A stretch of DNA of 64,000 nt from NCBI GenBank assembly GCA_027493775.1, contig JAOSKE010000001.1, positions 372,001-436,000 on the forward strand, in the 5' to 3' direction. The notes under the pieces are model-generated. The model was given only the letters and a program-made list of their open reading frames with translations. It was not told the origin of the DNA and ran no database searches. Shown here in pieces: positions 1 to 64,000 of this stretch (the stretch's first letter is position 1; every line of letters starts with the position of its first letter). The stretch comes from Kiritimatiellia bacterium (GTDB taxonomy: Bacteria; Verrucomicrobiota; Kiritimatiellia; CAIVKH01). The position numbers and the translations under genes are program-made.

Positions 1-2
1 AG

Positions 3-923
3 CAGTCGGACTATTTTCGCGTCGTGAATAAATGGACGGATGAGGAGTCCGCTCGCGCGGCATTGCGGCGGGGCGAGGCGATGTTCGTGTTGAATATCCC
101 ACCGGACTTTACGCGCCGCTTGTTGCGCGGCGAGCGTCCGGCCCTGTTGTTGGAGGCGGATGCGACGGACCCTGTTGCTGCGGGCGCTGCGGTGGGAGCA
201 ATCGAGCAGATCGCCCAGTCTGCATTGAAAAAAGATGCGGTGGGCGCATTAAGTTATTTGGCGGAACCCGAAAGCCAGAAGCCGTTTCAGGTGCATGTAC
301 ATCGTTTGTTCAATCCGGACTCCATCAGCAGAAACAATATCGTTCCCGGTTTGATGGGAATGATTCTGACGCTGATGATGGTGTTGCTCACGGGCCTTGC
401 GATGACGCGCGAGCGCGAGCGCGGCACGATGGAGAATTTGCTGGCGATGCCCGTGCGTCCGCTGGAAGTGATGGCGGGCAAGGTGGCGCCGTATATTGCA
501 GTCGGATTGATCCAGGTGACGCTGATTTTGCTCGCCGCCATCTTTATCTTTCGCGTTCCCTTCCTCGGCAGCCTTGTCTGGTTGTATGTCTCCGCCCTGC
601 TCTTTGTCGCAGCAAATTTGACCGTCGGCATCATGCTATCCTCGCTGGCGCGAAATCAGTTGCAAGCGATGCAGATGACGGTCTTTTTCTTTCTGCCGAA
701 TCTGATGCTGTCCGGCTTCATTTTTCCCTTTCAGGGAATGCCCGGATGGGCGCAGGCAATCGGGCGCGCTCTCCCGCTGACCTACTTTCTGCGGTTGGTG
801 CGCGGGATTTTTCTTAAAGGCAGCGAAGCGGCGGATATTTGGCCCAGCATCTGGCCGCTCCTTGTTTTCATGGTTGTCATTATGACCTTCGCAGTGAAGT
901 TCTATCGCAAAACTTTGGACTGA
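3..923 (+). CDS. ABC-2 type transporter permease, 5' end outside window
   Basis: Integral-membrane permease of an ABC-2 exporter of the YbhR/YhhJ type. The frame is open to the first base of the window, so the GTG at 24 is not the real start; the N-terminal transmembrane helix and part of the periplasmic domain lie upstream. Visible are the periplasmic part with the family phrase IPPDFTRRLLRGERPALLLE, then about five hydrophobic helices beginning at NIVPGLMGMILTLMMVLLTG, with the typical cytoplasmic RERERGTMENLLAMPV loop after the first. The cognate ATPase and membrane-fusion protein would be expected upstream. The family is certain; the substrate cannot be told. Confidence 0.93.
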   Translation, partial: QSDYFRVVNKWTDEESARAALRRGEAMFVLNIPPDFTRRLLRGERPALLLEADATDPVAAGAAVGAIEQIAQSALKKDAVGALSYLAEPESQKPFQVHVHRLFNPDSISRNNIVPGLMGMILTLMMVLLTGLAMTRERERGTMENLLAMPVRPLEVMAGKVAPYIAVGLIQVTLILLAAIFIFRVPFLGSLVWLYVSALLFVAANLTVGIMLSSLARNQLQAMQMTVFFFLPNLMLSGFIFPFQGMPGWAQAIGRALPLTYFLRLVRGIFLKGSEAADIWPSIWPLLVFMVVIMTFAVKFYRKTLD

Positions 924-1074
924 AGAAGCGCTGCGGATCGCCTCGTTCAATTCTTTTACAAAAATGTGATTTGCTCAACTTTTGTGTTTGCGCGGTTAAT
1001 GGATATGTGTCAACATAAGCAGAGTTCCCGCAGGTGGCGGGATGGAGTGCTAGATAAACTGGAGGAGTAATAGG

Positions 1075-1617
1075 ATGAAGCTGAAAGCATGTATCGCAAT
1101 GTTAGCCGTTTGTGTGGCGTCTATGTCGTATGGAGAGGTGTCCGTGTTTTATAGCTATCAAGACACGAAGGATATTGGGTCGGGAAGTGGTGTCGGTCTG
1201 AAAATTGATATCCCTGTCGCCGACAATGTAAGCCTTGATGTGCGTGGAAGCTGGATGACGGGCTATGATGTGAAGACGGAAAAGAATGGCGGGGCGTTTT
1301 CCTCTGATCTCGATCTGGTTCCTGTCGAGGCGAACCTGAACCTTGCCCTGCCTGTCATCGCGGGAGTCGCGCCCTATGTCGGTGCCGGTGTCAGCTACAA
1401 CTTCTTCTTCGATAACGATACGCTTGATTCTGATTGGGGCTATAATGCCCACGTGGGAGCGAGTCTGGGTCTCAGCGATGGTTTAGCACTTTTCGCCGAA
1501 GTGAAGTACCTCTGGTCCGAAGTAGACGGGAAGAGCGGGATCCTTGGCGCTGGTTCCGACTACAAGGCTAAATTAGACGGTGTTGGCGTGATTGTCGGTT
1601 TGACATTCAGCCTTTAA
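1075..1617 (+). CDS. Outer-membrane beta-barrel-like protein (paralogue 1)
   Basis: A 180-residue exported protein with a clear signal peptide (residues 1-20, cleavage after SYG) followed by alternating polar/hydrophobic strands and an aromatic C-terminus (VIVGLTFSL), as in small OmpA/OmpW-like barrels. A strong ribosome site (GGAGGAG) precedes the ATG. The next gene downstream is a paralogue with the same opening after the signal peptide (FYSYQDTKD), so the pair arose by tandem duplication. No specific function can be assigned. Confidence 0.8.
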   Translation: MKLKACIAMLAVCVASMSYGEVSVFYSYQDTKDIGSGSGVGLKIDIPVADNVSLDVRGSWMTGYDVKTEKNGGAFSSDLDLVPVEANLNLALPVIAGVAPYVGAGVSYNFFFDNDTLDSDWGYNAHVGASLGLSDGLALFAEVKYLWSEVDGKSGILGAGSDYKAKLDGVGVIVGLTFSL

Positions 1618-1646
1618 GAACGCTTCGGATAATTTCGGTTTTTGAG

Positions 1647-1690
1647 GACGGTATGTGGAGGGAGTGACCTTCACATACCGTCTTTTTCTT
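1647..1690 (+). terminator. Rho-independent terminator
   Basis: An 11-bp perfect stem (GACGGTATGTG / CACATACCGTC) with a 14-nt loop, followed by TTTTTCTT. It ends the first barrel-protein transcript and separates it from its paralogue. Confidence 0.85.
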
Positions 1691-1790
1691 AAGTCATTTT
1701 TATACGCCTTGAATCCTGCAAAAAATGTGTCAAACTTCGCTGTGTTCGCACGGGAAGAAATGAAATTCGATTGGATAACGGAGGTGTGTT

Positions 1791-2315
1791 GTGAAGATTA
1801 AATGGTGTGTTGCGCTGCTGGCGCTTGGTGTGGCCTCGATGGCGTACGCCGACTTGGGTCTGTTTTATTCGTATCAGGATACGAAAGATATGGGAGCGGG
1901 GAGTGGCGGCGGACTGAAGTATGACATCCCCCTGAATCGGCATGTCAGCGTGGATGCGCGCGCCACGATCATTACGAGTTACGATGTGAGGCAGCCGACA
2001 TGGACTGCAGACATTGATATGATTCCGATTGAGCTGAATGTGAATCTCAAGTACCCGGTTGCCCGCATGCTTCCCTATATCGGCGGCGGGGTGGGGTATT
2101 ACTATTTTCACCCGAGCTGGATGGATGAGGAAATCGGTTACAACATCCATGCGGGGGTCAGCGTCGGTATTGCAGACGGAATGGATGTATTCGCGGAAGT
2201 GAAATATCAGTTTCTTGAAGTTGACGGCTCCCACACGTTCCTCGATAAGAGCGAACGCTACAAGATTGACGCCGACGGTGTTGGTGTGATTGCCGGCTTG
2301 TTGATTCGGTTTTAG
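1791..2315 (+). CDS. Outer-membrane beta-barrel-like protein (paralogue 2)
   Basis: A 174-residue paralogue of the preceding gene with the same architecture: signal peptide ending at MAYA, then LFYSYQDTKDMGAGSG and a barrel-like sequence ending in GVIAGLLIRF. The start is GTG, chosen because GGAGGT lies just upstream and because it gives a complete signal peptide. The upstream DNA partly resembles that of paralogue 1, which suggests the duplication included the promoter region. Its stop overlaps the convergent trkH stop by four bases. Confidence 0.8.
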   Translation: MKIKWCVALLALGVASMAYADLGLFYSYQDTKDMGAGSGGGLKYDIPLNRHVSVDARATIITSYDVRQPTWTADIDMIPIELNVNLKYPVARMLPYIGGGVGYYYFHPSWMDEEIGYNIHAGVSVGIADGMDVFAEVKYQFLEVDGSHTFLDKSERYKIDADGVGVIAGLLIRF

Positions 2316-3770
2316 CGTCGCCAAAAGCCGGGGATAAACAGCACGAGCATCGTGTAGAATTCCAACCGTCCGAGCAACATACAGAACGAGAGAATGATTT
2401 TCCCCGCGTCGGGGATTACGGAGTAGTTGCTCTGCGGGCCGACGGCGCCGAGACCGGGGCCGACGTTTCCGAGCGTCGCTGCCACAGAGGATACGGCGGT
2501 CAATGTGTCGGGCGTGAAGGCGATCATCGCCGCAGTGGCGGTGATGAAGATGAAAATGAAGATCACGAAGAACGCGCCGATCATATTGACCGCCTCGTCC
2601 TCGACAATCTGATGCCGCATTTTGACGTGGTACACGGCTTGCGGTTGGATGAAGAGTTTTAGTTCGCGTGCGATCTGCTTGAAGAGGATCAATACGCGGA
2701 CGACTTTGATTCCGCCGGAAGTCGAACCGGCACAACTGCCGATGACCATGAGTAGCAGCAGAATGTACTGAGAGAGCATGGGCCAGACGGCAAAGTTGTC
2801 ACCACCGAAGCCGGTTGTGGTCATTACGGTAACGACGCCGAAAACGACCCTGCGAATGGCTTTGTCCGGATTTTGCGGCAAAACGGGCCACGCATTTAGT
2901 GCGATGATGATGGATGAGATCACAAGGATGCCGATGTAGAGGCGAAACTCTGCATTGCGACTGTAGGCGTTCCAGCGTCCACGCAGGAACCGCCAGTGCA
3001 GGGCAAAATTTGTGCCGCCGAGCACCATGAAGACGATCAATACCCACTCAATGGCCGCGCTGTCGTATGCCGCGATTCCTTGCGTGTGCGTGGAAAATCC
3101 GCCGGTGGCGATAGTCGCAAAGGCATGGCAGACGGAGTCGAACCAGTCCATCCCGCAGAGCTTCAATGCCACGATGTTGGCGACGTTGAGTCCCGAGGTA
3201 AAGCCCCCATAGGAGTTTGGCCGTTCCCGCGATGCGCGGCGTCAGGCGATCTTTCGATGGCCCCGCGACTTCAGCGCGATAGATTTGCATTCCACCGGAG
3301 CCGAGGAGGGGAAGAATCGCAACCACGAGGACGAGAATGCCCATGCCGCCCATAAAATGGGTGAGAGCGCGCCAGAGTAGAATGCTGCGCGGAAGCTGTT
3401 CGAGGTTGTCCATGACCGAAGCGCCGGTGGTTGTTAGTCCGGATACCGCCTCGAACCACGCGCCAGCAAAATCGGGGATTGTTTTGCTGAGGATGAATGG
3501 GACTGCGCCGAGCAGGGTGCTCAACAACCAGCCGAACGTGACAACTCCGACCCCGTCGCGTCGCGTTAAATCTGTGACTCCGCGCGTGAACGCCCACAGC
3601 GCTGAACCAGCGAGAAGGGATATTGCGGCAGAGAGCGCGAAGGCGCGTTGCGCGGACCAAGGGTCCACATAAAAGGCGGCGACACCCCAACAGATGAGCA
3701 TGCCCACTCCCAAAACGAGGGGCAGAAAGGAGATGAGATGGAAGACAGCGCGAAAATTCACTTTGCTCAA
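2312..3770 (-). CDS. trkH: Trk potassium uptake protein TrkH (apparent frameshift)
   Basis: Membrane potassium channel subunit of the Trk system. All selectivity-filter segments are present: SGLTTTGASV, FATIATGGFST, TTTGFGGD and NVGPGLG. The sequence is split into two frames near 3190: the first frame runs through KLLWGLYLG and then loses homology, while the second resumes with LNVANIVALKLCGMDWFD. Removing one A from GGGACTCA restores a single protein of about 485 residues. The start overlaps the trkA stop by four bases (ATGA), so the two form an operon. The break is probably a sequence error, though a real mutation cannot be excluded. Confidence 0.9.
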
Positions 3771-5116
3771 CCCCGGAACAGGTCTTCAACCCGCGAGACA
3801 GCCGATGGTTCCGCGAAGAGTACGAGGTGATCGCCCGAGCGCAAAACCATACTGCCAGTGGGCGGTACAATCTCGTTCTGACGAAGAATCGTTGCAATCA
3901 TGATTCCAGCGGGAATGCGGATGGACTGAATGGGTTTATCGGTCCAACGGTGGTCATTCGTTAGCGCCACGTCCAGCAATTCGCCGGGTAATTTGTGCAG
4001 TAGCGCAGCCGCCTTCACATTTTTTCCGCGAACGTAATGGAGAATCGCATTGATCATCGAGAGGTGCGAGCTAACCGCACGATCGAGGAGGCTAAGGCTA
4101 TTAATGATCGGTACATACTCCGGTCGCACGACCTGTGCGAGGGTGAACGTCGCACCCGCCTTTTCCGCGAGCAGGCAAATCATGATGTTATTTTCGTCGC
4201 TCCCGGTCGCGGCGACGAAGGCTGTTCCGCGAATGACCCCGGCATTCTCAAGGGTGGGGGATTCTAGCGCATTGCCGCGAATAACCAGGGCTTTATCGAG
4301 GAGTTTCGAGCAGGCATCCGCCCGTTCCGGTGATGATTCGATCAGGACTACCGGGATATTTGTCTTTTCCAGTTTTTTGGCGAGCATCAAACCGAGGTCG
4401 CCGCCGCCGGCAATGATCACTTTTTCAAGCCGCTCTTCTTCCGGACTCGCCCATTGAATAAATGCGCGGACATTGGCTGGCTCACCGCAGAGATAAATAT
4501 CGTCGCCGATCATCAACTGCGTATCGCCTTTTGGAATGAGCAGCTCGTCTGCGCGCATGATGCCGATGAGACGAATTCGTTCCAGCAGATCCGGTTCGGG
4601 AAAGTTTTTCAGCGTCTGAAGGACCAGCGGGCTGTCCATGTGGACTTTAATGCCGACCGCAAGCACGCGGCCGCCGAGCATATCCACCGCCTCCAGCGTG
4701 CCGGGCATTCGGAGGATCGTGAAAATTTCGTCCGCGCACTCTTCCTTCTGGCTGATTACGAGATCAGGACCAAGTTTTCGGACATTCAGCTTTTCGTTGG
4801 CGTGGAGGAAGTCGGGATTTGCCACGCGCGCGACTTTGCGGGGAACGCCCGCTGCTTGGGCGAATCCACATGCAAGAATGTTGACCTCGTCCCGGTCCGT
4901 CACCGCGACGAGTAGGTCGGTTTTCATCAGCCCCGCATGCTCAAGCGTCCGTGGGCTGGAGCCATCGCCGACGATTGTCTGGATATCGAGGTGCGTCGCG
5001 ACTTCGTTCAACACCTCCTCATCCTGGTCAATGATGACGATGTCGTGCTTCTCTTCCCCCAATTTTTCGGCCAGATACCTTCCGGCGCTACCTGCCCCAA
5101 TGATCAAAACGCGCAT
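3767..5116 (-). CDS. trkA: Trk system potassium uptake protein TrkA
   Basis: Cytoplasmic NAD(H)-binding regulatory subunit of the Trk potassium transporter, 449 residues, the usual full length. It contains two RCK_N Rossmann domains, the first opening with IIGAGSAGRYLAEKLGEEKH and the acidic IIDQDEE, the second with VIIAGGGDLGLMLAKKL near residue 233. Each is followed by an RCK_C domain (ILRMPGTLEAVDML and LLDVALTNDHRW regions). It is first in a two-gene operon with trkH. Confidence 0.95.
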   Translation of the reverse strand: MRVLIIGAGSAGRYLAEKLGEEKHDIVIIDQDEEVLNEVATHLDIQTIVGDGSSPRTLEHAGLMKTDLLVAVTDRDEVNILACGFAQAAGVPRKVARVANPDFLHANEKLNVRKLGPDLVISQKEECADEIFTILRMPGTLEAVDMLGGRVLAVGIKVHMDSPLVLQTLKNFPEPDLLERIRLIGIMRADELLIPKGDTQLMIGDDIYLCGEPANVRAFIQWASPEEERLEKVIIAGGGDLGLMLAKKLEKTNIPVVLIESSPERADACSKLLDKALVIRGNALESPTLENAGVIRGTAFVAATGSDENNIMICLLAEKAGATFTLAQVVRPEYVPIINSLSLLDRAVSSHLSMINAILHYVRGKNVKAAALLHKLPGELLDVALTNDHRWTDKPIQSIRIPAGIMIATILRQNEIVPPTGSMVLRSGDHLVLFAEPSAVSRVEDLFRG

Positions 5117-5297
5117 AAGCGAGTACTCTTAAATGAAATGCAAACCCCGATGCTGCTACAACCCGCCCTCGGCATCAATCTGGAAACGGACTTGGCGGCC
5201 ATAATATGCTGTAACATGCTAAAGTGGAGGTGGTTGCGGTAGGAAGCAAAAAGGCCATTTTGGGCCCGAACGCAACTTATTTATACTTCCGCCCCGG

Positions 5298-5729
5298 CTA
5301 TTTCAAGGCCAGTTGGTCGTTTGGGATGCTGCGGGTGGTGCCGGAAATGTCAAGGAAATGGGCGCGTTTGATATGGAAACACTGCCATTTCTCAGGGATA
5401 CTCGCATCTGCCGCGTCCAGATCGCCAGCGAGGATAAGCTGGGTCAGTTCTGTCCCATCTGGCTCGACCTCCACGGGCACGCGCAGACTCAACGTGGTCT
5501 CTTGAAGAATTTCCTGCTGTCCATCGGCGCGGCGCGGGAGGAGCAGTTCAAGTTGCCCATCGTCGGAGACCCGGATTTTAACCTCGGCCCCGAACGTGTA
5601 CTGGCTGCAGCCACCGGAGGCCGGTGCGAGAACGCCGCGATTTCGCTGCTGGAAAATCGCTCGCAGGTTGATTACGTTCACGTTGTCAGATGCGTACGCC
5701 ATAAAGAACCCATACCTCAGAACTAACAA
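5298..5729 (-). CDS. Hypothetical exported protein
   Basis: A 143-residue frame of unknown function, divergent from psuG. The listed start is TTG; upstream in the same frame the sequence reads FICFALLLV before a stop, so the N-terminus looks like a signal peptide ending near FFMAYA even though no ATG lies in the right place. The start is therefore uncertain, and a small indel just upstream is possible. The body is acidic (VSDDGQLELLLP, VEVEPDGTEL). The codon pattern looks like a real gene and nothing convincing overlaps it. Confidence 0.55.
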   Translation of the reverse strand: MLVLRYGFFMAYASDNVNVINLRAIFQQRNRGVLAPASGGCSQYTFGAEVKIRVSDDGQLELLLPRRADGQQEILQETTLSLRVPVEVEPDGTELTQLILAGDLDAADASIPEKWQCFHIKRAHFLDISGTTRSIPNDQLALK

Positions 5730-5742
5730 AAGCGCAAAACAG

Positions 5743-6633
5743 ATGAATCTTCATTTTAACGCCGAGGTCAAAGCGGCGCATGCAGAATCCCGTCCAATCG
5801 TTGCCCTTGAGAGTACATTAATTACGCACGGCCTGCCACAGCCGGTGAACCTTGAGACGGGCCGCCACCTCGAACAAATTGTTCGCGATGTGGGCGCAAC
5901 CCCCGCGACGATTGCCTTGCTGCACGGACAAATTCACGTCGGCTTGGAGCCGTACGAACTCGAAGAACTTGCCATGGCGAAAGACGTTCGCAAATGCAGC
6001 CGTCGTGATCTCCCCATTGCCGTGGCGCGGAAAGAGAACGGCGCAACGACCGTCGCTGCGACCATGCTCCTCGCACATGCAGCGGGTATTCGTGTCTTTG
6101 CGACCGGTGGAATTGGGGGTGTCCATCGTGGGCACCCCTTCGATGTCAGTGCCGATTTGGAAGAACTGGGGCGAACTCCTGTCACCGTTGTTTGCGCCGG
6201 CGCAAAGGCGATTCTGGATTTGCCGCTTACGCTTGAGGCGCTTGAGACACGCGGTGTGTGCGTTGTTGGCTATGGCACTGACACATTTCCTTCATTCTAC
6301 TCGCGCAGCTCGGGACTTCCCGTTGACGTTCGCTGTGATACGGCGGATGACGTGGCGGCCATCATCAAGGCTCGCGACGCACTGAAGTTGGATGCCGGGA
6401 TTTTAGTCGGTGCGCCCATCCCGACGGAATACGAAGTCCCAGCAGAAGAAGCTGAAATCGCCATCTCCGCCGCATTACGCGAAGCGGAAGCCGCCGGTGT
6501 GAAAGGGAAAGAAGTGACGCCATTTCTACTCGCGCGAGTCAGCGCACTGACAGACCGGCGCAGTCAAATTGCAAACCTTGCTTTGTTGGAAAACAACGCT
6601 CGCATCGCTGCAGCGATTGCACGTCTAATATGA
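5743..6633 (+). CDS. psuG: Pseudouridine-5'-phosphate glycosidase
   Basis: Reversibly cleaves pseudouridine 5'-phosphate into uracil and ribose 5-phosphate in pseudouridine catabolism. It is 296 residues, normal for PsuG. Family signatures run through the protein: PIVALESTLITHGLPQPVNL, RKENGATTVAATMLLAHAAG, FATGGIGGVHRG and GYGTDTFPSFYSRSSGLPVD. I chose the ATG at 5743 because homology begins there; the frame is open further upstream but that part is unlike the family. No pseudouridine kinase (psuK) is adjacent, so the kinase must lie elsewhere or be absent. Confidence 0.95.
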   Translation: MNLHFNAEVKAAHAESRPIVALESTLITHGLPQPVNLETGRHLEQIVRDVGATPATIALLHGQIHVGLEPYELEELAMAKDVRKCSRRDLPIAVARKENGATTVAATMLLAHAAGIRVFATGGIGGVHRGHPFDVSADLEELGRTPVTVVCAGAKAILDLPLTLEALETRGVCVVGYGTDTFPSFYSRSSGLPVDVRCDTADDVAAIIKARDALKLDAGILVGAPIPTEYEVPAEEAEIAISAALREAEAAGVKGKEVTPFLLARVSALTDRRSQIANLALLENNARIAAAIARLI

Positions 6634-7013
6634 GTCGCATAGCGCACGACGTGATGAATGTTTAACCGCAGAAATGCGGCAGGGCGCTGTAGCCGCGGGC
6701 GTTGACCGCAGGGGATTGGTTCATCCACCGCCCTCAACGCGTCCGCCGTCGCCGAAGGCTATGGCGGGACAGGGGCGGCTACAGTTGGGCGAGCCAAATT
6801 CTAACCACGGAAAATGCGGAATAACACGGGAAGGCCGATCCGCGATGAGCGCTCAATACAACATCAAGCTCAGCCACTTCTCTCCATTCCCCCCGATTTT
6901 CCACTGGCCGTTTTGTTTCACCACAATTCGGCGAGCGTTGCGACCGAGGACCGCTTCGTCAACACGGAGAACAGCGGATTTGTTGCGGTCGAGCTGATGC
7001 GCTTCTTCGGCGG
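6634..7013. other. Gene-free stretch with GC-rich repeat
   Basis: About 380 bases between psuG and the convergent M23 lipoprotein gene. Frames here are proline/arginine-rich and lack any family resemblance. The first part holds an inverted-repeat element (listed separately); no promoter or terminator could be identified with confidence. Confidence 0.6.
6687..6784. repeat. Palindrome-bounded, REP-like element
   Basis: The 98-bp element starts with CTGTAGCCGC and ends with the exact reverse complement GCGGCTACAG. Its interior carries CCGCC-(N)-AAGGCTATGGCGGGACA, which resembles the hairpin part of the two 79-bp repeats at 17402 and 38201 (AGGCT...GGCGGGACA). This suggests one dispersed palindromic family in this genome. 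Confidence 0.55.
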
Positions 7014-7952
7014 TTACCGCCGGCCACTGAGAATTACGCCGCCCTCAGAAATTGAAAAAACCAACGCCCCTTCAAAACTGTCGGGACCCGACCACAGCGC
7101 GGGATGCCGCCGAAAATAGTCTGGAAGTTTGTTTGTTTTTGAAATCAGCTCAATCGCTACGGGGACGCGCCGGATGTGTTCGAGGAGCGTCAACTTGCCA
7201 TCGTGATCTTGATAGTCGCGAAACAGCGAAATGGGGTTTAGGCCCCAAAGATTTTGCCCATTGTAAAGGCCGCCCGGCGTATGTGTTTTAGGTAGGCCGG
7301 GCCAGGATAGAAAACGATCATTAGCAAGCATCCCAACTTCAAAGTGCAGATGTGCGCGGTTCATCGGAATTCCACTTGTCGAAGTGTTTCCCATGCGACC
7401 GAGGCGTGTGCCTGGCTCTACGATCATTCCTTCGCGCAACGCTGCATCGGCTTCGGCCATGTGTCCGTAAAGCGTATAGAATGTTCCGACCGGGTCGTTG
7501 TGAATGAGCACGACGTAGATGCCGTAATCCGAGTTCCCTGCGACTTTGTGCACCAACGCGACCCTCCCATAGGCTGCGGCGAACACGTCGTCCAGGGGAC
7601 GTCCCTTTGCATCGCGCGAGAGCGCGGCGATATCCACCCCTTCGTGAAAGCGGGGCAGGAGGAGCTTCCCGTATTGTCCCGTTCGAACGGAGCCGTATGT
7701 GCCCGATTCGGGCTTTCCCGATGCGGTGGTTTGATAGACCTCTGCCAGATTGTCGCTGGTGAGTCTCGTTTGGTGCGTAGGGTAGGCGAGGGTTTGCAGA
7801 TCAGAGGTTGGTTGGAAAATTGCGCCCTCAGGAACGGGCAGGGGGAGGGTTGCCTCGTCCGTTTGTTTGCGCCTGCCGCAACTGGAAACACAGCAGACGA
7901 GGAGCAGGAGAACGGCTACCCGCGCGAAAGCTGGAGCGATAGGTCCCGACAT
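7014..7952 (-). CDS. M23 family metallopeptidase lipoprotein
   Basis: A 312-residue lipoprotein with a lipobox (LLLLVCCVSSC, lipidated Cys near residue 25) and a C-terminal LytM/M23 zinc peptidase fold. The M23 signatures are visible: the strand IYVVLIHNDPVGTFYTLYGH, GTRLGRMGNTSTSG, and the HLHFEV motif. The first zinc-ligand region reads FHEGVDIAALSRD in place of the usual HxGxD, so one ligand may be present as H-E-G-V-D. The protein probably trims or helps trim peptidoglycan cross-links. Its start overlaps the stop of the upstream barrel-protein gene (TGATG), so they are cotranscribed. Confidence 0.88.
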   Translation of the reverse strand: MSGPIAPAFARVAVLLLLVCCVSSCGRRKQTDEATLPLPVPEGAIFQPTSDLQTLAYPTHQTRLTSDNLAEVYQTTASGKPESGTYGSVRTGQYGKLLLPRFHEGVDIAALSRDAKGRPLDDVFAAAYGRVALVHKVAGNSDYGIYVVLIHNDPVGTFYTLYGHMAEADAALREGMIVEPGTRLGRMGNTSTSGIPMNRAHLHFEVGMLANDRFLSWPGLPKTHTPGGLYNGQNLWGLNPISLFRDYQDHDGKLTLLEHIRRVPVAIELISKTNKLPDYFRRHPALWSGPDSFEGALVFSISEGGVILSGRR

Positions 7953-8710
7953 CAGAAGGCGAGACCGGCGACGATTTGCGGGCCGCGAAACTTCAAATCT
8001 GCCTTCAGGGGGATGCTTTTCTTTTTTGCGTCCAACGAAATTTGGCGGTAGCCGAGGCCGACGAAGAAAGGTCTGAAGTTGAGTTGGATGTTGGCCTCTG
8101 CGTCCCAGTAGTCCACTCGCGTATCCTGAATATCAATGGGGCTGCCGACAAGTGATAATTCTATTCGGACGAGCGATGCGGGGTCGAAGCGAAGCTGAGC
8201 GCCGACAATCGGCACGGCGGCCTTGGCCGAGCCGCTGGCCGTGGCGAAATTGTTGCCGGTGATATCCGTCTCGTATTTGAGATACTCAACACCCGCGATA
8301 ACCCCGGCCCGGAATCCGCGTGAGCCAGATTGCATGCGATAGGCCAGCCGCAGCATATCCGCTTTCGTGGCAGAATGGACATTCATTCCAGTCGGAAACG
8401 TGACATCGGTGAAGAGAACCGGCTTGGAGAGCCGTCCGCTTCCGGAGACATCAGCGGAGAGATAGTCCAGTATGATTTGATTTCCTTGTCCGAGCGCGGC
8501 GTTGAAACCGAGTATATCTTTTTTGCGATAGCCGAGGTCGTTTTTTATGTCAAAGCTGGTGCCGGAGTTGCCATCTTTACCGACGGCGCCGCTACCCGAC
8601 GGCTTCATCTCCCAGTACTTGCCCCCAATTTCCAAAGCCTGTCCGAAACCGGACGGTAAATTCATTGCGAGACACGCAATGGCCGCTGTCGTGATTAATA
8701 AAAAACGCAT
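7952..8710 (-). CDS. Exported beta-barrel-like protein
   Basis: A 252-residue protein with a signal peptide starting at MRFLLITTAAIACLAM. I prefer the ATG at 8710 to the frame's first start at 8752 because it opens directly on the signal sequence. The mature part has alternating strands (KYWEMKPSGSGAVG, QIILDYLSADVSGSG, ANIQLNFRPFFVGLGYRQ) and ends with IVAGLAF, consistent with an outer-membrane barrel. It is translationally coupled to the M23 lipoprotein gene downstream. Specific function unknown. Confidence 0.78.
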   Translation of the reverse strand: MRFLLITTAAIACLAMNLPSGFGQALEIGGKYWEMKPSGSGAVGKDGNSGTSFDIKNDLGYRKKDILGFNAALGQGNQIILDYLSADVSGSGRLSKPVLFTDVTFPTGMNVHSATKADMLRLAYRMQSGSRGFRAGVIAGVEYLKYETDITGNNFATASGSAKAAVPIVGAQLRFDPASLVRIELSLVGSPIDIQDTRVDYWDAEANIQLNFRPFFVGLGYRQISLDAKKKSIPLKADLKFRGPQIVAGLAF

Positions 8711-9070
8711 CCTCGGACGATATAGTCTCGCGCTATCTACAATCAACCGCAATCGCTATTCGATAGAATTCGCTGACGATCCGAGTGCCGCAATAGGGCC
8801 GTGCTAGCGATCAAGCACTTTGGTCAAGTATAGACATTCGGCTGAGCTGAAGAACCCACTGCTTACGGACGATCCCTCGGGGTTTGGCGGATCGCGTTTG
8901 GATAAGGTGAAGCGCAGGGCAAGAGGTCCGGGTCGAACCACAGGCGGCGCTGGAGGCACAAGGGGTTTCGCTCGCAAACTGCGCGAAGATCGTTCAACCG
9001 CAGATGCTGTCTGCAAGGCTGGTTGTCAATTTTGATTTCATCTGACCCGAATGGCAAAAAGATGGCTTCG
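8711..9070. other. Gene-free stretch, nothing identified
   Basis: About 360 bases upstream of the barrel-protein gene and downstream of the TRIC gene. The short frames here (for example 8820-9035 on the plus strand) are arginine/glycine-rich and look non-coding. I see no clear terminator, RNA or repeat; it probably contains the promoter of the barrel-M23 operon. Confidence 0.5.
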
Positions 9071-9694
9071 TTATTTATATTCGGGTGGATTGAATACGGG
9101 CACGCGGAGGCGCCAGTTGATTGCGGCGAAGCGGATGATGGCGACGGTGAGCATTCCACACTCGGCGGATGTGGTTTTGTCCACTTCGCCAAATTCGAAA
9201 AAGACCAGATAGACTATGGCGCCGAGGAGGGAGGCGGTCGCATAGACTTCGCGATCGCGGAGGAGCAGCGGAATTTCGACACTGAGCATATCGCGGATTA
9301 CGCCGCCGGCTACTCCCGTGATACAACCCATCAAGACGGAGACGACCGCGCCAAATCCAAGGTCGTTCGCAATCTGTGTGCCACTGATCGTGAACAGCGC
9401 GAGGCCAAGCGCGTCGGCGTAAAGGAGAATTCGTGTGGGCGGGCGATGATAGCGTACCCATAGAAGCGCAAGTCCTGCGCCGAGAAGTGAGAAGTAAAGA
9501 TAGTTGATGTCGCCGATCCAAAAGATGGGGCGACGATCAAGAAGGATGTCGCGCAGGGTGCCTCCGCCAATCGCGGTGACAAGCGCGATGACGACCACCC
9601 CGAACATATCAAATCCTTTGCGCGAGGACGTGAGCACGCCGCTGATCGCAAAAAAGCCGACGCCGACAAGGCTGAAAATGTAGAGCGTATCCAT
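9071..9694 (-). CDS. TRIC-family (UPF0126, YadS-like) cation channel
   Basis: A 207-residue membrane protein with about seven hydrophobic helices in two related halves. It shows the family motifs GVGFFAISGVLTSSRKGFD, TAIGGGTLRDILLDRRPIFW and, in the second half, CITGVAGGVIRDMLSVEIPL. The glycine-rich GGGTLRD and GGVIRD repeats are diagnostic of bacterial TRIC/YadS channels, which conduct monovalent cations. It lies 46 bp downstream of the flippase-methyltransferase gene on the same strand. Confidence 0.93.
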   Translation of the reverse strand: MDTLYIFSLVGVGFFAISGVLTSSRKGFDMFGVVVIALVTAIGGGTLRDILLDRRPIFWIGDINYLYFSLLGAGLALLWVRYHRPPTRILLYADALGLALFTISGTQIANDLGFGAVVSVLMGCITGVAGGVIRDMLSVEIPLLLRDREVYATASLLGAIVYLVFFEFGEVDKTTSAECGMLTVAIIRFAAINWRLRVPVFNPPEYK

Positions 9695-9740
9695 CTCGCG
9701 CGAGGGTTTGCCACGTTCCTCACAAATAGTGAAGCGGAAT

Positions 9741-11337
9741 CTAGTTGGTCGAATCTTTCACCAGTGTCGCGGCAAAATGGGCGGAGAAACTCTTGAGTTT
9801 GGAACGTTCCAGCCGCTGTTCAAGTTTGCCAAGGGCGAAGATGAGTCGCTTGGGTAGAAAATCGGGAATGAACGTGATGAAATCCATCTGTTCGCTCCAG
9901 CGTGCGCCACTCACGGCGGGCCAGTCCCGAGGGTGTAGCCAGGTTTCCGTGCCGTCGTCGATGTTGTGGATGAACGGAAAGATATAGGAGAGATAAAACC
10001 GAAAAAGTGGGTTGAGGGTGTTCATTTCGAAGACGATCAATGGCGCACCAGGTGTTAATACCCGCACAATTTCACGAAGTGCTTTGTTGAACGCCGTGCC
10101 GTCCGTGATGTGGTGGAGGACGTTGATGGTGTAGGCGAAGTCGAAGGTGTCGTCGGGGAATGGTAGCGCCTCGGCGGGGGCGACAATTAATTCGGCCGAG
10201 GCATTTTCTCCCGCGACATATTTTTTTCGCCTGCTCGATTTGACCGGCGATGAGGTCGCAACCGGTCAACTTATAGCCCTGTTTGGCGAGGTGTGCGACG
10301 TACCACCCTTGGCCGCAACCGATATCGAGGCCGCGCGCGCCCGGCGGAATCGCAAAACGCGCGAGGCATTTTATGATTACGGCGGATTTTGTTTTGATGA
10401 GGCGATCACGAATATGTGCGGGAAGTTCTTCAGCGTAGGAAGGCGCGAGCTGGTCGAAGTGTCCCTGACTGGCCGTGCGCGCTCCGGCGATGATTGCCTG
10501 AAGCGTTCGGTATTTCAGGGCGAGCGTGATAAGGCCCAGCAGGGCGGCGAATCCAACGGTTCCCCAACGTACCGCCGCCACGCTCCAAATTGCGAGCGGC
10601 TCCGAGATGTTGAGATGGATGAGTTGACGAATAATTGTAGTGCCGGTCACGGCAATGCCGGTCGGGAGTCCAGTCGCGGTTCCGAACAGAGTTCCGCGTG
10701 AGAAGGCCGCAAGTGATTCGGGCAGTGCGATTTCGCTGCCGAGAAGGGTGAGCGCGACATATAGACTCGAAGCCGCTATGGCCCATGCTGTGAGTGAAAG
10801 TCCGAGAAACAGGTAGATACGAAATGCTTGAGCAATGAGTCGTCCGTGTCGCTCCACAAGTGCGAGGGCAAGCGTGGAGAAGACAACGAAGAGGATCGCG
10901 GCGATCAATAAGCCGTGTTGAATGAAGAAGAGAATCAAAATCAGCGCACACGCATCGGCGCCGCGCGATGCGAGCCAGGTCACGGTGGCGTCGCGGAGGG
11001 GATGTTGGGTTCTGTGGCGGAGCGGTAGCATGAGTAACAGTTCGCCCGCCGCCCAAGGGGTCAGGATCATGGGCAGAAGACTGACGAAGATCAGGAGTGA
11101 TTCGCGTGCGCGGAGCCGAATGTGGATGGTTCTCAATAGAAAGTGCCACCGCAGCCATCGGATGCAGAGGTTCACAAGCGTTATCCCACAAACCGCGAGC
11201 GTCGCAGCCAAAAGCATGGTTCTGTTGGTATCGGGAAGGCGCGATTTTCCGAGCCATGCGACGCTCGAAGCGATGATGAGCGCGACGAGGAGGATGAGTA
11301 GCCACCACGGACGTTTTTTTGAAGTGGCGAAGGGCAT
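9741..11337 (-). CDS. UPF0104-like flippase fused to SAM methyltransferase (frameshift)
   Basis: Two domains in one gene of about 531 residues. Residues 1 to about 290 form a multi-helix lysylphosphatidylglycerol-synthase-TM/UPF0104 domain. Residues about 300-531 are a class I SAM methyltransferase (GLDIGCGQGWYVAHLAKQGY, then TFDFAYTINVLHHITDG). The methyltransferase is interrupted by an A7 run near 10225; with A6 the frame reads QAKKYVAGENASAELIVAPA and continues to the stop at 9741. The likely role is modification or transport of a lipid or polyprenyl-linked substrate in the inner membrane; the substrate is unknown. It starts 3 bp after the secretin-domain gene stop. Confidence 0.82.
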
Positions 11338-11340
11338 TGG

Positions 11341-12204
11341 TTAGCGCGCCGGAAGTGGGGCCGGGTCTTGAATCCGTGGCGTGAGGCGGATGTTGATGCT
11401 GTGCGCGCTGCCATCACGTGAAGTCCCGATCAAAAATCGGCTGTAAAAATCTTTGTGCTGGTCGAGTCCGCCGATTGCAACGCTTTGCCCGTTCTGGGCG
11501 ACGACTTCCGTTGCGACAGAAGTAAAGCGGACGTGTTCCGGACGTCCGTTCACCATTCCACTAATTTCCGGAGTGAGTTTAATCCGAATCAGAGGGCCGT
11601 CGCCGATGACCGTGGGCTGGACGAGAAGGAAAGAGCCGACTTCTTGCCAGGCGAGTTGTGGCATAGTCCAGCCGCCGTAGATTCCGTACTCAATAAACCA
11701 TTGCAGATAGGGAACCGTCTCGCCGACGCGAAGCGTTGCCTCGCGGCCACTGCTGACGAGGAGCATTTGCTTTTCGCTGCTGGACATCGTGGACGACTGG
11801 CTGGCCAAGTGCGGCCTGAAAATGGCATTGCCATTAATCCCCGTCGTCCACTCGCCGGAGGCAGAGACCGAGGCGCCGAACGAGTCCTGTGAGCCGACCG
11901 AATCGAACGCCACTTCGATCATCACGTTGCGCGCGGGTACAAACAATTTCTGCATGAGTGCCGCAATTTGCGCGTGGCGTTCGGGGGTCGTCGCGACCAA
12001 GAGCCGTTGATTAACAGCGTCGGGCGTCACCTGACCTTCATCGCCGACAAACAGTTGGACCGCTTCGAGCGTGGACTCCATATCTCCCGCGCCGATGGAA
12101 TAAACCTCGAATTTCAGCGCGGGCGCATCGGCGGAGGCGGCCGGTTGCGCGTGGGCAAACGGACTTGATAGAAAGAGCGCTGCAAGCAGGGTAAGTGTGC
12201 GCAT
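11341..12204 (-). CDS. Secretin-domain (type II/III secretion GspD-like) protein
   Basis: A 287-residue exported protein. The signal peptide ends near FAHA. It then has an N1-like ring-forming segment (LEAVQLFVGDEGQVTPDAVNQR, LLVATTPERHAQIAALMQKL) and a C-terminal part of the secretin homology domain (VGETVPYLQWF, IRIKLTPEISG, QSVAIGGLDQHKD). It is far shorter than a complete GspD/PilQ, so it is probably a stand-alone secretin-like protein rather than a full pore. It sits 4 bp after panE and 3 bp before the flippase fusion. Confidence 0.8.
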   Translation of the reverse strand: MRTLTLLAALFLSSPFAHAQPAASADAPALKFEVYSIGAGDMESTLEAVQLFVGDEGQVTPDAVNQRLLVATTPERHAQIAALMQKLFVPARNVMIEVAFDSVGSQDSFGASVSASGEWTTGINGNAIFRPHLASQSSTMSSSEKQMLLVSSGREATLRVGETVPYLQWFIEYGIYGGWTMPQLAWQEVGSFLLVQPTVIGDGPLIRIKLTPEISGMVNGRPEHVRFTSVATEVVAQNGQSVAIGGLDQHKDFYSRFLIGTSRDGSAHSINIRLTPRIQDPAPLPAR

Positions 12205-12208
12205 GGAT

Positions 12209-13148
12209 TTATGGCGTCAGTTGTTCGTCTATAAACCGCAGTTGTTGAAGAATGGCCTCAATGCGCGGGCAGGATGCGCCCGCAGTGCGCGCCATTGCGA
12301 GGGGGCGCTCATAGATCGCGGCGACCTCAAGTTTGCGCCCGGCATCGTAATCCGTACGCATGCTCGGCTTGTAGGGGAGCATGTGTTTGGTGTGTTCGAG
12401 CATTTTGGCCATAAACGCATCGCCAATATGTTTCCCACACGCATCGGCTGCGGCGAGCACCTCACGCATCAACGCTTCCACCAGTGCGCGACTATCCGGG
12501 TTGTTCATCAGTTCGTCGGGTCCTCGCGCGTAAAATAACTGAAAGCGCATTGTATGGAATGTTCCAAACTAACTTTCGCCAGCGCGCCAGCAGAAGATCA
12601 TCCATGCAGGTAATCGGGATTCCCGCCGCCGTGAAGTCTGCGGCGACGGCCTCCATGCGGGGAGTGATTCCGCTCGGCGAGCCGTCCGCGCGATATTCGC
12701 CCAGGCTGACCTCGCTGTACGAGACGTGACGGATGCGCCCCGGCCCAATTTTACTCGCAGCGATAAACGCGAGGCCACCGAGGATTGGACGATCTCCAAT
12801 TACCGCAGCAGCTTGTTCTTCCGAACCGATTCCGTTTTGCAACATCAACGGCACGCCATCCGGAGCGAGGGGCTTTGGAAGTAATTCCGGAAGCAGATGA
12901 TTGTTCGTCGTCTTGAGCGAGATCAGCACTACATCGCATGGCGGCATGGTGTCCACTGTGGCATGTGCATTGACGTGATCAAGGAGCAGCGTGCTGTCGG
13001 CGGAATCAATCCGCAATCCATTCTCGCGCACGTGTTCATAATCGGAGTGCAGAAGAAAATGCACTTCGAGACCAGCCTGCTGCAGGTGCGCCCCGTAAAA
13101 ACCGCCGATGGCGCCTGTTCCTATAATTGCATAGCGTCGCGTGGACAT
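12209..13148 (-). CDS. panE: 2-dehydropantoate 2-reductase (ApbA/PanE family, frameshift)
   Basis: NADPH-dependent ketopantoate reductase of pantothenate synthesis, or a family member with another 2-oxo acid substrate. The N-terminal Rossmann motif is IIGTGAIGGFYGAHLQQAGL; VLISLKTTNN and MLQNGIG follow; the catalytic lysine is in RKLVWNIPYNALSVI. The frame breaks near 12520: ACCCGAC reads RTRRTD, while ACCGAC would give the expected ARTDELMNNPDSR, continuing through the C-terminal helical domain (HMLPYKPSMRTDYDAGRKLE). One extra C explains it. The corrected length is about 312 residues. Confidence 0.88.
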
Positions 13149-13190
13149 ACCTCAACCATAGCGGATGGGTGAGGCCGCGAAAACAGCAAA

Positions 13191-16085
13191 TTACAGGATG
13201 CGCGTCAGCGTTTCCGGCGCGAACGCCTCCAGCGCCTCAGCGCCGCCGAGCGCCGTAACGCGACCGCGTTCCTTCAGGCTATCCAGCGCTTCTCCGAAAC
13301 GCCGGAAGTCTTTCAGCGTCGTCCCCAACACTTCGTTGCGCAACCGTTGACGAAAATCATCGCCATCGTTCGCGAGATACCGGCAAAGTGAAGTGTACGA
13401 GCGCGCATCGGGGAGAAGGTGCTGATCCAAATCGCCGATCGCGCCGATGATCGCCTTGCCCAGCTCTTCCTTGGAAAGCTCCAGCGTGCGCAGATAGTGC
13501 GGAAGCGCGTCGTAAATCGCAAGCGTGCCTGTGAGATTCGGATCGCGATACGAAATCAGACTAAACAACCCGCCACGATAGTCGAGCTGACTGAATGCGC
13601 CATACGCGCCCCCCTGTACGCGCACTTTTTCCCACAAATACGCCGTGCGCAAAAAGCGCGAGATGACCAAGTCCGAACCAGTCACCGTATATCCCGACTC
13701 ACGCAAATTGATCGCCTTGCCGACATAGTTCACGGCGGCTGGAATGATGAGACCTTCCGCAGCATTTGCCGTCGGCGCTGCCCAGGCCGGTTGTTTCGCC
13801 GGGCGCGCGGGTAGTTCGCTCAGGAATCCTGCGATCATCGGCGCGATGCGCTGCCATGCCGCTCCGTCAATCGCCGCGTTAATCATCAGCGTACGACGGT
13901 TGAGCAGCGTGTCCAAAATCCGTTCAAAAATTGCGGCGATTGACTCCCAATCCGCCTCAATGTCTTTGATTAATTTACGGAGGAATTGGAGGTAGCTGAT
14001 TCCACTCATCAATTCCGCCGCCCGACTGGCTTCATCAAATCCGGCGCGCACGCGGAGTCCGACAAAGCGATGCCCCGAAGGGACGAGGTCCGCTTCGATT
14101 CCCGCCTTCTCCTCAAGCGCGAGTTGTTTGATACGCGCACGCAAGTCGAGGCGTGCGCCGGTGAGGATGTCCTGGAGAATCGAAAGAAGATCGGCCGTCT
14201 GACTTTCCATCGCCTTGCCGCGCAGAAACAACCAGCAGGTTCCGCTATCCGTCTCCCGAATCACCGAAGTAAAAGTCTGTGGCGCAATGCCACCGGTGCG
14301 GCTGCCGATTCGCTGGTTCAGCTCAACATAGCTCTCCGACTTCGTTCCCGTTTCGAGCAGCGCCCGCGCGAGCAGTGGGACGTAGGGCAGGAGGTCCGTC
14401 GAAAGCCCGCGTAGATTGAATCCGACATCGAGATAAAGAATCCCGTTCGTGAAGATGTCGTGGAAAAGAATGCGCACACCGTGTTGGTACTGTTTCTCCA
14501 ATGGAATAACTTTGTTCTCTCGCGGCAGATCAGCGAGTGATAGGCGTGGAATTTTTGCGAGTGCCTCCGGATCATCCGGCGCGCCCTGCGCCGCGATGAG
14601 CTCGGCCGTGTGTTTTGCCACCGCCTCCAGCTCTTCCGCGTTCATTGCTGTGCGCACGGCATCCAGGCGGGCGCGCTCCGTGGCATCCTGCTTCGGACCC
14701 AGCTCCGCGTCGGGATGGAGCGTGACGATGGAGTGATGCGGATTGTCCAAAAGCCACGTGCGAATTAAGTCTTCGAAGACCCGTTCGCCCGATTCAATGC
14801 GCTTGCGCAATGCGCTCAATGCGTCGGCAAAACGCAGCGGCGCGATGGGATCCCCGTCGTAGTTCCAGCTCGAAAGCGAGCGGAGCATCAGGACAAGACC
14901 GCGCGGGAAGGCGCCGGTATTATTTTCGCGCAACGCAAACTCCACCGTGTTTAACGCTGCCTCAATCGTGCGTGGATCAATTCCATTTTGTGCCAGCTCC
15001 GAAAGCGTCGCGCGAACCAACGGCGCGACCTTTGCGGCGCTCTCCTTGTCCACCCCACGCAGACCGGTAGAGAAAAACATCTGCTTGGCATGAGTCTCTA
15101 ACCCAGCGCCCGCGAGATCGTCGCCAAGACCGGACTCCAACAACGTGTTCCGCAGCGGCGAGGAGGGGGCGCCGATCAGGATGTAGTTTAGAATCTGTGC
15201 GTGCAGCGCAGCCTCCGCATCGGTGGGCGAGGGGAGCGCCCAGTTGGAAACCACAAACGATTTTCCACCCTCCTCTGCATCCGTGCGGTATCCCGCCATC
15301 ACCTCGCGCGGTTCCGAGAATGCGGATTGCAAAGCGATCTCCGAATCGGGCGCTTGTTGCTCGAACGCGCTTAACCAGCCATCCAGAAGTTCCAGACGCC
15401 GTTTTGGGTCATCATTACCATAAAAGAAAATGCGACTGTTTGAGGGGTGATAGAATTGCTTATGAAACCCCGTTAACTGCTCGTAGGTCAGGTCGGGAAT
15501 CCGCGCGGGATCACCGCCCGAATCCAAACCATACGTTGTATCTGGGAACAGCGAACGTTGCGCGTATTCGACCAGCACGCTGTCCGGCGAAGAGTACACG
15601 CCCTTCATTTCATTAAAGACGACCCCTTTGAAAAGCAGCGGCTTGTCCGGCGTGTCCAGTTCGTAGTGGCACCCTTCCTGCTCGTAGGTCGAGCGGGAGA
15701 GCAGGGGATAGAAAACCGCATCGAGATACACATCAATCAGGTTGTAGAAATCCTGCACGTTTTGGCTCGCGACGGGATAGCAGGTTTTATCCGGGTACGT
15801 GAACGCATTGAGGAAAGTCTGAAGGGAGCCCTTCAGCAACTCAACAAATGGCTCCTTCGTCGGATACTTCTTTGAGCCGCAGAGGACGGAATGTTCGAGG
15901 ATATGCGCGACGCCCGTATGATCGGAGGGAGGGGTGCGGAATGTGATTCCGAATACTTTGTTTTCATCGGACGTCTCGATGGAGAGCAACTCCGCGCCGG
16001 TTTTGGTATGGCGGTACAGATGCGCCTTCGCTTGGTACTCCGTCAGCTCTTCTGATCGCAACAACTCGAATCCATGCTCACTCAT
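13191..16085 (-). CDS. M16C family zinc peptidase (presequence protease-like)
   Basis: A large (964-residue) insulinase-family peptidase with the PreP/Cym1 layout: an active N-terminal M16 domain, a central M16C-associated domain and an inactive C-terminal half. The inverted zinc motif HILEH is at residues about 62-66, followed by SLQTFLNAFTYPDKTCYPVA, which is typical of M16C. Such enzymes degrade short unfolded peptides. The gene is intact and first in a minus-strand run with panE, 42 bp apart, and it is divergent from lexA. Confidence 0.93.
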   Translation of the reverse strand: MSEHGFELLRSEELTEYQAKAHLYRHTKTGAELLSIETSDENKVFGITFRTPPSDHTGVAHILEHSVLCGSKKYPTKEPFVELLKGSLQTFLNAFTYPDKTCYPVASQNVQDFYNLIDVYLDAVFYPLLSRSTYEQEGCHYELDTPDKPLLFKGVVFNEMKGVYSSPDSVLVEYAQRSLFPDTTYGLDSGGDPARIPDLTYEQLTGFHKQFYHPSNSRIFFYGNDDPKRRLELLDGWLSAFEQQAPDSEIALQSAFSEPREVMAGYRTDAEEGGKSFVVSNWALPSPTDAEAALHAQILNYILIGAPSSPLRNTLLESGLGDDLAGAGLETHAKQMFFSTGLRGVDKESAAKVAPLVRATLSELAQNGIDPRTIEAALNTVEFALRENNTGAFPRGLVLMLRSLSSWNYDGDPIAPLRFADALSALRKRIESGERVFEDLIRTWLLDNPHHSIVTLHPDAELGPKQDATERARLDAVRTAMNAEELEAVAKHTAELIAAQGAPDDPEALAKIPRLSLADLPRENKVIPLEKQYQHGVRILFHDIFTNGILYLDVGFNLRGLSTDLLPYVPLLARALLETGTKSESYVELNQRIGSRTGGIAPQTFTSVIRETDSGTCWLFLRGKAMESQTADLLSILQDILTGARLDLRARIKQLALEEKAGIEADLVPSGHRFVGLRVRAGFDEASRAAELMSGISYLQFLRKLIKDIEADWESIAAIFERILDTLLNRRTLMINAAIDGAAWQRIAPMIAGFLSELPARPAKQPAWAAPTANAAEGLIIPAAVNYVGKAINLRESGYTVTGSDLVISRFLRTAYLWEKVRVQGGAYGAFSQLDYRGGLFSLISYRDPNLTGTLAIYDALPHYLRTLELSKEELGKAIIGAIGDLDQHLLPDARSYTSLCRYLANDGDDFRQRLRNEVLGTTLKDFRRFGEALDSLKERGRVTALGGAEALEAFAPETLTRIL

Positions 16086-16267
16086 TTTCTACTCCTAAAA
16101 AGCGGCGAGCATATCACAACTCATCCATTCCGCAAAATGCGAGTTTCCCTTACTGTGCGCCGCGCGCATTTTCTGCGCCGACCCCGTTTCGTTTATATTC
16201 CCCGCGCCATTTGTACGCGGATGTTGCTCTCAAACCCAAAATCTCATTTTTGAACATTGTGCTTGAT

Positions 16268-16285
16268 ACTGAACAAATGTTCAGT
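16268..16285. promoter_or_regulatory. Putative LexA operator (SOS box)
   Basis: ACTGAAC-AAAT-GTTCAGT, a perfect 7-bp inverted repeat with a 4-bp spacer, 36 bp before the lexA start codon. The GAAC-N4-GTTC core is the same as the operator type known from Firmicutes LexA. The position is typical of LexA autoregulation. Confidence 0.75.
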
Positions 16286-16320
16286 TACCTATTAATCACG
16301 CTAAATAAAGGAGGAAACCA

Positions 16321-16908
16321 ATGCCTCGCACAGTTGATCTCAAAGAAAAAATTAAAGAATTGCGGAGCTTCGTCCGCAGCGAACGACGTGTCCCGACGTA
16401 TCGCGAGATGCTGACGCTCTTCGGGTATCGTTCCACGAATTCAGTTGCCGGGTTGATCCGCAAGTTGGTTGAAGCGGGTTTCCTCTTGCGCGATGCGGGT
16501 GGCCGTTTGGTCGCGACCGACAAACTCACCGGTTCCGTGCGAATGCTTGGATTTGTTCAAGCCGGATTTCCTTCGCCTGCAGAAGAGCAGGAAGCCGACA
16601 CACTGAGCCTCGACGAATACATGATTCGCCGTCCGGAATCCACGTTCATGCTTACCGTCAACGGCGACTCGATGATTGACGCCGGCATTCAGCCCGGTGA
16701 CATCGTGTTGGTGGAAAAGGGAGAAGCGCCACGAAGCGGGCAGATCGTCGTTGCACAAGTGGATGGCGACTGGACCCTCAAGTACTACGTTAAGGATAGG
16801 GCGGGGGTTCGCCTTGATCCGGCGAATCGAAACTATCGCTTCATCCGCCCGCGTCAGTCGCTGGTGATCGGTGGAATCGTTCGCGGCGTCATTCGGCGAT
16901 ACGAATAA
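16321..16908 (+). CDS. lexA: SOS transcriptional repressor LexA
   Basis: Represses SOS genes and self-cleaves when RecA is activated by DNA damage. The 195-residue protein has an N-terminal winged helix (PTYREMLTLFGYRSTNSVAG) and a C-terminal S24 domain. The Ala-Gly cleavage site lies in GFVQAGFPSP (near residues 79-80), the catalytic serine in NGDSMID and the lysine in WTLKYYVKD. A strong ribosome site (AAGGAGG) and a palindromic operator lie just upstream. Its 3' end overlaps the convergent vanZ-like gene by 55 bp. Confidence 0.95.
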   Translation: MPRTVDLKEKIKELRSFVRSERRVPTYREMLTLFGYRSTNSVAGLIRKLVEAGFLLRDAGGRLVATDKLTGSVRMLGFVQAGFPSPAEEQEADTLSLDEYMIRRPESTFMLTVNGDSMIDAGIQPGDIVLVEKGEAPRSGQIVVAQVDGDWTLKYYVKDRAGVRLDPANRNYRFIRPRQSLVIGGIVRGVIRRYE

Positions 16909-17267
16909 CACGCCAGGCCGACTGCGAGCATCGCGACAGTTGCGCCTCCGATATCGGCGAGCCAATCGAACCAATCGCCCACTCGCGTTGGAACGAACGT
17001 CTGATGCAGTTCGTCCGAACCCCCATACGCGACCGCCACCAGCCACGCTAAAACCAGCGCCGTGCCTAATTTAATTCCGTGACCGAAGTACAGCGCGAAG
17101 AAGATCAGCGCCGACAACACACCGTAAATAATTCCGTGCGTCAGCTTATCGTGCTCCGAAACCCATGAAGGAATCTCCGGCCCCACCGGCCCACTACTGA
17201 TAAAAAACAAAAGCCCCGCCCAACCCAGCGCCGGCAGCCAATACAAAAATTTCCAAACCCGTTTCAC
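16854..17267 (-). CDS. VanZ-like membrane protein
   Basis: A 137-residue protein with four hydrophobic helices and VanZ-family motifs: WAGLLFFISS, the HDKLTHGIIYGVLSALI segment and YGGSDELHQTFVPTRVGDWF. The conserved SDELHQ...R..D..D pattern is diagnostic. Function in most bacteria is unknown; some members confer modest teicoplanin resistance. The convergent overlap with lexA suggests the last codons are shared DNA or that the C-terminus is shorter in practice. Confidence 0.85.
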   Translation of the reverse strand: MKRVWKFLYWLPALGWAGLLFFISSGPVGPEIPSWVSEHDKLTHGIIYGVLSALIFFALYFGHGIKLGTALVLAWLVAVAYGGSDELHQTFVPTRVGDWFDWLADIGGATVAMLAVGLACYSYRRMTPRTIPPITSD

Positions 17268-17739
17268 CCCTCCATTGACACAAAATCCGCAAAGAAGTCA
17301 TCGTTTTTCTAGGGAAACCCCGAGCAGAAAACCGATACAGTCCCGCCATCCCCGATCATTTTCCGCAAACCCATTTGGATGCGTGTTTATTTCTGACCCG
17401 GAGGCGAGGGGGAATGGCCGCCTTCGCCTGGAGGCTGCGGCGGGACACCCTGTTTCGCACGTTGCGGAACATGGTGGAGGGTGCGTCGACCTGCCGCAAA
17501 ACAGTCTCAAAGCCCGCGCTCCTCGTAACTCCCTGATAATAAACGCCGAAGTCATATCGCACAACCACTTCCCGACAACCCGACCAGAGAAACGAATTTC
17601 TCCCCTGATTTCCCGGCACCGGACGAGGATGACGGGTTTGCAGTAAAAACGGATACCTGGGGCTTTTCATCAACAACTTCGAATCCGGTTTTCGGACGCC
17701 GGTTCAGTTCCCAAAACGGGAATCGAATTGATCCTGACA
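17268..17739. other. Island left junction, no gene
   Basis: About 470 bases without a convincing gene. It contains the left 79-bp direct repeat (17402-17480). To the right of that, short frames have no family resemblance and base composition starts to resemble the island. Confidence 0.6.
17402..17480. repeat. Left copy of 79-bp direct repeat (putative attL)
   Basis: Matches 38201-38279 with four mismatches by eye (75 of 79). The last 9 bases (TGGTGGAGG) equal the 3' terminus of the tmRNA gene in reverse complement, although no tmRNA gene adjoins this copy. The interior holds a near-palindrome (GTTTCGCACGTTGCGGAAC) and a GGCGG/CCGCC stem. Confidence 0.75.
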
Positions 17740-17973
17740 TCACCCCTTCGGCGGATACGGATCGTTCCCGTGGCTGTCCTTATTCTGGATCTTCCCGTCC
17801 TTGCCGTGGATGTAGAACTCGGTTCCTTGGTTCTGGCTGATCTTACGCCCGGCATCGACGGCTTCCTGCTTCTTGTCGAACTGGCCGCTGCTGCGGGTCG
17901 CGCCGTCTTTCTTGACGTCCCAGCCGCCGTCGGCGTTCGGTACGACATGATGTGATCCTGGTTTCTTTGGCAT
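17740..17973 (-). CDS. DUF2188 protein (copy 1)
   Basis: A 77-residue basic protein made of two half-repeats typical of DUF2188 (HHVVPNADGGWDVKKDGATR, AVDAGRKISQNQGTEFYIHG) and ending GNDPYPPKG. I chose the ATG at 17973 because AGGAGG lies just upstream and homology begins there. Its paralogue at 31437 has the same C-terminal pattern (DGKI...GNDP.PPK). It follows qatD and may be cotranscribed with the Qat operon. Function unknown. Confidence 0.85.
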   Translation of the reverse strand: MPKKPGSHHVVPNADGGWDVKKDGATRSSGQFDKKQEAVDAGRKISQNQGTEFYIHGKDGKIQNKDSHGNDPYPPKG

Positions 17974-18147
17974 GGTCGCCTCCTGATTACTTGGTTTCCG
18001 TTGAAATGAGTAGCGTTGCCAGTTCCAAAGCATCCACCGGCCAGAAGCACTCTGGTCGCGAGCGGTTGACGTCGGGATGTCCGGCCTTGGGGCGGCAGTT
18101 CAGGCCCCGGTCGACTCATTGGGCGGGTATGGCGTCCAGGCCGAGCA

Positions 18148-18882
18148 TTAGCTCTTCCCATCCATGAGCGAATCTAAATTTCTCAAAAGAGTCTCTTCAA
18201 CTGCCTGGGTTGATACTGACCAAATTTCACTTAGATCAGATGCAACATCAATAGCTTCCCAAGGCATAACAGGGTTCCCCTTGCGAGATGCAAAAGGACC
18301 ATCAGACTCTGGCAATATTAATCTTGAGGGTATTCTTGAAATTAAGTCCTTTCCTTTTTTCGTTGAAGTCATCACAGGATTGACACTGAAAAAGCATTCC
18401 ATTGTTACAGCCTCTTTCAGCTCCGCGATAGATCCGGAAAACCAATGAAGAACAGGCTTCCCGCAGCTAGGGTATTTCTTCAAAATTGAAAGGACTTTTG
18501 AGACCGCATTTCGAGAATGAATGCTGATAATTCGTCCACCAGCCTTTTCGCACTCTCGGATAGTGCTATCAAATATCAACTCCTGCTTGTCCAGAGTCTT
18601 TAAAAACCTTGTGGAACCGTCGACTCCAACCTCACCAACAAAATATGATTTCGGTATTGAACTCAATAACAGGTCAAGTTCATTGTACTTTTCAACTGCA
18701 ATTTCAGGGTGTAAGCCAAGGGCAACCTTGATGTTCTCATATTCTTTGAAGACCTGTGATGTTGCTAACCATGCTCGAGGACTCGTGGTAACAGCCAATG
18801 TAAATCGATTTGACTGGTTTACTCGTGCAAGGATATCGAGAGCGTTTGGGTATAAATCAAGGTGCGTATGCAGATCAATCAT
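18148..18882 (-). CDS. qatD: QatD, TatD-like DNase of Qat anti-phage system
   Basis: A metal-dependent TatD-family nuclease of 244 residues. Metal-binding motifs are visible: HTHLD (4-8), GLHPE (56-60), GEVGVDG (83-89), IHSRNA (121-126), HWFSG (146-150) and ESDGP (192-196). It is the last of the four qat genes, overlapping qatC by four bases. In the published Qat system (QatA ATPase, QatB, QatC QueC-like, QatD TatD-like) all four act together against phage. Assignment rests on this gene order as well as on the domain. Confidence 0.93.
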   Translation of the reverse strand: MIDLHTHLDLYPNALDILARVNQSNRFTLAVTTSPRAWLATSQVFKEYENIKVALGLHPEIAVEKYNELDLLLSSIPKSYFVGEVGVDGSTRFLKTLDKQELIFDSTIRECEKAGGRIISIHSRNAVSKVLSILKKYPSCGKPVLHWFSGSIAELKEAVTMECFFSVNPVMTSTKKGKDLISRIPSRLILPESDGPFASRKGNPVMPWEAIDVASDLSEIWSVSTQAVEETLLRNLDSLMDGKS

Positions 18883-20162
18883 ATCACCCCTTGCGCCTTC
18901 AATAGCTGTTCTACCTCTTTAAGTCCCCGCGAAAAGACGCCTTCAAAGTTCTTTCGCGTTTGCTGGTCTGCAAAAGATAAATTTCCAGAGATTAGAGACT
19001 GAGTACCTGATTGACTCATTCTGAGGCAGGCATTGGCCATTGCGCCAACATCGTTAGGCCCATGATCCATACCTGCGAATCGAAGGTTGTCAAATTTGTA
19101 TCCTTTTTTGGTGTTGTCAGAAATGCCCGATTTCAAAAAAGCTGCTCGTCTCACCATGCAGGGGACACAACGACCACAATGCTGTTGCCCATGCCGGGAG
19201 TATTTCCCGCAACTGGTTGAGTCCGCGACCAGTTCCTGCAACAGATTCTGATTCTTGCACTGAGCAAGTAATTCACCTTTAGTTTTGAACTGATAGGGAG
19301 TAATCAACCGGAGATTAAGATTGAGTTTGTCCCATATATCCTGAATCCCCGCCAAATATACCGGGTGCGTAGTCTTGGTGCTAAAGCTGCCCATACGCCC
19401 AGAATTAAGTGGCACATTCAGGCTTATAAAGCCATTTTCAGGAACAAAGATTCCCACAGGAGAGCCGGGTTGCGTTTCAATAGCGGACGCAGCCAATGCG
19501 GCAAAGGCAAAAAAAGATTATTGATCGCCCTCTTGTCGAACCTTCCGACTCCCCTTTGGGAGGGTGAATCTTGTGGCTCCATTGGAAATGCTCGCTTTGC
19601 GGTCTGATTTTTTTGCAAAATTCCTTTGTGCTTTTGCATCTCCCCTCACAACCTGGGACACAAATATCGGTTTATGGTTATCGGCTGTCAGGTCAATTGC
19701 GCCGACCAAGCTGTCTATGCCACCAGACAACAAGGAGACACAATCACAGTCTAATTGCTTTTTTTTCTTTGCGAACGGAGGCATCACACCTCCATCATTA
19801 AATGTGAGATACCAGAAGTCTCCTGTTAGAAATCGCAATATCTTTTCGAGATCTTTTTTTACAGGTTCCCAGGCCGCAGGATTGCAAAGGTGAACAGTCG
19901 GATCTATTTGCCGAGTCCACCCATCTTCGCTATTCTTTCTTGTCAGCGTATTGTCAGCCGCAGCGACTGATAAAGCGATTGTGTTAAAATCCCAAACCGT
20001 TTCAGAAGGGCGGAGACCCACTCGCTGAATGTCTTTTACTAGGGTAGATCCGAAGTAGCCGACATTTCCTCTTCGAGGGTTTGAGTATGTCGTGAAATAC
20101 TTTGTGCCTTCCTCGAGCTGTTGTGGGATAAGGCGTTCCGGTGAGCAAATGATCTTCCTCAT
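18879..20162 (-). CDS. qatC: QatC, QueC-like protein of Qat system (in-frame stop)
   Basis: QueC-related PP-loop protein of 427 codons. The ATP-pyrophosphatase motif SGGIDS is at residues 146-151. A QueC-type zinc site (C-X10-C-X2-C-X2-C) sits at about 318, 329, 332 and 335. An in-frame TAA at 19518-19520 (codon 215) splits it; the reading frame is the same on both sides (VRQEGDQ-stop-SFFAFAALAAS), so this is a nonsense codon, not a frameshift. A single C-to-T change from CAA would explain it. As written, the product would lack the zinc site. It overlaps qatB and qatD by four bases each. Confidence 0.9.
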
Positions 20163-21007
20163 ATTTCCTCCTCGAACACCTCGAAAGTGATCTTGATGGC
20201 AGCTTGAAGAAGCGAGTTCATTTCAGCTTTAGTTGGGTTGGATGTATCTTTTCTCAGTTCCTGCATTTGTGCTGAAATTTCGGATTTAAGATAATCCCGC
20301 ATTTCATTCATTCTGGAAACGGCTTCTCTTGGACTATATTTGGCGCTTTCAAAAAGCTGTCCGATATCAAGATTGATCCGATTGAAGGCTTCATTGGCCA
20401 TGAACAATTCCAACACCGTCCAGATGCTGTCATTGTCCATATTGACAAGATTGATGTCCGGGTTGATCGTCAAAAGTTCAGACATGGCTTGAGCCATGGA
20501 ATCTCTGCATGATTCCTCTTCGAGGCTTCCGCCTGTTGAAATCACCTGATCAATAATCTGATCGGCAACTTCATACGCTGAAAGATTTTTCGAAGTAAGC
20601 TGGTTTACCCAATCTCGAACTCCTGCGTCTGAGCTGTCGCGAACTCCCTGAAGAAAGTTAAAAAGACCTGCACCAGCAGACGTCGAAGTCTTCATGCGAC
20701 TTGCAACGTTGGATGCTCCTCCCATGCCCTTACGGGAGTAACTTCCCAGCGACTTTTTTAGCGCAGCTCTGTCACCACTGCTTGCATATTCCCCCATATA
20801 CCGTCTTGCATTTCCAAAACGACGTGGAGGAGCAATTCCAGAAGGCTGCACGACAGGCTCGGCCTGCTGCGGGGGTTGCTCTTGCTGCGCCCCATCACCA
20901 GAAATTTGTTCCAATGGTGATCCGATCTCTGAAGCCACAGAGCTTAACCAGGGAGGATCAAATGATACTCCGGCTCCGGGGCCGGAACTGGACGAGGATG
21001 TTCCCAT
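20159..21007 (-). CDS. qatB: QatB, Qat system protein
   Basis: A 282-residue protein with no enzymatic motif. The N-terminal 75 residues are low-complexity and rich in Ser, Gly, Pro and Gln (MGTSSSSSGPGAG), followed by a mostly helical body (WTVLELFMANEAFNRINLDI, MNEMRDYLKSEISAQMQELR). Position and size match QatB, which lies between the QatA ATPase and QatC. Its start overlaps the qatA stop by one base (TAATG). The molecular role of QatB is not known. Confidence 0.88.
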   Translation of the reverse strand: MGTSSSSSGPGAGVSFDPPWLSSVASEIGSPLEQISGDGAQQEQPPQQAEPVVQPSGIAPPRRFGNARRYMGEYASSGDRAALKKSLGSYSRKGMGGASNVASRMKTSTSAGAGLFNFLQGVRDSSDAGVRDWVNQLTSKNLSAYEVADQIIDQVISTGGSLEEESCRDSMAQAMSELLTINPDINLVNMDNDSIWTVLELFMANEAFNRINLDIGQLFESAKYSPREAVSRMNEMRDYLKSEISAQMQELRKDTSNPTKAEMNSLLQAAIKITFEVFEEEI

Positions 21008-22871
21008 TATTTTTTCCTCCCAGTCGTATTGATCGCTTTTTTTACGGTCGCAGGTGAGTTTTCATCCTGCTCCCATCGAGACATTAACTCTTTTGCCCAG
21101 GATTCATTTCTTAATTGAGGAATCAGTGCTGGCGGTCTTTTGCTGGCTGGGATTTCGTCGAGCATGGCAATGAAAGAAGTAGCCAATTCTGGAAACGCTT
21201 TGGGCAAATGAAGTGTTTGGGCGATGGTCGTCAATTCCCACTGCATATTTCGAGCCCTGCGCTTCATCCTAGTTAAAATCTTTTCAGCTTCTGCCAATCC
21301 TATGGATTTAATGTTGTTGATCAAAATCGGAATTATTCCAGAGGCTGCACACAAACCGGTCAGCAACTCTCTGCCTTCCGGAGAAAGCTCGTCAAAACTA
21401 GCAAGAGATATCGCTTTGTCTCGGCTTAAATAAAGCAACGGTCGCAGATCAACATCAGCGAGGGGGGATTCAATTTCAGCCAGTCTGCGATAAATGGTGT
21501 CTTCCATGACTCATGCGGGAATACGAGGTCCTCTGCCTTGGCAACTTTCTCTTCCAGGTCCTGCAGAAATTTGGGCTTTCCATCCTCACTTTCTCCAACT
21601 TGTTTGGCAAAATATTCAAATGCCGAAGCCGGAGCACATCTTTCAAACAACTGAAGCTTTACCAACTCCTCAAATGAGACGCTCATTTCCTGAGCTTTGG
21701 CTACCGATTCACGAATAATCAGGTTGTTCAGAAACCTTTTTATAAGCCTTGGATTGCCTGCAATGTGCTCAGAGGTTGCCATTATATTGGCGAGCTGGTC
21801 TGCTAAATCGATTTGTGCAGCAAGGTTTGTGGCTGCAGTCCCATAAGCACTTTCAATTACCTTTTTGGTCAGGCCTCCCGCCCAGGATTTTCTGATAGCG
21901 CTGACAATCGCGTCATGTCCTTTTGTCTGCTCTTCCTGTGTGATGAGACCGCGACGTTGAGCTAGGTCTGCTAACAGCAAAATCAGGTATCCCTTGACCT
22001 CGTTGGTTCCAAGACGTGGGACCCTAAGGGGGATTTGGATTAGTTTATCGAAGTAACTGGTAACGAGTTCATCGCTGAGATCTATATCGCCAAAATGGGA
22101 CCTTACAGCATTGCGAATCATTTGCTCATCAGCGGCAATGATGAACGCTGTTTGTGGAATGAACAGCAACAACCGCATCGCCTCGAGCGTTGATATTGCT
22201 GTATTTGGAAGGCAGCGATCAAGGTCATCCACAAGAACTATCAAGGTTAGATTCAGCTCTTTCAACAACTCTTCAAAAAGAGACCGTAATGCTTCGATCT
22301 CCTTCGGGACTGATTTATCTTCTTTTTCATTTAAGAGCTTTTGTATGTCTGGGGCGACCAGATTATAGGAATCCCTTACCTTTATAAGGTCATCCTGACT
22401 CGGCATCCCGCCCTGGCTAAATAATCCACTGACAGCCCCAATAAAAGAACCAACAGGCCCGGCAACCGCGCCACCGGTAATGATTCCAGTAGCAACCGGA
22501 GCCATGAACTTTACAGTTCTTAACCAGTTGATGCGTTTGATAAATTCTCTGGCTTTATCAATGCAGGTTTCCCTCGATTTCGACTCTTCCAATATTTTGT
22601 CGGCGACCTTTTGGAGAAGAGCCATCCGTGCGTCATCATAACCCTGATATAACCAAGCGTTGAAATTGATAAAGATGTAGTTTTTCCCACCGTCCAAACT
22701 TTTGAGTGACTCACCGATCATTTGGACCAAGGATGACTTACCAGCTCCCCAACTGCCCGAAACACCAATGGAAACCGGCTCGCCATTCCCGTCCTTGATC
22801 ATCCGTGCTGCTGTGTCGGCGACCACCTTGAAGTTCAAAAGGTCCTGAGTTGTTTCTACATCATTCCACAT
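21007..22871 (-). CDS. qatA: QatA, KAP-family P-loop ATPase of Qat system (frameshift)
   Basis: KAP-family NTPase of about 621 residues. Walker A GSWGAGKSS is at 39-47 and Walker B LIVLVDDLDRC near 210-220. Between them is the hydrophobic segment (about 121-150, APVATGIITGGAVAGPVGSF) common in KAP proteins. The frame breaks at a C6 run near 21461: one more C turns WLKLNPPSL into WLKLNPPLADVDLRPLLYLS, joining the C-terminal 148 residues. A sequencing deletion is likely. It starts 3 bp after the mrr-like gene and leads the qatABCD genes. Confidence 0.92.
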
Positions 22872-22873
22872 GG

Positions 22874-23930
22874 CTATTCCTTCATTGCATTCTGGGTGGT
22901 CGCAAACTCCTCATCGATTTCGAATAGATCCGGTGTGGAGCGATGGACGCCGATGCCGTGTTCCATCAGCAGCATCACGAGTTGTTCACCGTTCATCAGG
23001 GCGATGGGAGTCTTGTCTGGCTGAGCCGCTTCCTTGATGGCTCCGGCACTGAAATCGCTGGTGGTGATGATCAGCCCTTGCTCGTGTGCTCCGAGGCTGC
23101 CGCGCACCTGCTGAACCACCGGGGCCAGGATGTTGTTCTTGAGCTTCCACTTTTTGACCTGGACGGCCATCTTGATGCGGACCACGTCACCAACCACCAA
23201 GGTGCCCCGGACATCGATACCGCCGTCGCCGCTGAGTTTGGTCACCTCGACCATCTCGAAACCCATCTCTGCCAGCAACTGCGAGATGAGTTCTTCGAAC
23301 TCTCCGGGCTTCATGGCCAGCAGGCGCTCGCGCAGGGCCTTCCGAACCTGGTAGTTGTGCTGCTCGATTTGGAATGCCAGGCCGCGCCCCATCCATTGGC
23401 TCAGACCGATATAGCCACGGCCATGCTGAACGAAGCGGGGCCGCTCACCGCGTTTCTGCTGGCGCTTAATCTCGGTGATCACCTGGGCGTACATGGAGGC
23501 TTCCGGCGTTTTTCCGCTCGTCACCAACCATCCTTTTTCCAGTGCCTTCTCGGTGATTTCCTTGTAGTGCATCGGCTTTTTGCCGCCGAACTCCTCAAGC
23601 ACCTTCTGAGCACAATCGATGAAGGAGAAACCTGCGTTTACAGAAGGTGGTTTTGGAGTGTCCTCGACGGCCGCAGGTGCCGGTTCAGCGCCGCTCGACA
23701 TTTCAGTGGAATCCCGAAGTGCGAAGGTCTGAGGGCCTACCTTTACAAAGGGCGACTTGTCCCCATTGCTCTTGATGTCGGAGTAGAGCCGGGCGCTAAC
23801 GGTGGCCTCCGGTGTCTTGCCGTCAGATTTCCAGAGCCCCACTATCAATGATCAGCTTGGCGATTTCATTGGCATGCAGCGGCTTTCCAGCGTCCTTCAA
23901 GATCTGAATGGCTGCGTCTTGAATGTTCAT
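22874..23930 (-). CDS. Mrr-like restriction endonuclease with HARE-HTH domains (frameshift)
   Basis: About 351 residues: two N-terminal HARE-HTH winged-helix modules (QILKDAGKPLHANEIAKLII; CAQKVLEEFGGKKPMHYKEI) and a C-terminal Mrr_cat PD-(D/E)xK nuclease (LLAEMGFEMVEVTKLSGDGG, then DVRGTL and MAVQVKKW). The true ATG is at 23930 (MNIQDAAIQ); the first module is broken at a G4 run near 23838, where G3 gives SGLWKSDGKTPEATV. Mrr-like enzymes usually cut modified DNA. Placed directly before qatA, it may be a companion defence gene or transcribed with Qat. Confidence 0.88.
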
Positions 23931-23976
23931 AGGGCCGCTCTCAATTCTGTATTCCTTGAAATTTTCCGCTTCATGA

Positions 23977-24701
23977 TCACACCATGCTAAGTTCAAGTTT
24001 GTGTTTTATCTTTTCCCATCCCGGAATGACAGAGTCGAGGAGCTTATAAAACTCAGGACTATGATCATGGTATTTCAGGTGACACAGCTCATGCGTAACA
24101 ACATAGTCAATGCATTCCTTAGGCGCTCTTATCAGGTCTGTATTGAGGGTTACCGTGCCCTTGTCTGAAAGGCTGCCCCATCTTTTTGCATTCGCTTAAT
24201 GGATAGTTTTGGCTGGTCAATACCGAGACCATTGAATTTCTGCCAGCAGCGCTCCATGCTTTCTGCAAATTGAAGTTGAGCCTTTTCCGAATACCATTGG
24301 TTCAATAGCTTCTTGGCAGCATTTGGAGTCGGTTCGTTCCGGCAAGTGATATGGAAAAAGCCACGAGATAATTTCACTGAGTTTTCCGCTCCTTCGACTA
24401 ACTTCAAGCGGTATTGTTTGCCAAGGTACAAGTGGGTCTCGCCGTTCACGTAACAGCGGTCAGGAGTCTTTGGATTAAACTGCTTGAAATAATTCAGCTG
24501 CCTGAGAATCCAGCGAGCCCGTTTCATTATTTTCTTTTCTATCAATGCAATATCGGACTGTACGGGCGCTTTGACGATAACCGTGCTGTCAGGATGCACA
24601 GCAATTTCCATCGTTTTTCTGTCACAATACAACAGGCTGAAATCGATGGTTTTTCGGCCGTACACTACAGAGTGCCTGTTGTTATGAATCGATGCCTCCA
24701 T
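23977..24701 (-). CDS. YgjP-like zinc metallopeptidase (DUF45, frameshift)
   Basis: A metallopeptidase of about 241 residues of the YgjP/SprT-like group, often found beside hsdR. The zinc motif HELCH is in THELCHLKYHDHSPEFYKLL near the C-terminus, preceded by RWGSLSDKGTVTLNTDLIRA. The frame breaks in an A5 run near 24180; A6 restores MQKRWGSLSD, and translation then ends at 23977. Without correction the HExxH part is lost. The start overlaps the hsdR stop. Confidence 0.85.
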
Positions 24702-27700
24702 TATTTATAGCTCCTGTGCTTTGCCACCTGCAGAACCTTCTCGATGATGTCATCCATCTGATCAAGCGACAAATCGATCCCTCTTCCCGTCTTGAGTTCA
24801 TCATAGAGATAATCGTCGATTTCGTTGACTGCCTCTTTTTGAGCGTCTTCATCATCCCAGAAGTGAACTTTCTTATGTTTTTCCAAAATGCCATGAATTG
24901 CAATTGCCGTATCTGCCGCAGCTGATTCAAGGTCTTCTTCACCTAATTCGTGTTTTTCAAGGAAAGGCTTAAGCACCCCGAAATAGGCCATGGCATCTTC
25001 ATTCCCGGAAAGCTTATCCGGAATGTCATCATGCACCTTGCCGACAACCTTGTTGCGGATATCCACAACTTTGTTCAGATAATCCAGGTCGGATATCCTC
25101 TTGGCTCTGAAATCTTCAATCGCCTGCTGGATCAGCTTTGAGAACTTTTCGTAAAACGCAGGGTCTTCATCCATCTTTTCGGTAATAACTTTCTTCGTAG
25201 CGTGGGCAATCGTATCAGCCTTTGAAGCCGTAGTTTTCTTGGTTTGGTAGACGCCTTGTTCCTCTTTGACCTGATTAAACATTTTGTCGTCAAAGATATT
25301 GACCGGCTCGTTCAGCTGAACAACTTCACTGGCTTGAATGTGGGTATCCAGCAGCTTTTTGATCTTTGGCTCATAATCCCGGTAGTCAATGGCCTCTGCA
25401 TATCGGAGTTTGACAGACGCCTTGAGTGACTGGAATTTTTGAAGATCTGCCTTGTATCTGGACAAGGTTTTCTCATCGGTTTCGGTCAGGAAATTTTCTG
25501 AAGAAAGTGCAATGCCAAGGGTTTTCCCGAATTCCGAAAGGCGGCCGTAAAACTCTTCTCTGAGTTCATCATCGGCAAGCAACACTTCATAGGCTTCTTC
25601 GTCGTAGGAATGCTTAACCGTTTTGAATAGATCCCAGAGATCGGAATAGCGGCCCGGCAGTTTTTCTATTTCGCTGTTAATGGATGTCAGAGTGCCGACC
25701 AAATCGGATTCATCAAACCCTTCAAATGCGCTGTACATGGTAAGCGCTTTGTCCAGCTCACCGAGGACACTTGCATAGTCGACGACAAAGCCGAACTCCT
25801 TACCCTCATGAAGCCGATTAACCCGCGCAATTGCCTGAAGAAGTGTGTGCTCTCTTAGTACCCTGCACAAATAGAGGACCGCATTTCGCGGGGCGTCAAA
25901 ACCCGTGAGCAGCTTATCGACGACAATAAGGATTTCAGGTTCACTGCCGTGTTTAAACTGGTTGATGAGCTGCTTGGTGTATTCTTCTTCACTGCCATAG
26001 CGTTTCATCATTTTTTGCCAGAATTTTACGACCTCATCCGTTGTTTCATCATCGGTCTCTTCATAGCCTTCACGCATATCCGGCGGCGAGATAACGACCT
26101 CGGAACTGATAATACCTATTTCATTCAGATAAGCATTGTACTTGAGCGCGGAGGCTTTATTCGGGGCCACGAGCTGTGCCTTGAATCCTGTTCCCTGCCA
26201 GTTGGCGCGGAAGTGCTCGCTGATGTCAAAGGCTCTCATGTATATGACCTGATCGGCCTTATTCAGCATTTCCGCTCGTGCATATTTCCGTTTCAGGTCC
26301 GCCTGCTGTTCCTTGGTCAACCCTTGTGTGTGCCTTTCAAACCACAAATCCACAGCTTCTCTGTTCTGTGTCATCTCTACATGACGACCTTCATACAGAA
26401 GAGGAACGACGGCACCGTCTTCAACCGCTTGAGTAATTGAATAGTGGGGTTCCACTAGCTCTCCGAATTTGGTGAAGTTATTTTTTTCCTTCTTTAATAG
26501 TGGAGTGCCGGTAAATCCTAAATAACAGGCACGGGGAAACATCTGTCTCATCCGGGCGGAAAAGGAACCGAACTGGGTACGGTGGCTCTCATCCACCAGA
26601 ATGAAAATATCGGGCGATTCATCCTGATATTTCTTTACCGCGTAAGCCTTATCGAACTTGTGAATGAGGGTTGTAATAATGCCTGACTTCTTTTCAGCGA
26701 CCAATTCCAGCAGGTTTCTGCCTGATGTTGCCCGGTTTGCCTCAAGGCCACAGGCGGCAAAGGTATTCCCCAGCTGCTTGTCGAGGTCGTCACGGTCTGT
26801 CACAAGAACAATTCGCGGATTCAAAATTTCAGGATCTAAGGCCAGGTTACGGGCCAGCATCACCATGGTCAGTGACTTCCCTGATCCCTGAGTGTGCCAG
26901 ATAACACCGCCTTTACGCGAATTGGTGCTGTCAAAGTGCTTAACCCGGTTCAGGGTAGACTTGATGACGAAATACTGCTGATAGCGGGCAATCTTTTTGA
27001 TTCCCCCGTCAAAGACCGTAAACTTCCACGCCAATTCCAATAGTCTTTCCGGACGGCAAAGGGAGAACAGAGATTTATCCTGCTCGGTCACCAGTCTGCT
27101 GCCGGTAAACGCTTCCGGCTTAACATCAAAGGTCGAAGAAATTCTGGCGACAACATTCTCGGCAAGTGGTTCGTTGACGACTGCTGCCAGTTTTTCAAAC
27201 TCGCGCTCGCCGTTATCCATCTGTGGCTCTTTCCATACACCCCAGAATTTTGCAGCGGTTCCCGTTGTTGCGTACATAGCGCTGTTTTTATTCAGTGCCA
27301 GCACCATTTGGCTGTAGATGAAGAGTTTCGGGATATTGTCATCATTCTGATTTCTAATTGACTGCGAAACGGCTTGTTCCACTTCAATCTGCGGCGCTTT
27401 ACACTCAATCACGCAAAACGGAATACCATTAACAAAGAGAACGATATCCGGACGGGCGGTCTCTGTACTTCTGGAACGTTCAACACTGTATTCGACCGCC
27501 ACATGAAACTTGTTGCGACCGGGATTACGCCAGTCGATATAGTTCATGTTGAAGCTTTTTGAGTCGCCCTCAATGGTCTGCTCCATGGCAGTCCCGAGCG
27601 TAATCAGATCATAAATGGCCTCGTTGGTCTTCAGCAGTCCGTCGTATTTGATGTTTTTCAGCTTCTGGATGGCTGACTGTACATTCTCTTCACTAAAGAG

Positions 27701-27901
27701 ATACTCACTGCCTTTGTATCGAATGCGGTTTATCTCTTTGAGCTGGTTGCGAAGAATGCTTTCCAGCAAAACATTGGATGTGCGATCCTGCCTTTCGCGC
27801 AGGGCTTCAGCCGGTGTCAAAAATTCAAATCCCAAACCAATCAAAAGCTGCAAAGCCGGGATTTGAGAGGTTAGTTTTTCGTTGGTTGCAAATTCACACA
27901 T
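24701..27901 (-). CDS. hsdR: Type I restriction enzyme R subunit
   Basis: Motor and nuclease subunit of a type I restriction-modification complex, 1066 residues. The N-terminal nuclease has the PD-(D/E)xK pattern (RPDIVLFVNGIPFCVIECKA, near residues 165-185). The SF2 helicase has GSGKSLTMVMLARNL (motif I), DESHRTQFG (motif II), GFTGTPL (motif III) and ARVNRLHEGKEFG (motif VI region). The C-terminal helical region joins the enzyme core. The gene is intact. It translocates DNA and cuts unmodified DNA at distant sites with HsdM and HsdS, encoded upstream at 31.7-36.1 kb. Confidence 0.96.
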   Translation of the reverse strand: MCEFATNEKLTSQIPALQLLIGLGFEFLTPAEALRERQDRTSNVLLESILRNQLKEINRIRYKGSEYLFSEENVQSAIQKLKNIKYDGLLKTNEAIYDLITLGTAMEQTIEGDSKSFNMNYIDWRNPGRNKFHVAVEYSVERSRSTETARPDIVLFVNGIPFCVIECKAPQIEVEQAVSQSIRNQNDDNIPKLFIYSQMVLALNKNSAMYATTGTAAKFWGVWKEPQMDNGEREFEKLAAVVNEPLAENVVARISSTFDVKPEAFTGSRLVTEQDKSLFSLCRPERLLELAWKFTVFDGGIKKIARYQQYFVIKSTLNRVKHFDSTNSRKGGVIWHTQGSGKSLTMVMLARNLALDPEILNPRIVLVTDRDDLDKQLGNTFAACGLEANRATSGRNLLELVAEKKSGIITTLIHKFDKAYAVKKYQDESPDIFILVDESHRTQFGSFSARMRQMFPRACYLGFTGTPLLKKEKNNFTKFGELVEPHYSITQAVEDGAVVPLLYEGRHVEMTQNREAVDLWFERHTQGLTKEQQADLKRKYARAEMLNKADQVIYMRAFDISEHFRANWQGTGFKAQLVAPNKASALKYNAYLNEIGIISSEVVISPPDMREGYEETDDETTDEVVKFWQKMMKRYGSEEEYTKQLINQFKHGSEPEILIVVDKLLTGFDAPRNAVLYLCRVLREHTLLQAIARVNRLHEGKEFGFVVDYASVLGELDKALTMYSAFEGFDESDLVGTLTSINSEIEKLPGRYSDLWDLFKTVKHSYDEEAYEVLLADDELREEFYGRLSEFGKTLGIALSSENFLTETDEKTLSRYKADLQKFQSLKASVKLRYAEAIDYRDYEPKIKKLLDTHIQASEVVQLNEPVNIFDDKMFNQVKEEQGVYQTKKTTASKADTIAHATKKVITEKMDEDPAFYEKFSKLIQQAIEDFRAKRISDLDYLNKVVDIRNKVVGKVHDDIPDKLSGNEDAMAYFGVLKPFLEKHELGEEDLESAAADTAIAIHGILEKHKKVHFWDDEDAQKEAVNEIDDYLYDELKTGRGIDLSLDQMDDIIEKVLQVAKHRSYK

Positions 27902-27971
27902 AAGCGCCTCCGGCGAGTTCTGAGTTTTGAGTGCTCAGTGCTGAGTTCTTTTCTAATTCATCCTTCATAAT

Positions 27972-29319
27972 TCAGACCTCATCACTCTCTATTACTTTCC
28001 AATGTCCACGAGTTCCGCCGACACGATTGATCAGGCCATCCTCACGTAGTTGTTTTATATTCTTCTCTACTGCCGTTGTGCTAATTCCTAGCAATTCAGC
28101 AAGCTGAGCACCGGAAATCTTGGGATTGTTTTTCATCTCAGTGAGAATCCGCTCCTTGGTATTACCCAACTGATTACCCAACTGATTACCCAACTGATTA
28201 CCCAACTCATCGGAAGCCGATGCTTTCACAAGCTCAACCGCAACCCCACCGGAATTTTCCTCAATAATGGGTTCGGGCAGACCAGCCGCTTTGCAGGCCT
28301 CCGTGATCTTTTCAATGCCACGTCCCCAGGAGTCGATATAGCCAACCCGATAGCATACCTCGGCTATGAGCGGATTTCGGGGGATGGATCGGTGCGACTG
28401 AAAGAGTTTTTCAACCGTCAGTTCAAGCGGCAGGACACCAGCATTCCACAATGAAAGCCGGTCATCCATGACGCGAAGTTGCGTCATGCTGCCCATGTAA
28501 TTTCGATGCACTAGCGCATTGAGAAGCATCTCGCGCAATGCCGGAACCGGATATTCCAGTTCTTCAAGACGACGTAGTCCTTCAAAACGCACCGGTTTAA
28601 TCAAAAATTTCTTTTCCAGTTGCTCCATCACATCACGCAACAACTGAAACAGGTTGCCCTCGCAAACCTCCTGGAAACGCATATCCACCATGCTGAGTCC
28701 CAAAGCGGCCAATCTTCACAAACAGGTTGGGATAAAATTCCCCGGGATCTTTTCCAAACAAAACCAACGCCGCATTGGTCAGACCTTTATCGGTGAGTAG
28801 ATGGAGTTTTTTCAGCAGCTCTTGATTGGAAAGCCCAGAGATATCCGGTAGGCGTCCGGCAGTGACCGCTTCCTTTTTGAACAGCGCAATCGTCGCATCG
28901 TCGATGTCATCCAGCGTGGCTCGTTCCTGAATAACCTGATCCCAGGTCATGCCCATTTTTTTGAGCAGAAAGTCGGTCAGTGCGTGGCCTTTCAGCTCCT
29001 GTTTTACTGAACCCGATCGCCAGTAGTAGGAACCGCGCAGGGAAATGGGCACAGTCGACGGCTCAACAATGATTTCCAGATAGGCTTTGCCGTCTTCTTC
29101 CAGCAAGTTGATATGCGGCATCAACCCCAGCTGATCCCGAATCTTATTCGGCAGGTCTTCTAGCAGCTTTTTGGCTTTTGGCAATCCGGTGACGTTTCCT
29201 GCATCATCCTTCCCGATAAAGATCCGCCCGCCTTGCGCATTGGCAAACCCGCAGATCCATTTCAGGTAATCGTCATTCCACGACTGTTTCCATTCGATGT
29301 TTTGGGATTCGGAGTTCAT
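27972..29319 (-). CDS. AlbA_2/Schlafen-type ATP-binding DNA-binding protein (frameshift)
   Basis: About 448 residues. The N-terminal AlbA_2 (Schlafen-like) domain starts with ESQNIEWKQSWNDDYLKWIC and contains GGRIFIGKDDAGNVTGL. A GHKL-like ATP-binding domain follows (PVPALREMLLNALVHRNY, DSWGRGIEKI), then a GNQL repeat linker and a C-terminal winged helix (AQLAELLGISTTAVEKNIKQ). The frame breaks near 28710, where removal of one A from GGGACTCA joins KIGRFG to LSMVDMRFQ. Such proteins often accompany type I restriction loci and are presumed regulators or effectors. The start overlaps the neighbouring ATPase gene by four bases. Confidence 0.85.
28161..28208. repeat. In-frame 12-bp tandem repeat, four copies
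   Basis: Four consecutive copies of ATTACCCAACTG (the last ends in TC) encode LGNQLGNQLGNQLGN in the linker of the AlbA_2 protein. Copy number changes by whole units would keep the frame and alter linker length. Confidence 0.9.
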
Positions 29320-31424
29320 TGCGAAACTCCAGCAACGATTTTATCGCACTCGGCAACAACATATTCTGGAATGGTGTCGAATTTAGCGGGATCAAGCTGA
29401 CAGATGAATTCGTTTTCAATGTGATATGTCTGTTTGATAAACTTTTCGATGACAGCGTCATTTTCTTCATGATCAATAAGTCGACATACTTGGAGTTTTT
29501 CGTACCCATTTGTGCATGCTGCATAAACATTCCTCATCTCAGTGACATTGCTAACGCGGCCTAAAAGTTCACTATAAGAAAACCCCACAAGATGACTGGA
29601 TATTTCAGTACAACCACCATCAAACTTAGTCTGATCCATTTCAGGATAATTGCCTTGAACGTCTTTTGGCTCTCGGTTATCAATTCCGCGACTTCTATCG
29701 TTCCCCTTGTGTAACAGGTTCGAAAGCACCTGATAGGCATCCCCTTTGTCATCAGTGATCTCAAAACGTCGCCGCAAGTAGATTAACTTGATGACGTCAT
29801 CCTTCTCTGAGCTGATTGCATTACTACAAATCTCAGCAAATGTTTGGACATCACTTTTTTGTATGGGCAATTCCTCAATGACACCAGTATTGAGCTTGAG
29901 AAATGATGCAGAAGTTTGATTGCTGAACTTGTGAGATAAGGCTTTGACAGTATCAATGATGGGCTCCACATCATGGGTGAGCATAAGCACGGTTTTGTTT
30001 TTCAGGCAAGAGCCCGCATCACGACGAAACAACATCTCAAGAATGGCGTATTTTTTATTCTTATCGAATGAAGAAATCGGGTCATCCAGAATAATTAAAT
30101 CTGGTTTTTTAGAGAGGCACTCGTACATGAATAGCACGATCGAAAAAGCATTTCTCTCGCCAAAACTTAGATGCTGATTGCCACCACTTAGGTGTTCATC
30201 ATGATCAAGGTGCCGAAGCTTGAGTTGGGCTTGTTCACCATCACCAGCAATCTCAACCGCATAGCGATATCCAGCATAGGTGAGAAATTCATTGATGTCT
30301 TTCTGATGGCGTTCAATGGTTTTCTTCATCTCGCTTCTCTGCTGATTTATCTTCCCTTGTAGTTGACCGGACTGTTCGATGAGTCTATCGATGGAAGCGT
30401 TAATAGGAGCAATGGCTCTCTTCATTTGGTCTGAGTTGAGCTCTGAGAAAAACTGCAAATCTAATTTGTATGCCGGGAGTTTTTCGGTGACTTTATCTCC
30501 ATCCTTGAACTGAAATGCTGAAAGTGTTTTAAGTTTCCCCAACTTTTCAGTGAAGTTGTCAATCTGAGTCTTAACCGTGGAAAGAAATGCCTCATGCTCT
30601 TTTTCAAGGCCGTCTTTCAACATCGTGATTGCTGTCAGCTTGTTTTTTGCTTCATCAGAAAAGTAGTCACCCAGTTTTTCTATCACCCCAATAATGGCAA
30701 TCAGGTTCTTGATGATATTTTTATCGTATTCTTGGCCAACTTTTTTTATCTGCTCCTTTTTGTCAGCTGCATGTGAAGTGCAGAAGGGACAATTATCCGA
30801 CAGGTCCGCAAAATCACAGCCCTTAGTTTGCCAATCGATCCAGCCCACACTGTTTTGGCTCTGAATAAAGGGAGTGTAGGATTCCAGCCCAACAGGAACA
30901 TGCTTGAGTTTATTGCCAGCAGACAACCCCTTCATGCCGGTAGATGATTTGGATAAGCCAGTTTTGGTTGTTTTAAAGGCACTCCCCATTTCCTTGAGCG
31001 TGTCTATCAGGGTTTCCAGTTCTTTGTTTTCGGAAAACAGCTGTTTGATATTGCTAACCAGCTCTTCAATTTCACGCTCCTTTTCTCTGTAAGCATCGGT
31101 CTTGATAAAAATCTCAAAACTATTGCTGAGCAATTCTTCCGGCTTAAACACAAATTGACTGACATAATCTTCGTTGAAGCACATAACTTGCTGAATGCTA
31201 TTCAGTCCGTTAACTTCTGGTTGCTTGTTTTCGTGGTTATCTTTTCGCAGCTTGAACGGCATGAGTTCACCCAAATCTGAATTCTCAGATATGCCAAGGG
31301 TAATAGCCCTTGCTATTGTACTTTTACCAGTACCGTTAGGCGCAAACTTGATATTCAACTTGCCTTCAGCGATAGAAATTGATGCGGAGTCAATGTTCTT
31401 ACAGTTCTTAATTTCGATATTCAT
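29316..31424 (-). CDS. ABC-type AAA ATPase, PrrC/RloC-like
   Basis: A 702-residue ABC-type ATPase. The P-loop APNGTGKST is at residues 28-36, the coiled-coil middle part carries a CPFC motif near residue 215, the signature region is HLSGGNQHLSFGERNA and Walker B is LIILDDPISSFD. This layout (ABC head, interrupting coiled coil with a CxxC, linkage to hsd genes) is that of PrrC/RloC anticodon nucleases, which cut tRNA when the restriction enzyme is disabled. I cannot confirm the C-terminal nuclease residues, so the tRNA-nuclease role is inference. The ATG at 31424 follows AAGGAG and is preferred to the GTG at 31433. Confidence 0.8.
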   Translation of the reverse strand: MNIEIKNCKNIDSASISIAEGKLNIKFAPNGTGKSTIARAITLGISENSDLGELMPFKLRKDNHENKQPEVNGLNSIQQVMCFNEDYVSQFVFKPEELLSNSFEIFIKTDAYREKEREIEELVSNIKQLFSENKELETLIDTLKEMGSAFKTTKTGLSKSSTGMKGLSAGNKLKHVPVGLESYTPFIQSQNSVGWIDWQTKGCDFADLSDNCPFCTSHAADKKEQIKKVGQEYDKNIIKNLIAIIGVIEKLGDYFSDEAKNKLTAITMLKDGLEKEHEAFLSTVKTQIDNFTEKLGKLKTLSAFQFKDGDKVTEKLPAYKLDLQFFSELNSDQMKRAIAPINASIDRLIEQSGQLQGKINQQRSEMKKTIERHQKDINEFLTYAGYRYAVEIAGDGEQAQLKLRHLDHDEHLSGGNQHLSFGERNAFSIVLFMYECLSKKPDLIILDDPISSFDKNKKYAILEMLFRRDAGSCLKNKTVLMLTHDVEPIIDTVKALSHKFSNQTSASFLKLNTGVIEELPIQKSDVQTFAEICSNAISSEKDDVIKLIYLRRRFEITDDKGDAYQVLSNLLHKGNDRSRGIDNREPKDVQGNYPEMDQTKFDGGCTEISSHLVGFSYSELLGRVSNVTEMRNVYAACTNGYEKLQVCRLIDHEENDAVIEKFIKQTYHIENEFICQLDPAKFDTIPEYVVAECDKIVAGVSQ

Positions 31425-31436
31425 CAATTCCACTCC

Positions 31437-31670
31437 TTATTTTTTATCCTTGGGAGGGCACGGGTCATTTCCGTAGCTGTTGCCAGCACGGATCTTCCCG
31501 TCCACACCATGAATTTTGGTGTCCGACTTCTGGTTTCTGGCGATATTCTCCGCCTTTTCAATGGCCTGCGCCTGTGTGCGGGTCACCTTGGTTGCTTTGC
31601 TGTTGCCTTCGCCTTTAACCGCCCAGCCATCGGGATGTTTTACAACGTGCTGATTTTTACCTTTAGCCAT
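31437..31670 (-). CDS. DUF2188 protein (copy 2)
   Basis: A 77-residue paralogue of the protein at 17740, with HHVV-type repeat (QHVVKHPDGWAVKGEGNSKA), a second helix-strand unit (AIEKAENIARNQKSDTKIHG) and the ending GNDPCPPKDKK. It lies 2 bp downstream of hsdS and 12 bp upstream of the PrrC/RloC-like gene, firmly inside the hsd operon. Function unknown; the two copies sit at equivalent places next to two different defence systems. Confidence 0.88.
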   Translation of the reverse strand: MAKGKNQHVVKHPDGWAVKGEGNSKATKVTRTQAQAIEKAENIARNQKSDTKIHGVDGKIRAGNSYGNDPCPPKDKK

Positions 31671-31672
31671 GA

Positions 31673-32848
31673 TTACGCCTCCCTGTATTGGTTAACGATT
31701 TCCGGTTTTACCCGCCATTCGCCGGTGAGCATCTTCTGCATCAGGCCGCGCTTCTGGGTTTTGTATTTATCTGCGAGCTGTTTCAATAGATCAATTTCGT
31801 GCTGGCAAACGGATAGAGTTTCAGCAATCTCTTTTTGTTGTTCGAGAGGAGGGACTGGAATCTTGATGCTCAGAAAGTCAGGTATGCTTATCTGCTTTCC
31901 GTCCCGGATGCCGATTACGGCGAGGTTCAAGTACTTCTCAATGAAGATGTAGGACTTAAAAAACAGCCGATAAAAGTCACTGCTCAATTCAATTTTTGGT
32001 CTCAACACTGTATACGCAGGGCTGATGATCCCTTGATAATTCGAGTATTCAATGCCGCCTTGGAATGAACGAAGACTTATGGCAAAGTCACCTCTCTTGA
32101 TGAGCTTATAGCTTGCTGTTGTACCATCTGGGGACATGACCCGGCCTTCCAACATGCTTCGAGGTATAACACCACGATCTTGTGTGACGGACAGGAGCTC
32201 CTCATCGGGAAAGTTCTTTTCTGTTATCGTGTCGAATATTTTCTTCGGTTTGATATGTGACCAGGAATCGCATCGCTGGCTTATCAGTTTTTGAATCTGA
32301 CCTTTTAAGTAGTCTTCCTTCGCCAGAATCAGCCGTTCGATTTTCTCGATGGCCTCATCCCAGGTGGACAACAGAGTGGCAATGGCTTTTTGCTCTGAAA
32401 TATTAGCAGGCAAATAAATTATCTGATTTTCGAATTCCGTTTTGTTAATAATTGGAACTGCTTGTACGCCAGCTATTCTCTTTACCCTCGGCGCAATATC
32501 ACACAACGCATAGTACAAATACTCCTCATAGACCGATCCATTTTTGGGGATAGCAGCATTGATTTGTTGATTCGTTGTTAGATCAACAGCGGTCAGCCCG
32601 ACCTTTCCAATTGTTGATCCGATACATGTAAACAACGAAGTGCCGACAGGCAGAATACGTGCCTTTTTTGCCCCTTTCTCTGAAAGATGCTTTTCCGATT
32701 TCGATATATACTTGAAAGCACCTAAATCTGCGGGCGAAACAAATGGCAAGTTATCTCCATAATTAGTTTTATCAGATGTAGGAGGTGTCTTCCCCGTAAC
32801 AACATCTGCTATATCTCCAACTGATTTCTTCTTCCAGCCATCAATCAT
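31673..32848 (-). CDS. hsdS: Type I restriction specificity subunit, full length
   Basis: A 391-residue HsdS with two target-recognition domains and two conserved helices. The first half has KKSVGDIADVVTGKTPPTSD and ends at AIATLLSTWDEAIEKIERLI. The second half runs from KIFDTITEKNF to the second helix QQKEIAETLSVCQHEIDLLK. It determines the DNA sequence methylated and restricted by the complex. I chose the ATG at 32848 because AAGGAG precedes it at normal distance, rather than the upstream TTG. Confidence 0.93.
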   Translation of the reverse strand: MIDGWKKKSVGDIADVVTGKTPPTSDKTNYGDNLPFVSPADLGAFKYISKSEKHLSEKGAKKARILPVGTSLFTCIGSTIGKVGLTAVDLTTNQQINAAIPKNGSVYEEYLYYALCDIAPRVKRIAGVQAVPIINKTEFENQIIYLPANISEQKAIATLLSTWDEAIEKIERLILAKEDYLKGQIQKLISQRCDSWSHIKPKKIFDTITEKNFPDEELLSVTQDRGVIPRSMLEGRVMSPDGTTASYKLIKRGDFAISLRSFQGGIEYSNYQGIISPAYTVLRPKIELSSDFYRLFFKSYIFIEKYLNLAVIGIRDGKQISIPDFLSIKIPVPPLEQQKEIAETLSVCQHEIDLLKQLADKYKTQKRGLMQKMLTGEWRVKPEIVNQYREA

Positions 32849-33005
32849 CGCTGAATCTCCTTGAGCCAAACGCCTGTCGGCGAATTATGAGTGATAAATG
32901 ATGAGTGATGAGTTGTTTTTAATTCAGCACTCCACGAAGTGACATTCCCTTTTCGTGTATTTCGCGCTTTTCGCGGTTCCCAAAAACATTCGTTTAAATT
33001 GGTGT
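32849..33005. other. AT-rich spacer with degenerate simple repeats
   Basis: A gap of 157 bp between dinD and hsdS with short imperfect direct repeats (GAGTGATAAATGATGAGTGATGAG) and a TTTCGCGCTTTTCGCGG stretch. A related degenerate stretch (GAGTTCTGAGTTTTGAGTGC) lies between hsdR and the AlbA_2 gene at 27915-27950. No gene. Confidence 0.5.
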
Positions 33006-33865
33006 TCATTCGTGGTTCCCTCCCTTTGGAAGCTCAGAGCCTTTGATCAGCTTTTTCTCAGCTGATTTCACCCGGCGTTCCAGTTTTTTAATATCTTCTT
33101 CGGGCGGCAGTTCTTCGGGTTTAATGCCACGCTCTCCAAGCATATTGCGGACGCTGGCATTATTCTGAACATGTTCACTCGTAATGGAGGACTCGCCCTG
33201 CAAATCATTTTGTCGGACGTTGTGATTGGTAATCTCGGCGGCAAGGTTTTTGGCGGCAATGGTTACGGTGGGCAGGAAATCAGCCAGCGGACGATTTGAT
33301 GGCATAGCCAGTTTGTTCTTCATCTGGGCAGTGGTGTTTCCTCCAAACAGGGCGGCATCACCTTTGGATCGGATTCGGCCAAAGCCTTGATCATCCACGC
33401 CACGTTCATAGATATTGCGTGAAAGCTCGGTTTCGGATTCCGTTAGCTTTTGTCTGGCTTGAAGGCGTTCCTGCAGGCGAAGCCGCTCTTCAATCAACTC
33501 CTGCTTACGGGTCTGTACCGCGAAATAGGTCTGGGCAAACGCAATGGCTTCTTTGCGAGGATCTCCGTTCTGGGCAATCAGGTAACAGGCATAACGTGTC
33601 AGCATGATATCGTCAACCGAACGCTCCGCACCGGAGCCAATCGGGACCATTTTCGTGACGCCACGAAAATGGTTGGCAACGACTCCACCTGCGGTCTCGC
33701 ATGCAATGGAAGCTTTGTGAATGACTTTGCTGAAGTTTTCCCAGCGATCATACCCCAGAGCGGTCATAATTTCTCTGGCATACCAGAATTCTGTATTCTC
33801 ATCAGGAATCTGACGCGCAAGGGTATCAAATGAGCTTGTGAGCTTAGAAATTGTGCTGTGATCCA

Positions 33866-33866
<1 letters not shown>
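33006..33866 (-). CDS. dinD: DNA damage-inducible protein D
   Basis: A 286-residue DinD homologue. The Bro-N-like N-terminal domain reads FWYAREIMTALGYDRWENFS, followed by GSGAERSVDDIMLTRYACYL and the family segment YERGVDDQGFGRIRSKGDAA and FGGNTTAQMKNKL. E. coli DinD (RclD-type) is SOS-induced and affects RecA filaments. Here the gene overlaps the hsdM stop by one base and is transcribed with the hsd locus, a common arrangement. Confidence 0.92.
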
Positions 33867-35467
<1,601 letters not shown>

Positions 35468-35470
35468 GTC

Positions 35471-36051
35471 TTATTCTCCTTTTACAAACTGCATTAGTAC
35501 TGTTGAAATGTATTGTTCCCGCTTGTCGGCCAGCGTGTGAAGCAGGGTTTGTTCACGAGCAGACAACGTGGCCAGCTCTACGATATTTTTCTGTTTTTCC
35601 AGACTTGGCAGCGCCACCTCCAGTTCTTCAATGGCCTGCTTGCTGATCATTTTCTGAACCGTCCCCTTGGCCCGGCTGGTCAGAAAAATCTGCGCATCGC
35701 GTTGGCTGATGTACCAGTTCAGATACTCGGGAAAAACCTTGTCCGGCTTCGTCACCCTTATCCTTAATAGAGGAGCAGCGACGACAGCCTTGCCCGGATC
35801 TTCGAGAAGAACCGCTGCCGTGGTCAGAGACCCACGAGACCTGAATACCAGATCACCTCTTTGCGCAAGGTGGTGCTCTTTCACGGCATCCAAATCAATC
35901 TTGACCAAATCATCACAGCCAACCGTGTTGTCATCCAGAAAGATCTTTCATCTGAATAACCGCAACTTCTCCACCTCCAGAGGCTTCGAGACGGGGACCT
36001 GAACGAGTACCCCATCTGCACGGTTGCCAGTTTTTTTATTTTCATCTTCAT
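35471..36051 (-). CDS. Half-size HsdS-like specificity protein (two frameshifts)
   Basis: About 193 residues, a single target-recognition domain with one C-terminal helix (ALPSLEKQKNIVELATLSAR). The ORF from 35908 holds only the last 145 residues; the start is at ATG 36051 (MKMKIKKLATVQMGYSFRS). Removing one C from a C4 run near 35990 and one G near 35950 joins it through RLEASGGGEVAVIQMKDLS to DDNTVGCDDLVKI. Single-TRD S proteins can act as dimers, so it may give a second specificity. It follows a strong promoter and precedes hsdM by 3 bp. Confidence 0.78.
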
Positions 36052-36090
36052 TCAATCACCTTGCAATATGCTGTAATGTTATTTCTGTAT

Positions 36091-36119
36091 AATATACGAA
36101 TATGCGAGCTGTTTGTCAA
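36091..36119 (-). promoter_or_regulatory. Sigma-70-like promoter of hsd operon
   Basis: On the minus strand TTGACA (36119-36114), a 17-bp spacer and TATATT (36096-36091). The predicted start near 36084 leaves a leader of about 33 nt before the ATG at 36051. It overlaps the last codons of the GGCT gene upstream. Confidence 0.75.
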
Positions 36120-36670
36120 CCCTGTTTTGCAAAAATACCATTTCTGCACTTTAACCTCCATTTACCAGAGGTAATCCGGTCGGCATTATGACCGGGAATG
36201 TAATGGTACAACCAAACGGGCCGGATCAAGTCGTTCGATTCCACCGCTACCAAAACCCGCTTATAAACACAGCGGCCATTCGGGACGAATGCCTCCAGCC
36301 GGTCAATCGGCGGCAGGTCGCGCAGCGGGTCGTTGAAGGTCACCAGCTCCCCATGGATCAGATCCCAATCGCCGGTCGGGCGGCCAAAGCGCGGCGTGCC
36401 GATCTCCTGCTGCCTGCGGGCGTCAGCCAGCGGATCGGCGCTGCCCCGGGCCAGGATCAGTCCCTCCGGCACTTCGAGGGCCGGGAAACCGGCGTGGAGA
36501 TGGTAGAGCCTGCCCCAGACCACGGCCGGTTCGATGCTGCGGGCCTGGGCGCAGAAGCGTTGCTGGTTCCAGTAGCCCAGTTTCAGAGTGCCGTAAACGA
36601 AGAGCCGGAGGATAGTCTCAGAACTGTCTTCCGGGTTTGTGTTCGGCTTCGCGGTGTCTCCAATGTTCAT
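36116..36670 (-). CDS. Gamma-glutamylcyclotransferase-like (AIG2/GGCT) protein
   Basis: A 184-residue GGCT-fold protein. The substrate-binding motif YGTLK is in LRLFVYGTLKLGYWNQQRFC; VWGRLYHLHAGFPALEV and RLEAFVPNGRCVYKRVLVAV follow, the last part of the conserved barrel. The ATG at 36670 overlaps the amidotransferase stop (ATGA), so the two are coupled. Although the same frame stays open far upstream, the real gene starts here. In prophage-type clusters this pairing accompanies amidoligases; the substrate is unknown. Confidence 0.85.
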   Translation of the reverse strand: MNIGDTAKPNTNPEDSSETILRLFVYGTLKLGYWNQQRFCAQARSIEPAVVWGRLYHLHAGFPALEVPEGLILARGSADPLADARRQQEIGTPRFGRPTGDWDLIHGELVTFNDPLRDLPPIDRLEAFVPNGRCVYKRVLVAVESNDLIRPVWLYHYIPGHNADRITSGKWRLKCRNGIFAKQG

Positions 36671-37465
36671 GCATTCACTCCTTCGGGCAGTGTCCCTTTG
36701 CGCTCCCGGGGTATGAAGCGGAATTCGCTGTTTTCGATGGCCCGCACATCCTCGTGGCGGATGGTGAGCATGGTCATGGGCGATACCTCCAGCTCGCGCC
36801 AGCCCTTTCATTGTCCACGACAAAAAGTCGATGAAGGCGGCCTCCGAGGCGTAAAGCACCGCCCGGTGCTGGCGGTGGATGCACAGGCAGAGCGGCTTGT
36901 TGCCCTTGAGCACGGTGATGGTGCCGGGATCGAGCTTTGATGCCAGCACGGCGCTCATCTGGCCGCAACAGAGGGCGAGCGCCTTCTTTAGCCCCTCCTG
37001 CTCGATGGGGCCTTCGGGCGCGAAACGGTCGGCCGGGCGGAAGATCAGCTCGCTGTCCACCTCGGCGTAGCGCGGCAGCCCAAGACGGCGGAACAGATAA
37101 TCGGCGTTGTAGATGGTGCCGTTGTGGGTGCCGATGACGATCCCGGCCCGGATGGGATGGTTGTTGCGGTTGTTGAACTCGTTGCCCCGGGTGCGCCAGC
37201 GGGTGTGGCCCATGAGGATGGTGATCTCATTGTCGACCTGCCCGAGCAGCTCCTGAAACGGCTTCTCGTAAACCAGCTCGTGCGCCCGGATCGGCCGCTT
37301 GAGCATCCGGTGGCTGACATCGGTCTTGAGCCAGGCCAGACCGGAGGCGTGCGAGCCGCGTTCCTCGCTGTGCAGCAGCATGCGCATGAAGAGCTCGCGT
37401 AGGTAATCCCGCTCGTCGGGCCGTCTGCGCTTGCGGCGGAAGATGATGCCTACTTGTCCGCACAT
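36667..37465 (-). CDS. Class II glutamine amidotransferase (frameshift)
   Basis: About 265 residues with an N-terminal nucleophile class II amidotransferase domain. The catalytic cysteine is residue 2 (MCGQVGIIF); GHTRWRTRGNE and GTHNGTIYNADYL are the glutamine-binding motifs. It lacks a fused synthetase, so it would supply ammonia to, or hydrolyse amides for, a separate partner. The frame breaks near 36798, where one extra C moves KGLA-ELEVSPMTML out of frame; the corrected C-terminus ends GTLPEGVNA. It starts within the 3' end of the DUF5049-like gene. Confidence 0.83.
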
Positions 37466-37779
37466 GGAGCTGGGTCCTCCTTGCCGCCGAAGTTCTTGCC
37501 GAGTGGTCTCGTCCCTTCGAGGACGACGGCCGCGTATTCGCGCCGGTGGTCCACCAGCCACTCGGCCACCTCCGGGTAGCCCATCTCGGCGGTCAGTCGG
37601 GTCACCTTCGGGTGGTCGAGCATGTTGGTGCGCCCGGAGAGGCGCACCGTCTCCAGGGCTTCGAGGAATCGCTCTGGCTAGGGGTCGCTGGCCTTGTCGT
37701 CGGGCAGGAACTCGATCAGGCCGTGCTGGGTCAGACGGGTCAGAAACTCGGCGGCCGCAGCGGCGGCATCCTCCGGCAT
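37450..37779 (-). CDS. DUF5049-like small protein (in-frame stop)
   Basis: A reading frame of about 109 codons. The recognisable part is GRTNMLDHPKVTRLTAEMGY and PEVAEWLVDHRREYAAVVLE, like DUF5049 proteins of phages and prophages. An in-frame TAG at 37678-37680 (DKASDP-stop-PERFLEALE) divides it from an N-terminal part starting at ATG 37779. CAG to TAG would explain the stop. It overlaps the amidotransferase start and borders the transposase remnant, which may have cut its 5' end. Function unknown. Confidence 0.55.
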
Positions 37780-37780
37780 T

Positions 37781-37918
37781 CGTATCTGGCAACGCAATTA
37801 TTACGAACGCATCATTCGCAGCGAGGCGGCTTTGGCGCGTATCCGCGAATACATCGCTAATAACCCCTTGCAATGGTCACGGGATCGCAATAACCCGACC
37901 GATATCAAATTCAGTTGA
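37781..37918 (+). pseudogene. REP-associated tyrosine transposase (RAYT) C-terminal remnant
   Basis: 46 codons on the plus strand encode IWQRNYYERIIRSEAALARI and REYIANNPLQWSRDR, the highly characteristic C-terminus of IS200-like RAYT transposases. The catalytic HUH and tyrosine parts are missing; upstream DNA belongs to another reading frame. It is a truncated fossil at the right end of the island. Confidence 0.8.
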
Positions 37919-38270
37919 CCGCGCAAGAACATGAGCAAATCTTGAGACCACAAATTGTGACCTCAAGTGAGCAGCATGGCGGCAGACGCTATTTGCCTAC
38001 GCCTTTACCAAGCAAGGCGTGGCGATGCTCTCGGCCGTGCTGTGCAGCGCAACGGCGGGACCCACGATGGGGGATCCGTATGGGCAGGCTTTGTGCCTGC
38101 CCTCGATGAATGATGATAATGACATTCGAAATCGGAATCCGGCGAATTTTTGGGATATTGCGCTATTGGGGTGGGGCGACCACAAGGGTTGTCCATACCT
38201 AGGCGAGGGGGAATGTCCGCCTTTGCCTGGAGGCTGGGGCGGGACACCCTGTTTCGCACGTTGCGAAACA
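37919..38270. other. Right island junction, no gene
   Basis: About 350 bases between the RAYT remnant and ssrA with no convincing gene. It contains a perfect hairpin GGGCAGG-CTTTGTG-CCTGCCC (38082-38102) without a T-run and the right 79-bp repeat. Confidence 0.6.
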
Positions 38271-38279
38271 TGGTGGAGG
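38201..38279. repeat. Right copy of 79-bp direct repeat (putative attR)
   Basis: Matches 17402-17480 with four mismatches. Its last 9 bases are the 3' terminus of ssrA. The copy contains a perfect hairpin GTTTCGCA-CGT-TGCGAAAC (38250-38268) and a GGCGG/CCGCC stem, which could also act as the ssrA transcription end. Confidence 0.78.
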
Positions 38280-38624
38280 CGGGGGGAATCGAACCCCCGT
38301 CCGCATAAGCGTTGCGATGGCTTCTACGCGCGTGTTCCGTAATTAAGTCTCGCCCAATGAGCTGCCCACGGACAGGCTACTCAGTGCGCCAGCACCCACG
38401 ATGGATACATCCTCAGTCCCCGGGTACTCGGTTCCTCAGACGCCCTGCTGTCGTCGCTTCATCCCCTTAGCAGGAGTTGGAGGTGAAACGTCTCGGCTAA
38501 ATTAAGCCGCGAGAGCCAGCTCAGAGTTGGCTTGTGTGTTTTCCCGCATTGTTAACGAGGCCAAGCGGGGGCCCCTGGCGCGCGACCAACACTTCAACAT
38601 ACACGTCGAAACCTGGACGCCCCC
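38271..38624 (-). ncRNA. ssrA: Transfer-messenger RNA (tmRNA)
   Basis: Rescues stalled ribosomes by trans-translation. The 5' end GGGGGCG pairs with the 3' CGCCTCC before ACCA (one G-U). The 3' T-arm reads GGGGGTTCGATTCCCCC and CCA is encoded. The length of 354 nt is typical. The tag frame ends ENTQANSELALAA followed by TAA, with a second stop-rich region and pseudoknot-like GC stretches after it. The resume codon cannot be fixed by eye. The island's repeat begins at its 3' terminus. Confidence 0.95.
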
Positions 38625-38701
38625 AAATTCGCTTTCCGACTGTCAGAGAACTGTTCGTAAAATACGCCATTCGCCTAGTGTTGTCGAATGGGAAGGAGAA
38701 G

Positions 38702-38778
38702 TGGCGTCCCCGGAGAGAGTCGAACTCCCAACCTTCTGATCCGTAGTCAGATGCTCTATCCAATTGAGCTACGGGGAC
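38702..38778 (-). tRNA. tRNA-Arg (ACG)
   Basis: 77 nt including encoded CCA. The acceptor stem is GTCCCCG/CGGGGAC, the D arm GCTCAATTGGATAGAGC, the anticodon loop CTACGGA (anticodon ACG) and the T arm GGGAGTTCGACTCTC. It lies 77 bp upstream of ssrA on the same strand. Confidence 0.95.
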
Positions 38779-38917
38779 GTCAAAGCGCGATACAGTAGCG
38801 AAGGTTGTTCAGAAGCGCAACCCGGAGTTGCAAAAATTCATCGTGTTTCTTCTGACTTTTTTGTTGGCGTTTTCCAGCCGTGCTCTTGTAAAGTCTTGGC
38901 AAGGCAAGGAGATCAAT

Positions 38918-39682
38918 ATGTTGAAGAAGTTGTTGCTTCCCGTTCTTTTGTGTTCCGCATCCGTGGCGCTCGCTGCGCCGCAGCGTACTACGCTGACCAC
39001 GGAAAACCAGTTCCCTGAACTGGGGCATGCGGAGGTTGGATACGATTATACGCACCGCGAGTTTAGTCAAAATTCCCGACACGAGGGGTTCAAATACGGA
39101 ACCCATGAAGTGTTTGCCCGCGTGGGGGTGGTGGATAACCTGACGCTGCGTTTGCATGCGCCGATCAATAGCTATAAACCGGATTACGGCAAATCCCAGA
39201 ACGGCTTCGGCGATTTTCGTGCCGGACTGGACCTTGTCGCGTATCAGGATGTCTTCTCATTCCCGTATGTGATTCCTCATGCGGATGTTTCTTTCTCGAC
39301 CGGCGATGAGGACAAGAATCTCGGTTCCGGCGAAACGTCCTACCGCTTCGGTGTTGCGATCGGCACGAAGACGCACGAGATGTTCAGCTGGGTTCTCGAT
39401 GTGAGCTATGAAGCGAATCACGACTCCAAGACGACGGACGAAGACGACATTTTCGAAGTCGCGTTTTCGTGGATGTGGGAACTGAGCGAGCAGTTCACGC
39501 TCAACATCGAAGCGCTGGTGCAGGATTATCAGGACACAGACAACCAGCCCTACTTGATCGGTGGCGGTTTTAGCTACAAGTGGACGCCCGCGTTCCAGAC
39601 CCGCTTCTTCATGGGCGGCTGGCAGTCGCAGGAGTCGGGCGAAGACCTCGTCTTCAACGCCAACGCTTCCTACAGTTTCTAA
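38918..39682 (+). CDS. Exported beta-barrel-like protein
   Basis: A 254-residue protein with a signal peptide (MLKKLLLPVLLCSASVALAA). The mature part alternates strands (HAEVGYDYTHREFSQNSRHE, SYRFGVAIGTKTHEMFSWVL, YLIGGGFSYKWTPAFQTRFF) and ends ANASYSF with a terminal Phe, as in outer-membrane porins. I chose the ATG at 38918 because AAGGAGA lies before it; the open frame further upstream starts within an unrelated hydrophobic stretch. A terminator follows. Substrate unknown. Confidence 0.8.
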   Translation: MLKKLLLPVLLCSASVALAAPQRTTLTTENQFPELGHAEVGYDYTHREFSQNSRHEGFKYGTHEVFARVGVVDNLTLRLHAPINSYKPDYGKSQNGFGDFRAGLDLVAYQDVFSFPYVIPHADVSFSTGDEDKNLGSGETSYRFGVAIGTKTHEMFSWVLDVSYEANHDSKTTDEDDIFEVAFSWMWELSEQFTLNIEALVQDYQDTDNQPYLIGGGFSYKWTPAFQTRFFMGGWQSQESGEDLVFNANASYSF

Positions 39683-39700
39683 TTCTTTGAAGCCTTTTGA

Positions 39701-39736
39701 AACGGCGGCCCCGCAAGCGCGTGGCCGCCGTTTTTT
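39701..39736 (+). terminator. Rho-independent terminator
   Basis: Stem AACGGCGGCC / GGCCGCCGTT with a 12-nt loop, followed by a T-run, 19 bp after the barrel-protein stop and before the menaquinone operon. Confidence 0.88.
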
Positions 39737-39787
39737 ATTCCTCGTCGCACTCGCAAAACGCACGCGCAACGAGTAGGTTATCCACTG

Positions 39788-40527
39788 ATGTCTTCCTCGA
39801 ATTCCAATCCGGTCACAGCAGCCGAACCCTCCCGTCACGAAGTCTGGCGGATGTTTGATCGAATCGCCCCTCGCTACGATTTGTTGAATCGCGTTCTCTC
39901 CGGACGTCGCGATGTCGCGTGGCGAAAAAAATGACCTCGCTCCTCCCCGAGGGAGAGCGCCTGCGTCTGCTTGATGTCGCCACGGGCACAGCCGATCAGA
40001 TTTTGACGCTGATGGATGCGGCGCCGCGAATTACCGAAGCGGTGGGTGTGGATATGTCCGAGGGGATGCTTGAAAAAGGTCGCGAAAAAATTCGTGCGCG
40101 TGGTCGTGCGGAGCAGGTGCAGTTAAAGACCGGCGACGCCACGGCGATTCCAGAGCCGGATGCGGCCTACGATGTGTGTACGATTTCTTTCGGAATCCGG
40201 AATGTTGAAAACGTTGTCGCTGGCTTGAGCGAAATGCGCCGCGTACTTCGTCCCGGTGGCCGCGCGTTGGTTTTGGAGTTTTCGCAGCCGACCGCACGTT
40301 GGTTTCGAGGGCTGTATTTTTTCTACCTTCGCCACATCCTGCCCGTCGTCGGCGGCTGGTTTTCGGGCGACCGTGAGGCGTATCGCTATTTGAATGTCAC
40401 CATCGAAACCTTTCCGAGTGGCGACGCATTTTGCGCGCTGATGCGCACGGCGGGCTTTGTGAATGTCCGCGCCATTCCACTCACGCTGGGGATCGCGTCC
40501 ATCTACCTCGGTGACGCTGCCGCATGA
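39788..40527 (+). CDS. menG: Demethylmenaquinone methyltransferase (frameshift)
   Basis: UbiE/MenG SAM methyltransferase for the last step of menaquinone synthesis, about 246 residues. The N-terminus VWRMFDRIAPRYDLLNRVLS is the UbiE signature; LLDVATGTADQIL is the SAM motif and DVCTISFGIRNVENV the second UbiE signature. The frame breaks at an A7 run near 39930: A8 gives WRKKMTSLLPEG and one intact gene. It is first in the men operon and overlaps menF by four bases. Confidence 0.93.
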
Positions 40528-41891
40528 CCACCTCCGCCTCCATGCCGCTTGCGGCGTGCCGGCGACTCGAAACGCGGCTCGCGCAGCTCGCTGAACAACC
40601 GCCCGCCTCAGAACTTCGCATTGTCCGACTGAGCGAACCACTCGACAAGGTGGACCTGCTTGGCTGGCTCGCTGCGCAGTCGGGCCGAATGAAAGGCTAT
40701 TGGGCCGACCGCGATGGCGGTCTCGAAGTCGCCGCGTTGGGCGAGGTGGATGAAGTGAAGGGCGATGTGGCAGGGGATTACAATTCCTGTTGGAGCGAGT
40801 TGGAGAAGCGTTGGAAAGACGCGAGTCCTGAAACCCGTTATTACGGTGGATTCCGCTTCGGCCCCTGGCACCCCGACGATATTTCATGGAAGCCATTCCA
40901 AGCCTATCGCTTCGTGCTTCCCGAGTTCGAGCTGCTGCGCCACGAAAATGGCCAGTGCGAGCTTGTATGCAATTTAGCGTTCGGGCCAAATCGTGACCCC
41001 GTCGCCTCCGCGCGTGAAACGTTGAGAACATTGCAGTTCGCGGGTGACTTCAAGCCTCAGGCGGTGAGTCGCGTTGTCGGCCGGCGTGACGCGCCGAATC
41101 GTGAGGGGTGGTTGAAGATGGTACGCGAAGGGTTGGAGGCGCTAAAGCGAAAGGACCTTGAAAAAATCGTCCTCGCGCGCCGCACTTGCTTCGAGATGGA
41201 AGAGCGCGTGGATGCGCTCACGTTGATACACCGAATGCGCGAAGAATCCGGTCAGTGCTATCAATTTTGCGGTGTCCACGAGCTCGGAATTGCCTTTGTC
41301 GGCGCATCGCCAGAACGACTTTACAAGCGCGTCGGTCGCTCGTTGCAGAGCGAGGCCGTCGCGGGGACGCGTCCGCGCGGAGAGACCGAAGTTGAAGAGA
41401 CCAACTACGCAACAACGCTGTTCTCCAGCCCGAAGGAGCGGGAGGAACATCAGTTTGTCGTTTCCAGTATTCGCGAAGCGCTTGAACCTTTGAGTGCGTC
41501 CATTCGATGCGATGAGAAGCCCTCGATTTTGAAACTCGCGCGCCTGCAACATCTTGTTACGCGAGTTGCGGCAGAGTTAAAGCCTGGCGTGAATGATGTC
41601 GCCTTGCTCTCCGCTTTGCATCCGACGCCAGCCGTTGGCGGACGACCCGCGCAAGCCGCGATAGAGTTGCTCGGGCGATTGGAGCCGTTTGACCGCGGTT
41701 GGTACACTGGCCCGGTCGGGTGGGTGGGGCCGGATGCTGCGGAATTTGCGGTCGCCATTCGCTGTGGCGTGATGGCCGGGTCACAACTCTGTTTGTTCTC
41801 TGGCGCGGGGATTGTGTCGGATTCCGATCCTGCTGCGGAGTGGGATGAAATTGAATCGAAACTGGCGACCTTTCTCGCCATCCTGACGTGA
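40524..41891 (+). CDS. menF: Isochorismate synthase
   Basis: Converts chorismate to isochorismate, the committed step of the classical menaquinone pathway. The 455-residue protein has the chorismate-binding domain in its C-terminal half: LEKIVLARRTCFEM, FVGASPERLYKRVGR, EAVAGTRPRGETEVE and HPTPAVGGRPAQAA. The final motif WYTGPVGWVGPDAAEFAVAI is typical of isochorismate synthases. The gene overlaps menG and menD, so translation is coupled. Confidence 0.95.
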   Translation: MTTSASMPLAACRRLETRLAQLAEQPPASELRIVRLSEPLDKVDLLGWLAAQSGRMKGYWADRDGGLEVAALGEVDEVKGDVAGDYNSCWSELEKRWKDASPETRYYGGFRFGPWHPDDISWKPFQAYRFVLPEFELLRHENGQCELVCNLAFGPNRDPVASARETLRTLQFAGDFKPQAVSRVVGRRDAPNREGWLKMVREGLEALKRKDLEKIVLARRTCFEMEERVDALTLIHRMREESGQCYQFCGVHELGIAFVGASPERLYKRVGRSLQSEAVAGTRPRGETEVEETNYATTLFSSPKEREEHQFVVSSIREALEPLSASIRCDEKPSILKLARLQHLVTRVAAELKPGVNDVALLSALHPTPAVGGRPAQAAIELLGRLEPFDRGWYTGPVGWVGPDAAEFAVAIRCGVMAGSQLCLFSGAGIVSDSDPAAEWDEIESKLATFLAILT

Positions 41892-43651
41892 TGAACTTGT
41901 CAGCGCCAAATTTGAATTACTTTTGGGCGAGCCTAATGATGGAAGAGTTATACCGTTCCGGCGTACGCTCCATTGGCCTCGCCCCCGGCTCCCGCTCCAG
42001 CCCACTCGCGGAAGCCGCTGCATCGCATGGAAAACTCAATGTATCCGTCTATCCGGATGAACGGATGCTGGGATTTCGAATGCTTGGCGAGGCGCTGGCG
42101 TCTGGGCGTCCGACGGTGGCAATTACTACCTCAGGAACTGCGGTTGCGAACTTGTTCCCGGCAATTGCGGAGGCGCATCATTCGGAGATTCCGCTTATCG
42201 CACTCACTGCGGATCGTCCGCCAGAATTGCGTGATTGCGGCGCAAATCAGGCGACGGACCAGGTGAAGTTGTTTGGCTCGTTCGTCCGCTTTTTCTCTAA
42301 CCTTCCTGTTCCGTCAGAAAAAATATCGCCGGCGTTTCTTCTTTCGACCGTGGATGCTGCGCTACATGCCGCGACCGGAGTCTTGCGCGGGCCAGTTCAT
42401 TTAAACGTACCGTTTCGCGAGCCGCTTGCGCCGATTCAAAAACAATTTTCGCAACGACGTCTAATCCACGAGTTGGGCGACTGGCCGAAAAATGAACGAC
42501 CGTGGATTGCATACGAAGCCTCAAAAACGACCGTGGAGAACTCGCTGGCTCTGATTGATGAAATCAGAAAATCGCAGCGCGGAATCATCTTGGCTGGCGC
42601 ATTGGAATCTGAAAGTTCTCGCGCGGTTGCGGCGCTGGCAACACACCTGAACTGGCCTTTGCTGCCGGATATTCAATCGGGTTTGCGGGTGGGAGCAAAC
42701 GATGAAACTGTAATTGCGCAAGCCGATGTTGTGCTGGCGAACAAGCGCTTTGCACACGGGGCGGGTTGCGATCTGCTTCTGCAATTCGGCTCACGATTTG
42801 TCACGCGGCGCTTCCTCGCGCTTGCTGGCGATGAGACCATAAAGAAGCGCGTCATCGTGGACGACGCCCCTGGGCGGATGGACCCGTTGCATCGCAACTG
42901 CATTCGTGTTTCAGAATCGCCTGCAGCGATTGTCGAGTCGTTATTGAAGGAGCTTCCGAGTCGGACGAAGTCGGAATGGCTCTCGCAATGGACGTGCGCT
43001 TCTGCTGCGGTTGAAAAAAATTGGTCGCAGCGGTTTTCACTCACGACAAAACTTTCCGAGCCGGGCGTTGCCGCTGCGCTTTCAACCCTCCTCAATGAAG
43101 GGGATGGTTGGTTTTTGGGAAATAGCCTTTCGATTCGACTCGCTGCCACCTTCGCCTCATCGCAAGGCGCATCGCTTCATGTCGCCGCAAACAGAGGATT
43201 GAGCGGGATTGATGGACAGATCGCATCGGCAGTGGGCTACGCGGCAGGGAGCGGGCGTCCGCTGACTTTGCTGTTGGGCGATTTATCTGCGCTGCACGAT
43301 TTGAATTCGCTTTCGCTGCTTCGCCACTCGAAAGTTCCGCTGATTGTCGTTGTGGTGAACAACGACGGGGGAGGGATTTTTTCGCTTCTTCCAATCGCTG
43401 AATCCGCGCGGCACTTTGAAAAAGTATTTGGGGTACCCCACGGTTTGGAGTTTTCGGGCGCAGCAAGGATGTTTGGTTTGCCCTATGCCGCACCGACGAC
43501 TTCCACTGCGTTTGTGAAGGCGTGGCGCAAGGCGCGGCGGAGTGGAACATCCACGCTGATTGAGGTTCGCACACGTCGCGCGGATACGGCGCGGATGGTT
43601 CGCCGACTCGTCGCGGAGGCCGCGCAGAAGCTCGACCGATCGCGCGTATGA
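41891..43651 (+). CDS. menD: SEPHCHC synthase MenD
   Basis: Thiamine-diphosphate enzyme joining isochorismate and 2-oxoglutarate to give SEPHCHC. About 586 residues, full length. Visible are the N-terminal LAPGSRSSPLAEAA motif, TSGTAVANLFPAIAEAHHSE, and the C-terminal cofactor motif LLLGDLSALHDLNSL with VVNNDGGGIFSLLP. The start may be the GTG at 41888 or the ATG at 41891; the ATG shares the TGATG overlap with menF. Confidence 0.96.
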   Translation: MNLSAPNLNYFWASLMMEELYRSGVRSIGLAPGSRSSPLAEAAASHGKLNVSVYPDERMLGFRMLGEALASGRPTVAITTSGTAVANLFPAIAEAHHSEIPLIALTADRPPELRDCGANQATDQVKLFGSFVRFFSNLPVPSEKISPAFLLSTVDAALHAATGVLRGPVHLNVPFREPLAPIQKQFSQRRLIHELGDWPKNERPWIAYEASKTTVENSLALIDEIRKSQRGIILAGALESESSRAVAALATHLNWPLLPDIQSGLRVGANDETVIAQADVVLANKRFAHGAGCDLLLQFGSRFVTRRFLALAGDETIKKRVIVDDAPGRMDPLHRNCIRVSESPAAIVESLLKELPSRTKSEWLSQWTCASAAVEKNWSQRFSLTTKLSEPGVAAALSTLLNEGDGWFLGNSLSIRLAATFASSQGASLHVAANRGLSGIDGQIASAVGYAAGSGRPLTLLLGDLSALHDLNSLSLLRHSKVPLIVVVVNNDGGGIFSLLPIAESARHFEKVFGVPHGLEFSGAARMFGLPYAAPTTSTAFVKAWRKARRSGTSTLIEVRTRRADTARMVRRLVAEAAQKLDRSRV

Positions 43652-44409
43652 AAACGACGATTCTTTCGCACGGTCGCGCACCGGTGGTCTGTTTGCACGG
43701 CTTTTTAGGCGATACTGAAGATTGGCAAAATTTGGCCCGAGCGCTTAACTCCCGCTACAGCGTTCGCGCATGTGCCTTGCCCGGTCACGGCTCTCCGCTC
43801 GTTGCGGATTTCGTGGATGCCGTGCGGCAAGCGCAGCGAACGATCCGTTCTCTCCCAACACCACCACATCTGATCGGTTATTCGATGGGCGGTCGTATTG
43901 CATTGGCGACAGCGCTAGACCCGACATTGGCATTGGCCTCGTTAACCGTGATCTCTGCTTCACCCGGTTTGCGCTCGGGCGCAGAGCGGGCAGAGCGGCT
44001 GCGTCTCGACAACCAACGCGCGGCAGACCTTGAGCGCAGTGGTTTGTACGTGTTCGTCCGCGCGTGGTACGACCTCCCACTCTTCGCTTCGCTGCAAACG
44101 CGCCCGGCTCTCCTACACGATTTGAGGTCGCGTCGCGCAGTGGGTTCCCCTAGTGAACGCGCCGCAGCGCTGCGAGCATTGAGTGTTGCGCGTCAGCCGT
44201 CGTTGTGGGGTGAACTGCCGTCGCTAAAACCGCGCGCCCTGTTTATTACAGGGGATGGTGATAAAAAATATCGCGAGATTTTAGCGCGGGCGGCGGGCTT
44301 GTCGCCGCGCGCACGGCTCCTTACAGTGCCGGACGCGGGACACCTCCCGCACTTGGAGCGTCCTGAGTTTGTTCACGCGGCGATCCGCGAATTTATTGAA
44401 GAGGAGTGA
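43648..44409 (+). CDS. menH: SHCHC synthase MenH, alpha/beta hydrolase
   Basis: Eliminates pyruvate from SEPHCHC to give SHCHC. A 253-residue alpha/beta hydrolase with the oxyanion motif [14 protein letters not shown], nucleophile elbow GYSMGGR and histidine in [14 protein letters not shown]. Identification as MenH rather than a generic hydrolase rests on its place between menD and menB. It overlaps menD by four bases. Confidence 0.9.
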
Positions 44410-44417
44410 AGAAAAAA

Positions 44418-45242
44418 ATGGCAACGATACCGAACTGGCAGTCCGCCGGAGATTACCGAGACATCAAGTATGAGAAGGCCGAGGGCATTGCGAAGATCAC
44501 GATCAACCGCCCCGAAGTGCGCAATGCGTTTCGCCCGCTTACGGTGAAGGAGATGATCGCGGCGTTGCAAGACGCGCGACTGGATGAAGATATCGGTGTT
44601 GTCATTCTCACCGGCGCGGGCGACAAGGCATTTTGTTCCGGTGGGGATCAGAAGATTCGCGGCGACGCGGGGTACAAGGACGAGGCGGGGCAGCATCACC
44701 TCAACGTCCTGGATTTTCAGCGCGACATCCGCGCGTGTCCCAAGCCGGTGATTGCGATGGTTGCCGGGTATGCCATTGGCGGCGGCCATGTTCTTCACGT
44801 GATGTGCGATTTTACGATCGCGGCGGAAAACGCGATATTTGGTCAGACCGGCCCGAAAGTCGGATCATTCGACGGCGGCTATGGTTCGTCCTACCTCGCG
44901 CGGATTGTTGGCCAGAAGAAAGCCCGCGAGATTTGGTACTTGTGCCGTCAGTACAATGCGCAACAGGCGCTCGATATGGGCTTGGTGAACACGGTAGTTC
45001 CGTTGGAACGGCTTGAAGAGGAGACCGTTCAGTGGTGCCGCGAGATTCTTGAGAAATCGCCGCTCGCGATTCGCTGTCTCAAATCCGCGCTCAATGCCGA
45101 CTGCGATGGTCAGTCGGGGCTCCAGGAACTCGCCGGCAACGCGACTTTGCTATTTTATATGACGGAAGAAGCGCAGGAAGGGCGGCGTGCTTTTGTGGAG
45201 AAGCGGAAGCCGGACTTCGGTCAGTTCCCGAAGCGGCCCTAA
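44418..45242 (+). CDS. menB: 1,4-dihydroxy-2-naphthoyl-CoA synthase
   Basis: Crotonase-fold enzyme closing the naphthoquinone ring. Conserved segments are [39 protein letters not shown] and [20 protein letters not shown], the last being specific to MenB. About 274 residues. I prefer the ATG at 44418, preceded by GAGGAG, to the GTG at 44406. It lies eight bases after menH. Confidence 0.96.
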
Positions 45243-45301
45243 ATGTGCACTTCAGGACAGCCCCTTTCTGGCGAGTATGCAATAGTGAGGACTGACCCCT
45301 T

Positions 45302-46189
45302 GTGAGACCCCTTTTGAGCGCGAGGGCTTGGATATTGGCGGCGCGGCCGAAAACGCTTTGGGCGTCGGTTGCGCCGGTTGCAATGGGGAGCGCAATGGCG
45401 TATCGCGACGGTGGATTTCATCTGCTCGCGGCGCTCTGTGCGTTGTTCAGTGCGTTGTGTATTCAGATCGGGACCAACTATTGTAATGACTACGCCGACT
45501 TCAAACGCGGCACAGATGACGCGTCGCGCACCGGCCCCACTCGCGCCGTTGCTGCCGGCTTGGTGACGCCGAGGCAGATGATGTGGGCGACTGTGTTCGT
45601 CTTTGCGCTGGGTGGCGTGGTGGCCATTTATTTAATCCAACGCGCCGGTTGGCCGTTGGCGCTCGTCGGCGCACTCTCGGTGGCCTCGGGCGTTTTGTAC
45701 ACGGAGGGGCCAAAACCGTTGGCGTACCTCGGTTTGGGCGATGTATTCACCTTGATTTTCTTCGGACCAGTCGCAGTGGCGGGGACGTACTACGCGCAGA
45801 CGGTCTCCTGGTCCTGGGCGCCGGTAATTGCCGGATTCGGACCGGGCCTTCTTTCTGCCGCCATTCTGACCGTGAATAATCTGCGCGATCGCGACGGAGA
45901 CGCGCGCACAGGGAAACGAACGTTGCCAGTGCGATTCGGCGTAGGATTTGCGCGATTTGAATATTGTTTGTGTGTGACCGTTGCGGCTGCGATTCCGTTT
46001 TATCTCGTGTTCAAAAAGCAGGGGCCGTATTGGGCCTTGCTCGCCTCACTGGTTTTCCTCGCTGCCATCCCCGCGTTCATCGGTATTCGTCAGCATCAAA
46101 ATGGGCCGAAGATGAATCGGATGCTGGCCTACACCGGATTTTTATCGCTCTTGTATGCGCTGTTCTTTTCAGTGGGGTGGTTGCTGTGA
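45302..46189 (+). CDS. menA: 1,4-dihydroxy-2-naphthoate polyprenyltransferase
   Basis: Membrane prenyltransferase attaching the isoprenoid tail to DHNA. 295 residues with about eight helices. The first aspartate motif is NYCNDYADFKRGTDD, the second TVNNLRDRDGDARTGKRTLP. The start is GTG; the 59-bp gap after menB contains a run of short imperfect repeats (GACTGACCCCTTGTGAGACC) but no obvious terminator. It overlaps menC. Confidence 0.95.
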   Translation: MRPLLSARAWILAARPKTLWASVAPVAMGSAMAYRDGGFHLLAALCALFSALCIQIGTNYCNDYADFKRGTDDASRTGPTRAVAAGLVTPRQMMWATVFVFALGGVVAIYLIQRAGWPLALVGALSVASGVLYTEGPKPLAYLGLGDVFTLIFFGPVAVAGTYYAQTVSWSWAPVIAGFGPGLLSAAILTVNNLRDRDGDARTGKRTLPVRFGVGFARFEYCLCVTVAAAIPFYLVFKKQGPYWALLASLVFLAAIPAFIGIRQHQNGPKMNRMLAYTGFLSLLYALFFSVGWLL

Positions 46190-47205
46190 AGCTCCATCTC
46201 CAGCCGTATTCTCTCCGCCTACACACGCCCATCTCTCTCGGTGGATGGAAGCTGAATGAACGCGCGGGGGTCCTTGCGCGTGTAGAAACTAAATCCGGCG
46301 CTGTGGGGTGGGGTGATGCTGCGCCATTGCCGGGGTTTAGTCGTGAGTCGCTGGAAGAAGTTCACGCTGAGTTGACCGCGCTGGTTGTTGATTGCGAGCC
46401 GAGAAGTGTTTTGGAGCTTCGCGCATGGAGCGAGTCAATCAAAAACCTGACGCCGTCTTCGCGGTTTGCGGTGGAATCTGCTGTTGTGTCGGCTTCCGCT
46501 GCGGAGGCGGAAAAATCGGTCAGCGAGTGGTTGTTTGGTGGTACAGCGGATACGTGTGAAGTGAATGGGCTGATTGTTGAAGCGCCGGAGCTCTGGGCGG
46601 AACGAACGCGCGCATTGGCAAGCGAGGGTTTTTCCGTTGTTAAGATTAAGGTCGGCCGATTTCCAAGTGCCCACGAGCTGGCGGGACTTCGCGCTGCCGT
46701 TGCCGCAGCGCCCGACGTTCGGTTCCGGCTCGATGCAAATCGCGCGTGGATTTCCCTCACTGCGCGCGCGTTTGCGACGGAGATTGTCGGCTTGCCGGTG
46801 GAGTACATTGAGGAACCGTTTGAAGGCGGGCACGGAATACCGCGTGGTTGGCCGGAAGGTGTTTCCATTGCCTGGGATGAGACGTTGCAGGAGGGCGTTG
46901 ACCTGATGAGCGCACACCCGCCGGTGAGGACTTGGGTAGTGAAGCCAACGCTTCTGGGCGGAATTGTTCGCTGTCTGGCGCTGGTTGAACGGGCGAAGGA
47001 GATTGGCGGTCAGGTGGTTTTCAGTTCTGCCTATGAGTCCGGGGTGGGCGTGCGGATGTTGGCGGAACTGGCGGCAGGGACGGGAGGTGTTGCGGGCTTG
47101 GACGCTTATCGGGCGCTTGCAGAAGATGTGTTGGAACCGCAATTAAAAATTAGTGGTGGTCGTTTGGACCTAACCGCTGCCCGGCGTAGTGTGGTGAAGC
47201 AATGA
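46186..47205 (+). CDS. menC: o-succinylbenzoate synthase
   Basis: Enolase-superfamily dehydratase converting SHCHC to o-succinylbenzoate, 339 residues. Catalytic residues are visible: lysine in VVKIKVGRF, metal ligands in FRLDANRAW, EYIEEPFEG and IAWDETLQE, and the second lysine in WVVKPTLLGG. The GTG at 46186 overlaps the menA stop; the frame is open further upstream but that is menA in another frame. Confidence 0.94.
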   Translation: MKLHLQPYSLRLHTPISLGGWKLNERAGVLARVETKSGAVGWGDAAPLPGFSRESLEEVHAELTALVVDCEPRSVLELRAWSESIKNLTPSSRFAVESAVVSASAAEAEKSVSEWLFGGTADTCEVNGLIVEAPELWAERTRALASEGFSVVKIKVGRFPSAHELAGLRAAVAAAPDVRFRLDANRAWISLTARAFATEIVGLPVEYIEEPFEGGHGIPRGWPEGVSIAWDETLQEGVDLMSAHPPVRTWVVKPTLLGGIVRCLALVERAKEIGGQVVFSSAYESGVGVRMLAELAAGTGGVAGLDAYRALAEDVLEPQLKISGGRLDLTAARRSVVKQ

Positions 47206-48627
47206 GTGTTATTCGATGTCCTCTTTTTGATGCGGCGACAATTTCCCGACACGAGACCGCGCTCGTGTCGGGAGGCCACGTAATGGTGTTTTTCGAACTG
47301 GACGAAATGGCGACGCGTGTCGCGCGAAATTTGCGTCTGATCGGCGCAACTCCGGGCACACGAGTTGCGATCTATCTGGAAAATTCCTGGCAGATGGTCG
47401 CGATTCTTTTCGGATGCTGGCGCGCGGGGGTGGTGGCATGTCCGTTGAATACGCGTCTGCCTCGCCCTGGGGTGATGGAGCAGGTGCGTCATATCGCCGC
47501 GCCTTTTTCTCGTCGCGCGAGTTTCACAGCCGATTGACGATGGGCCGGCGGGATTGCGTGTGGTTTCGCCTGATGAGTTGTTGATTTATCGCGATGCGGC
47601 GGGTCTCGACGAAATGGGCTGGTCTTTGAAACTGGGTGCGCCCGCGACAATTATTTTTACGTCGGGCTCAAGTGGCGCGCCGAAGGCCGCTGAACACAGC
47701 GTCGCAAACCATTACTACAACGCGCGGGGGTCGAGTCAGAATATCCGGCTTTCGTCGAAGGATTGCTGGCTGCTCTCACTTCCGCTCTATCACGTTGGAG
47801 GAATTGCAATTCTTTTTCGCTGTGCGTTGGCGGGGGCGTCGCTGGCGATTCCTGAGAAGGACGAGCCGATTGAAGACGCGCAAGAGCATTATGGGGTGAC
47901 TCATCTCTCTATTGTGCCGACGCAACTGTATCGCTTGTTGCGAATCGCATCGCTTCCCGATTCGTTTGCAAAATTGAAGACGATTCTACTCGGTGGCGGC
48001 GCCGCCCCGACGGGGTTGTTAGTGGAGGCGATGCGGCGGCGTTGGCCGGTTTATACGAGCTACGGCTTAACCGAAATGGCCTCGCAGGTCGCTACAATGA
48101 CTCCCAGTTCGCCACCTGCAAAGCGAATGACCAGTGGCCGCGTGTTGAGTCATCGCGAGATTCGGATTGCGGAAGACAGTGAGATTTGGGTGCGCGGTCA
48201 TACGCTGTTCAACGGCTACGTCAATAGTGAAGGGCGGGAGCGGCCCGTGGATGAAGCGGGTTGGTTCCCGACCGGCGACCTGGGTGCGCTTGATGAAGAG
48301 GGCTACCTGACCGTGCATGGACGGAAGGACAATCAGTTCATTTCCGGCGGTGAAAATATTCAACCGGAAGAAATCGAAACATTGTTGGCAAGTCTGCCGG
48401 AGATTGAAGAAGCCATCGTTGTGCCGCGCCGCGATGAAGAATTTGGCGCGCGCCCGATCGCGTTTGTTCGTTGGCGCGGCGATGCGTTGTCCGATGCTGA
48501 AATCAGGACGCAGTTGGAACACGCATTGCCGCGTTACAAAATCCCTGTCGAGTTTCGCCCGTGGCCTTCAGATGAAACGGGCCTCAAAGTCCGCCGTCGC
48601 CGTTTGCAAGAATTGGCGTGGGGCTGA
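47202..48627 (+). CDS. menE: o-succinylbenzoate-CoA ligase (frameshift)
   Basis: AMP-forming ligase activating o-succinylbenzoate. About 474 residues after correction. Motifs are TIIFTSGSSGAPKAAEHS, TSYGLTEMASQ, GWFPTGDLGALDEEGYL and GRKDNQFISGGENIQPEEIE. The frame breaks at a T5 run near 47508; T4 gives AAPFLVARVSQPIDDG and joins the halves. It overlaps menC by four bases and ends the menG-F-D-H-B-A-C-E operon. Confidence 0.93.
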
Positions 48628-48644
48628 GCTGCGGGCTGGCTGCG

Positions 48645-49063
48645 TTATTTGCGCGCCGGTTCTTTGTGGCGAATGGTTTGTAACGCGCGCTTCAATGCGG
48701 GGGCAGGGGTGTTTTCTTTCCGCTGCGTCGGTTGATCGCGACGTGCGTGGTTTTCACATAGCCTACCGTCTGGCCGTTTGCTGAAATTCTGCTGACAAGT
48801 GTGAACGATGTTTTGCCAAGACGATGAAGCCGCAGCGTGATTGTCAGGACATCGCCGACGCGCAAAGGAAAGCGATAGTCTGACTCTGCGTGGACGATTG
48901 GCAGCGCGATCATTCCTTTCTTGAGCATCGCCGCGAGGCTCGCGCCAGCCAGCTCCATAAATGCTTCGTACGCCTCGTGTGCGAGGCGGAACTGATTTGC
49001 AAAATAGAGGACACCTGCGGCGTCGGTATCGTGCAGGCGAACAGTTGTTGTGTGAATAAACAT
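48645..49063 (-). CDS. Hotdog thioesterase, probable DHNA-CoA thioesterase (frameshift)
   Basis: About 139 residues. The 4HBT motif is VRLHDTDAAGVLYFANQFRL with the catalytic Asp, followed by HEAYEAFMELAG. This type includes the DHNA-CoA thioesterase that releases DHNA between MenB and MenA, and it lies next to (convergent with) menE, so that role is likely. The start at 49063 is where homology begins. A C5 run near 48700 ends the frame early (TPLPPH); C6 gives PPALKRALQTIRHKEPARK. Confidence 0.8.
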
Positions 49064-49073
49064 ACGGCGTGGA

Positions 49074-49644
49074 CTATTGGAGTTGTTCGAGGATTTGCGG
49101 CAGCGCAATCGCAAGGCTGCTGCTCATGGTCAGTGCAAAGAGTACAAAGGCGACGAGGTTTAGGATGACGATGACGCCGGTGTAGATAAAAAATTTCCGA
49201 AGCCTCGCCATGACGGGCGCAAATTCGGCGGGGATATCGCCTGTTTGGTCCAACGCAGTCTTTGCACCCATTGCGGCAATGCCCGCCAAAATCATGAGGA
49301 TTCCGGCGGGTGTGCCGAAGCAGGTCAAAATCATCATTGAGCCGCTTAAGATGTTGAAGAGTCCGACGAAGGTGAGCCATCCGCCAAACGCGGGGGCCCG
49401 CGACTCGCGGGGTGGGGACAGGCGCGGCGAGCGGGAGGGTGGGCGGTGGGAGCGGAGCTGAACTGTCGGTTCCGCTCTTGAATGTCGGTTCATTGCCCAC
49501 AGGAACCCAGCCGGTCATACCATCTGTCCACACCAGTTCGTTGAGTGGGACTTCACCGGACTGAATTTTCGCGCGGAGGTCGTCCTCTGTGATCGGGCCG
49601 CGTTGTTCTTTCTTGCCGACCGTGTAGTACCAAAGTTTATCCAT
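49074..49644 (-). CDS. GYF (DUF4339)-domain membrane protein (frameshift)
   Basis: About 190 residues. The N-terminal DUF4339/GYF_2 domain is WYYTVGKKEQRGPITEDDLR...LVWTDGMTGWVPV, followed by a Pro-rich linker and two hydrophobic segments (LTFVGLFNILSGSMMILTCF; FIYTGVIVILNLVAFVLFAL). The frame breaks at a C5 run near 49395; C4 gives VAGPAFGGWLTF. It lies 10 bp upstream of the thioesterase gene. Function unknown; GYF domains bind proline-rich peptides. Confidence 0.78.
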
Positions 49645-49707
49645 GGAATGCTCCCAGTGCGCCGACTATACGTCAGAGCCGTCGCGACTCAAAGCCATTT
49701 GGAAGGG

Positions 49708-51090
49708 CTAGTTCGACACTGGTTCGTCCACGATTCCCCGCGCTAGTTTCAATAATTGCTCGTAGGGGAAAATGGAGGACGCGTGCCCGTCGCTCCAGGT
49801 CATTGCGACGGCGTAGTTGCCCATCGGCAGAATGCTGATCGGGTACACTTCCTCTGCGATCATCGCCGGATCCAACAGTTGCCTGTGCGAGAACTCTTCG
49901 ACGCAGTGTGCGCAGCGACAGGCGCGGCGAATCAGGGCGGGGTGACACGTCAGGACCTCGCCGCTGCTCAATGTAATCTTCACGCCGTCCGTTGCGTTAA
50001 ATTCGACCGTTGGCGGGGTCACGCGACCGAGGCGGATTTTACTGACCTCGCGAACAATGGCCTTGGTGATATCCAAATAGATTTGCGCGGCTGGCCCGTC
50101 CGGCTCCGCGAGCACCACCGGGCGTCCGGAGTCGCTAAACCGCGCGATTTCGTCGCGCAGCGGAATTTCAAATGAGCTTTCAATTCCGTATTGATTGATC
50201 AGGCTCTGCCGTGCGCCTTGCCCGAAGATGTAGTGTTTGGAATCGCAGTTGGGGCAGACGAAGTAGCTCATATTTTCCACGACGGCGATGGTCGGTACCT
50301 TGAGCTTGTCAAACATCTGAATGCCCTTCACAACGTCCACAAAGCTGATCTGCTGGGGTGTTGTCACAATGACTGCGGCGGTGATTGGGACGAGCTGCAG
50401 AAGGGTGAGTTGAATGTCCCCCGTGCCCGGAGGCAAGTCGAGGATCAGGTAGTCCAGCGTTCCCCATTCGGTGGTGGTGAGTAGTTGGTTGATGACCTGT
50501 GTCACCATCGGGCCGCGCATAATGGCCGGGCCGCTACCTCCGCTTTCGGTGTGCGAGACGAAGCCGAAGGACATCAGAGAAACGCCTTCGTAGCTCAGCG
50601 GCTGAATCAGGTCGCCTCGCATAAATAGCGCACGTTCTTCCGGCGAGACGAGGATGGGCAGGCTCGGGCCGTACACGTCCGCGTCGAACAGTCCTACGCG
50701 CGCACCGAGTTTGGAGAGGGTGTACGCCAGGTTGACCGCCGTTGTGGATTTGCCGACGCCACCCTTGCAACTGGAGACCGCAATGATGCTTTGCACCTTT
50801 TCGAGGGCGGGCGACTTTGCGACCAGCGGGTTGCGTCGCGCCGGTGGCTTCGAGGACATGACCACAGTAACCCCGCTGACCCAGGGCAGACTGCCGACCG
50901 CGGCTTCGCACTGTTTGCGAATATCTTCCTTGTGCGGGTTGGTCTGGCTGTTCAGCTCGACCATAAACGAGACGCGGCCGCGCTCGTCGTGTTGTAGATT
51001 CTTGATAAAGCCAAGCGAGACGATACTCTTCCCAACTTCGGGGTCTATGATTTCACGGATGCTGTTGAGAATTTCGTCATTACGGCTCAT
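49708..51090 (-). CDS. mrp: Mrp/NBP35 iron-sulfur carrier ATPase with C-terminal DUF971
   Basis: About 460 residues in three parts. A MIP18/DUF59 domain is first (ILNSIREIIDPEVGKSIVSL). A Mrp P-loop ATPase follows (AVSSCKGGVGKSTTAVNLAY deviant Walker A, DADVYGPSLPIL, DLPPGTGDIQLTL, CPNCDSKHYIFG). A C-terminal DUF971/GBBH-like domain ends it (DGVKITLSSGEVLTCHPALI, SWSDGHASSIFPYEQL region). It carries Fe-S clusters to apoproteins. The ATG at 51090 is chosen because homology starts at MSRNDEIL. It is divergent from the osmC-like gene. Confidence 0.93.
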   Translation of the reverse strand: MSRNDEILNSIREIIDPEVGKSIVSLGFIKNLQHDERGRVSFMVELNSQTNPHKEDIRKQCEAAVGSLPWVSGVTVVMSSKPPARRNPLVAKSPALEKVQSIIAVSSCKGGVGKSTTAVNLAYTLSKLGARVGLFDADVYGPSLPILVSPEERALFMRGDLIQPLSYEGVSLMSFGFVSHTESGGSGPAIMRGPMVTQVINQLLTTTEWGTLDYLILDLPPGTGDIQLTLLQLVPITAAVIVTTPQQISFVDVVKGIQMFDKLKVPTIAVVENMSYFVCPNCDSKHYIFGQGARQSLINQYGIESSFEIPLRDEIARFSDSGRPVVLAEPDGPAAQIYLDITKAIVREVSKIRLGRVTPPTVEFNATDGVKITLSSGEVLTCHPALIRRACRCAHCVEEFSHRQLLDPAMIAEEVYPISILPMGNYAVAMTWSDGHASSIFPYEQLLKLARGIVDEPVSN

Positions 51091-51166
51091 ATCTAGTCCT
51101 TGTAAGTGAAGTCTAACGATAACCGAGTATAATTCATCTTCAAGTGTGATTCGCAAAGGAGAGGTT

Positions 51167-51580
51167 ATGGGAGTTGAGATTAACGCAGTTTATGATGGCG
51201 GTTTGCGCTGCACGCTCACGCACGGACCATCTGGTTCTCAGGTTGAAACCGACGCGCCAACTGACAACAAGGGTAAGGGCGAACGCTTTTCGCCGAGCGA
51301 CCTCGTTGCAAGCGCACTCGCGACCTGTATTCTAACGACCATCGGGATTGCCGCAGAAGGCAGGGGATGGGACGTGAGCGGAATGCGAATTAAAGTCACA
51401 AAGGAAATGAGCAGTACGCCCCCGCGACGCATCGCGCGATTGCCGATTGAATTGTGGATGGCGCACGATATGCCGGAAGAAGGCCGTCAACAAGTCGAGC
51501 GCATCGCCCACGCCTGCCCGGTTCAGCGCAGCCTGAACGAGAGCATCGAATTTTCCGTGACGATCCACTGGCCGACGTAA
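51167..51580 (+). CDS. OsmC-family peroxidase
   Basis: A 137-residue OsmC/Ohr-type thiol peroxidase. The first redox cysteine lies in DLVASALATCILTTIGIAAE and the second in AHACPVQRSLN. Such proteins reduce organic hydroperoxides. The ATG at 51167 follows AAAGGAGAG. A triple hairpin separates it from convergent accA. Confidence 0.92.
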   Translation: MGVEINAVYDGGLRCTLTHGPSGSQVETDAPTDNKGKGERFSPSDLVASALATCILTTIGIAAEGRGWDVSGMRIKVTKEMSSTPPRRIARLPIELWMAHDMPEEGRQQVERIAHACPVQRSLNESIEFSVTIHWPT

Positions 51581-51603
51581 CTGCGCTTCGCGTTTATGTG
51601 GGA

Positions 51604-51654
51604 AAACTTCCAACGCTTGGAAGTTTAGTCCAAAAGGACTTCCAAGGGTTGGAA
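51604..51654. repeat. Three adjacent stem-loops between convergent genes
   Basis: In 51 bp lie three perfect hairpins: AAACTTCCAA-CGC-TTGGAAGTTT (51604-51626), AGTCC-AAAA-GGACT (51627-51640) and TTCCAA-GGG-TTGGAA (51640-51654, sharing one base). They fill the gap between osmC-like and accA stops, so they may be a bidirectional terminator or a dispersed palindromic unit. Confidence 0.7.
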
Positions 51655-51655
51655 A

Positions 51656-52717
51656 TTAGCGCGGAATCTCGCGATCTACCAGCGTTTCGCCGGACATTTG
51701 CGGGGGCGGCGATGCGGGTAGCGGGGTGGCGCGACGGGTGGCGGCCTTGGTGGGCAGATCGCCCTCGCCGAAGCGACCCATGGCGCGGAATTTGTTGTAT
51801 CGCGCGCGCAGGCGCTGGTCGTCCGACATCATCTGCACTTCTTTGAGATTGCGTAGGATGACGGTCTTTAGCGTTTCGGCTATCGCTTCGTGGTCGCTGT
51901 GTGCGCCGCCGAGAGGTTCGGGAACCACTTCGTCGGCAAACCCCATTGCGCTGAGATCGGCGGAGGTGAGTTTCAAGGCTTCCGCCGCGCGGTCGGCATA
52001 GGCGCGATCTTTCCAGAGAATTGCCGCGCAACCTTCAGGAGAAATCACAGAATAGTAGGCGTGCTCCAGAACCAACACACGGTCGCCTACACCGATGCCC
52101 AATGCGCCGCCGCTTCCGCCTTCTCCGATGATGGTGACAATAATCGGGACGGGGAAGGTGAACATTTCGCGTAGGTTCACCGCGATGGCTTCCGCAATGT
52201 GGCGCTCTTCCGATTGAATGCCGGGAAACGCGCCGGGGGTGTCCACGAGGGTGACAATTGGAAGGCGGAACTTCGAGGCGAGTTTCATCAGGCGCAGCGC
52301 CTTGCGATAACCCTCTGGGTAGGCGCAGCCGAAGTTGCATTCGAGATTGCTCTTGGTGTCGCGTCCTTTTTGTGTGCCGATGAGAACCACGCGCTGGTCG
52401 TCAATGGTTGCAAAGCCGCCGATGATGGCGCGGTCGTCGCGGAAGTCGCGGTCGCCGTGAATTTCCATCCAGTCTTTCGTCATCAACTGGATGTAGTCGT
52501 TGGTATAGGGGCGGAGGGGGTGGCGCGCGACTTGGACTTTTTGCCACGGCGTCAGTTCGTTATAAATCTTGCGGCGCGTATCAATGATCCGTTTCTTCAT
52601 CCGCTCGATTTCGCCTGAGACGTCAATTTTTTGCGTCTCGCTGAATTGGGTCAGATCGTGAAGTTTATTTTCGAGATCAAGAACCGGCTTTTCAAATGGT
52701 AAAGTATAGGGAGGCAT
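51656..52717 (-). CDS. accA: Acetyl-CoA carboxylase carboxyltransferase subunit alpha
   Basis: Transfers the carboxyl group from carboxybiotin to acetyl-CoA with AccD in fatty-acid synthesis. 353 residues. Conserved parts: HPLRPYTNDYIQLMTKDWME, DRAIIGGFATID, GRDTKSNLECNFGCAYPEGY, LVDTPGAFPGIQSEERH and EGGSGGALGIGVGDRV. A Pro-rich tail of about 30 residues follows the usual C-terminus. accD lies 2.6 kb away on the other strand. Confidence 0.96.
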   Translation of the reverse strand: MPPYTLPFEKPVLDLENKLHDLTQFSETQKIDVSGEIERMKKRIIDTRRKIYNELTPWQKVQVARHPLRPYTNDYIQLMTKDWMEIHGDRDFRDDRAIIGGFATIDDQRVVLIGTQKGRDTKSNLECNFGCAYPEGYRKALRLMKLASKFRLPIVTLVDTPGAFPGIQSEERHIAEAIAVNLREMFTFPVPIIVTIIGEGGSGGALGIGVGDRVLVLEHAYYSVISPEGCAAILWKDRAYADRAAEALKLTSADLSAMGFADEVVPEPLGGAHSDHEAIAETLKTVILRNLKEVQMMSDDQRLRARYNKFRAMGRFGEGDLPTKAATRRATPLPASPPPQMSGETLVDREIPR

Positions 52718-52734
52718 AAAAATCTCCGAGGCGC

Positions 52735-53701
52735 TTATTCCTCGATAATAACAGGCGTACCGACGGTGACGAGTGTGAAGAGTTCGGCAATGTCGTCATT
52801 CAGCAGGCGCACACAGCCCATACTCGATTGCTTGCCGATGGTGTCCGGCTCCCAGGTGCCGTGGATGCCGTAGCCTTTGACGTCCAAGGCGAGCCAGTGG
52901 GTGCCGAGTAGATTTTCCGGATCACCGTAGGGAATGGTGCGCCCGTCGGGATGCCACCAAGTCGGTTGCGGGATTCGATCTGCAATCTTGAATTCGCCGG
53001 TCGGGGTATTCGCGTATTCGCCAGTGCCAACGCGATAACGTTTGAAAAATTTTCCATTGAGCGAAAGGACGAGATCGTTCCGCGTTTTATTTACGTCAAT
53101 GGACCAATTCCCACTGAATACACGCAGTCGCTTGCCGGGCTGGATGACGTTGCTTCGCAAATTGTTGTTTGTTTTGATCAGCTCAATAGTCGTTCCGAAA
53201 TCGCGCGCGATTTTTCCGAGTGAGTCGCCGGGTTGAATGGTATAGTCCTGCTTCTCCGGCATCGGTCGCTGCGTCATCAGGAGTGCCATTCCGACTGTGC
53301 CGACCAGCGACTCGGCCTCCGCCCGCGTTGCGTCCGTTTGCGCGGCCTCGATCGCTGCCATTCCTTTTTTCGCGTGCGGGCTCCAATTTGCCTTCCGCTT
53401 GCAGTGCTTTCGCCTCATTCAGCAGCGCTTTCGCATCCGCATCGGAAGTTCGATTGATTGAAGCGGTTGGCGCGGCGCCGGCTTTGTCGGGCGATGGATC
53501 GAGGTTTTCCGTGGCGGCTGCCTCATCCGACGGCGCGACCGATGATTGAGAGGGTTCGATTTGTTCAGAGTTCGGAGCGAGCGCTTCTTGCCACACAACG
53601 AATGCGGCGACGCCGAGCAAAATGATTGCGGCAGGGAGTACATACCGCACCCAGCGGCGGCGCACACCCGCCGGTTGTCGTCCTTCCATAAGATAGCTCA
53701 T
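52735..53701 (-). CDS. LysM and L,D-transpeptidase protein (frameshift)
   Basis: About 321 residues: a membrane anchor near residues 17-38 (WVRYVLPAAIILLGVAAFVV), an Ala/Ser-rich linker, a LysM peptidoglycan-binding domain (YTIQPGDSLGKIARDFGTTI) and a C-terminal YkuD L,D-transpeptidase (HGTWEPDTIGK, catalytic SMGCVRLLNDD). It cross-links peptidoglycan or attaches proteins to it. An A6 run near 53370 breaks the frame; A5 joins LEPAREK to GMAAIEAAQ. It overlaps the kinase-like gene upstream by four bases. Confidence 0.88.
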
Positions 53702-54519
53702 ACCATCGTCTCAAGGTCACGCATGACCAAAGCCACCGAAGGGTAACGGTCGCTTTGCCGGTACGCAAGGCATTTGAAAATCATGTTTTCGAGGACAGGC
53801 GGAAGAGTGACATTATGGAAGCGAAAGTGCATCGGGCGTCCGTTTGGGTCCAACTGCGCCCTGCGCGCGTCCTCGATTGTGACACCCTCGAAGGGCTTGT
53901 GGGCGGTCATCATTTCATAGCAGGTGACGCCAAATGCGTAGATGTCGGTCTGATCATCCACCAGATTTTTCATCAATGTTTCCGGCGGCAAATAGGCGAA
54001 GGTGCCGGGAAGGGGGGAAAGTTTTGTCGGTTTGTTTTTGCGCGGAATGGCGAGGTCAAAATCTATGAGAATGACCAAGCCGTCGTTGCGGACGATGAAG
54101 TTTTCCGGCTTGATGTCCAAGTGGTTGAAGCCGGCCATGTGGACGTAACTGACCGCCGCCGCCATCTGGCGCATGATGGTTAAAACGTTTTGGTAGAGGA
54201 GGGGGTCTTTGCGCAGAATCAAATCGCGCAAGTTTCGGGCTTCCACGTATTCAACAACAATAAACGGTTCATCGCGATACATTCCGGCATTGATGAATCG
54301 AACAACGTTGGGGTGGCTGAGCTGGCTGAGTATTTGCGCGCCTTGGAGAAACGTTGTACGTATGCGCCGATCCTTGATGTATTCGGGTTTCAGCCGCCGA
54401 ATGACCACGCGGTTTTGCTGCGGATCCACTCCGACATAGAGATGGGTCATCCCGCCACTCGCCAAGCGGCGCGTGACTTGATAACCGGCAAATTCTTGTC
54501 CTAAACCTACCATGTGCAA
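53698..54519 (-). CDS. Protein kinase-like (possible pseudokinase)
   Basis: A 273-residue Hanks-type kinase fold without a membrane segment. The glycine loop is degenerate (RLASGGMTHLYVG). The catalytic-loop motif HLDIKPEN (133-140) keeps Asp and Asn. But the beta-3 lysine is Arg (VVIR, residue 41), the alpha-C glutamate position appears to be Gly60 (FLQGAQIL), and DFG is DFD (153-155). GTFAYLPPE and DIYAFGVTCYEMM are intact. It may be weakly active or a scaffold regulating the coupled L,D-transpeptidase. Confidence 0.85.
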   Translation of the reverse strand: MHMVGLGQEFAGYQVTRRLASGGMTHLYVGVDPQQNRVVIRRLKPEYIKDRRIRTTFLQGAQILSQLSHPNVVRFINAGMYRDEPFIVVEYVEARNLRDLILRKDPLLYQNVLTIMRQMAAAVSYVHMAGFNHLDIKPENFIVRNDGLVILIDFDLAIPRKNKPTKLSPLPGTFAYLPPETLMKNLVDDQTDIYAFGVTCYEMMTAHKPFEGVTIEDARRAQLDPNGRPMHFRFHNVTLPPVLENMIFKCLAYRQSDRYPSVALVMRDLETMV

Positions 54520-54601
54520 AACTTCCAGCGAAAGCTGCGCTCACAGTAGTCAGCGAAGCAAGGCATTGTCAACGTTGATGCCTTCGGGCAGACTCTTATT
54601 T

Positions 54602-55316
54602 ATGAGACTGAATACGGTTCTTGATCTCATTTATCCCCGGCGCTGTGCGGCGTGCGGGGCGGGGCTGGACGGGGGAGCCGGGGGCGCTTTGTTGGGACTG
54701 CCGGGCGGGCTTGCGTACGATCGGCGATCCGTGTTGCGCCTGCTGCGGAAACCCGCTGGAAGGCCGGGCCGACCACGCATACACCTGTTTTCACTGCGCG
54801 CAAACATCGCCCGCCTTTGACAAGGCGCGCTCCGCGATGCGCTTTGACCGGGTGGCCGCAGACCTGATTCACCAGTTCAAGTACCACTCTGCGCTGTGGC
54901 TTCGGGAGGAGTTTGTGGATTGGCTGGCGGCCTGTCTGCAAGTTCATTACCCGGATATTGCGGTGGACGCCGTCTGCCCTGTGCCGCTTTATCCGGCGCG
55001 CGAGCGGGAACGCGGGTTTAACCAAGCCGCGCTGCTGGCCTCCGGGCTGGCGCGCCGCTTGCGCAAACCGTTCTGGCGCAGCGCGGTGTCGAGAGTGCGC
55101 CGCACGGAAACGCAAACTCATTTGACAGCTCGCCAGCGGCTCTCTAACGTTGCAGACGCATTCATGGCAAGGGCCGGTTCGCGGTTGAGCGGCCGGTCGG
55201 TCTTGCTGATAGACGATGTGATGACGACGGGCGCGACTACGAGTGCCTGTGCGCGCGCGCTAAAGAATGCCGGTTGTCGGAGCGTCCATGTGGTGACGCT
55301 TGCGCGACAGCAATAA
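54602..55316 (+). CDS. ComF-like phosphoribosyltransferase (frameshift)
   Basis: About 237 residues. The N-terminus has a double zinc finger (RRCAACG, CWDC, CCACCG, CFHC) and the C-terminus a phosphoribosyltransferase motif VLLIDDVMTTGATTSACARA. VCPVPLYPARERERGFNQA is diagnostic for ComFC/GntX. The family is linked to DNA uptake in competent bacteria; its reaction is unknown. A G5 run near 54683 breaks the frame; G4 gives GGAGALCWDCRAG. It ends shortly before accD. Confidence 0.9.
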
Positions 55317-55335
55317 CTCAGGAACGAGCCAACTT

Positions 55336-56202
55336 ATGCCTTTGTTCAGTAAGAAAAATTACGCGACCGTCAAGGTTCGCAAACGCGATATCCCGGACGG
55401 GCTGTGGCTCAAATGCCCGGGCTGCCAGGAAATTATTTTCAAGCAGGAGCTGGACGAGAACGCCGCCGTCTGCCCCAAATGTGGCTACCATTTCCAGATG
55501 AATCGCGCGGATCGCATCAAGTTGCTGACCGAGGCGGACTCCTTTAAGGAATGGGACGCGGAGCTATACAGCGTGGACACGCTGGGCTTCACCGGAACCG
55601 CGTCCTACCCAAGCAAGCTTGAAGAGAACAGGCGCAAGACGGGCTACCGCGATGCTATCACCATCGGCACCGGTCTCATGGGAACGCACAAGATCGGTCT
55701 GGGTGTGATGGATTTTGCGTTTCTTGGCGCGAGCATGGGGTCGGTTGTTGGTGAAAAAGTGACGCGGCTGATTGAGAAATCAACCAGAGAGAAAATTCCC
55801 GTGATTCTTGTCTGCGCATCGGGCGGCGCACGAATGTACGAAGGCTTGTTCAGTTTGATGCAGATGGCGAAGACCAGTGGCGCGCTTGCGCGTCACGCCG
55901 AAGCGGGACTGGCGTATATCCCGGTGCTCACGCACCCGACGATGGCGGGTGTGATGGCGAGCTTTGCAACGTTGGGCGATCTGATTGTTGCCGAACCTGC
56001 GGCGCTCATCGGTTTTGCCGGCCCGCGCGTCATCAAGGAAACTACGCAGCAGGACCTGCCCGAAGGTTTTCAGCGTTCCGAGTTTCTTTTGAAAAAGGGC
56101 CTGCTCGACATGGTTGTGAACCGCAAGCAGCTCAAGCAGACACTGATTCTTGCGCTTGATTACTTGCGGGACAAGCCGGTGGCGCTCCAACAGGGCGGCT
56201 AA
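55336..56202 (+). CDS. accD: Acetyl-CoA carboxylase carboxyltransferase subunit beta
   Basis: Partner of AccA in the carboxyltransferase. 288 residues with an N-terminal zinc ribbon (LKCPGCQEIIF, VCPKCGYHFQM), then GTGLMGTHKIGLGVMDFAFL, GSVVGEKVTRLIE, CASGGARMYEGLFSLMQMAK and AEPAALIGFAGPRVI. The ATG at 55336 is the homology start. folC follows 23 bp downstream, the usual accD-folC pairing. Confidence 0.96.
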   Translation: MPLFSKKNYATVKVRKRDIPDGLWLKCPGCQEIIFKQELDENAAVCPKCGYHFQMNRADRIKLLTEADSFKEWDAELYSVDTLGFTGTASYPSKLEENRRKTGYRDAITIGTGLMGTHKIGLGVMDFAFLGASMGSVVGEKVTRLIEKSTREKIPVILVCASGGARMYEGLFSLMQMAKTSGALARHAEAGLAYIPVLTHPTMAGVMASFATLGDLIVAEPAALIGFAGPRVIKETTQQDLPEGFQRSEFLLKKGLLDMVVNRKQLKQTLILALDYLRDKPVALQQGG

Positions 56203-56225
56203 ATCGAGGCCCGGCCACTCTTCCT

Positions 56226-57542
56226 TTGAGCAATTTAGCGGACAATTCGTTGGATAACCGTCTGGCGCGTCTCTATCAACGCCGCCTGCACACGATCAAG
56301 CTGGGGTTGGATTCCGTCGCTGCGCTGCTTCGTGAATTGGACCATCCGCAGGATTCGTTTCTTTCGATTCATGTCGCGGGGACCAATGGCAAAGGCTCCA
56401 CCTGCGCATTGATCGCGTCCATTTTGAAATCCGCCGGATTCCGCGTCGGACTCTATACCTCCCCGCACCTCATCCGTTTCAACGAGCGCGTGCGTTTCAA
56501 CGGGGAAATGATTTCGGACGAAGACCTCCTAGCGACGATGGAGGTGGTGGAGACCGCCGCCGCGCGGACACAGCGCGACGGTTTTCGTGATGTCACATTC
56601 TTTGAATTCACGACCGCGCTCGCTTTTGAGTATTTCCGCCAACGCGGCGTCCAGGTTGCCGTGATTGAAACCGGCATGGGCGGTCGGCTGGATGCGACGA
56701 ATGTCGTGACACCGGTCGTTTCGGTCATTACCTCCATCGGAATAGACCACCAGGCCTATCTTGGAAACACGATCGAGCAAATCGCTGCAGAAAAAGCGGG
56801 GATTATCAAGGAAGGACGCCCCGTTGTTTGCGGAACGCTTCCCGACGCCGCGCGAACGGTTGTCCGCGAGACCGCGCACTCGCGCTCGGCGCGGCTGATT
56901 TTTGCGGTGGAGGTTTGTACCGTGACGCGGAAGTCCCAGTCGCTGGATGGGCAGCGGCTGACCGTTGAGGCGGGCGGCGAAACTATCAGCCGTGTCACCT
57001 GTCCGCTACTTGGCCGAAGCGCGTTGAGCAATATCGCATCCGCAGTCGCGGCGCTGCAGGTGTTTTCAGCGGAAACACAACTGCCGATTTCAGAGGAGGC
57101 GTTTCGCGAGGGCATTGCGAATGCGCGGTGGCCAGCCCGCGTACACGTGTTGTCGCATGACCCGGACATCCTCCTCGACGGCGCGCACAATATCGAAGCT
57201 ACCGCGAGTCTTTGTCGTGCGATAGATGAATTGCGCGGCAAGCGAGCGGTGGCGTGTATCGCCAGCTACCTTGACGATAAAGACGCCGCAGGTTGCCTGC
57301 GTTTGCTTGCGTCGCGCATGGAACATTTTTGGCTCGTCTTGCGCAGAGGCGAACGCGCGATGACAGAAGATGCGCTCACTGCTGCAGCGCGACAGGCGGG
57401 AGTGAAAGCCGACATACGTTGTTTGTCCGCCGCGCTGGATGAAGGGCGCACATGGGCGCACGAAACGGGCGGGCTTCTCGTCATTACCGGATCGCTCTAT
57501 CTTGCCGGTGAAACGCTCAGGGCATTCAATATTTCGGTGTGA
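56226..57542 (+). CDS. folC: Folylpolyglutamate / dihydrofolate synthase
   Basis: Adds glutamate to folates (and to dihydropteroate if bifunctional). 438 residues of the Mur-ligase fold: P-loop VAGTNGKGSTCALIASIL, YTSPHLIRFNERVRFNG, ETGMGGRLDATNVV, SIGIDHQAYLG and RWPARVHVLSHDPDILLDGA. The start appears to be TTG at 56226. It lies 23 bp after accD and converges with the propeller-like gene. Confidence 0.95.
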   Translation: MSNLADNSLDNRLARLYQRRLHTIKLGLDSVAALLRELDHPQDSFLSIHVAGTNGKGSTCALIASILKSAGFRVGLYTSPHLIRFNERVRFNGEMISDEDLLATMEVVETAAARTQRDGFRDVTFFEFTTALAFEYFRQRGVQVAVIETGMGGRLDATNVVTPVVSVITSIGIDHQAYLGNTIEQIAAEKAGIIKEGRPVVCGTLPDAARTVVRETAHSRSARLIFAVEVCTVTRKSQSLDGQRLTVEAGGETISRVTCPLLGRSALSNIASAVAALQVFSAETQLPISEEAFREGIANARWPARVHVLSHDPDILLDGAHNIEATASLCRAIDELRGKRAVACIASYLDDKDAAGCLRLLASRMEHFWLVLRRGERAMTEDALTAAARQAGVKADIRCLSAALDEGRTWAHETGGLLVITGSLYLAGETLRAFNISV

Positions 57543-57548
57543 CGCTCG

Positions 57549-59516
57549 TTAGAGCGCCGTTTCTTTTTTCGCGAGATCGGCGAGAGACTCGGAGATGCTC
57601 AGCCATGTTTGCGGCTTGCGCGATGGCATGGAAACCACCCAGCTGTCCGCGCCCTTCGCCGAGCGCGTCTCTTCGAGGCGATACTGCTCGAGTGTTCCGT
57701 CCAGTTGCGTGAGAATCATATAACTGTCCTGCGGCTTCTCGGGATTCAGCGCGATGGCGATATCCGGCGTGCGCCCGAGACCGGTGAAGTGGATTACCGC
57801 ATGGCCGCGCGCGTCGGGCTTCGCCTGATAGGCAAATGGCACCGGTAAATCGAACGTGCCGTGATTGACGAATTCGCCACGCCAGAGGTTGCCGGTGAGG
57901 ATTACGGTGCGCGCGAGTTGCGTCTTGTACACCTTCCCGGATTTCGTTCGCAGAATGACCGCGCTGATTGCAAAATCAAAACCGGGATCGTCGAAGCTCA
58001 TGCGATTCGGATCAAGCGCGATGAAGCGCAGATGCACCACGGGGTCCTCAACGGGGTCAAAAGTTTGTATCAGCGTCGCCCGCGCATCTGCGGCGAGAAT
58101 CGGGATGCGGCGTGTCAATTCATCGAACGCCAAATCGAAATCGGGATTCAGTTCGGAAAGACCGCCCATCTCCAGCAGTGGGCGGAGATAGTCGGGGGGC
58201 GTGTCCGGCACATGGCGGATCGCGCCCTCCGCCATACATCGCGCCCGCGCCATCCGGTCGAGAAATTTTTCAAATGCGCCGTCGGGCGATAGCTCAATCA
58301 AAAGACCATTCTTGTCGGAGGCGGCCAGCAGCCGGGAGGCTTGATCGTTCCAGACCAGCGAGGCGATGGGCGTTGTGCTTTCCGACAGCACCTCGACTGT
58401 ATCTACTTCCGGGTCCACGAGCGAAATGCGCCCGTCCTTTTCCGCAACCGCAACACGTCCATCCGGCAGCGACGTAACTCCGACTGGCGATTGGAAAGAA
58501 GCGCTGCTGGCGCCTTCGCGGAGATAGCGCGATTGCAGATCGAGCCAGCCGACTGTGCCAGCCAGTTCGTCGCAGAAAATAGCGTACTGTCCGTTCTTTG
58601 AGAAGGTGATGCCTGAGAACGTTGCGAGTGGGCGCATAATCGGCACCCACCAGCGGTCTTCGGAATCGCGATAGACAATGGCGCCCTGCGCCATTTCGCC
58701 CGCCGCGATTGTCGCGCCTTGGGCGTTCGACCCGGTCAACAGCAATTCTCCATTACTTCGCGCCGCCACACTATTCCATGTGAATGTTCCTGTCTGGCCG
58801 GGGACGCGAATAATTTCTGTCGCGCCGATTTTTCCCGACTCGCTGATCGCAATTTTCAACACGCGCCCGCCGCGCTTGTTTTCGACAAGATACAAATTGC
58901 CTGCGCGATCAAACGAAAGCCCCTTTGGCCACTTGAGCGGGGCAAGGCGTGTTTCAATATTTCCGTTCTTTTCAGAAAAGGCGCGTGTCCTGATCAATGA
59001 CCGTTTTAATCCGACCGCGCGGGGAAATCATGACAACGCGGTGCGCGTTCTCCTCGCTGACGAAATAGTTGCCCGTCCGCCGATCCACGGCGATGCCAGC
59101 GGGTGTGAGCAAGCCGCGCGCGAATATCTCGCGCTGAAACGTAGGCGTTGGAATCGGTTCCTTTTGCGCCGCCGCCTGCTCCAATAGCTTTTTGCCGTCC
59201 ACAACCTCAACGATCACGGAGGTCTCGACATTCTCCGGCTCCATAGCCATTTGGTTCACCACATCCGCGAGGCCCTTCGCACTCAACGCGGAGAGGGTGG
59301 GGATTATATTGGCCGGCAGCGCGTCGGGAATTACCACGCGCGACGTAGTGGGAAGCTGGCGGTAGCGACCGGATGTAGTCGGTGTGATCTCAATGGTGGA
59401 CGGCTTGCTGATCAGATAAAGCGCCCCGAATCCAAAAACGGCAGCAGCAGCAGAAAAATCTGCGACCATAAATCAGAGTTAAACAATTTATGTTTGCGCG
59501 ACACTGATCCATCCAC
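57549..59516 (-). CDS. Membrane-anchored beta-propeller-like protein (frameshifts)
   Basis: About 655 residues. An NHL/SMP-30-like series of strand repeats fills the middle (ARGLLTPAGIAVDRRTGNYF, LKWPKGLSFDRAGNLYLVEN, SFQSPVGVTSLPDGRVAVAE). The N-terminus reads RKHKLFNSDLWSQIFLLLLP, a basic start plus membrane helix, if one G is added near 59445 and the start is GTG 59516. A second break near 58980 separates DQDT from FSEKNGNIETR. No catalytic motif or known family is clear. Upstream breaks make the start uncertain. Confidence 0.65.
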
Positions 59517-59554
59517 CTTTAAACAAGATAGATAAAGCAGAAATTATGCCACGT

Positions 59555-60604
59555 TCAGGGGCTTGGCTGTTCGCGTGTCAGACAATGGAGAGTACCGAGA
59601 CCCCAAACCAAATCAACGGCGTGAATTCCAATGACCGGACGGTCGGTGAATAGCTCCGAAAGGATGCCCAGCGCCTCGCGATCTTTCGCATCGTTGAAGG
59701 TCGGGACAAGGACCGCCGCGTTGCAAATGTAGAAGTTCGCGTAGCTCGCCGGGAGGCGCTGGCCGCGAAAATGGAGCGGCCCTGGCATGGGTAAAGCGAT
59801 TGAATTTAGTTTTGAGCCATCTTCCAGCCGCATATCCGACACGCGCTCCCAGTTTTCTTCGAGCGGCCGATAGTTGGCTTCAGCCGGATTTGTTTCGCGA
59901 ACCAGCACGATTGTTTTGGAATTCACGAAACGGCAAAGGTCATCCACGTGTCCATGCGTGTCATCGCCCGCAATGCCTTTGCCGAACCACAACACATTTG
60001 AAACACCGAAATATTTCGCAAAAACGCGACCCCAATCTTCTTTTGAGAACCCCGGATTGCGACACTGCACCTCCTGGTCCATAAAACATTCTTCCGTGGT
60101 CAGCAGCGTTCCGCGTCCGTTCACGTCAATTCCGCCACCCTCCAACACGACGCTTGTGCCTTTATGGGTCACCGGAGTCAGTGAAAGATCGAGTTTCTTC
60201 GCAGCTTTCGCAGCGATCCCGTTGTCGAGTTGCCAGTCCGGATATTTTGCCCATGCATTAAATTTGTAATCGAGAATCGTGAGGCCTTTTTTCTTTCCAC
60301 CCGTTCGCGCGAACATTGGGCCGAAGTCGCGAGTCCATCCGCGATTCGTGCGCCAACGGAAAAAGCGAACGCGCGAGGAGGCAACGCCGGTGGCGTCCAA
60401 GATGCGTCGCACAGAGGCTTCGTGCTTCGCGTCTTTCACGATAAGGTGAAGATTTTCGCCGGCGGAAATGTGCCGCGCCATTTCGCCGAACACCCAGGGG
60501 ATGGGCGAAAATTTGCCGGGCCAGTCCGTGACATTGTGTGGCCAGCCGAGCCACGTGGCCTCGTGTTGATCCCATTCAGCCGGATACAGCAGGGGTGCGC
60601 TCAT
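59555..60604 (-). CDS. aguA: Agmatine deiminase
   Basis: Hydrolyses agmatine to N-carbamoylputrescine and ammonia. 349 residues of the guanidine-modifying fold: TWLGWPHNVTDWPG, NRGWTRDFGPMF, VVLEGGGIDVNGRGTLLTTE, GDDTHGHVDDLCRF and the catalytic Cys in LGTLHCLTREQP. The last motif usually reads GGGNIHCITQQQP, so GLGTLHC is a mild variant with the Cys kept. aguB lies 6 bp upstream on the same strand. Confidence 0.95.
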   Translation of the reverse strand: MSAPLLYPAEWDQHEATWLGWPHNVTDWPGKFSPIPWVFGEMARHISAGENLHLIVKDAKHEASVRRILDATGVASSRVRFFRWRTNRGWTRDFGPMFARTGGKKKGLTILDYKFNAWAKYPDWQLDNGIAAKAAKKLDLSLTPVTHKGTSVVLEGGGIDVNGRGTLLTTEECFMDQEVQCRNPGFSKEDWGRVFAKYFGVSNVLWFGKGIAGDDTHGHVDDLCRFVNSKTIVLVRETNPAEANYRPLEENWERVSDMRLEDGSKLNSIALPMPGPLHFRGQRLPASYANFYICNAAVLVPTFNDAKDREALGILSELFTDRPVIGIHAVDLVWGLGTLHCLTREQPSP

Positions 60605-60610
60605 TTGTAA

Positions 60611-61489
60611 TTAATCCACGAAACGCTGCGTCAACTCGCCGAACACGTCCACGCGACGGTCGCGGAGGAAGGGCCAGCCGCGGCGCACTTCTTCGATACG
60701 GTTTGTGTCTGTTTCCACAACGAGGATTTCCTCTTTATTTGTAGAAGCCTCGGCAATCACGACGCCAAACGGATCGCTGACGAATGACGTGCCCCAGAAC
60801 TCAATTCCCGCTTCGTGCGGCTCGGTCTTTTCGTGACCGACGCGATTCACCGCAGCGACGTAGGTTCCGTTCGCGATCGCGTGACCGCGTTGAACGGTTC
60901 GCCAAGCATCGCGTTGTTCCGCACCGTAGCGATCTTTTTCATACGGATGCCATCCAATCGCGGTCGGATAAAAGAGCGTTGTAGCCCCGCGCAGCGCGGT
61001 TAGTCGCGCGGCTTCGGGATACCACTGATCCCAGCAAATTAAAACGCCGATGCGCCCCGCGTTCGTATCAAAGGCTTTGAATCCGAGGTCGCCGGGTGTG
61101 AAGTAAAACTTCTCGTAGAACCCCGGATCATCTGGGATGTGCATCTTGCGATACATTCCTTGGTTCTCGCCCTTGGGATTGAGCAGGACAGCGGTGTTGT
61201 GATAGAGGCCCAGCGCACGTTTTTCGAATAGCGGCGCAATGACGGTGACACCCGCCTTCTTTGCCGCCTCGCCCAAAATCCGTGTGGACGGCCCTGGAAT
61301 GGTCTCCGCCAAATCAAAGATCGCCGCATCCTCTTTCTGACAGAAATAAGGCGTGCGATACATCTCCGGCAGGCAGACGATTTGTGCGCCTTGCTTGCCT
61401 GCCTCTACAACGAATTCCGCCGCGCGTCGGGTGTTTTCATCCGCATCCGTCGAGCAGCGCATTTGAACCAGAGCGAGTTTGCTTTTCAT
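60611..61489 (-). CDS. aguB: N-carbamoylputrescine amidase
   Basis: Nitrilase-family enzyme releasing putrescine from N-carbamoylputrescine. 292 residues with the Glu-Lys-Cys triad visible: Glu in VCLPEMYRTPYF, Lys in YRKMHIPDDPGF and Cys in IGVLICWDQWYPEAAR. The ATG at 61489 is the homology start (MKSKLALVQM). With aguA it forms a two-gene route from agmatine to putrescine; the arginine decarboxylase is not in this window. Confidence 0.95.
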   Translation of the reverse strand: MKSKLALVQMRCSTDADENTRRAAEFVVEAGKQGAQIVCLPEMYRTPYFCQKEDAAIFDLAETIPGPSTRILGEAAKKAGVTVIAPLFEKRALGLYHNTAVLLNPKGENQGMYRKMHIPDDPGFYEKFYFTPGDLGFKAFDTNAGRIGVLICWDQWYPEAARLTALRGATTLFYPTAIGWHPYEKDRYGAEQRDAWRTVQRGHAIANGTYVAAVNRVGHEKTEPHEAGIEFWGTSFVSDPFGVVIAEASTNKEEILVVETDTNRIEEVRRGWPFLRDRRVDVFGELTQRFVD

Positions 61490-61557
61490 TGGCGCGGAGT
61501 GTGCCGGATTAAGGAAAAACTTCAACGATAGTTTGCCTCAAATCGAATGCGCGTTTC

Positions 61558-62049
61558 TTACTGCACAATGCGAAAGAAGCGAAACGGTTCCGCGGCCGAA
61601 ACCGTGACGTTGGTTTTCGCTACTTCAAACACAATGTCTGTCAGCGAGGTCCAAACCACCGGCTCCTCCAGCGAAGACGTTGCCTCAATGTGGTTTGTCA
61701 CACCGGAGGCCCACAGTTCCGCTTCGATCTGTACTTCATCTTCATCGCCGCTGAGGGCGGTAATCGTGACGTCGGTGTATAGAGCCAGTCTCGACTCCTT
61801 CTGTATGTTGTAATCCGCAAGCGTTCGGCCATCTGCAAGTAGGTTGCCGTTAAAAAACAAGAACTGTCTTTCCTCCGGCGGCCCACCTTTATCTAAAATT
61901 TTGTTTTTTACGGAGTCAATCGTGTCGTTAGCTTCCACTTCCAGCGCAAGCTCTTTGCCGGATGACCAGCGCGCGAAAATTTGCATTGCGAAGATCGGTG
62001 TCGCGTAGCTGAGAAATAGCGCCGTGAAAATTAAGATGGCTGTTCGCAC
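61558..62049 (-). CDS. Secreted ubiquitin-like domain protein
   Basis: A 163-residue protein with a signal peptide (residues 1-21, cleavage after PIFA). The mature part begins [20 protein letters not shown] and aligns without gaps to eukaryotic ubiquitin residues 1-69. I count about 41 identities in 69, including DTI, DGRTL and DYNIQKES. Ubiquitin lysines 11, 27, 29, 33 and 63 are kept; K6 is Arg and K48 is Asn. The LRGG tail is missing. Instead a beta-rich region of about 70 residues follows, ending RFFRIVQ. The protein is probably periplasmic or extracellular. Its role is unknown; conjugation as in eukaryotes is unlikely without the diglycine. Confidence 0.88.
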
Positions 62050-62123
62050 TTCGGAATCCTCCCTGACTGCGGAAATTTTTGCCGCAGCACTGAGCGAGTG
62101 GCGAGCATTAAATGAAATCCTGG

Positions 62124-63194
62124 CTACACTGTGTAGGCGCTGTCTCGCATAATCGTCTCGTGCGTTCCATCGGCATAGACGAGAGCAAGCTGGCGTAGGC
62201 CTATCGGGCAGCCACGCGCATAAACAATGTCGTGGTGGACGACGTGTGCGGGATCGCTGAATGCGTCCGGGCCAGTGACGCCGCCGAGGTGTTCGCTGCG
62301 GCCGTAGGCCCAGTGGAATCCGGCCTTTTCATCCTCCAATACACTGCCGAGCACTGCTGCGGACTCGTTGCAACCGAGGCCGAGTTCGGCAATGTTGCGT
62401 CGGGCCGGGTCCACGTCAAAATGCGCACGCAGGCGTTCCGCATACGCCCCGCCCGCGACTTCACGTATTTTATTTTCGCGGACGGTCAAGACCGCCTGTT
62501 CGCCTTCCCATGAAACAGGGATTTCGCCCGCCGTGCGACTCGGCGTGTCTGCCTGTTCGCCTTCGTAGGGGACGATGAACGCTTCGCCGCTGGGGAGATT
62601 GATCAGGCGGAACCCTGTTTTTTCGCGCGTGCAAATTCCGTCGTCCGCGTGAGCGTGGCGATGGCGAAGGTCGAAGCGAACGCGATGGCCGGTGTCAAAC
62701 TCCACTTCCGCAGACTCCGCGCGTTCGAGGCGTTCGGCAAGAAGTTGCGCCTTCTGTGCAACCTCGCGGTAATCTGCCGCAAGCGCGGTTTGTTCCATCC
62801 GCCGCAACACCCCCGGCATACTGGCCACGCGCAAGTCGTTGCGCGTTTTCACAAACGCGGAGAGCGGCGCGGTTGCGGAGTGTTTGGTCATTGCCACGAC
62901 GAGCGTGGCTTGCGCGATAGCGTCGGCGATGCGCGTGTCTTTGCCGTTTTGCGTTCCGATCTCCGGCAGGTCTGCGTTATTTCCGGCGCTTGCGGGAAAC
63001 GTGAGTAAGGGGGCGGGGGACGCGCCCAGTGCTGCGAAGGCCATGCGCCATTCCTCCGCCATCGCGCGGCGCTCGCTCCAGTCGGCATTGTCGGGAACTC
63101 CGGCGCGGGGCACATCCACCAATACGAGGACGTGTTCATGTTGCGCGGGGCCAAAAACGTCCCGCAGTAATTTGTGCAGATTGAATGTGTTCAT
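62124..63194 (-). CDS. Aminopeptidase-like protein (M29-related)
   Basis: A 356-residue protein resembling M29 (aminopeptidase T-type) peptidases. The C-terminal half has [52 protein letters not shown] and [14 protein letters not shown], which includes Glu and His residues matching M29 metal ligands. The ATG at 63194 is the homology start. Some members of this group may be non-peptidases, so activity is inferred. Confidence 0.75.
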
Positions 63195-63302
63195 TGCGGT
63201 TGCATTGGAACCGTGTGCGCCTTGCGCGTCAACTGCGCAATCATGGATTTGAGCGAAGAACGGTTGACGCACAGAGTCAATCCGCTACCTTCCTGCGTTT
63301 CC

Positions 63303-63377
63303 GGGCGGTTAGCTCAGCGGTAGAGCATCTCGTTTACACCGAGGGGGCCGGGGGTTCAAATCCCTCACCGCCCACCA
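63303..63377 (+). tRNA. tRNA-Val (TAC)
   Basis: 75 nt with encoded CCA. The acceptor stem is GGGCGGT/ACCGCCC, the D arm GCTCAGCGGTAGAGC, the anticodon loop TTTACAC (anticodon TAC) and the T arm GGGGGTTCAAATCCCTC. The next gene starts 15 bp downstream. Confidence 0.95.
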
Positions 63378-63392
63378 TTCCTGAAGCTCATT

Positions 63393-64000
63393 ATGTGGTT
63401 TCAAAATTATCCCGGTTTGGAAGTCGCGCTGCTTCCTTTTGAAGACAATGTCTTTTACGTCCTGCTGCGCAACGGCGAGGCGTTGGTGGTGGATCCGCCG
63501 TCGGCTTCTTCGGTTGCTGATCTTTTGCGGGAACGGAAGGCGAAGCTTTGCGCAATTCTGATTACGCATGGGGATGGCGATCACATCGAGGGCGTGGGGG
63601 AGCTTGTGAGGGATTCCGGGGCTGTCGTGTACGGGCCGGAAGAGATGAGGGTGGACTTTAATTTTCAAGCGATGCGCGATAACCAGGTGTTGCCCTGGCA
63701 GGGATTGAGCATTCGGGCGTTAGATACGAAGGGGCATCGGCCAACGCATCTGGCGTTTTACCTTTCCGAGCCGGCGCCGGGACTTTTGTTTTCCGGCGAC
63801 GCTCTCTTCGCTGCGGGGTGTGGTCGAATTTTTTCAAATCCACCGGAGTGGATGTTTGCTTCTCTCCAAAAACTTGCGGCGCTCCCGCCGGAAACGCATC
63901 TCTACTGCGGGCATGATTATCTAGAGGGCAACCTGCTCTTCGGACTGAGCGTCGAGCCGGATCATGCAGCGATGAAACATCGGCTGGATGACGTTCGCGC
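63393..64000 (+). CDS. Glyoxalase II-like metallo-beta-lactamase hydrolase, 3' end outside window
   Basis: 202 codons before the window edge with no stop. Start MWFQNYPGLEVALLP. The metal motif reads THGDGDH, with Asp replacing the second His of HxHxDH. The C-terminal glyoxalase II signature is strong: HRPTHLAFYL, LLFSGDALFAAGCGR, PEWMFASLQKLAALP and LYCGHDYLEGNLLFGLSVEP. It probably hydrolyses S-lactoylglutathione or a related thioester. The Asp variant occurs in other superfamily members. Confidence 0.9.
   Translation, partial: MWFQNYPGLEVALLPFEDNVFYVLLRNGEALVVDPPSASSVADLLRERKAKLCAILITHGDGDHIEGVGELVRDSGAVVYGPEEMRVDFNFQAMRDNQVLPWQGLSIRALDTKGHRPTHLAFYLSEPAPGLLFSGDALFAAGCGRIFSNPPEWMFASLQKLAALPPETHLYCGHDYLEGNLLFGLSVEPDHAAMKHRLDDVR

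Follow-up and report, generated by a model that had tools for sequence, protein, structure and literature searches.

A predicted exported ubiquitin-headed protein of a Kiritimatiellia bacterium with a rewritten Ile44 face and a C-terminal module that recurs in its genome

Ubiquitin is the textbook intracellular tag of eukaryotes. Bacteria have ThiS and MoaD, which end in a diglycine and carry sulfur in the cytoplasm. The closest described system to the gene reported here is BfUbb of Bacteroides fragilis, called a 'unique' bacterial homologue in the title of a 2011 paper, the available part of which reports that the gene is patchy among strains and that the B. fragilis genome lacks the usual conjugation enzymes (PMC3352274). 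A 2017 paper, in the portion accessible, describes antibacterial activity of BfUbb and calls B. fragilis one of few bacteria with a eukaryotic-like ubiquitin (PMC5705921). B. fragilis is also named in a review on bacterial and ancient ubiquitin systems, and further secreted beta-grasp domains are noted in a survey of this fold from 2007, as far as the available parts of both texts go. Databases do label single genes as ubiquitin; among the matches listed from the open-licence PMC literature, no paper dealt by title with anchored or autotransporter ubiquitins.

The window analysed here (the whole stretch of DNA, 64,000 nucleotides) contains a gene whose product begins, behind a putative export signal, with a ubiquitin domain. 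The gene, its parts and its immediate context are as follows.

61558..62049, minus strand: whole ubiquitin-head gene, 163 amino acids, GTG start, TAA stop (sequence)
62057..62063, minus strand: Shine-Dalgarno-like GGGAGGA, 7 bases 5' of the start codon (sequence)
61987..62049, minus strand: predicted Sec signal peptide, residues 1-21, cut between PIFA and MQIF, with A at -1 and I at -3 (sequence; same position in other exported bacterial ubiquitins)
61777..61986, minus strand: ubiquitin domain, residues 22-91 (ubiquitin 1-70), without diglycine (profile, alignment and fold prediction)
61561..61776, minus strand: C-terminal tail (residues 92-163) with FFRIVQ at its end, predicted to be a fibronectin-III-like module of six strands
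60611..61525, minus strand: downstream N-carbamoylputrescine amidase-like gene, same direction (context)
59555..60604, minus strand: agmatine deiminase-like gene, same direction (context)
62124..63272, minus strand: upstream gene with a weak M29 peptidase match, same direction (context)

We found that 41 of 69 head residues (59%) are identical to human ubiquitin in an ungapped alignment, as the original prediction had it, and that the protein matches the Pfam profile PF00240 at E 4e-16 (58.9 bits; curated cut-off 25.4). The head was also predicted by AlphaFold2 to adopt the ubiquitin fold, with an rmsd of 0.8 to ubiquitin, which answers the earlier call for a structure prediction. No ThiS or MoaD profile in Pfam matched the protein at E up to 1, in agreement with the claim that the similarity lies far above that of these ordinary bacterial ubiquitin folds; with the diglycine also missing, we rejected a ThiS/MoaD-like sulfur carrier. 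RLRGG is absent and 72 residues follow ubiquitin position 70, so the proposed replacement of the diglycine by about 70 extra residues is correct. The predicted signal peptide ends exactly before ubiquitin Met1, a position common to other exported bacterial ubiquitins, and export holds as a sequence-based prediction. Cleavage there would leave 142 residues, in contrast to the roughly 76 mature residues, without extension, of a BfUbb-type protein. The start residue is common to relatives P0001-P0004 in the alignment. A sigma-70-like promoter was sought in 61400-62300 and none was found. No match to E2 (PF00179) was found in the window's own genome, nor was one found in the control genomes.

A eukaryotic origin through contamination or a misjoined contig had been named in advance as a possible refutation. 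Some loci from the wide scan described below do look like contaminants (L005, L046, L057 and L060 lack a signal-like segment and have an intact RGG, and one encodes a tandem ubiquitin). The window, however, lies at 372-436 kb of a contig that spans at least 1.3 Mb, with other matches past 1.33 Mb. The four flanking genes that were scanned all look bacterial (agmatine deiminase-like, N-carbamoylputrescine amidase-like, weakly M29 peptidase-like and a metallo-beta-lactamase fold), the start signals are of bacterial type, and the tail module is shared with the rest of the genome. The third-position GC content (GC3) of the ubiquitin-head gene (0.60) is like that of its host (0.62-0.67 in the deiminase-like, amidase-like and M29-like neighbours). 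Given the long contig and the ordinary bacterial neighbours, we regard contamination as excluded for practical purposes.

The gene is patchily distributed among close relatives. In G074, a genome of the same genus, only a short gap without any ubiquitin gene separates the peptidase gene from the amidase gene, and a PF00240 match was absent from both same-genus genomes examined, one of them 87% complete. Three full-length relatives of the window protein, at 82-83% identity, were found in metagenomes. Elsewhere in the window, we observed two palindromic elements TTCCA-N5-TGGAA, 17 bases apart, at 51608-51654 (two seen against 0.57 expected; 11 of 100 shuffles reach two), and in both G074 and G047 the amidase gene is preceded by similar elements (L108, L110). 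A tmRNA gene with the tag ANSELALAA adjoins a tRNA-Arg gene at 38271-38778.

Scanning 84,980 species, each represented by one genome, yielded 527 matching stretches, 482 of which encode a relative in the ubiquitin alignment; some of the 482 are likely contaminants. Only the best 80 were analysed further, so the sample is biased towards canonical ubiquitin. By record titles, these 80 loci span 13 phyla, mainly Bacillota (27) and Pseudomonadota (26), and 17 are neither metagenome-assembled nor uncultured (Haliea, Chromatocurvus, Pseudomonas putida, P. kuykendallii, Paracidovorax, Leeia, Dyella, Loktanella, Pseudohaliea, Rhodoferax, Pedobacter, Conexibacter, two Saccharibacillus, Ruminococcus albus 8, Clostridiales NK3B98 and Verrucomicrobia IMCC26134). 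PF00240 matches occurred in 14 of 387 genomes of the window's phylum and matches to the window protein in 12 of 288 genomes of its class, its own genome being included in both counts. In 74 of the best 80 loci, a hydrophobic stretch lies no more than 30 residues before the ubiquitin, with a small residue before Met1; in 62 of the 80, alanine stands directly before Met1. The other six have no export-like segment, and some of them resemble eukaryotic contaminants. An intact RGG ends the ubiquitin in 9 of 98 distinct ORFs and is absent from the other 89. The window protein has the same layout, with a signal-like segment, ubiquitin directly behind it and a C-terminal module common to other proteins. 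It had originally been proposed as a second kind of exported ubiquitin beside BfUbb; the C-terminal extension does set it apart from BfUbb, but the protein is better described as one divergent representative of a large class, with 482 stretches in the wide scan and matches in 14 of 387 genomes of its phylum.

We scanned 89 of these proteins with Pfam (85 of the 98 ORFs, 13 being left out, plus the window protein and the three metagenome relatives). Behind the ubiquitin, the scan recognised an autotransporter beta-domain in 20, dockerin in 7, SLH in 5 and IPTL-CTERM in 5; some of the remaining proteins carry Ig-type domains, and others are mixed or unrecognised. One protein (P0117) carries a match to PF18962, which we take to be a type IX secretion tail. 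A barrel was recognised in nine of ten autotransporter-type proteins viewed singly. It starts 49-69 residues behind the ubiquitin in eight of the nine (136 in L022), so close that ubiquitin makes up nearly the whole passenger. When neighbouring genes of the best 80 loci were clustered, no family recurred in more than four loci besides the ubiquitin protein itself (71 of 80).

Consistent with selection on the head, pairs of the same architecture had pN of 0.00-0.14 in the ubiquitin part while pS was 0.02-0.88, and eight Verrucomicrobiota pairs had dN/dS of 0.10-0.27 there (one very close pair, 0.58). Judging from these substitution patterns, the ubiquitin head is maintained in bacteria. We also compared the ubiquitin part with the rest of the protein in 27 distinct gene pairs (29 rows, as L004 = L130 and L009 = L131). 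pS was higher in the ubiquitin part in three of the 27 at p < 0.003 and in one more at p 0.03, and higher in the rest in three pairs (one at p 1e-5, two at p 0.02-0.03). The proteins L141 (G107) and L142 (G489) share 90-99% identity across most of their C-terminal part but 79-86% across the signal peptide, the ubiquitin and the first stretch behind it; by this pattern, the pair is a mosaic gene. We claim mosaicism alone and not swapping of the ubiquitin domain, because the diverged half in one pair does not stop at the domain border. No phage record matched the window protein; eight plasmid records matched an autotransporter-type relative, two of them in the ubiquitin part (Ruminococcus albus 7 and Pseudoalteromonas shioyasakiensis).

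Several other arrangements were seen among these loci. Exported ubiquitin genes stand side by side in tandem in L003/L070, L008 and L041, and the L003 proteins, from a genome of the same phylum, are identical to the L070 proteins of Verrucomicrobia bacterium IMCC26134, which points to Verrucomicrobiota as the phylum of the window. Methanogen metagenome-assembled genomes (Methanothrix and Methanotrichaceae; L055 and L077) encode ubiquitin heads with a signal-like segment, and the L055 protein, of 1491 amino acids, has SdrD-like repeats by eye. In an isolate, Dyella sp. OK004 (L073:5905-6228), a signal-like segment precedes a complete ubiquitin with RLRGG at the stop, one residue off human ubiquitin by eye. 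Two actinobacterial metagenome-assembled genomes (L095, L097) carry tandem ubiquitin-headed genes that lack a signal-like segment and continue into a region starting GVVTYQ or GVVSYQ; from their sequences, these are perhaps a different, non-exported type.

The window head departs from ubiquitin in a patterned way. Using lists of Ile44-face and core positions that we take to be those of ubiquitin, we counted changes from human ubiquitin at 2 of 16 core positions and at 10 of 11 positions of the Ile44 face, compared with 17 of 43 elsewhere on the surface (Fisher p 0.005 for the face against the rest of the surface). The face is changed at 11 of 11 positions in both P0002 and P0004 (p 0.004 each) and at 9 of 11 in P0003 (p 0.09). 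Outside the window clade, P0119 (8 of 11, p 0.001) and P0117 (6 of 11, p 0.015) show the same tendency, and P0087 has no such excess (5 of 11, p 0.26). The median for 96 of the 98 other ORFs, a sample biased to close matches, is 1 of 11 face changes and 63 of 70 residues identical to human ubiquitin. The window protein and P0002-P0004 all have W7, F44, F/W45 and Y70 (F45 is also human), and three of the four have an aromatic residue at position 42. The fold appears to be kept while the canonical recognition face is replaced by an aromatic patch and the diglycine is missing, which argues, from sequence comparison, for a new ligand and against mimicry of ubiquitin. Among these four proteins, 27 of 70 head columns are variable, compared with 13 of 72 in the tail (Fisher p 0.009); constraint on the head may be relaxed in this lineage, P0002-P0004 being known as proteins alone.

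In a tree of 151 domains over 70 columns, the window protein and P0002-P0004 formed one clade (99), as far as the phylogeny first suggested for this gene could take us: 4 of 132 inner branches are strongly supported, and the tree gives nothing firm on eukaryotic versus bacterial ancestry. A14 and N20, both present in the window protein, occur in 17 and 28 of 98 bacterial against 4 and 3 of 44 eukaryotic sequences; neither is exclusive to bacteria, and both sets were chosen by similarity.

The C-terminal extension noted originally is present but not unique. A 17-row profile of the tail matched 25 places in the window's own genome, itself included (best non-self E 1e-8), where an earlier five-row profile had matched the window alone, and 21 of the 25 matches end within 12 residues of the stop. 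Across 387 genomes of the phylum, all 16 non-self matches end within 8 residues of the stop, one of them (L112) being a row of the search profile itself. The N-terminus was readable in 12 of the 16 hosts, and a crude criterion classed 10 of these 12 as beginning with a signal-like segment. The module has about 70 residues, with E, L, W and an RFYR-like pattern, and is mostly C-terminal (L113-L127, L153-L176). Ubiquitin is absent from the 15 phylum proteins other than L112, and it is absent from the other tail hosts of the window's own genome, which has a single PF00240 match genome-wide. The tail is predicted to fold as a six-strand fibronectin-III-like beta-sandwich; Pfam gave no fn3 match to it at E up to 1. 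It is comparable to the surface and secretion modules of other ubiquitin-headed proteins.

A ubiquitin domain behind a predicted export signal, joined to a tail that matches some two dozen sites in the genome, is likely an extracellular binding module and not a tag. We therefore lean, on balance, towards an exported ubiquitin-fold binding head that is held or sorted at the cell surface by its tail and is not conjugated. Sec export and cleavage by signal peptidase I would make ubiquitin Met1 the mature N-terminus. Because the diglycine is missing and the chain runs on into the tail, the encoded protein has no ubiquitin C-terminus that could be activated in the usual way. In the AlphaFold2 prediction, the head (beta-grasp) and the tail (beta-sandwich) fold separately. 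The tail module may localise or cap exported proteins, as suggested by its position near the stop at most places in its own genome, and what was once the Ile44 face may let the head bind an extracellular protein or glycan. Antagonism of neighbouring microbes would be the leading purpose, because the exported bacterial ubiquitin of shown function, BfUbb, is antibacterial. A broader idea, to which we give slightly less than even credence, is that extracellular ubiquitin heads serve microbe contact throughout prokaryotes, each on its lineage's own surface module, with the face rebuilt in the window lineage as an aromatic site for a new ligand. The modules would then be the autotransporter barrel, dockerin, SLH, CTERM, the type IX tail or the FYR tail of the window protein.

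Instead of being held at the surface, the head could be freed or secreted and inhibit sensitive neighbours as BfUbb does, the tail aiding secretion alone. BfUbb itself is exported, has a shown function, and has a signal peptide that ends exactly before Met1 and no terminal glycine, according to the available part of its description (PMC5705921). The absence of the gene from both same-genus genomes and the fast change of the head in the window lineage also fit such antagonism. However, mature BfUbb has 76 amino acids, whereas the window protein continues into a 72-residue tail whose module occurs on large proteins too; barrels, dockerins or SLH domains are present in some relatives; the Ile44 face of the window head has been rewritten; and no recurrent neighbour among the best 80 loci is a candidate immunity gene, although the BfUbb authors suggest, in the accessible text, that none is needed (PMC5705921). 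We consider release of this kind unlikely, if worth keeping in mind. A domesticated use had also been suggested originally and is plausible in general; its structural form, in which a small, very stable fold serves as a spacer or export-friendly start without a specific ligand, is somewhat less probable still. Highly varied C-termini behind one constant ubiquitin position, and a kept core with a changed surface in the window lineage, are what such a cap would give. Against it, relatives in the sample biased to close matches keep nearly the whole surface, pN is low relative to pS in the ubiquitin part, and the autotransporter members, with ubiquitin as nearly the whole passenger, leave little to cap.

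The original prediction also raised interference with a eukaryotic host or predator. A mimic acting through the target's ubiquitin-binding proteins or enzymes would be consistent with the identity to human ubiquitin, with the Ile44 face kept by most relatives (again in a sample biased to close matches) and with the rumen, ileum or faecal metagenomes named in some record titles. Relatives also occur, however, in isolates of free-living genera such as Haliea and Chromatocurvus, and we disfavour mimicry as improbable because 10 of the 11 face positions have changed and the conjugation tail RLRGG is gone. A surface-held binding head with its own ligand remains our preferred reading. Near-canonical ubiquitin stands at the head of what are likely hundreds of exported prokaryotic proteins, some with little else as passenger, which raises the question of what ligands such heads serve to bind outside bacterial cells. 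As a divergent member of this class, the window protein separates the fold from the recognition face, and it brings to light a C-terminal module with about two dozen matches in a single genome.

Compared with known systems, the window protein resembles BfUbb in a signal peptide directly before Met1, the lack of a terminal diglycine and a patchy distribution. BfUbb has the length of ubiquitin and 63% identity with the human protein, whereas the window protein is 59% identical and has a 72-residue tail and a rewritten Ile44 face; antibacterial activity has been shown for BfUbb, and the window protein is known from its sequence. With ThiS and MoaD it shares the beta-grasp fold, but those proteins carry a C-terminal diglycine, and it has neither this nor a match to their profiles. 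The proteins that carry the same tail module (L113-L127, L153-L176) are mostly larger and contain no ubiquitin. Like the other exported ubiquitins (L018, L021, L028, L061 and others), it has a signal-like segment, ubiquitin first, a C-terminal module and no RGG. In those relatives the recognised module is a barrel, dockerin, SLH, IPTL-CTERM or the PF18962 match of P0117, whereas that of the window protein is a tail predicted to be fibronectin-III-like, and their heads are usually much closer to canonical ubiquitin than the window head.
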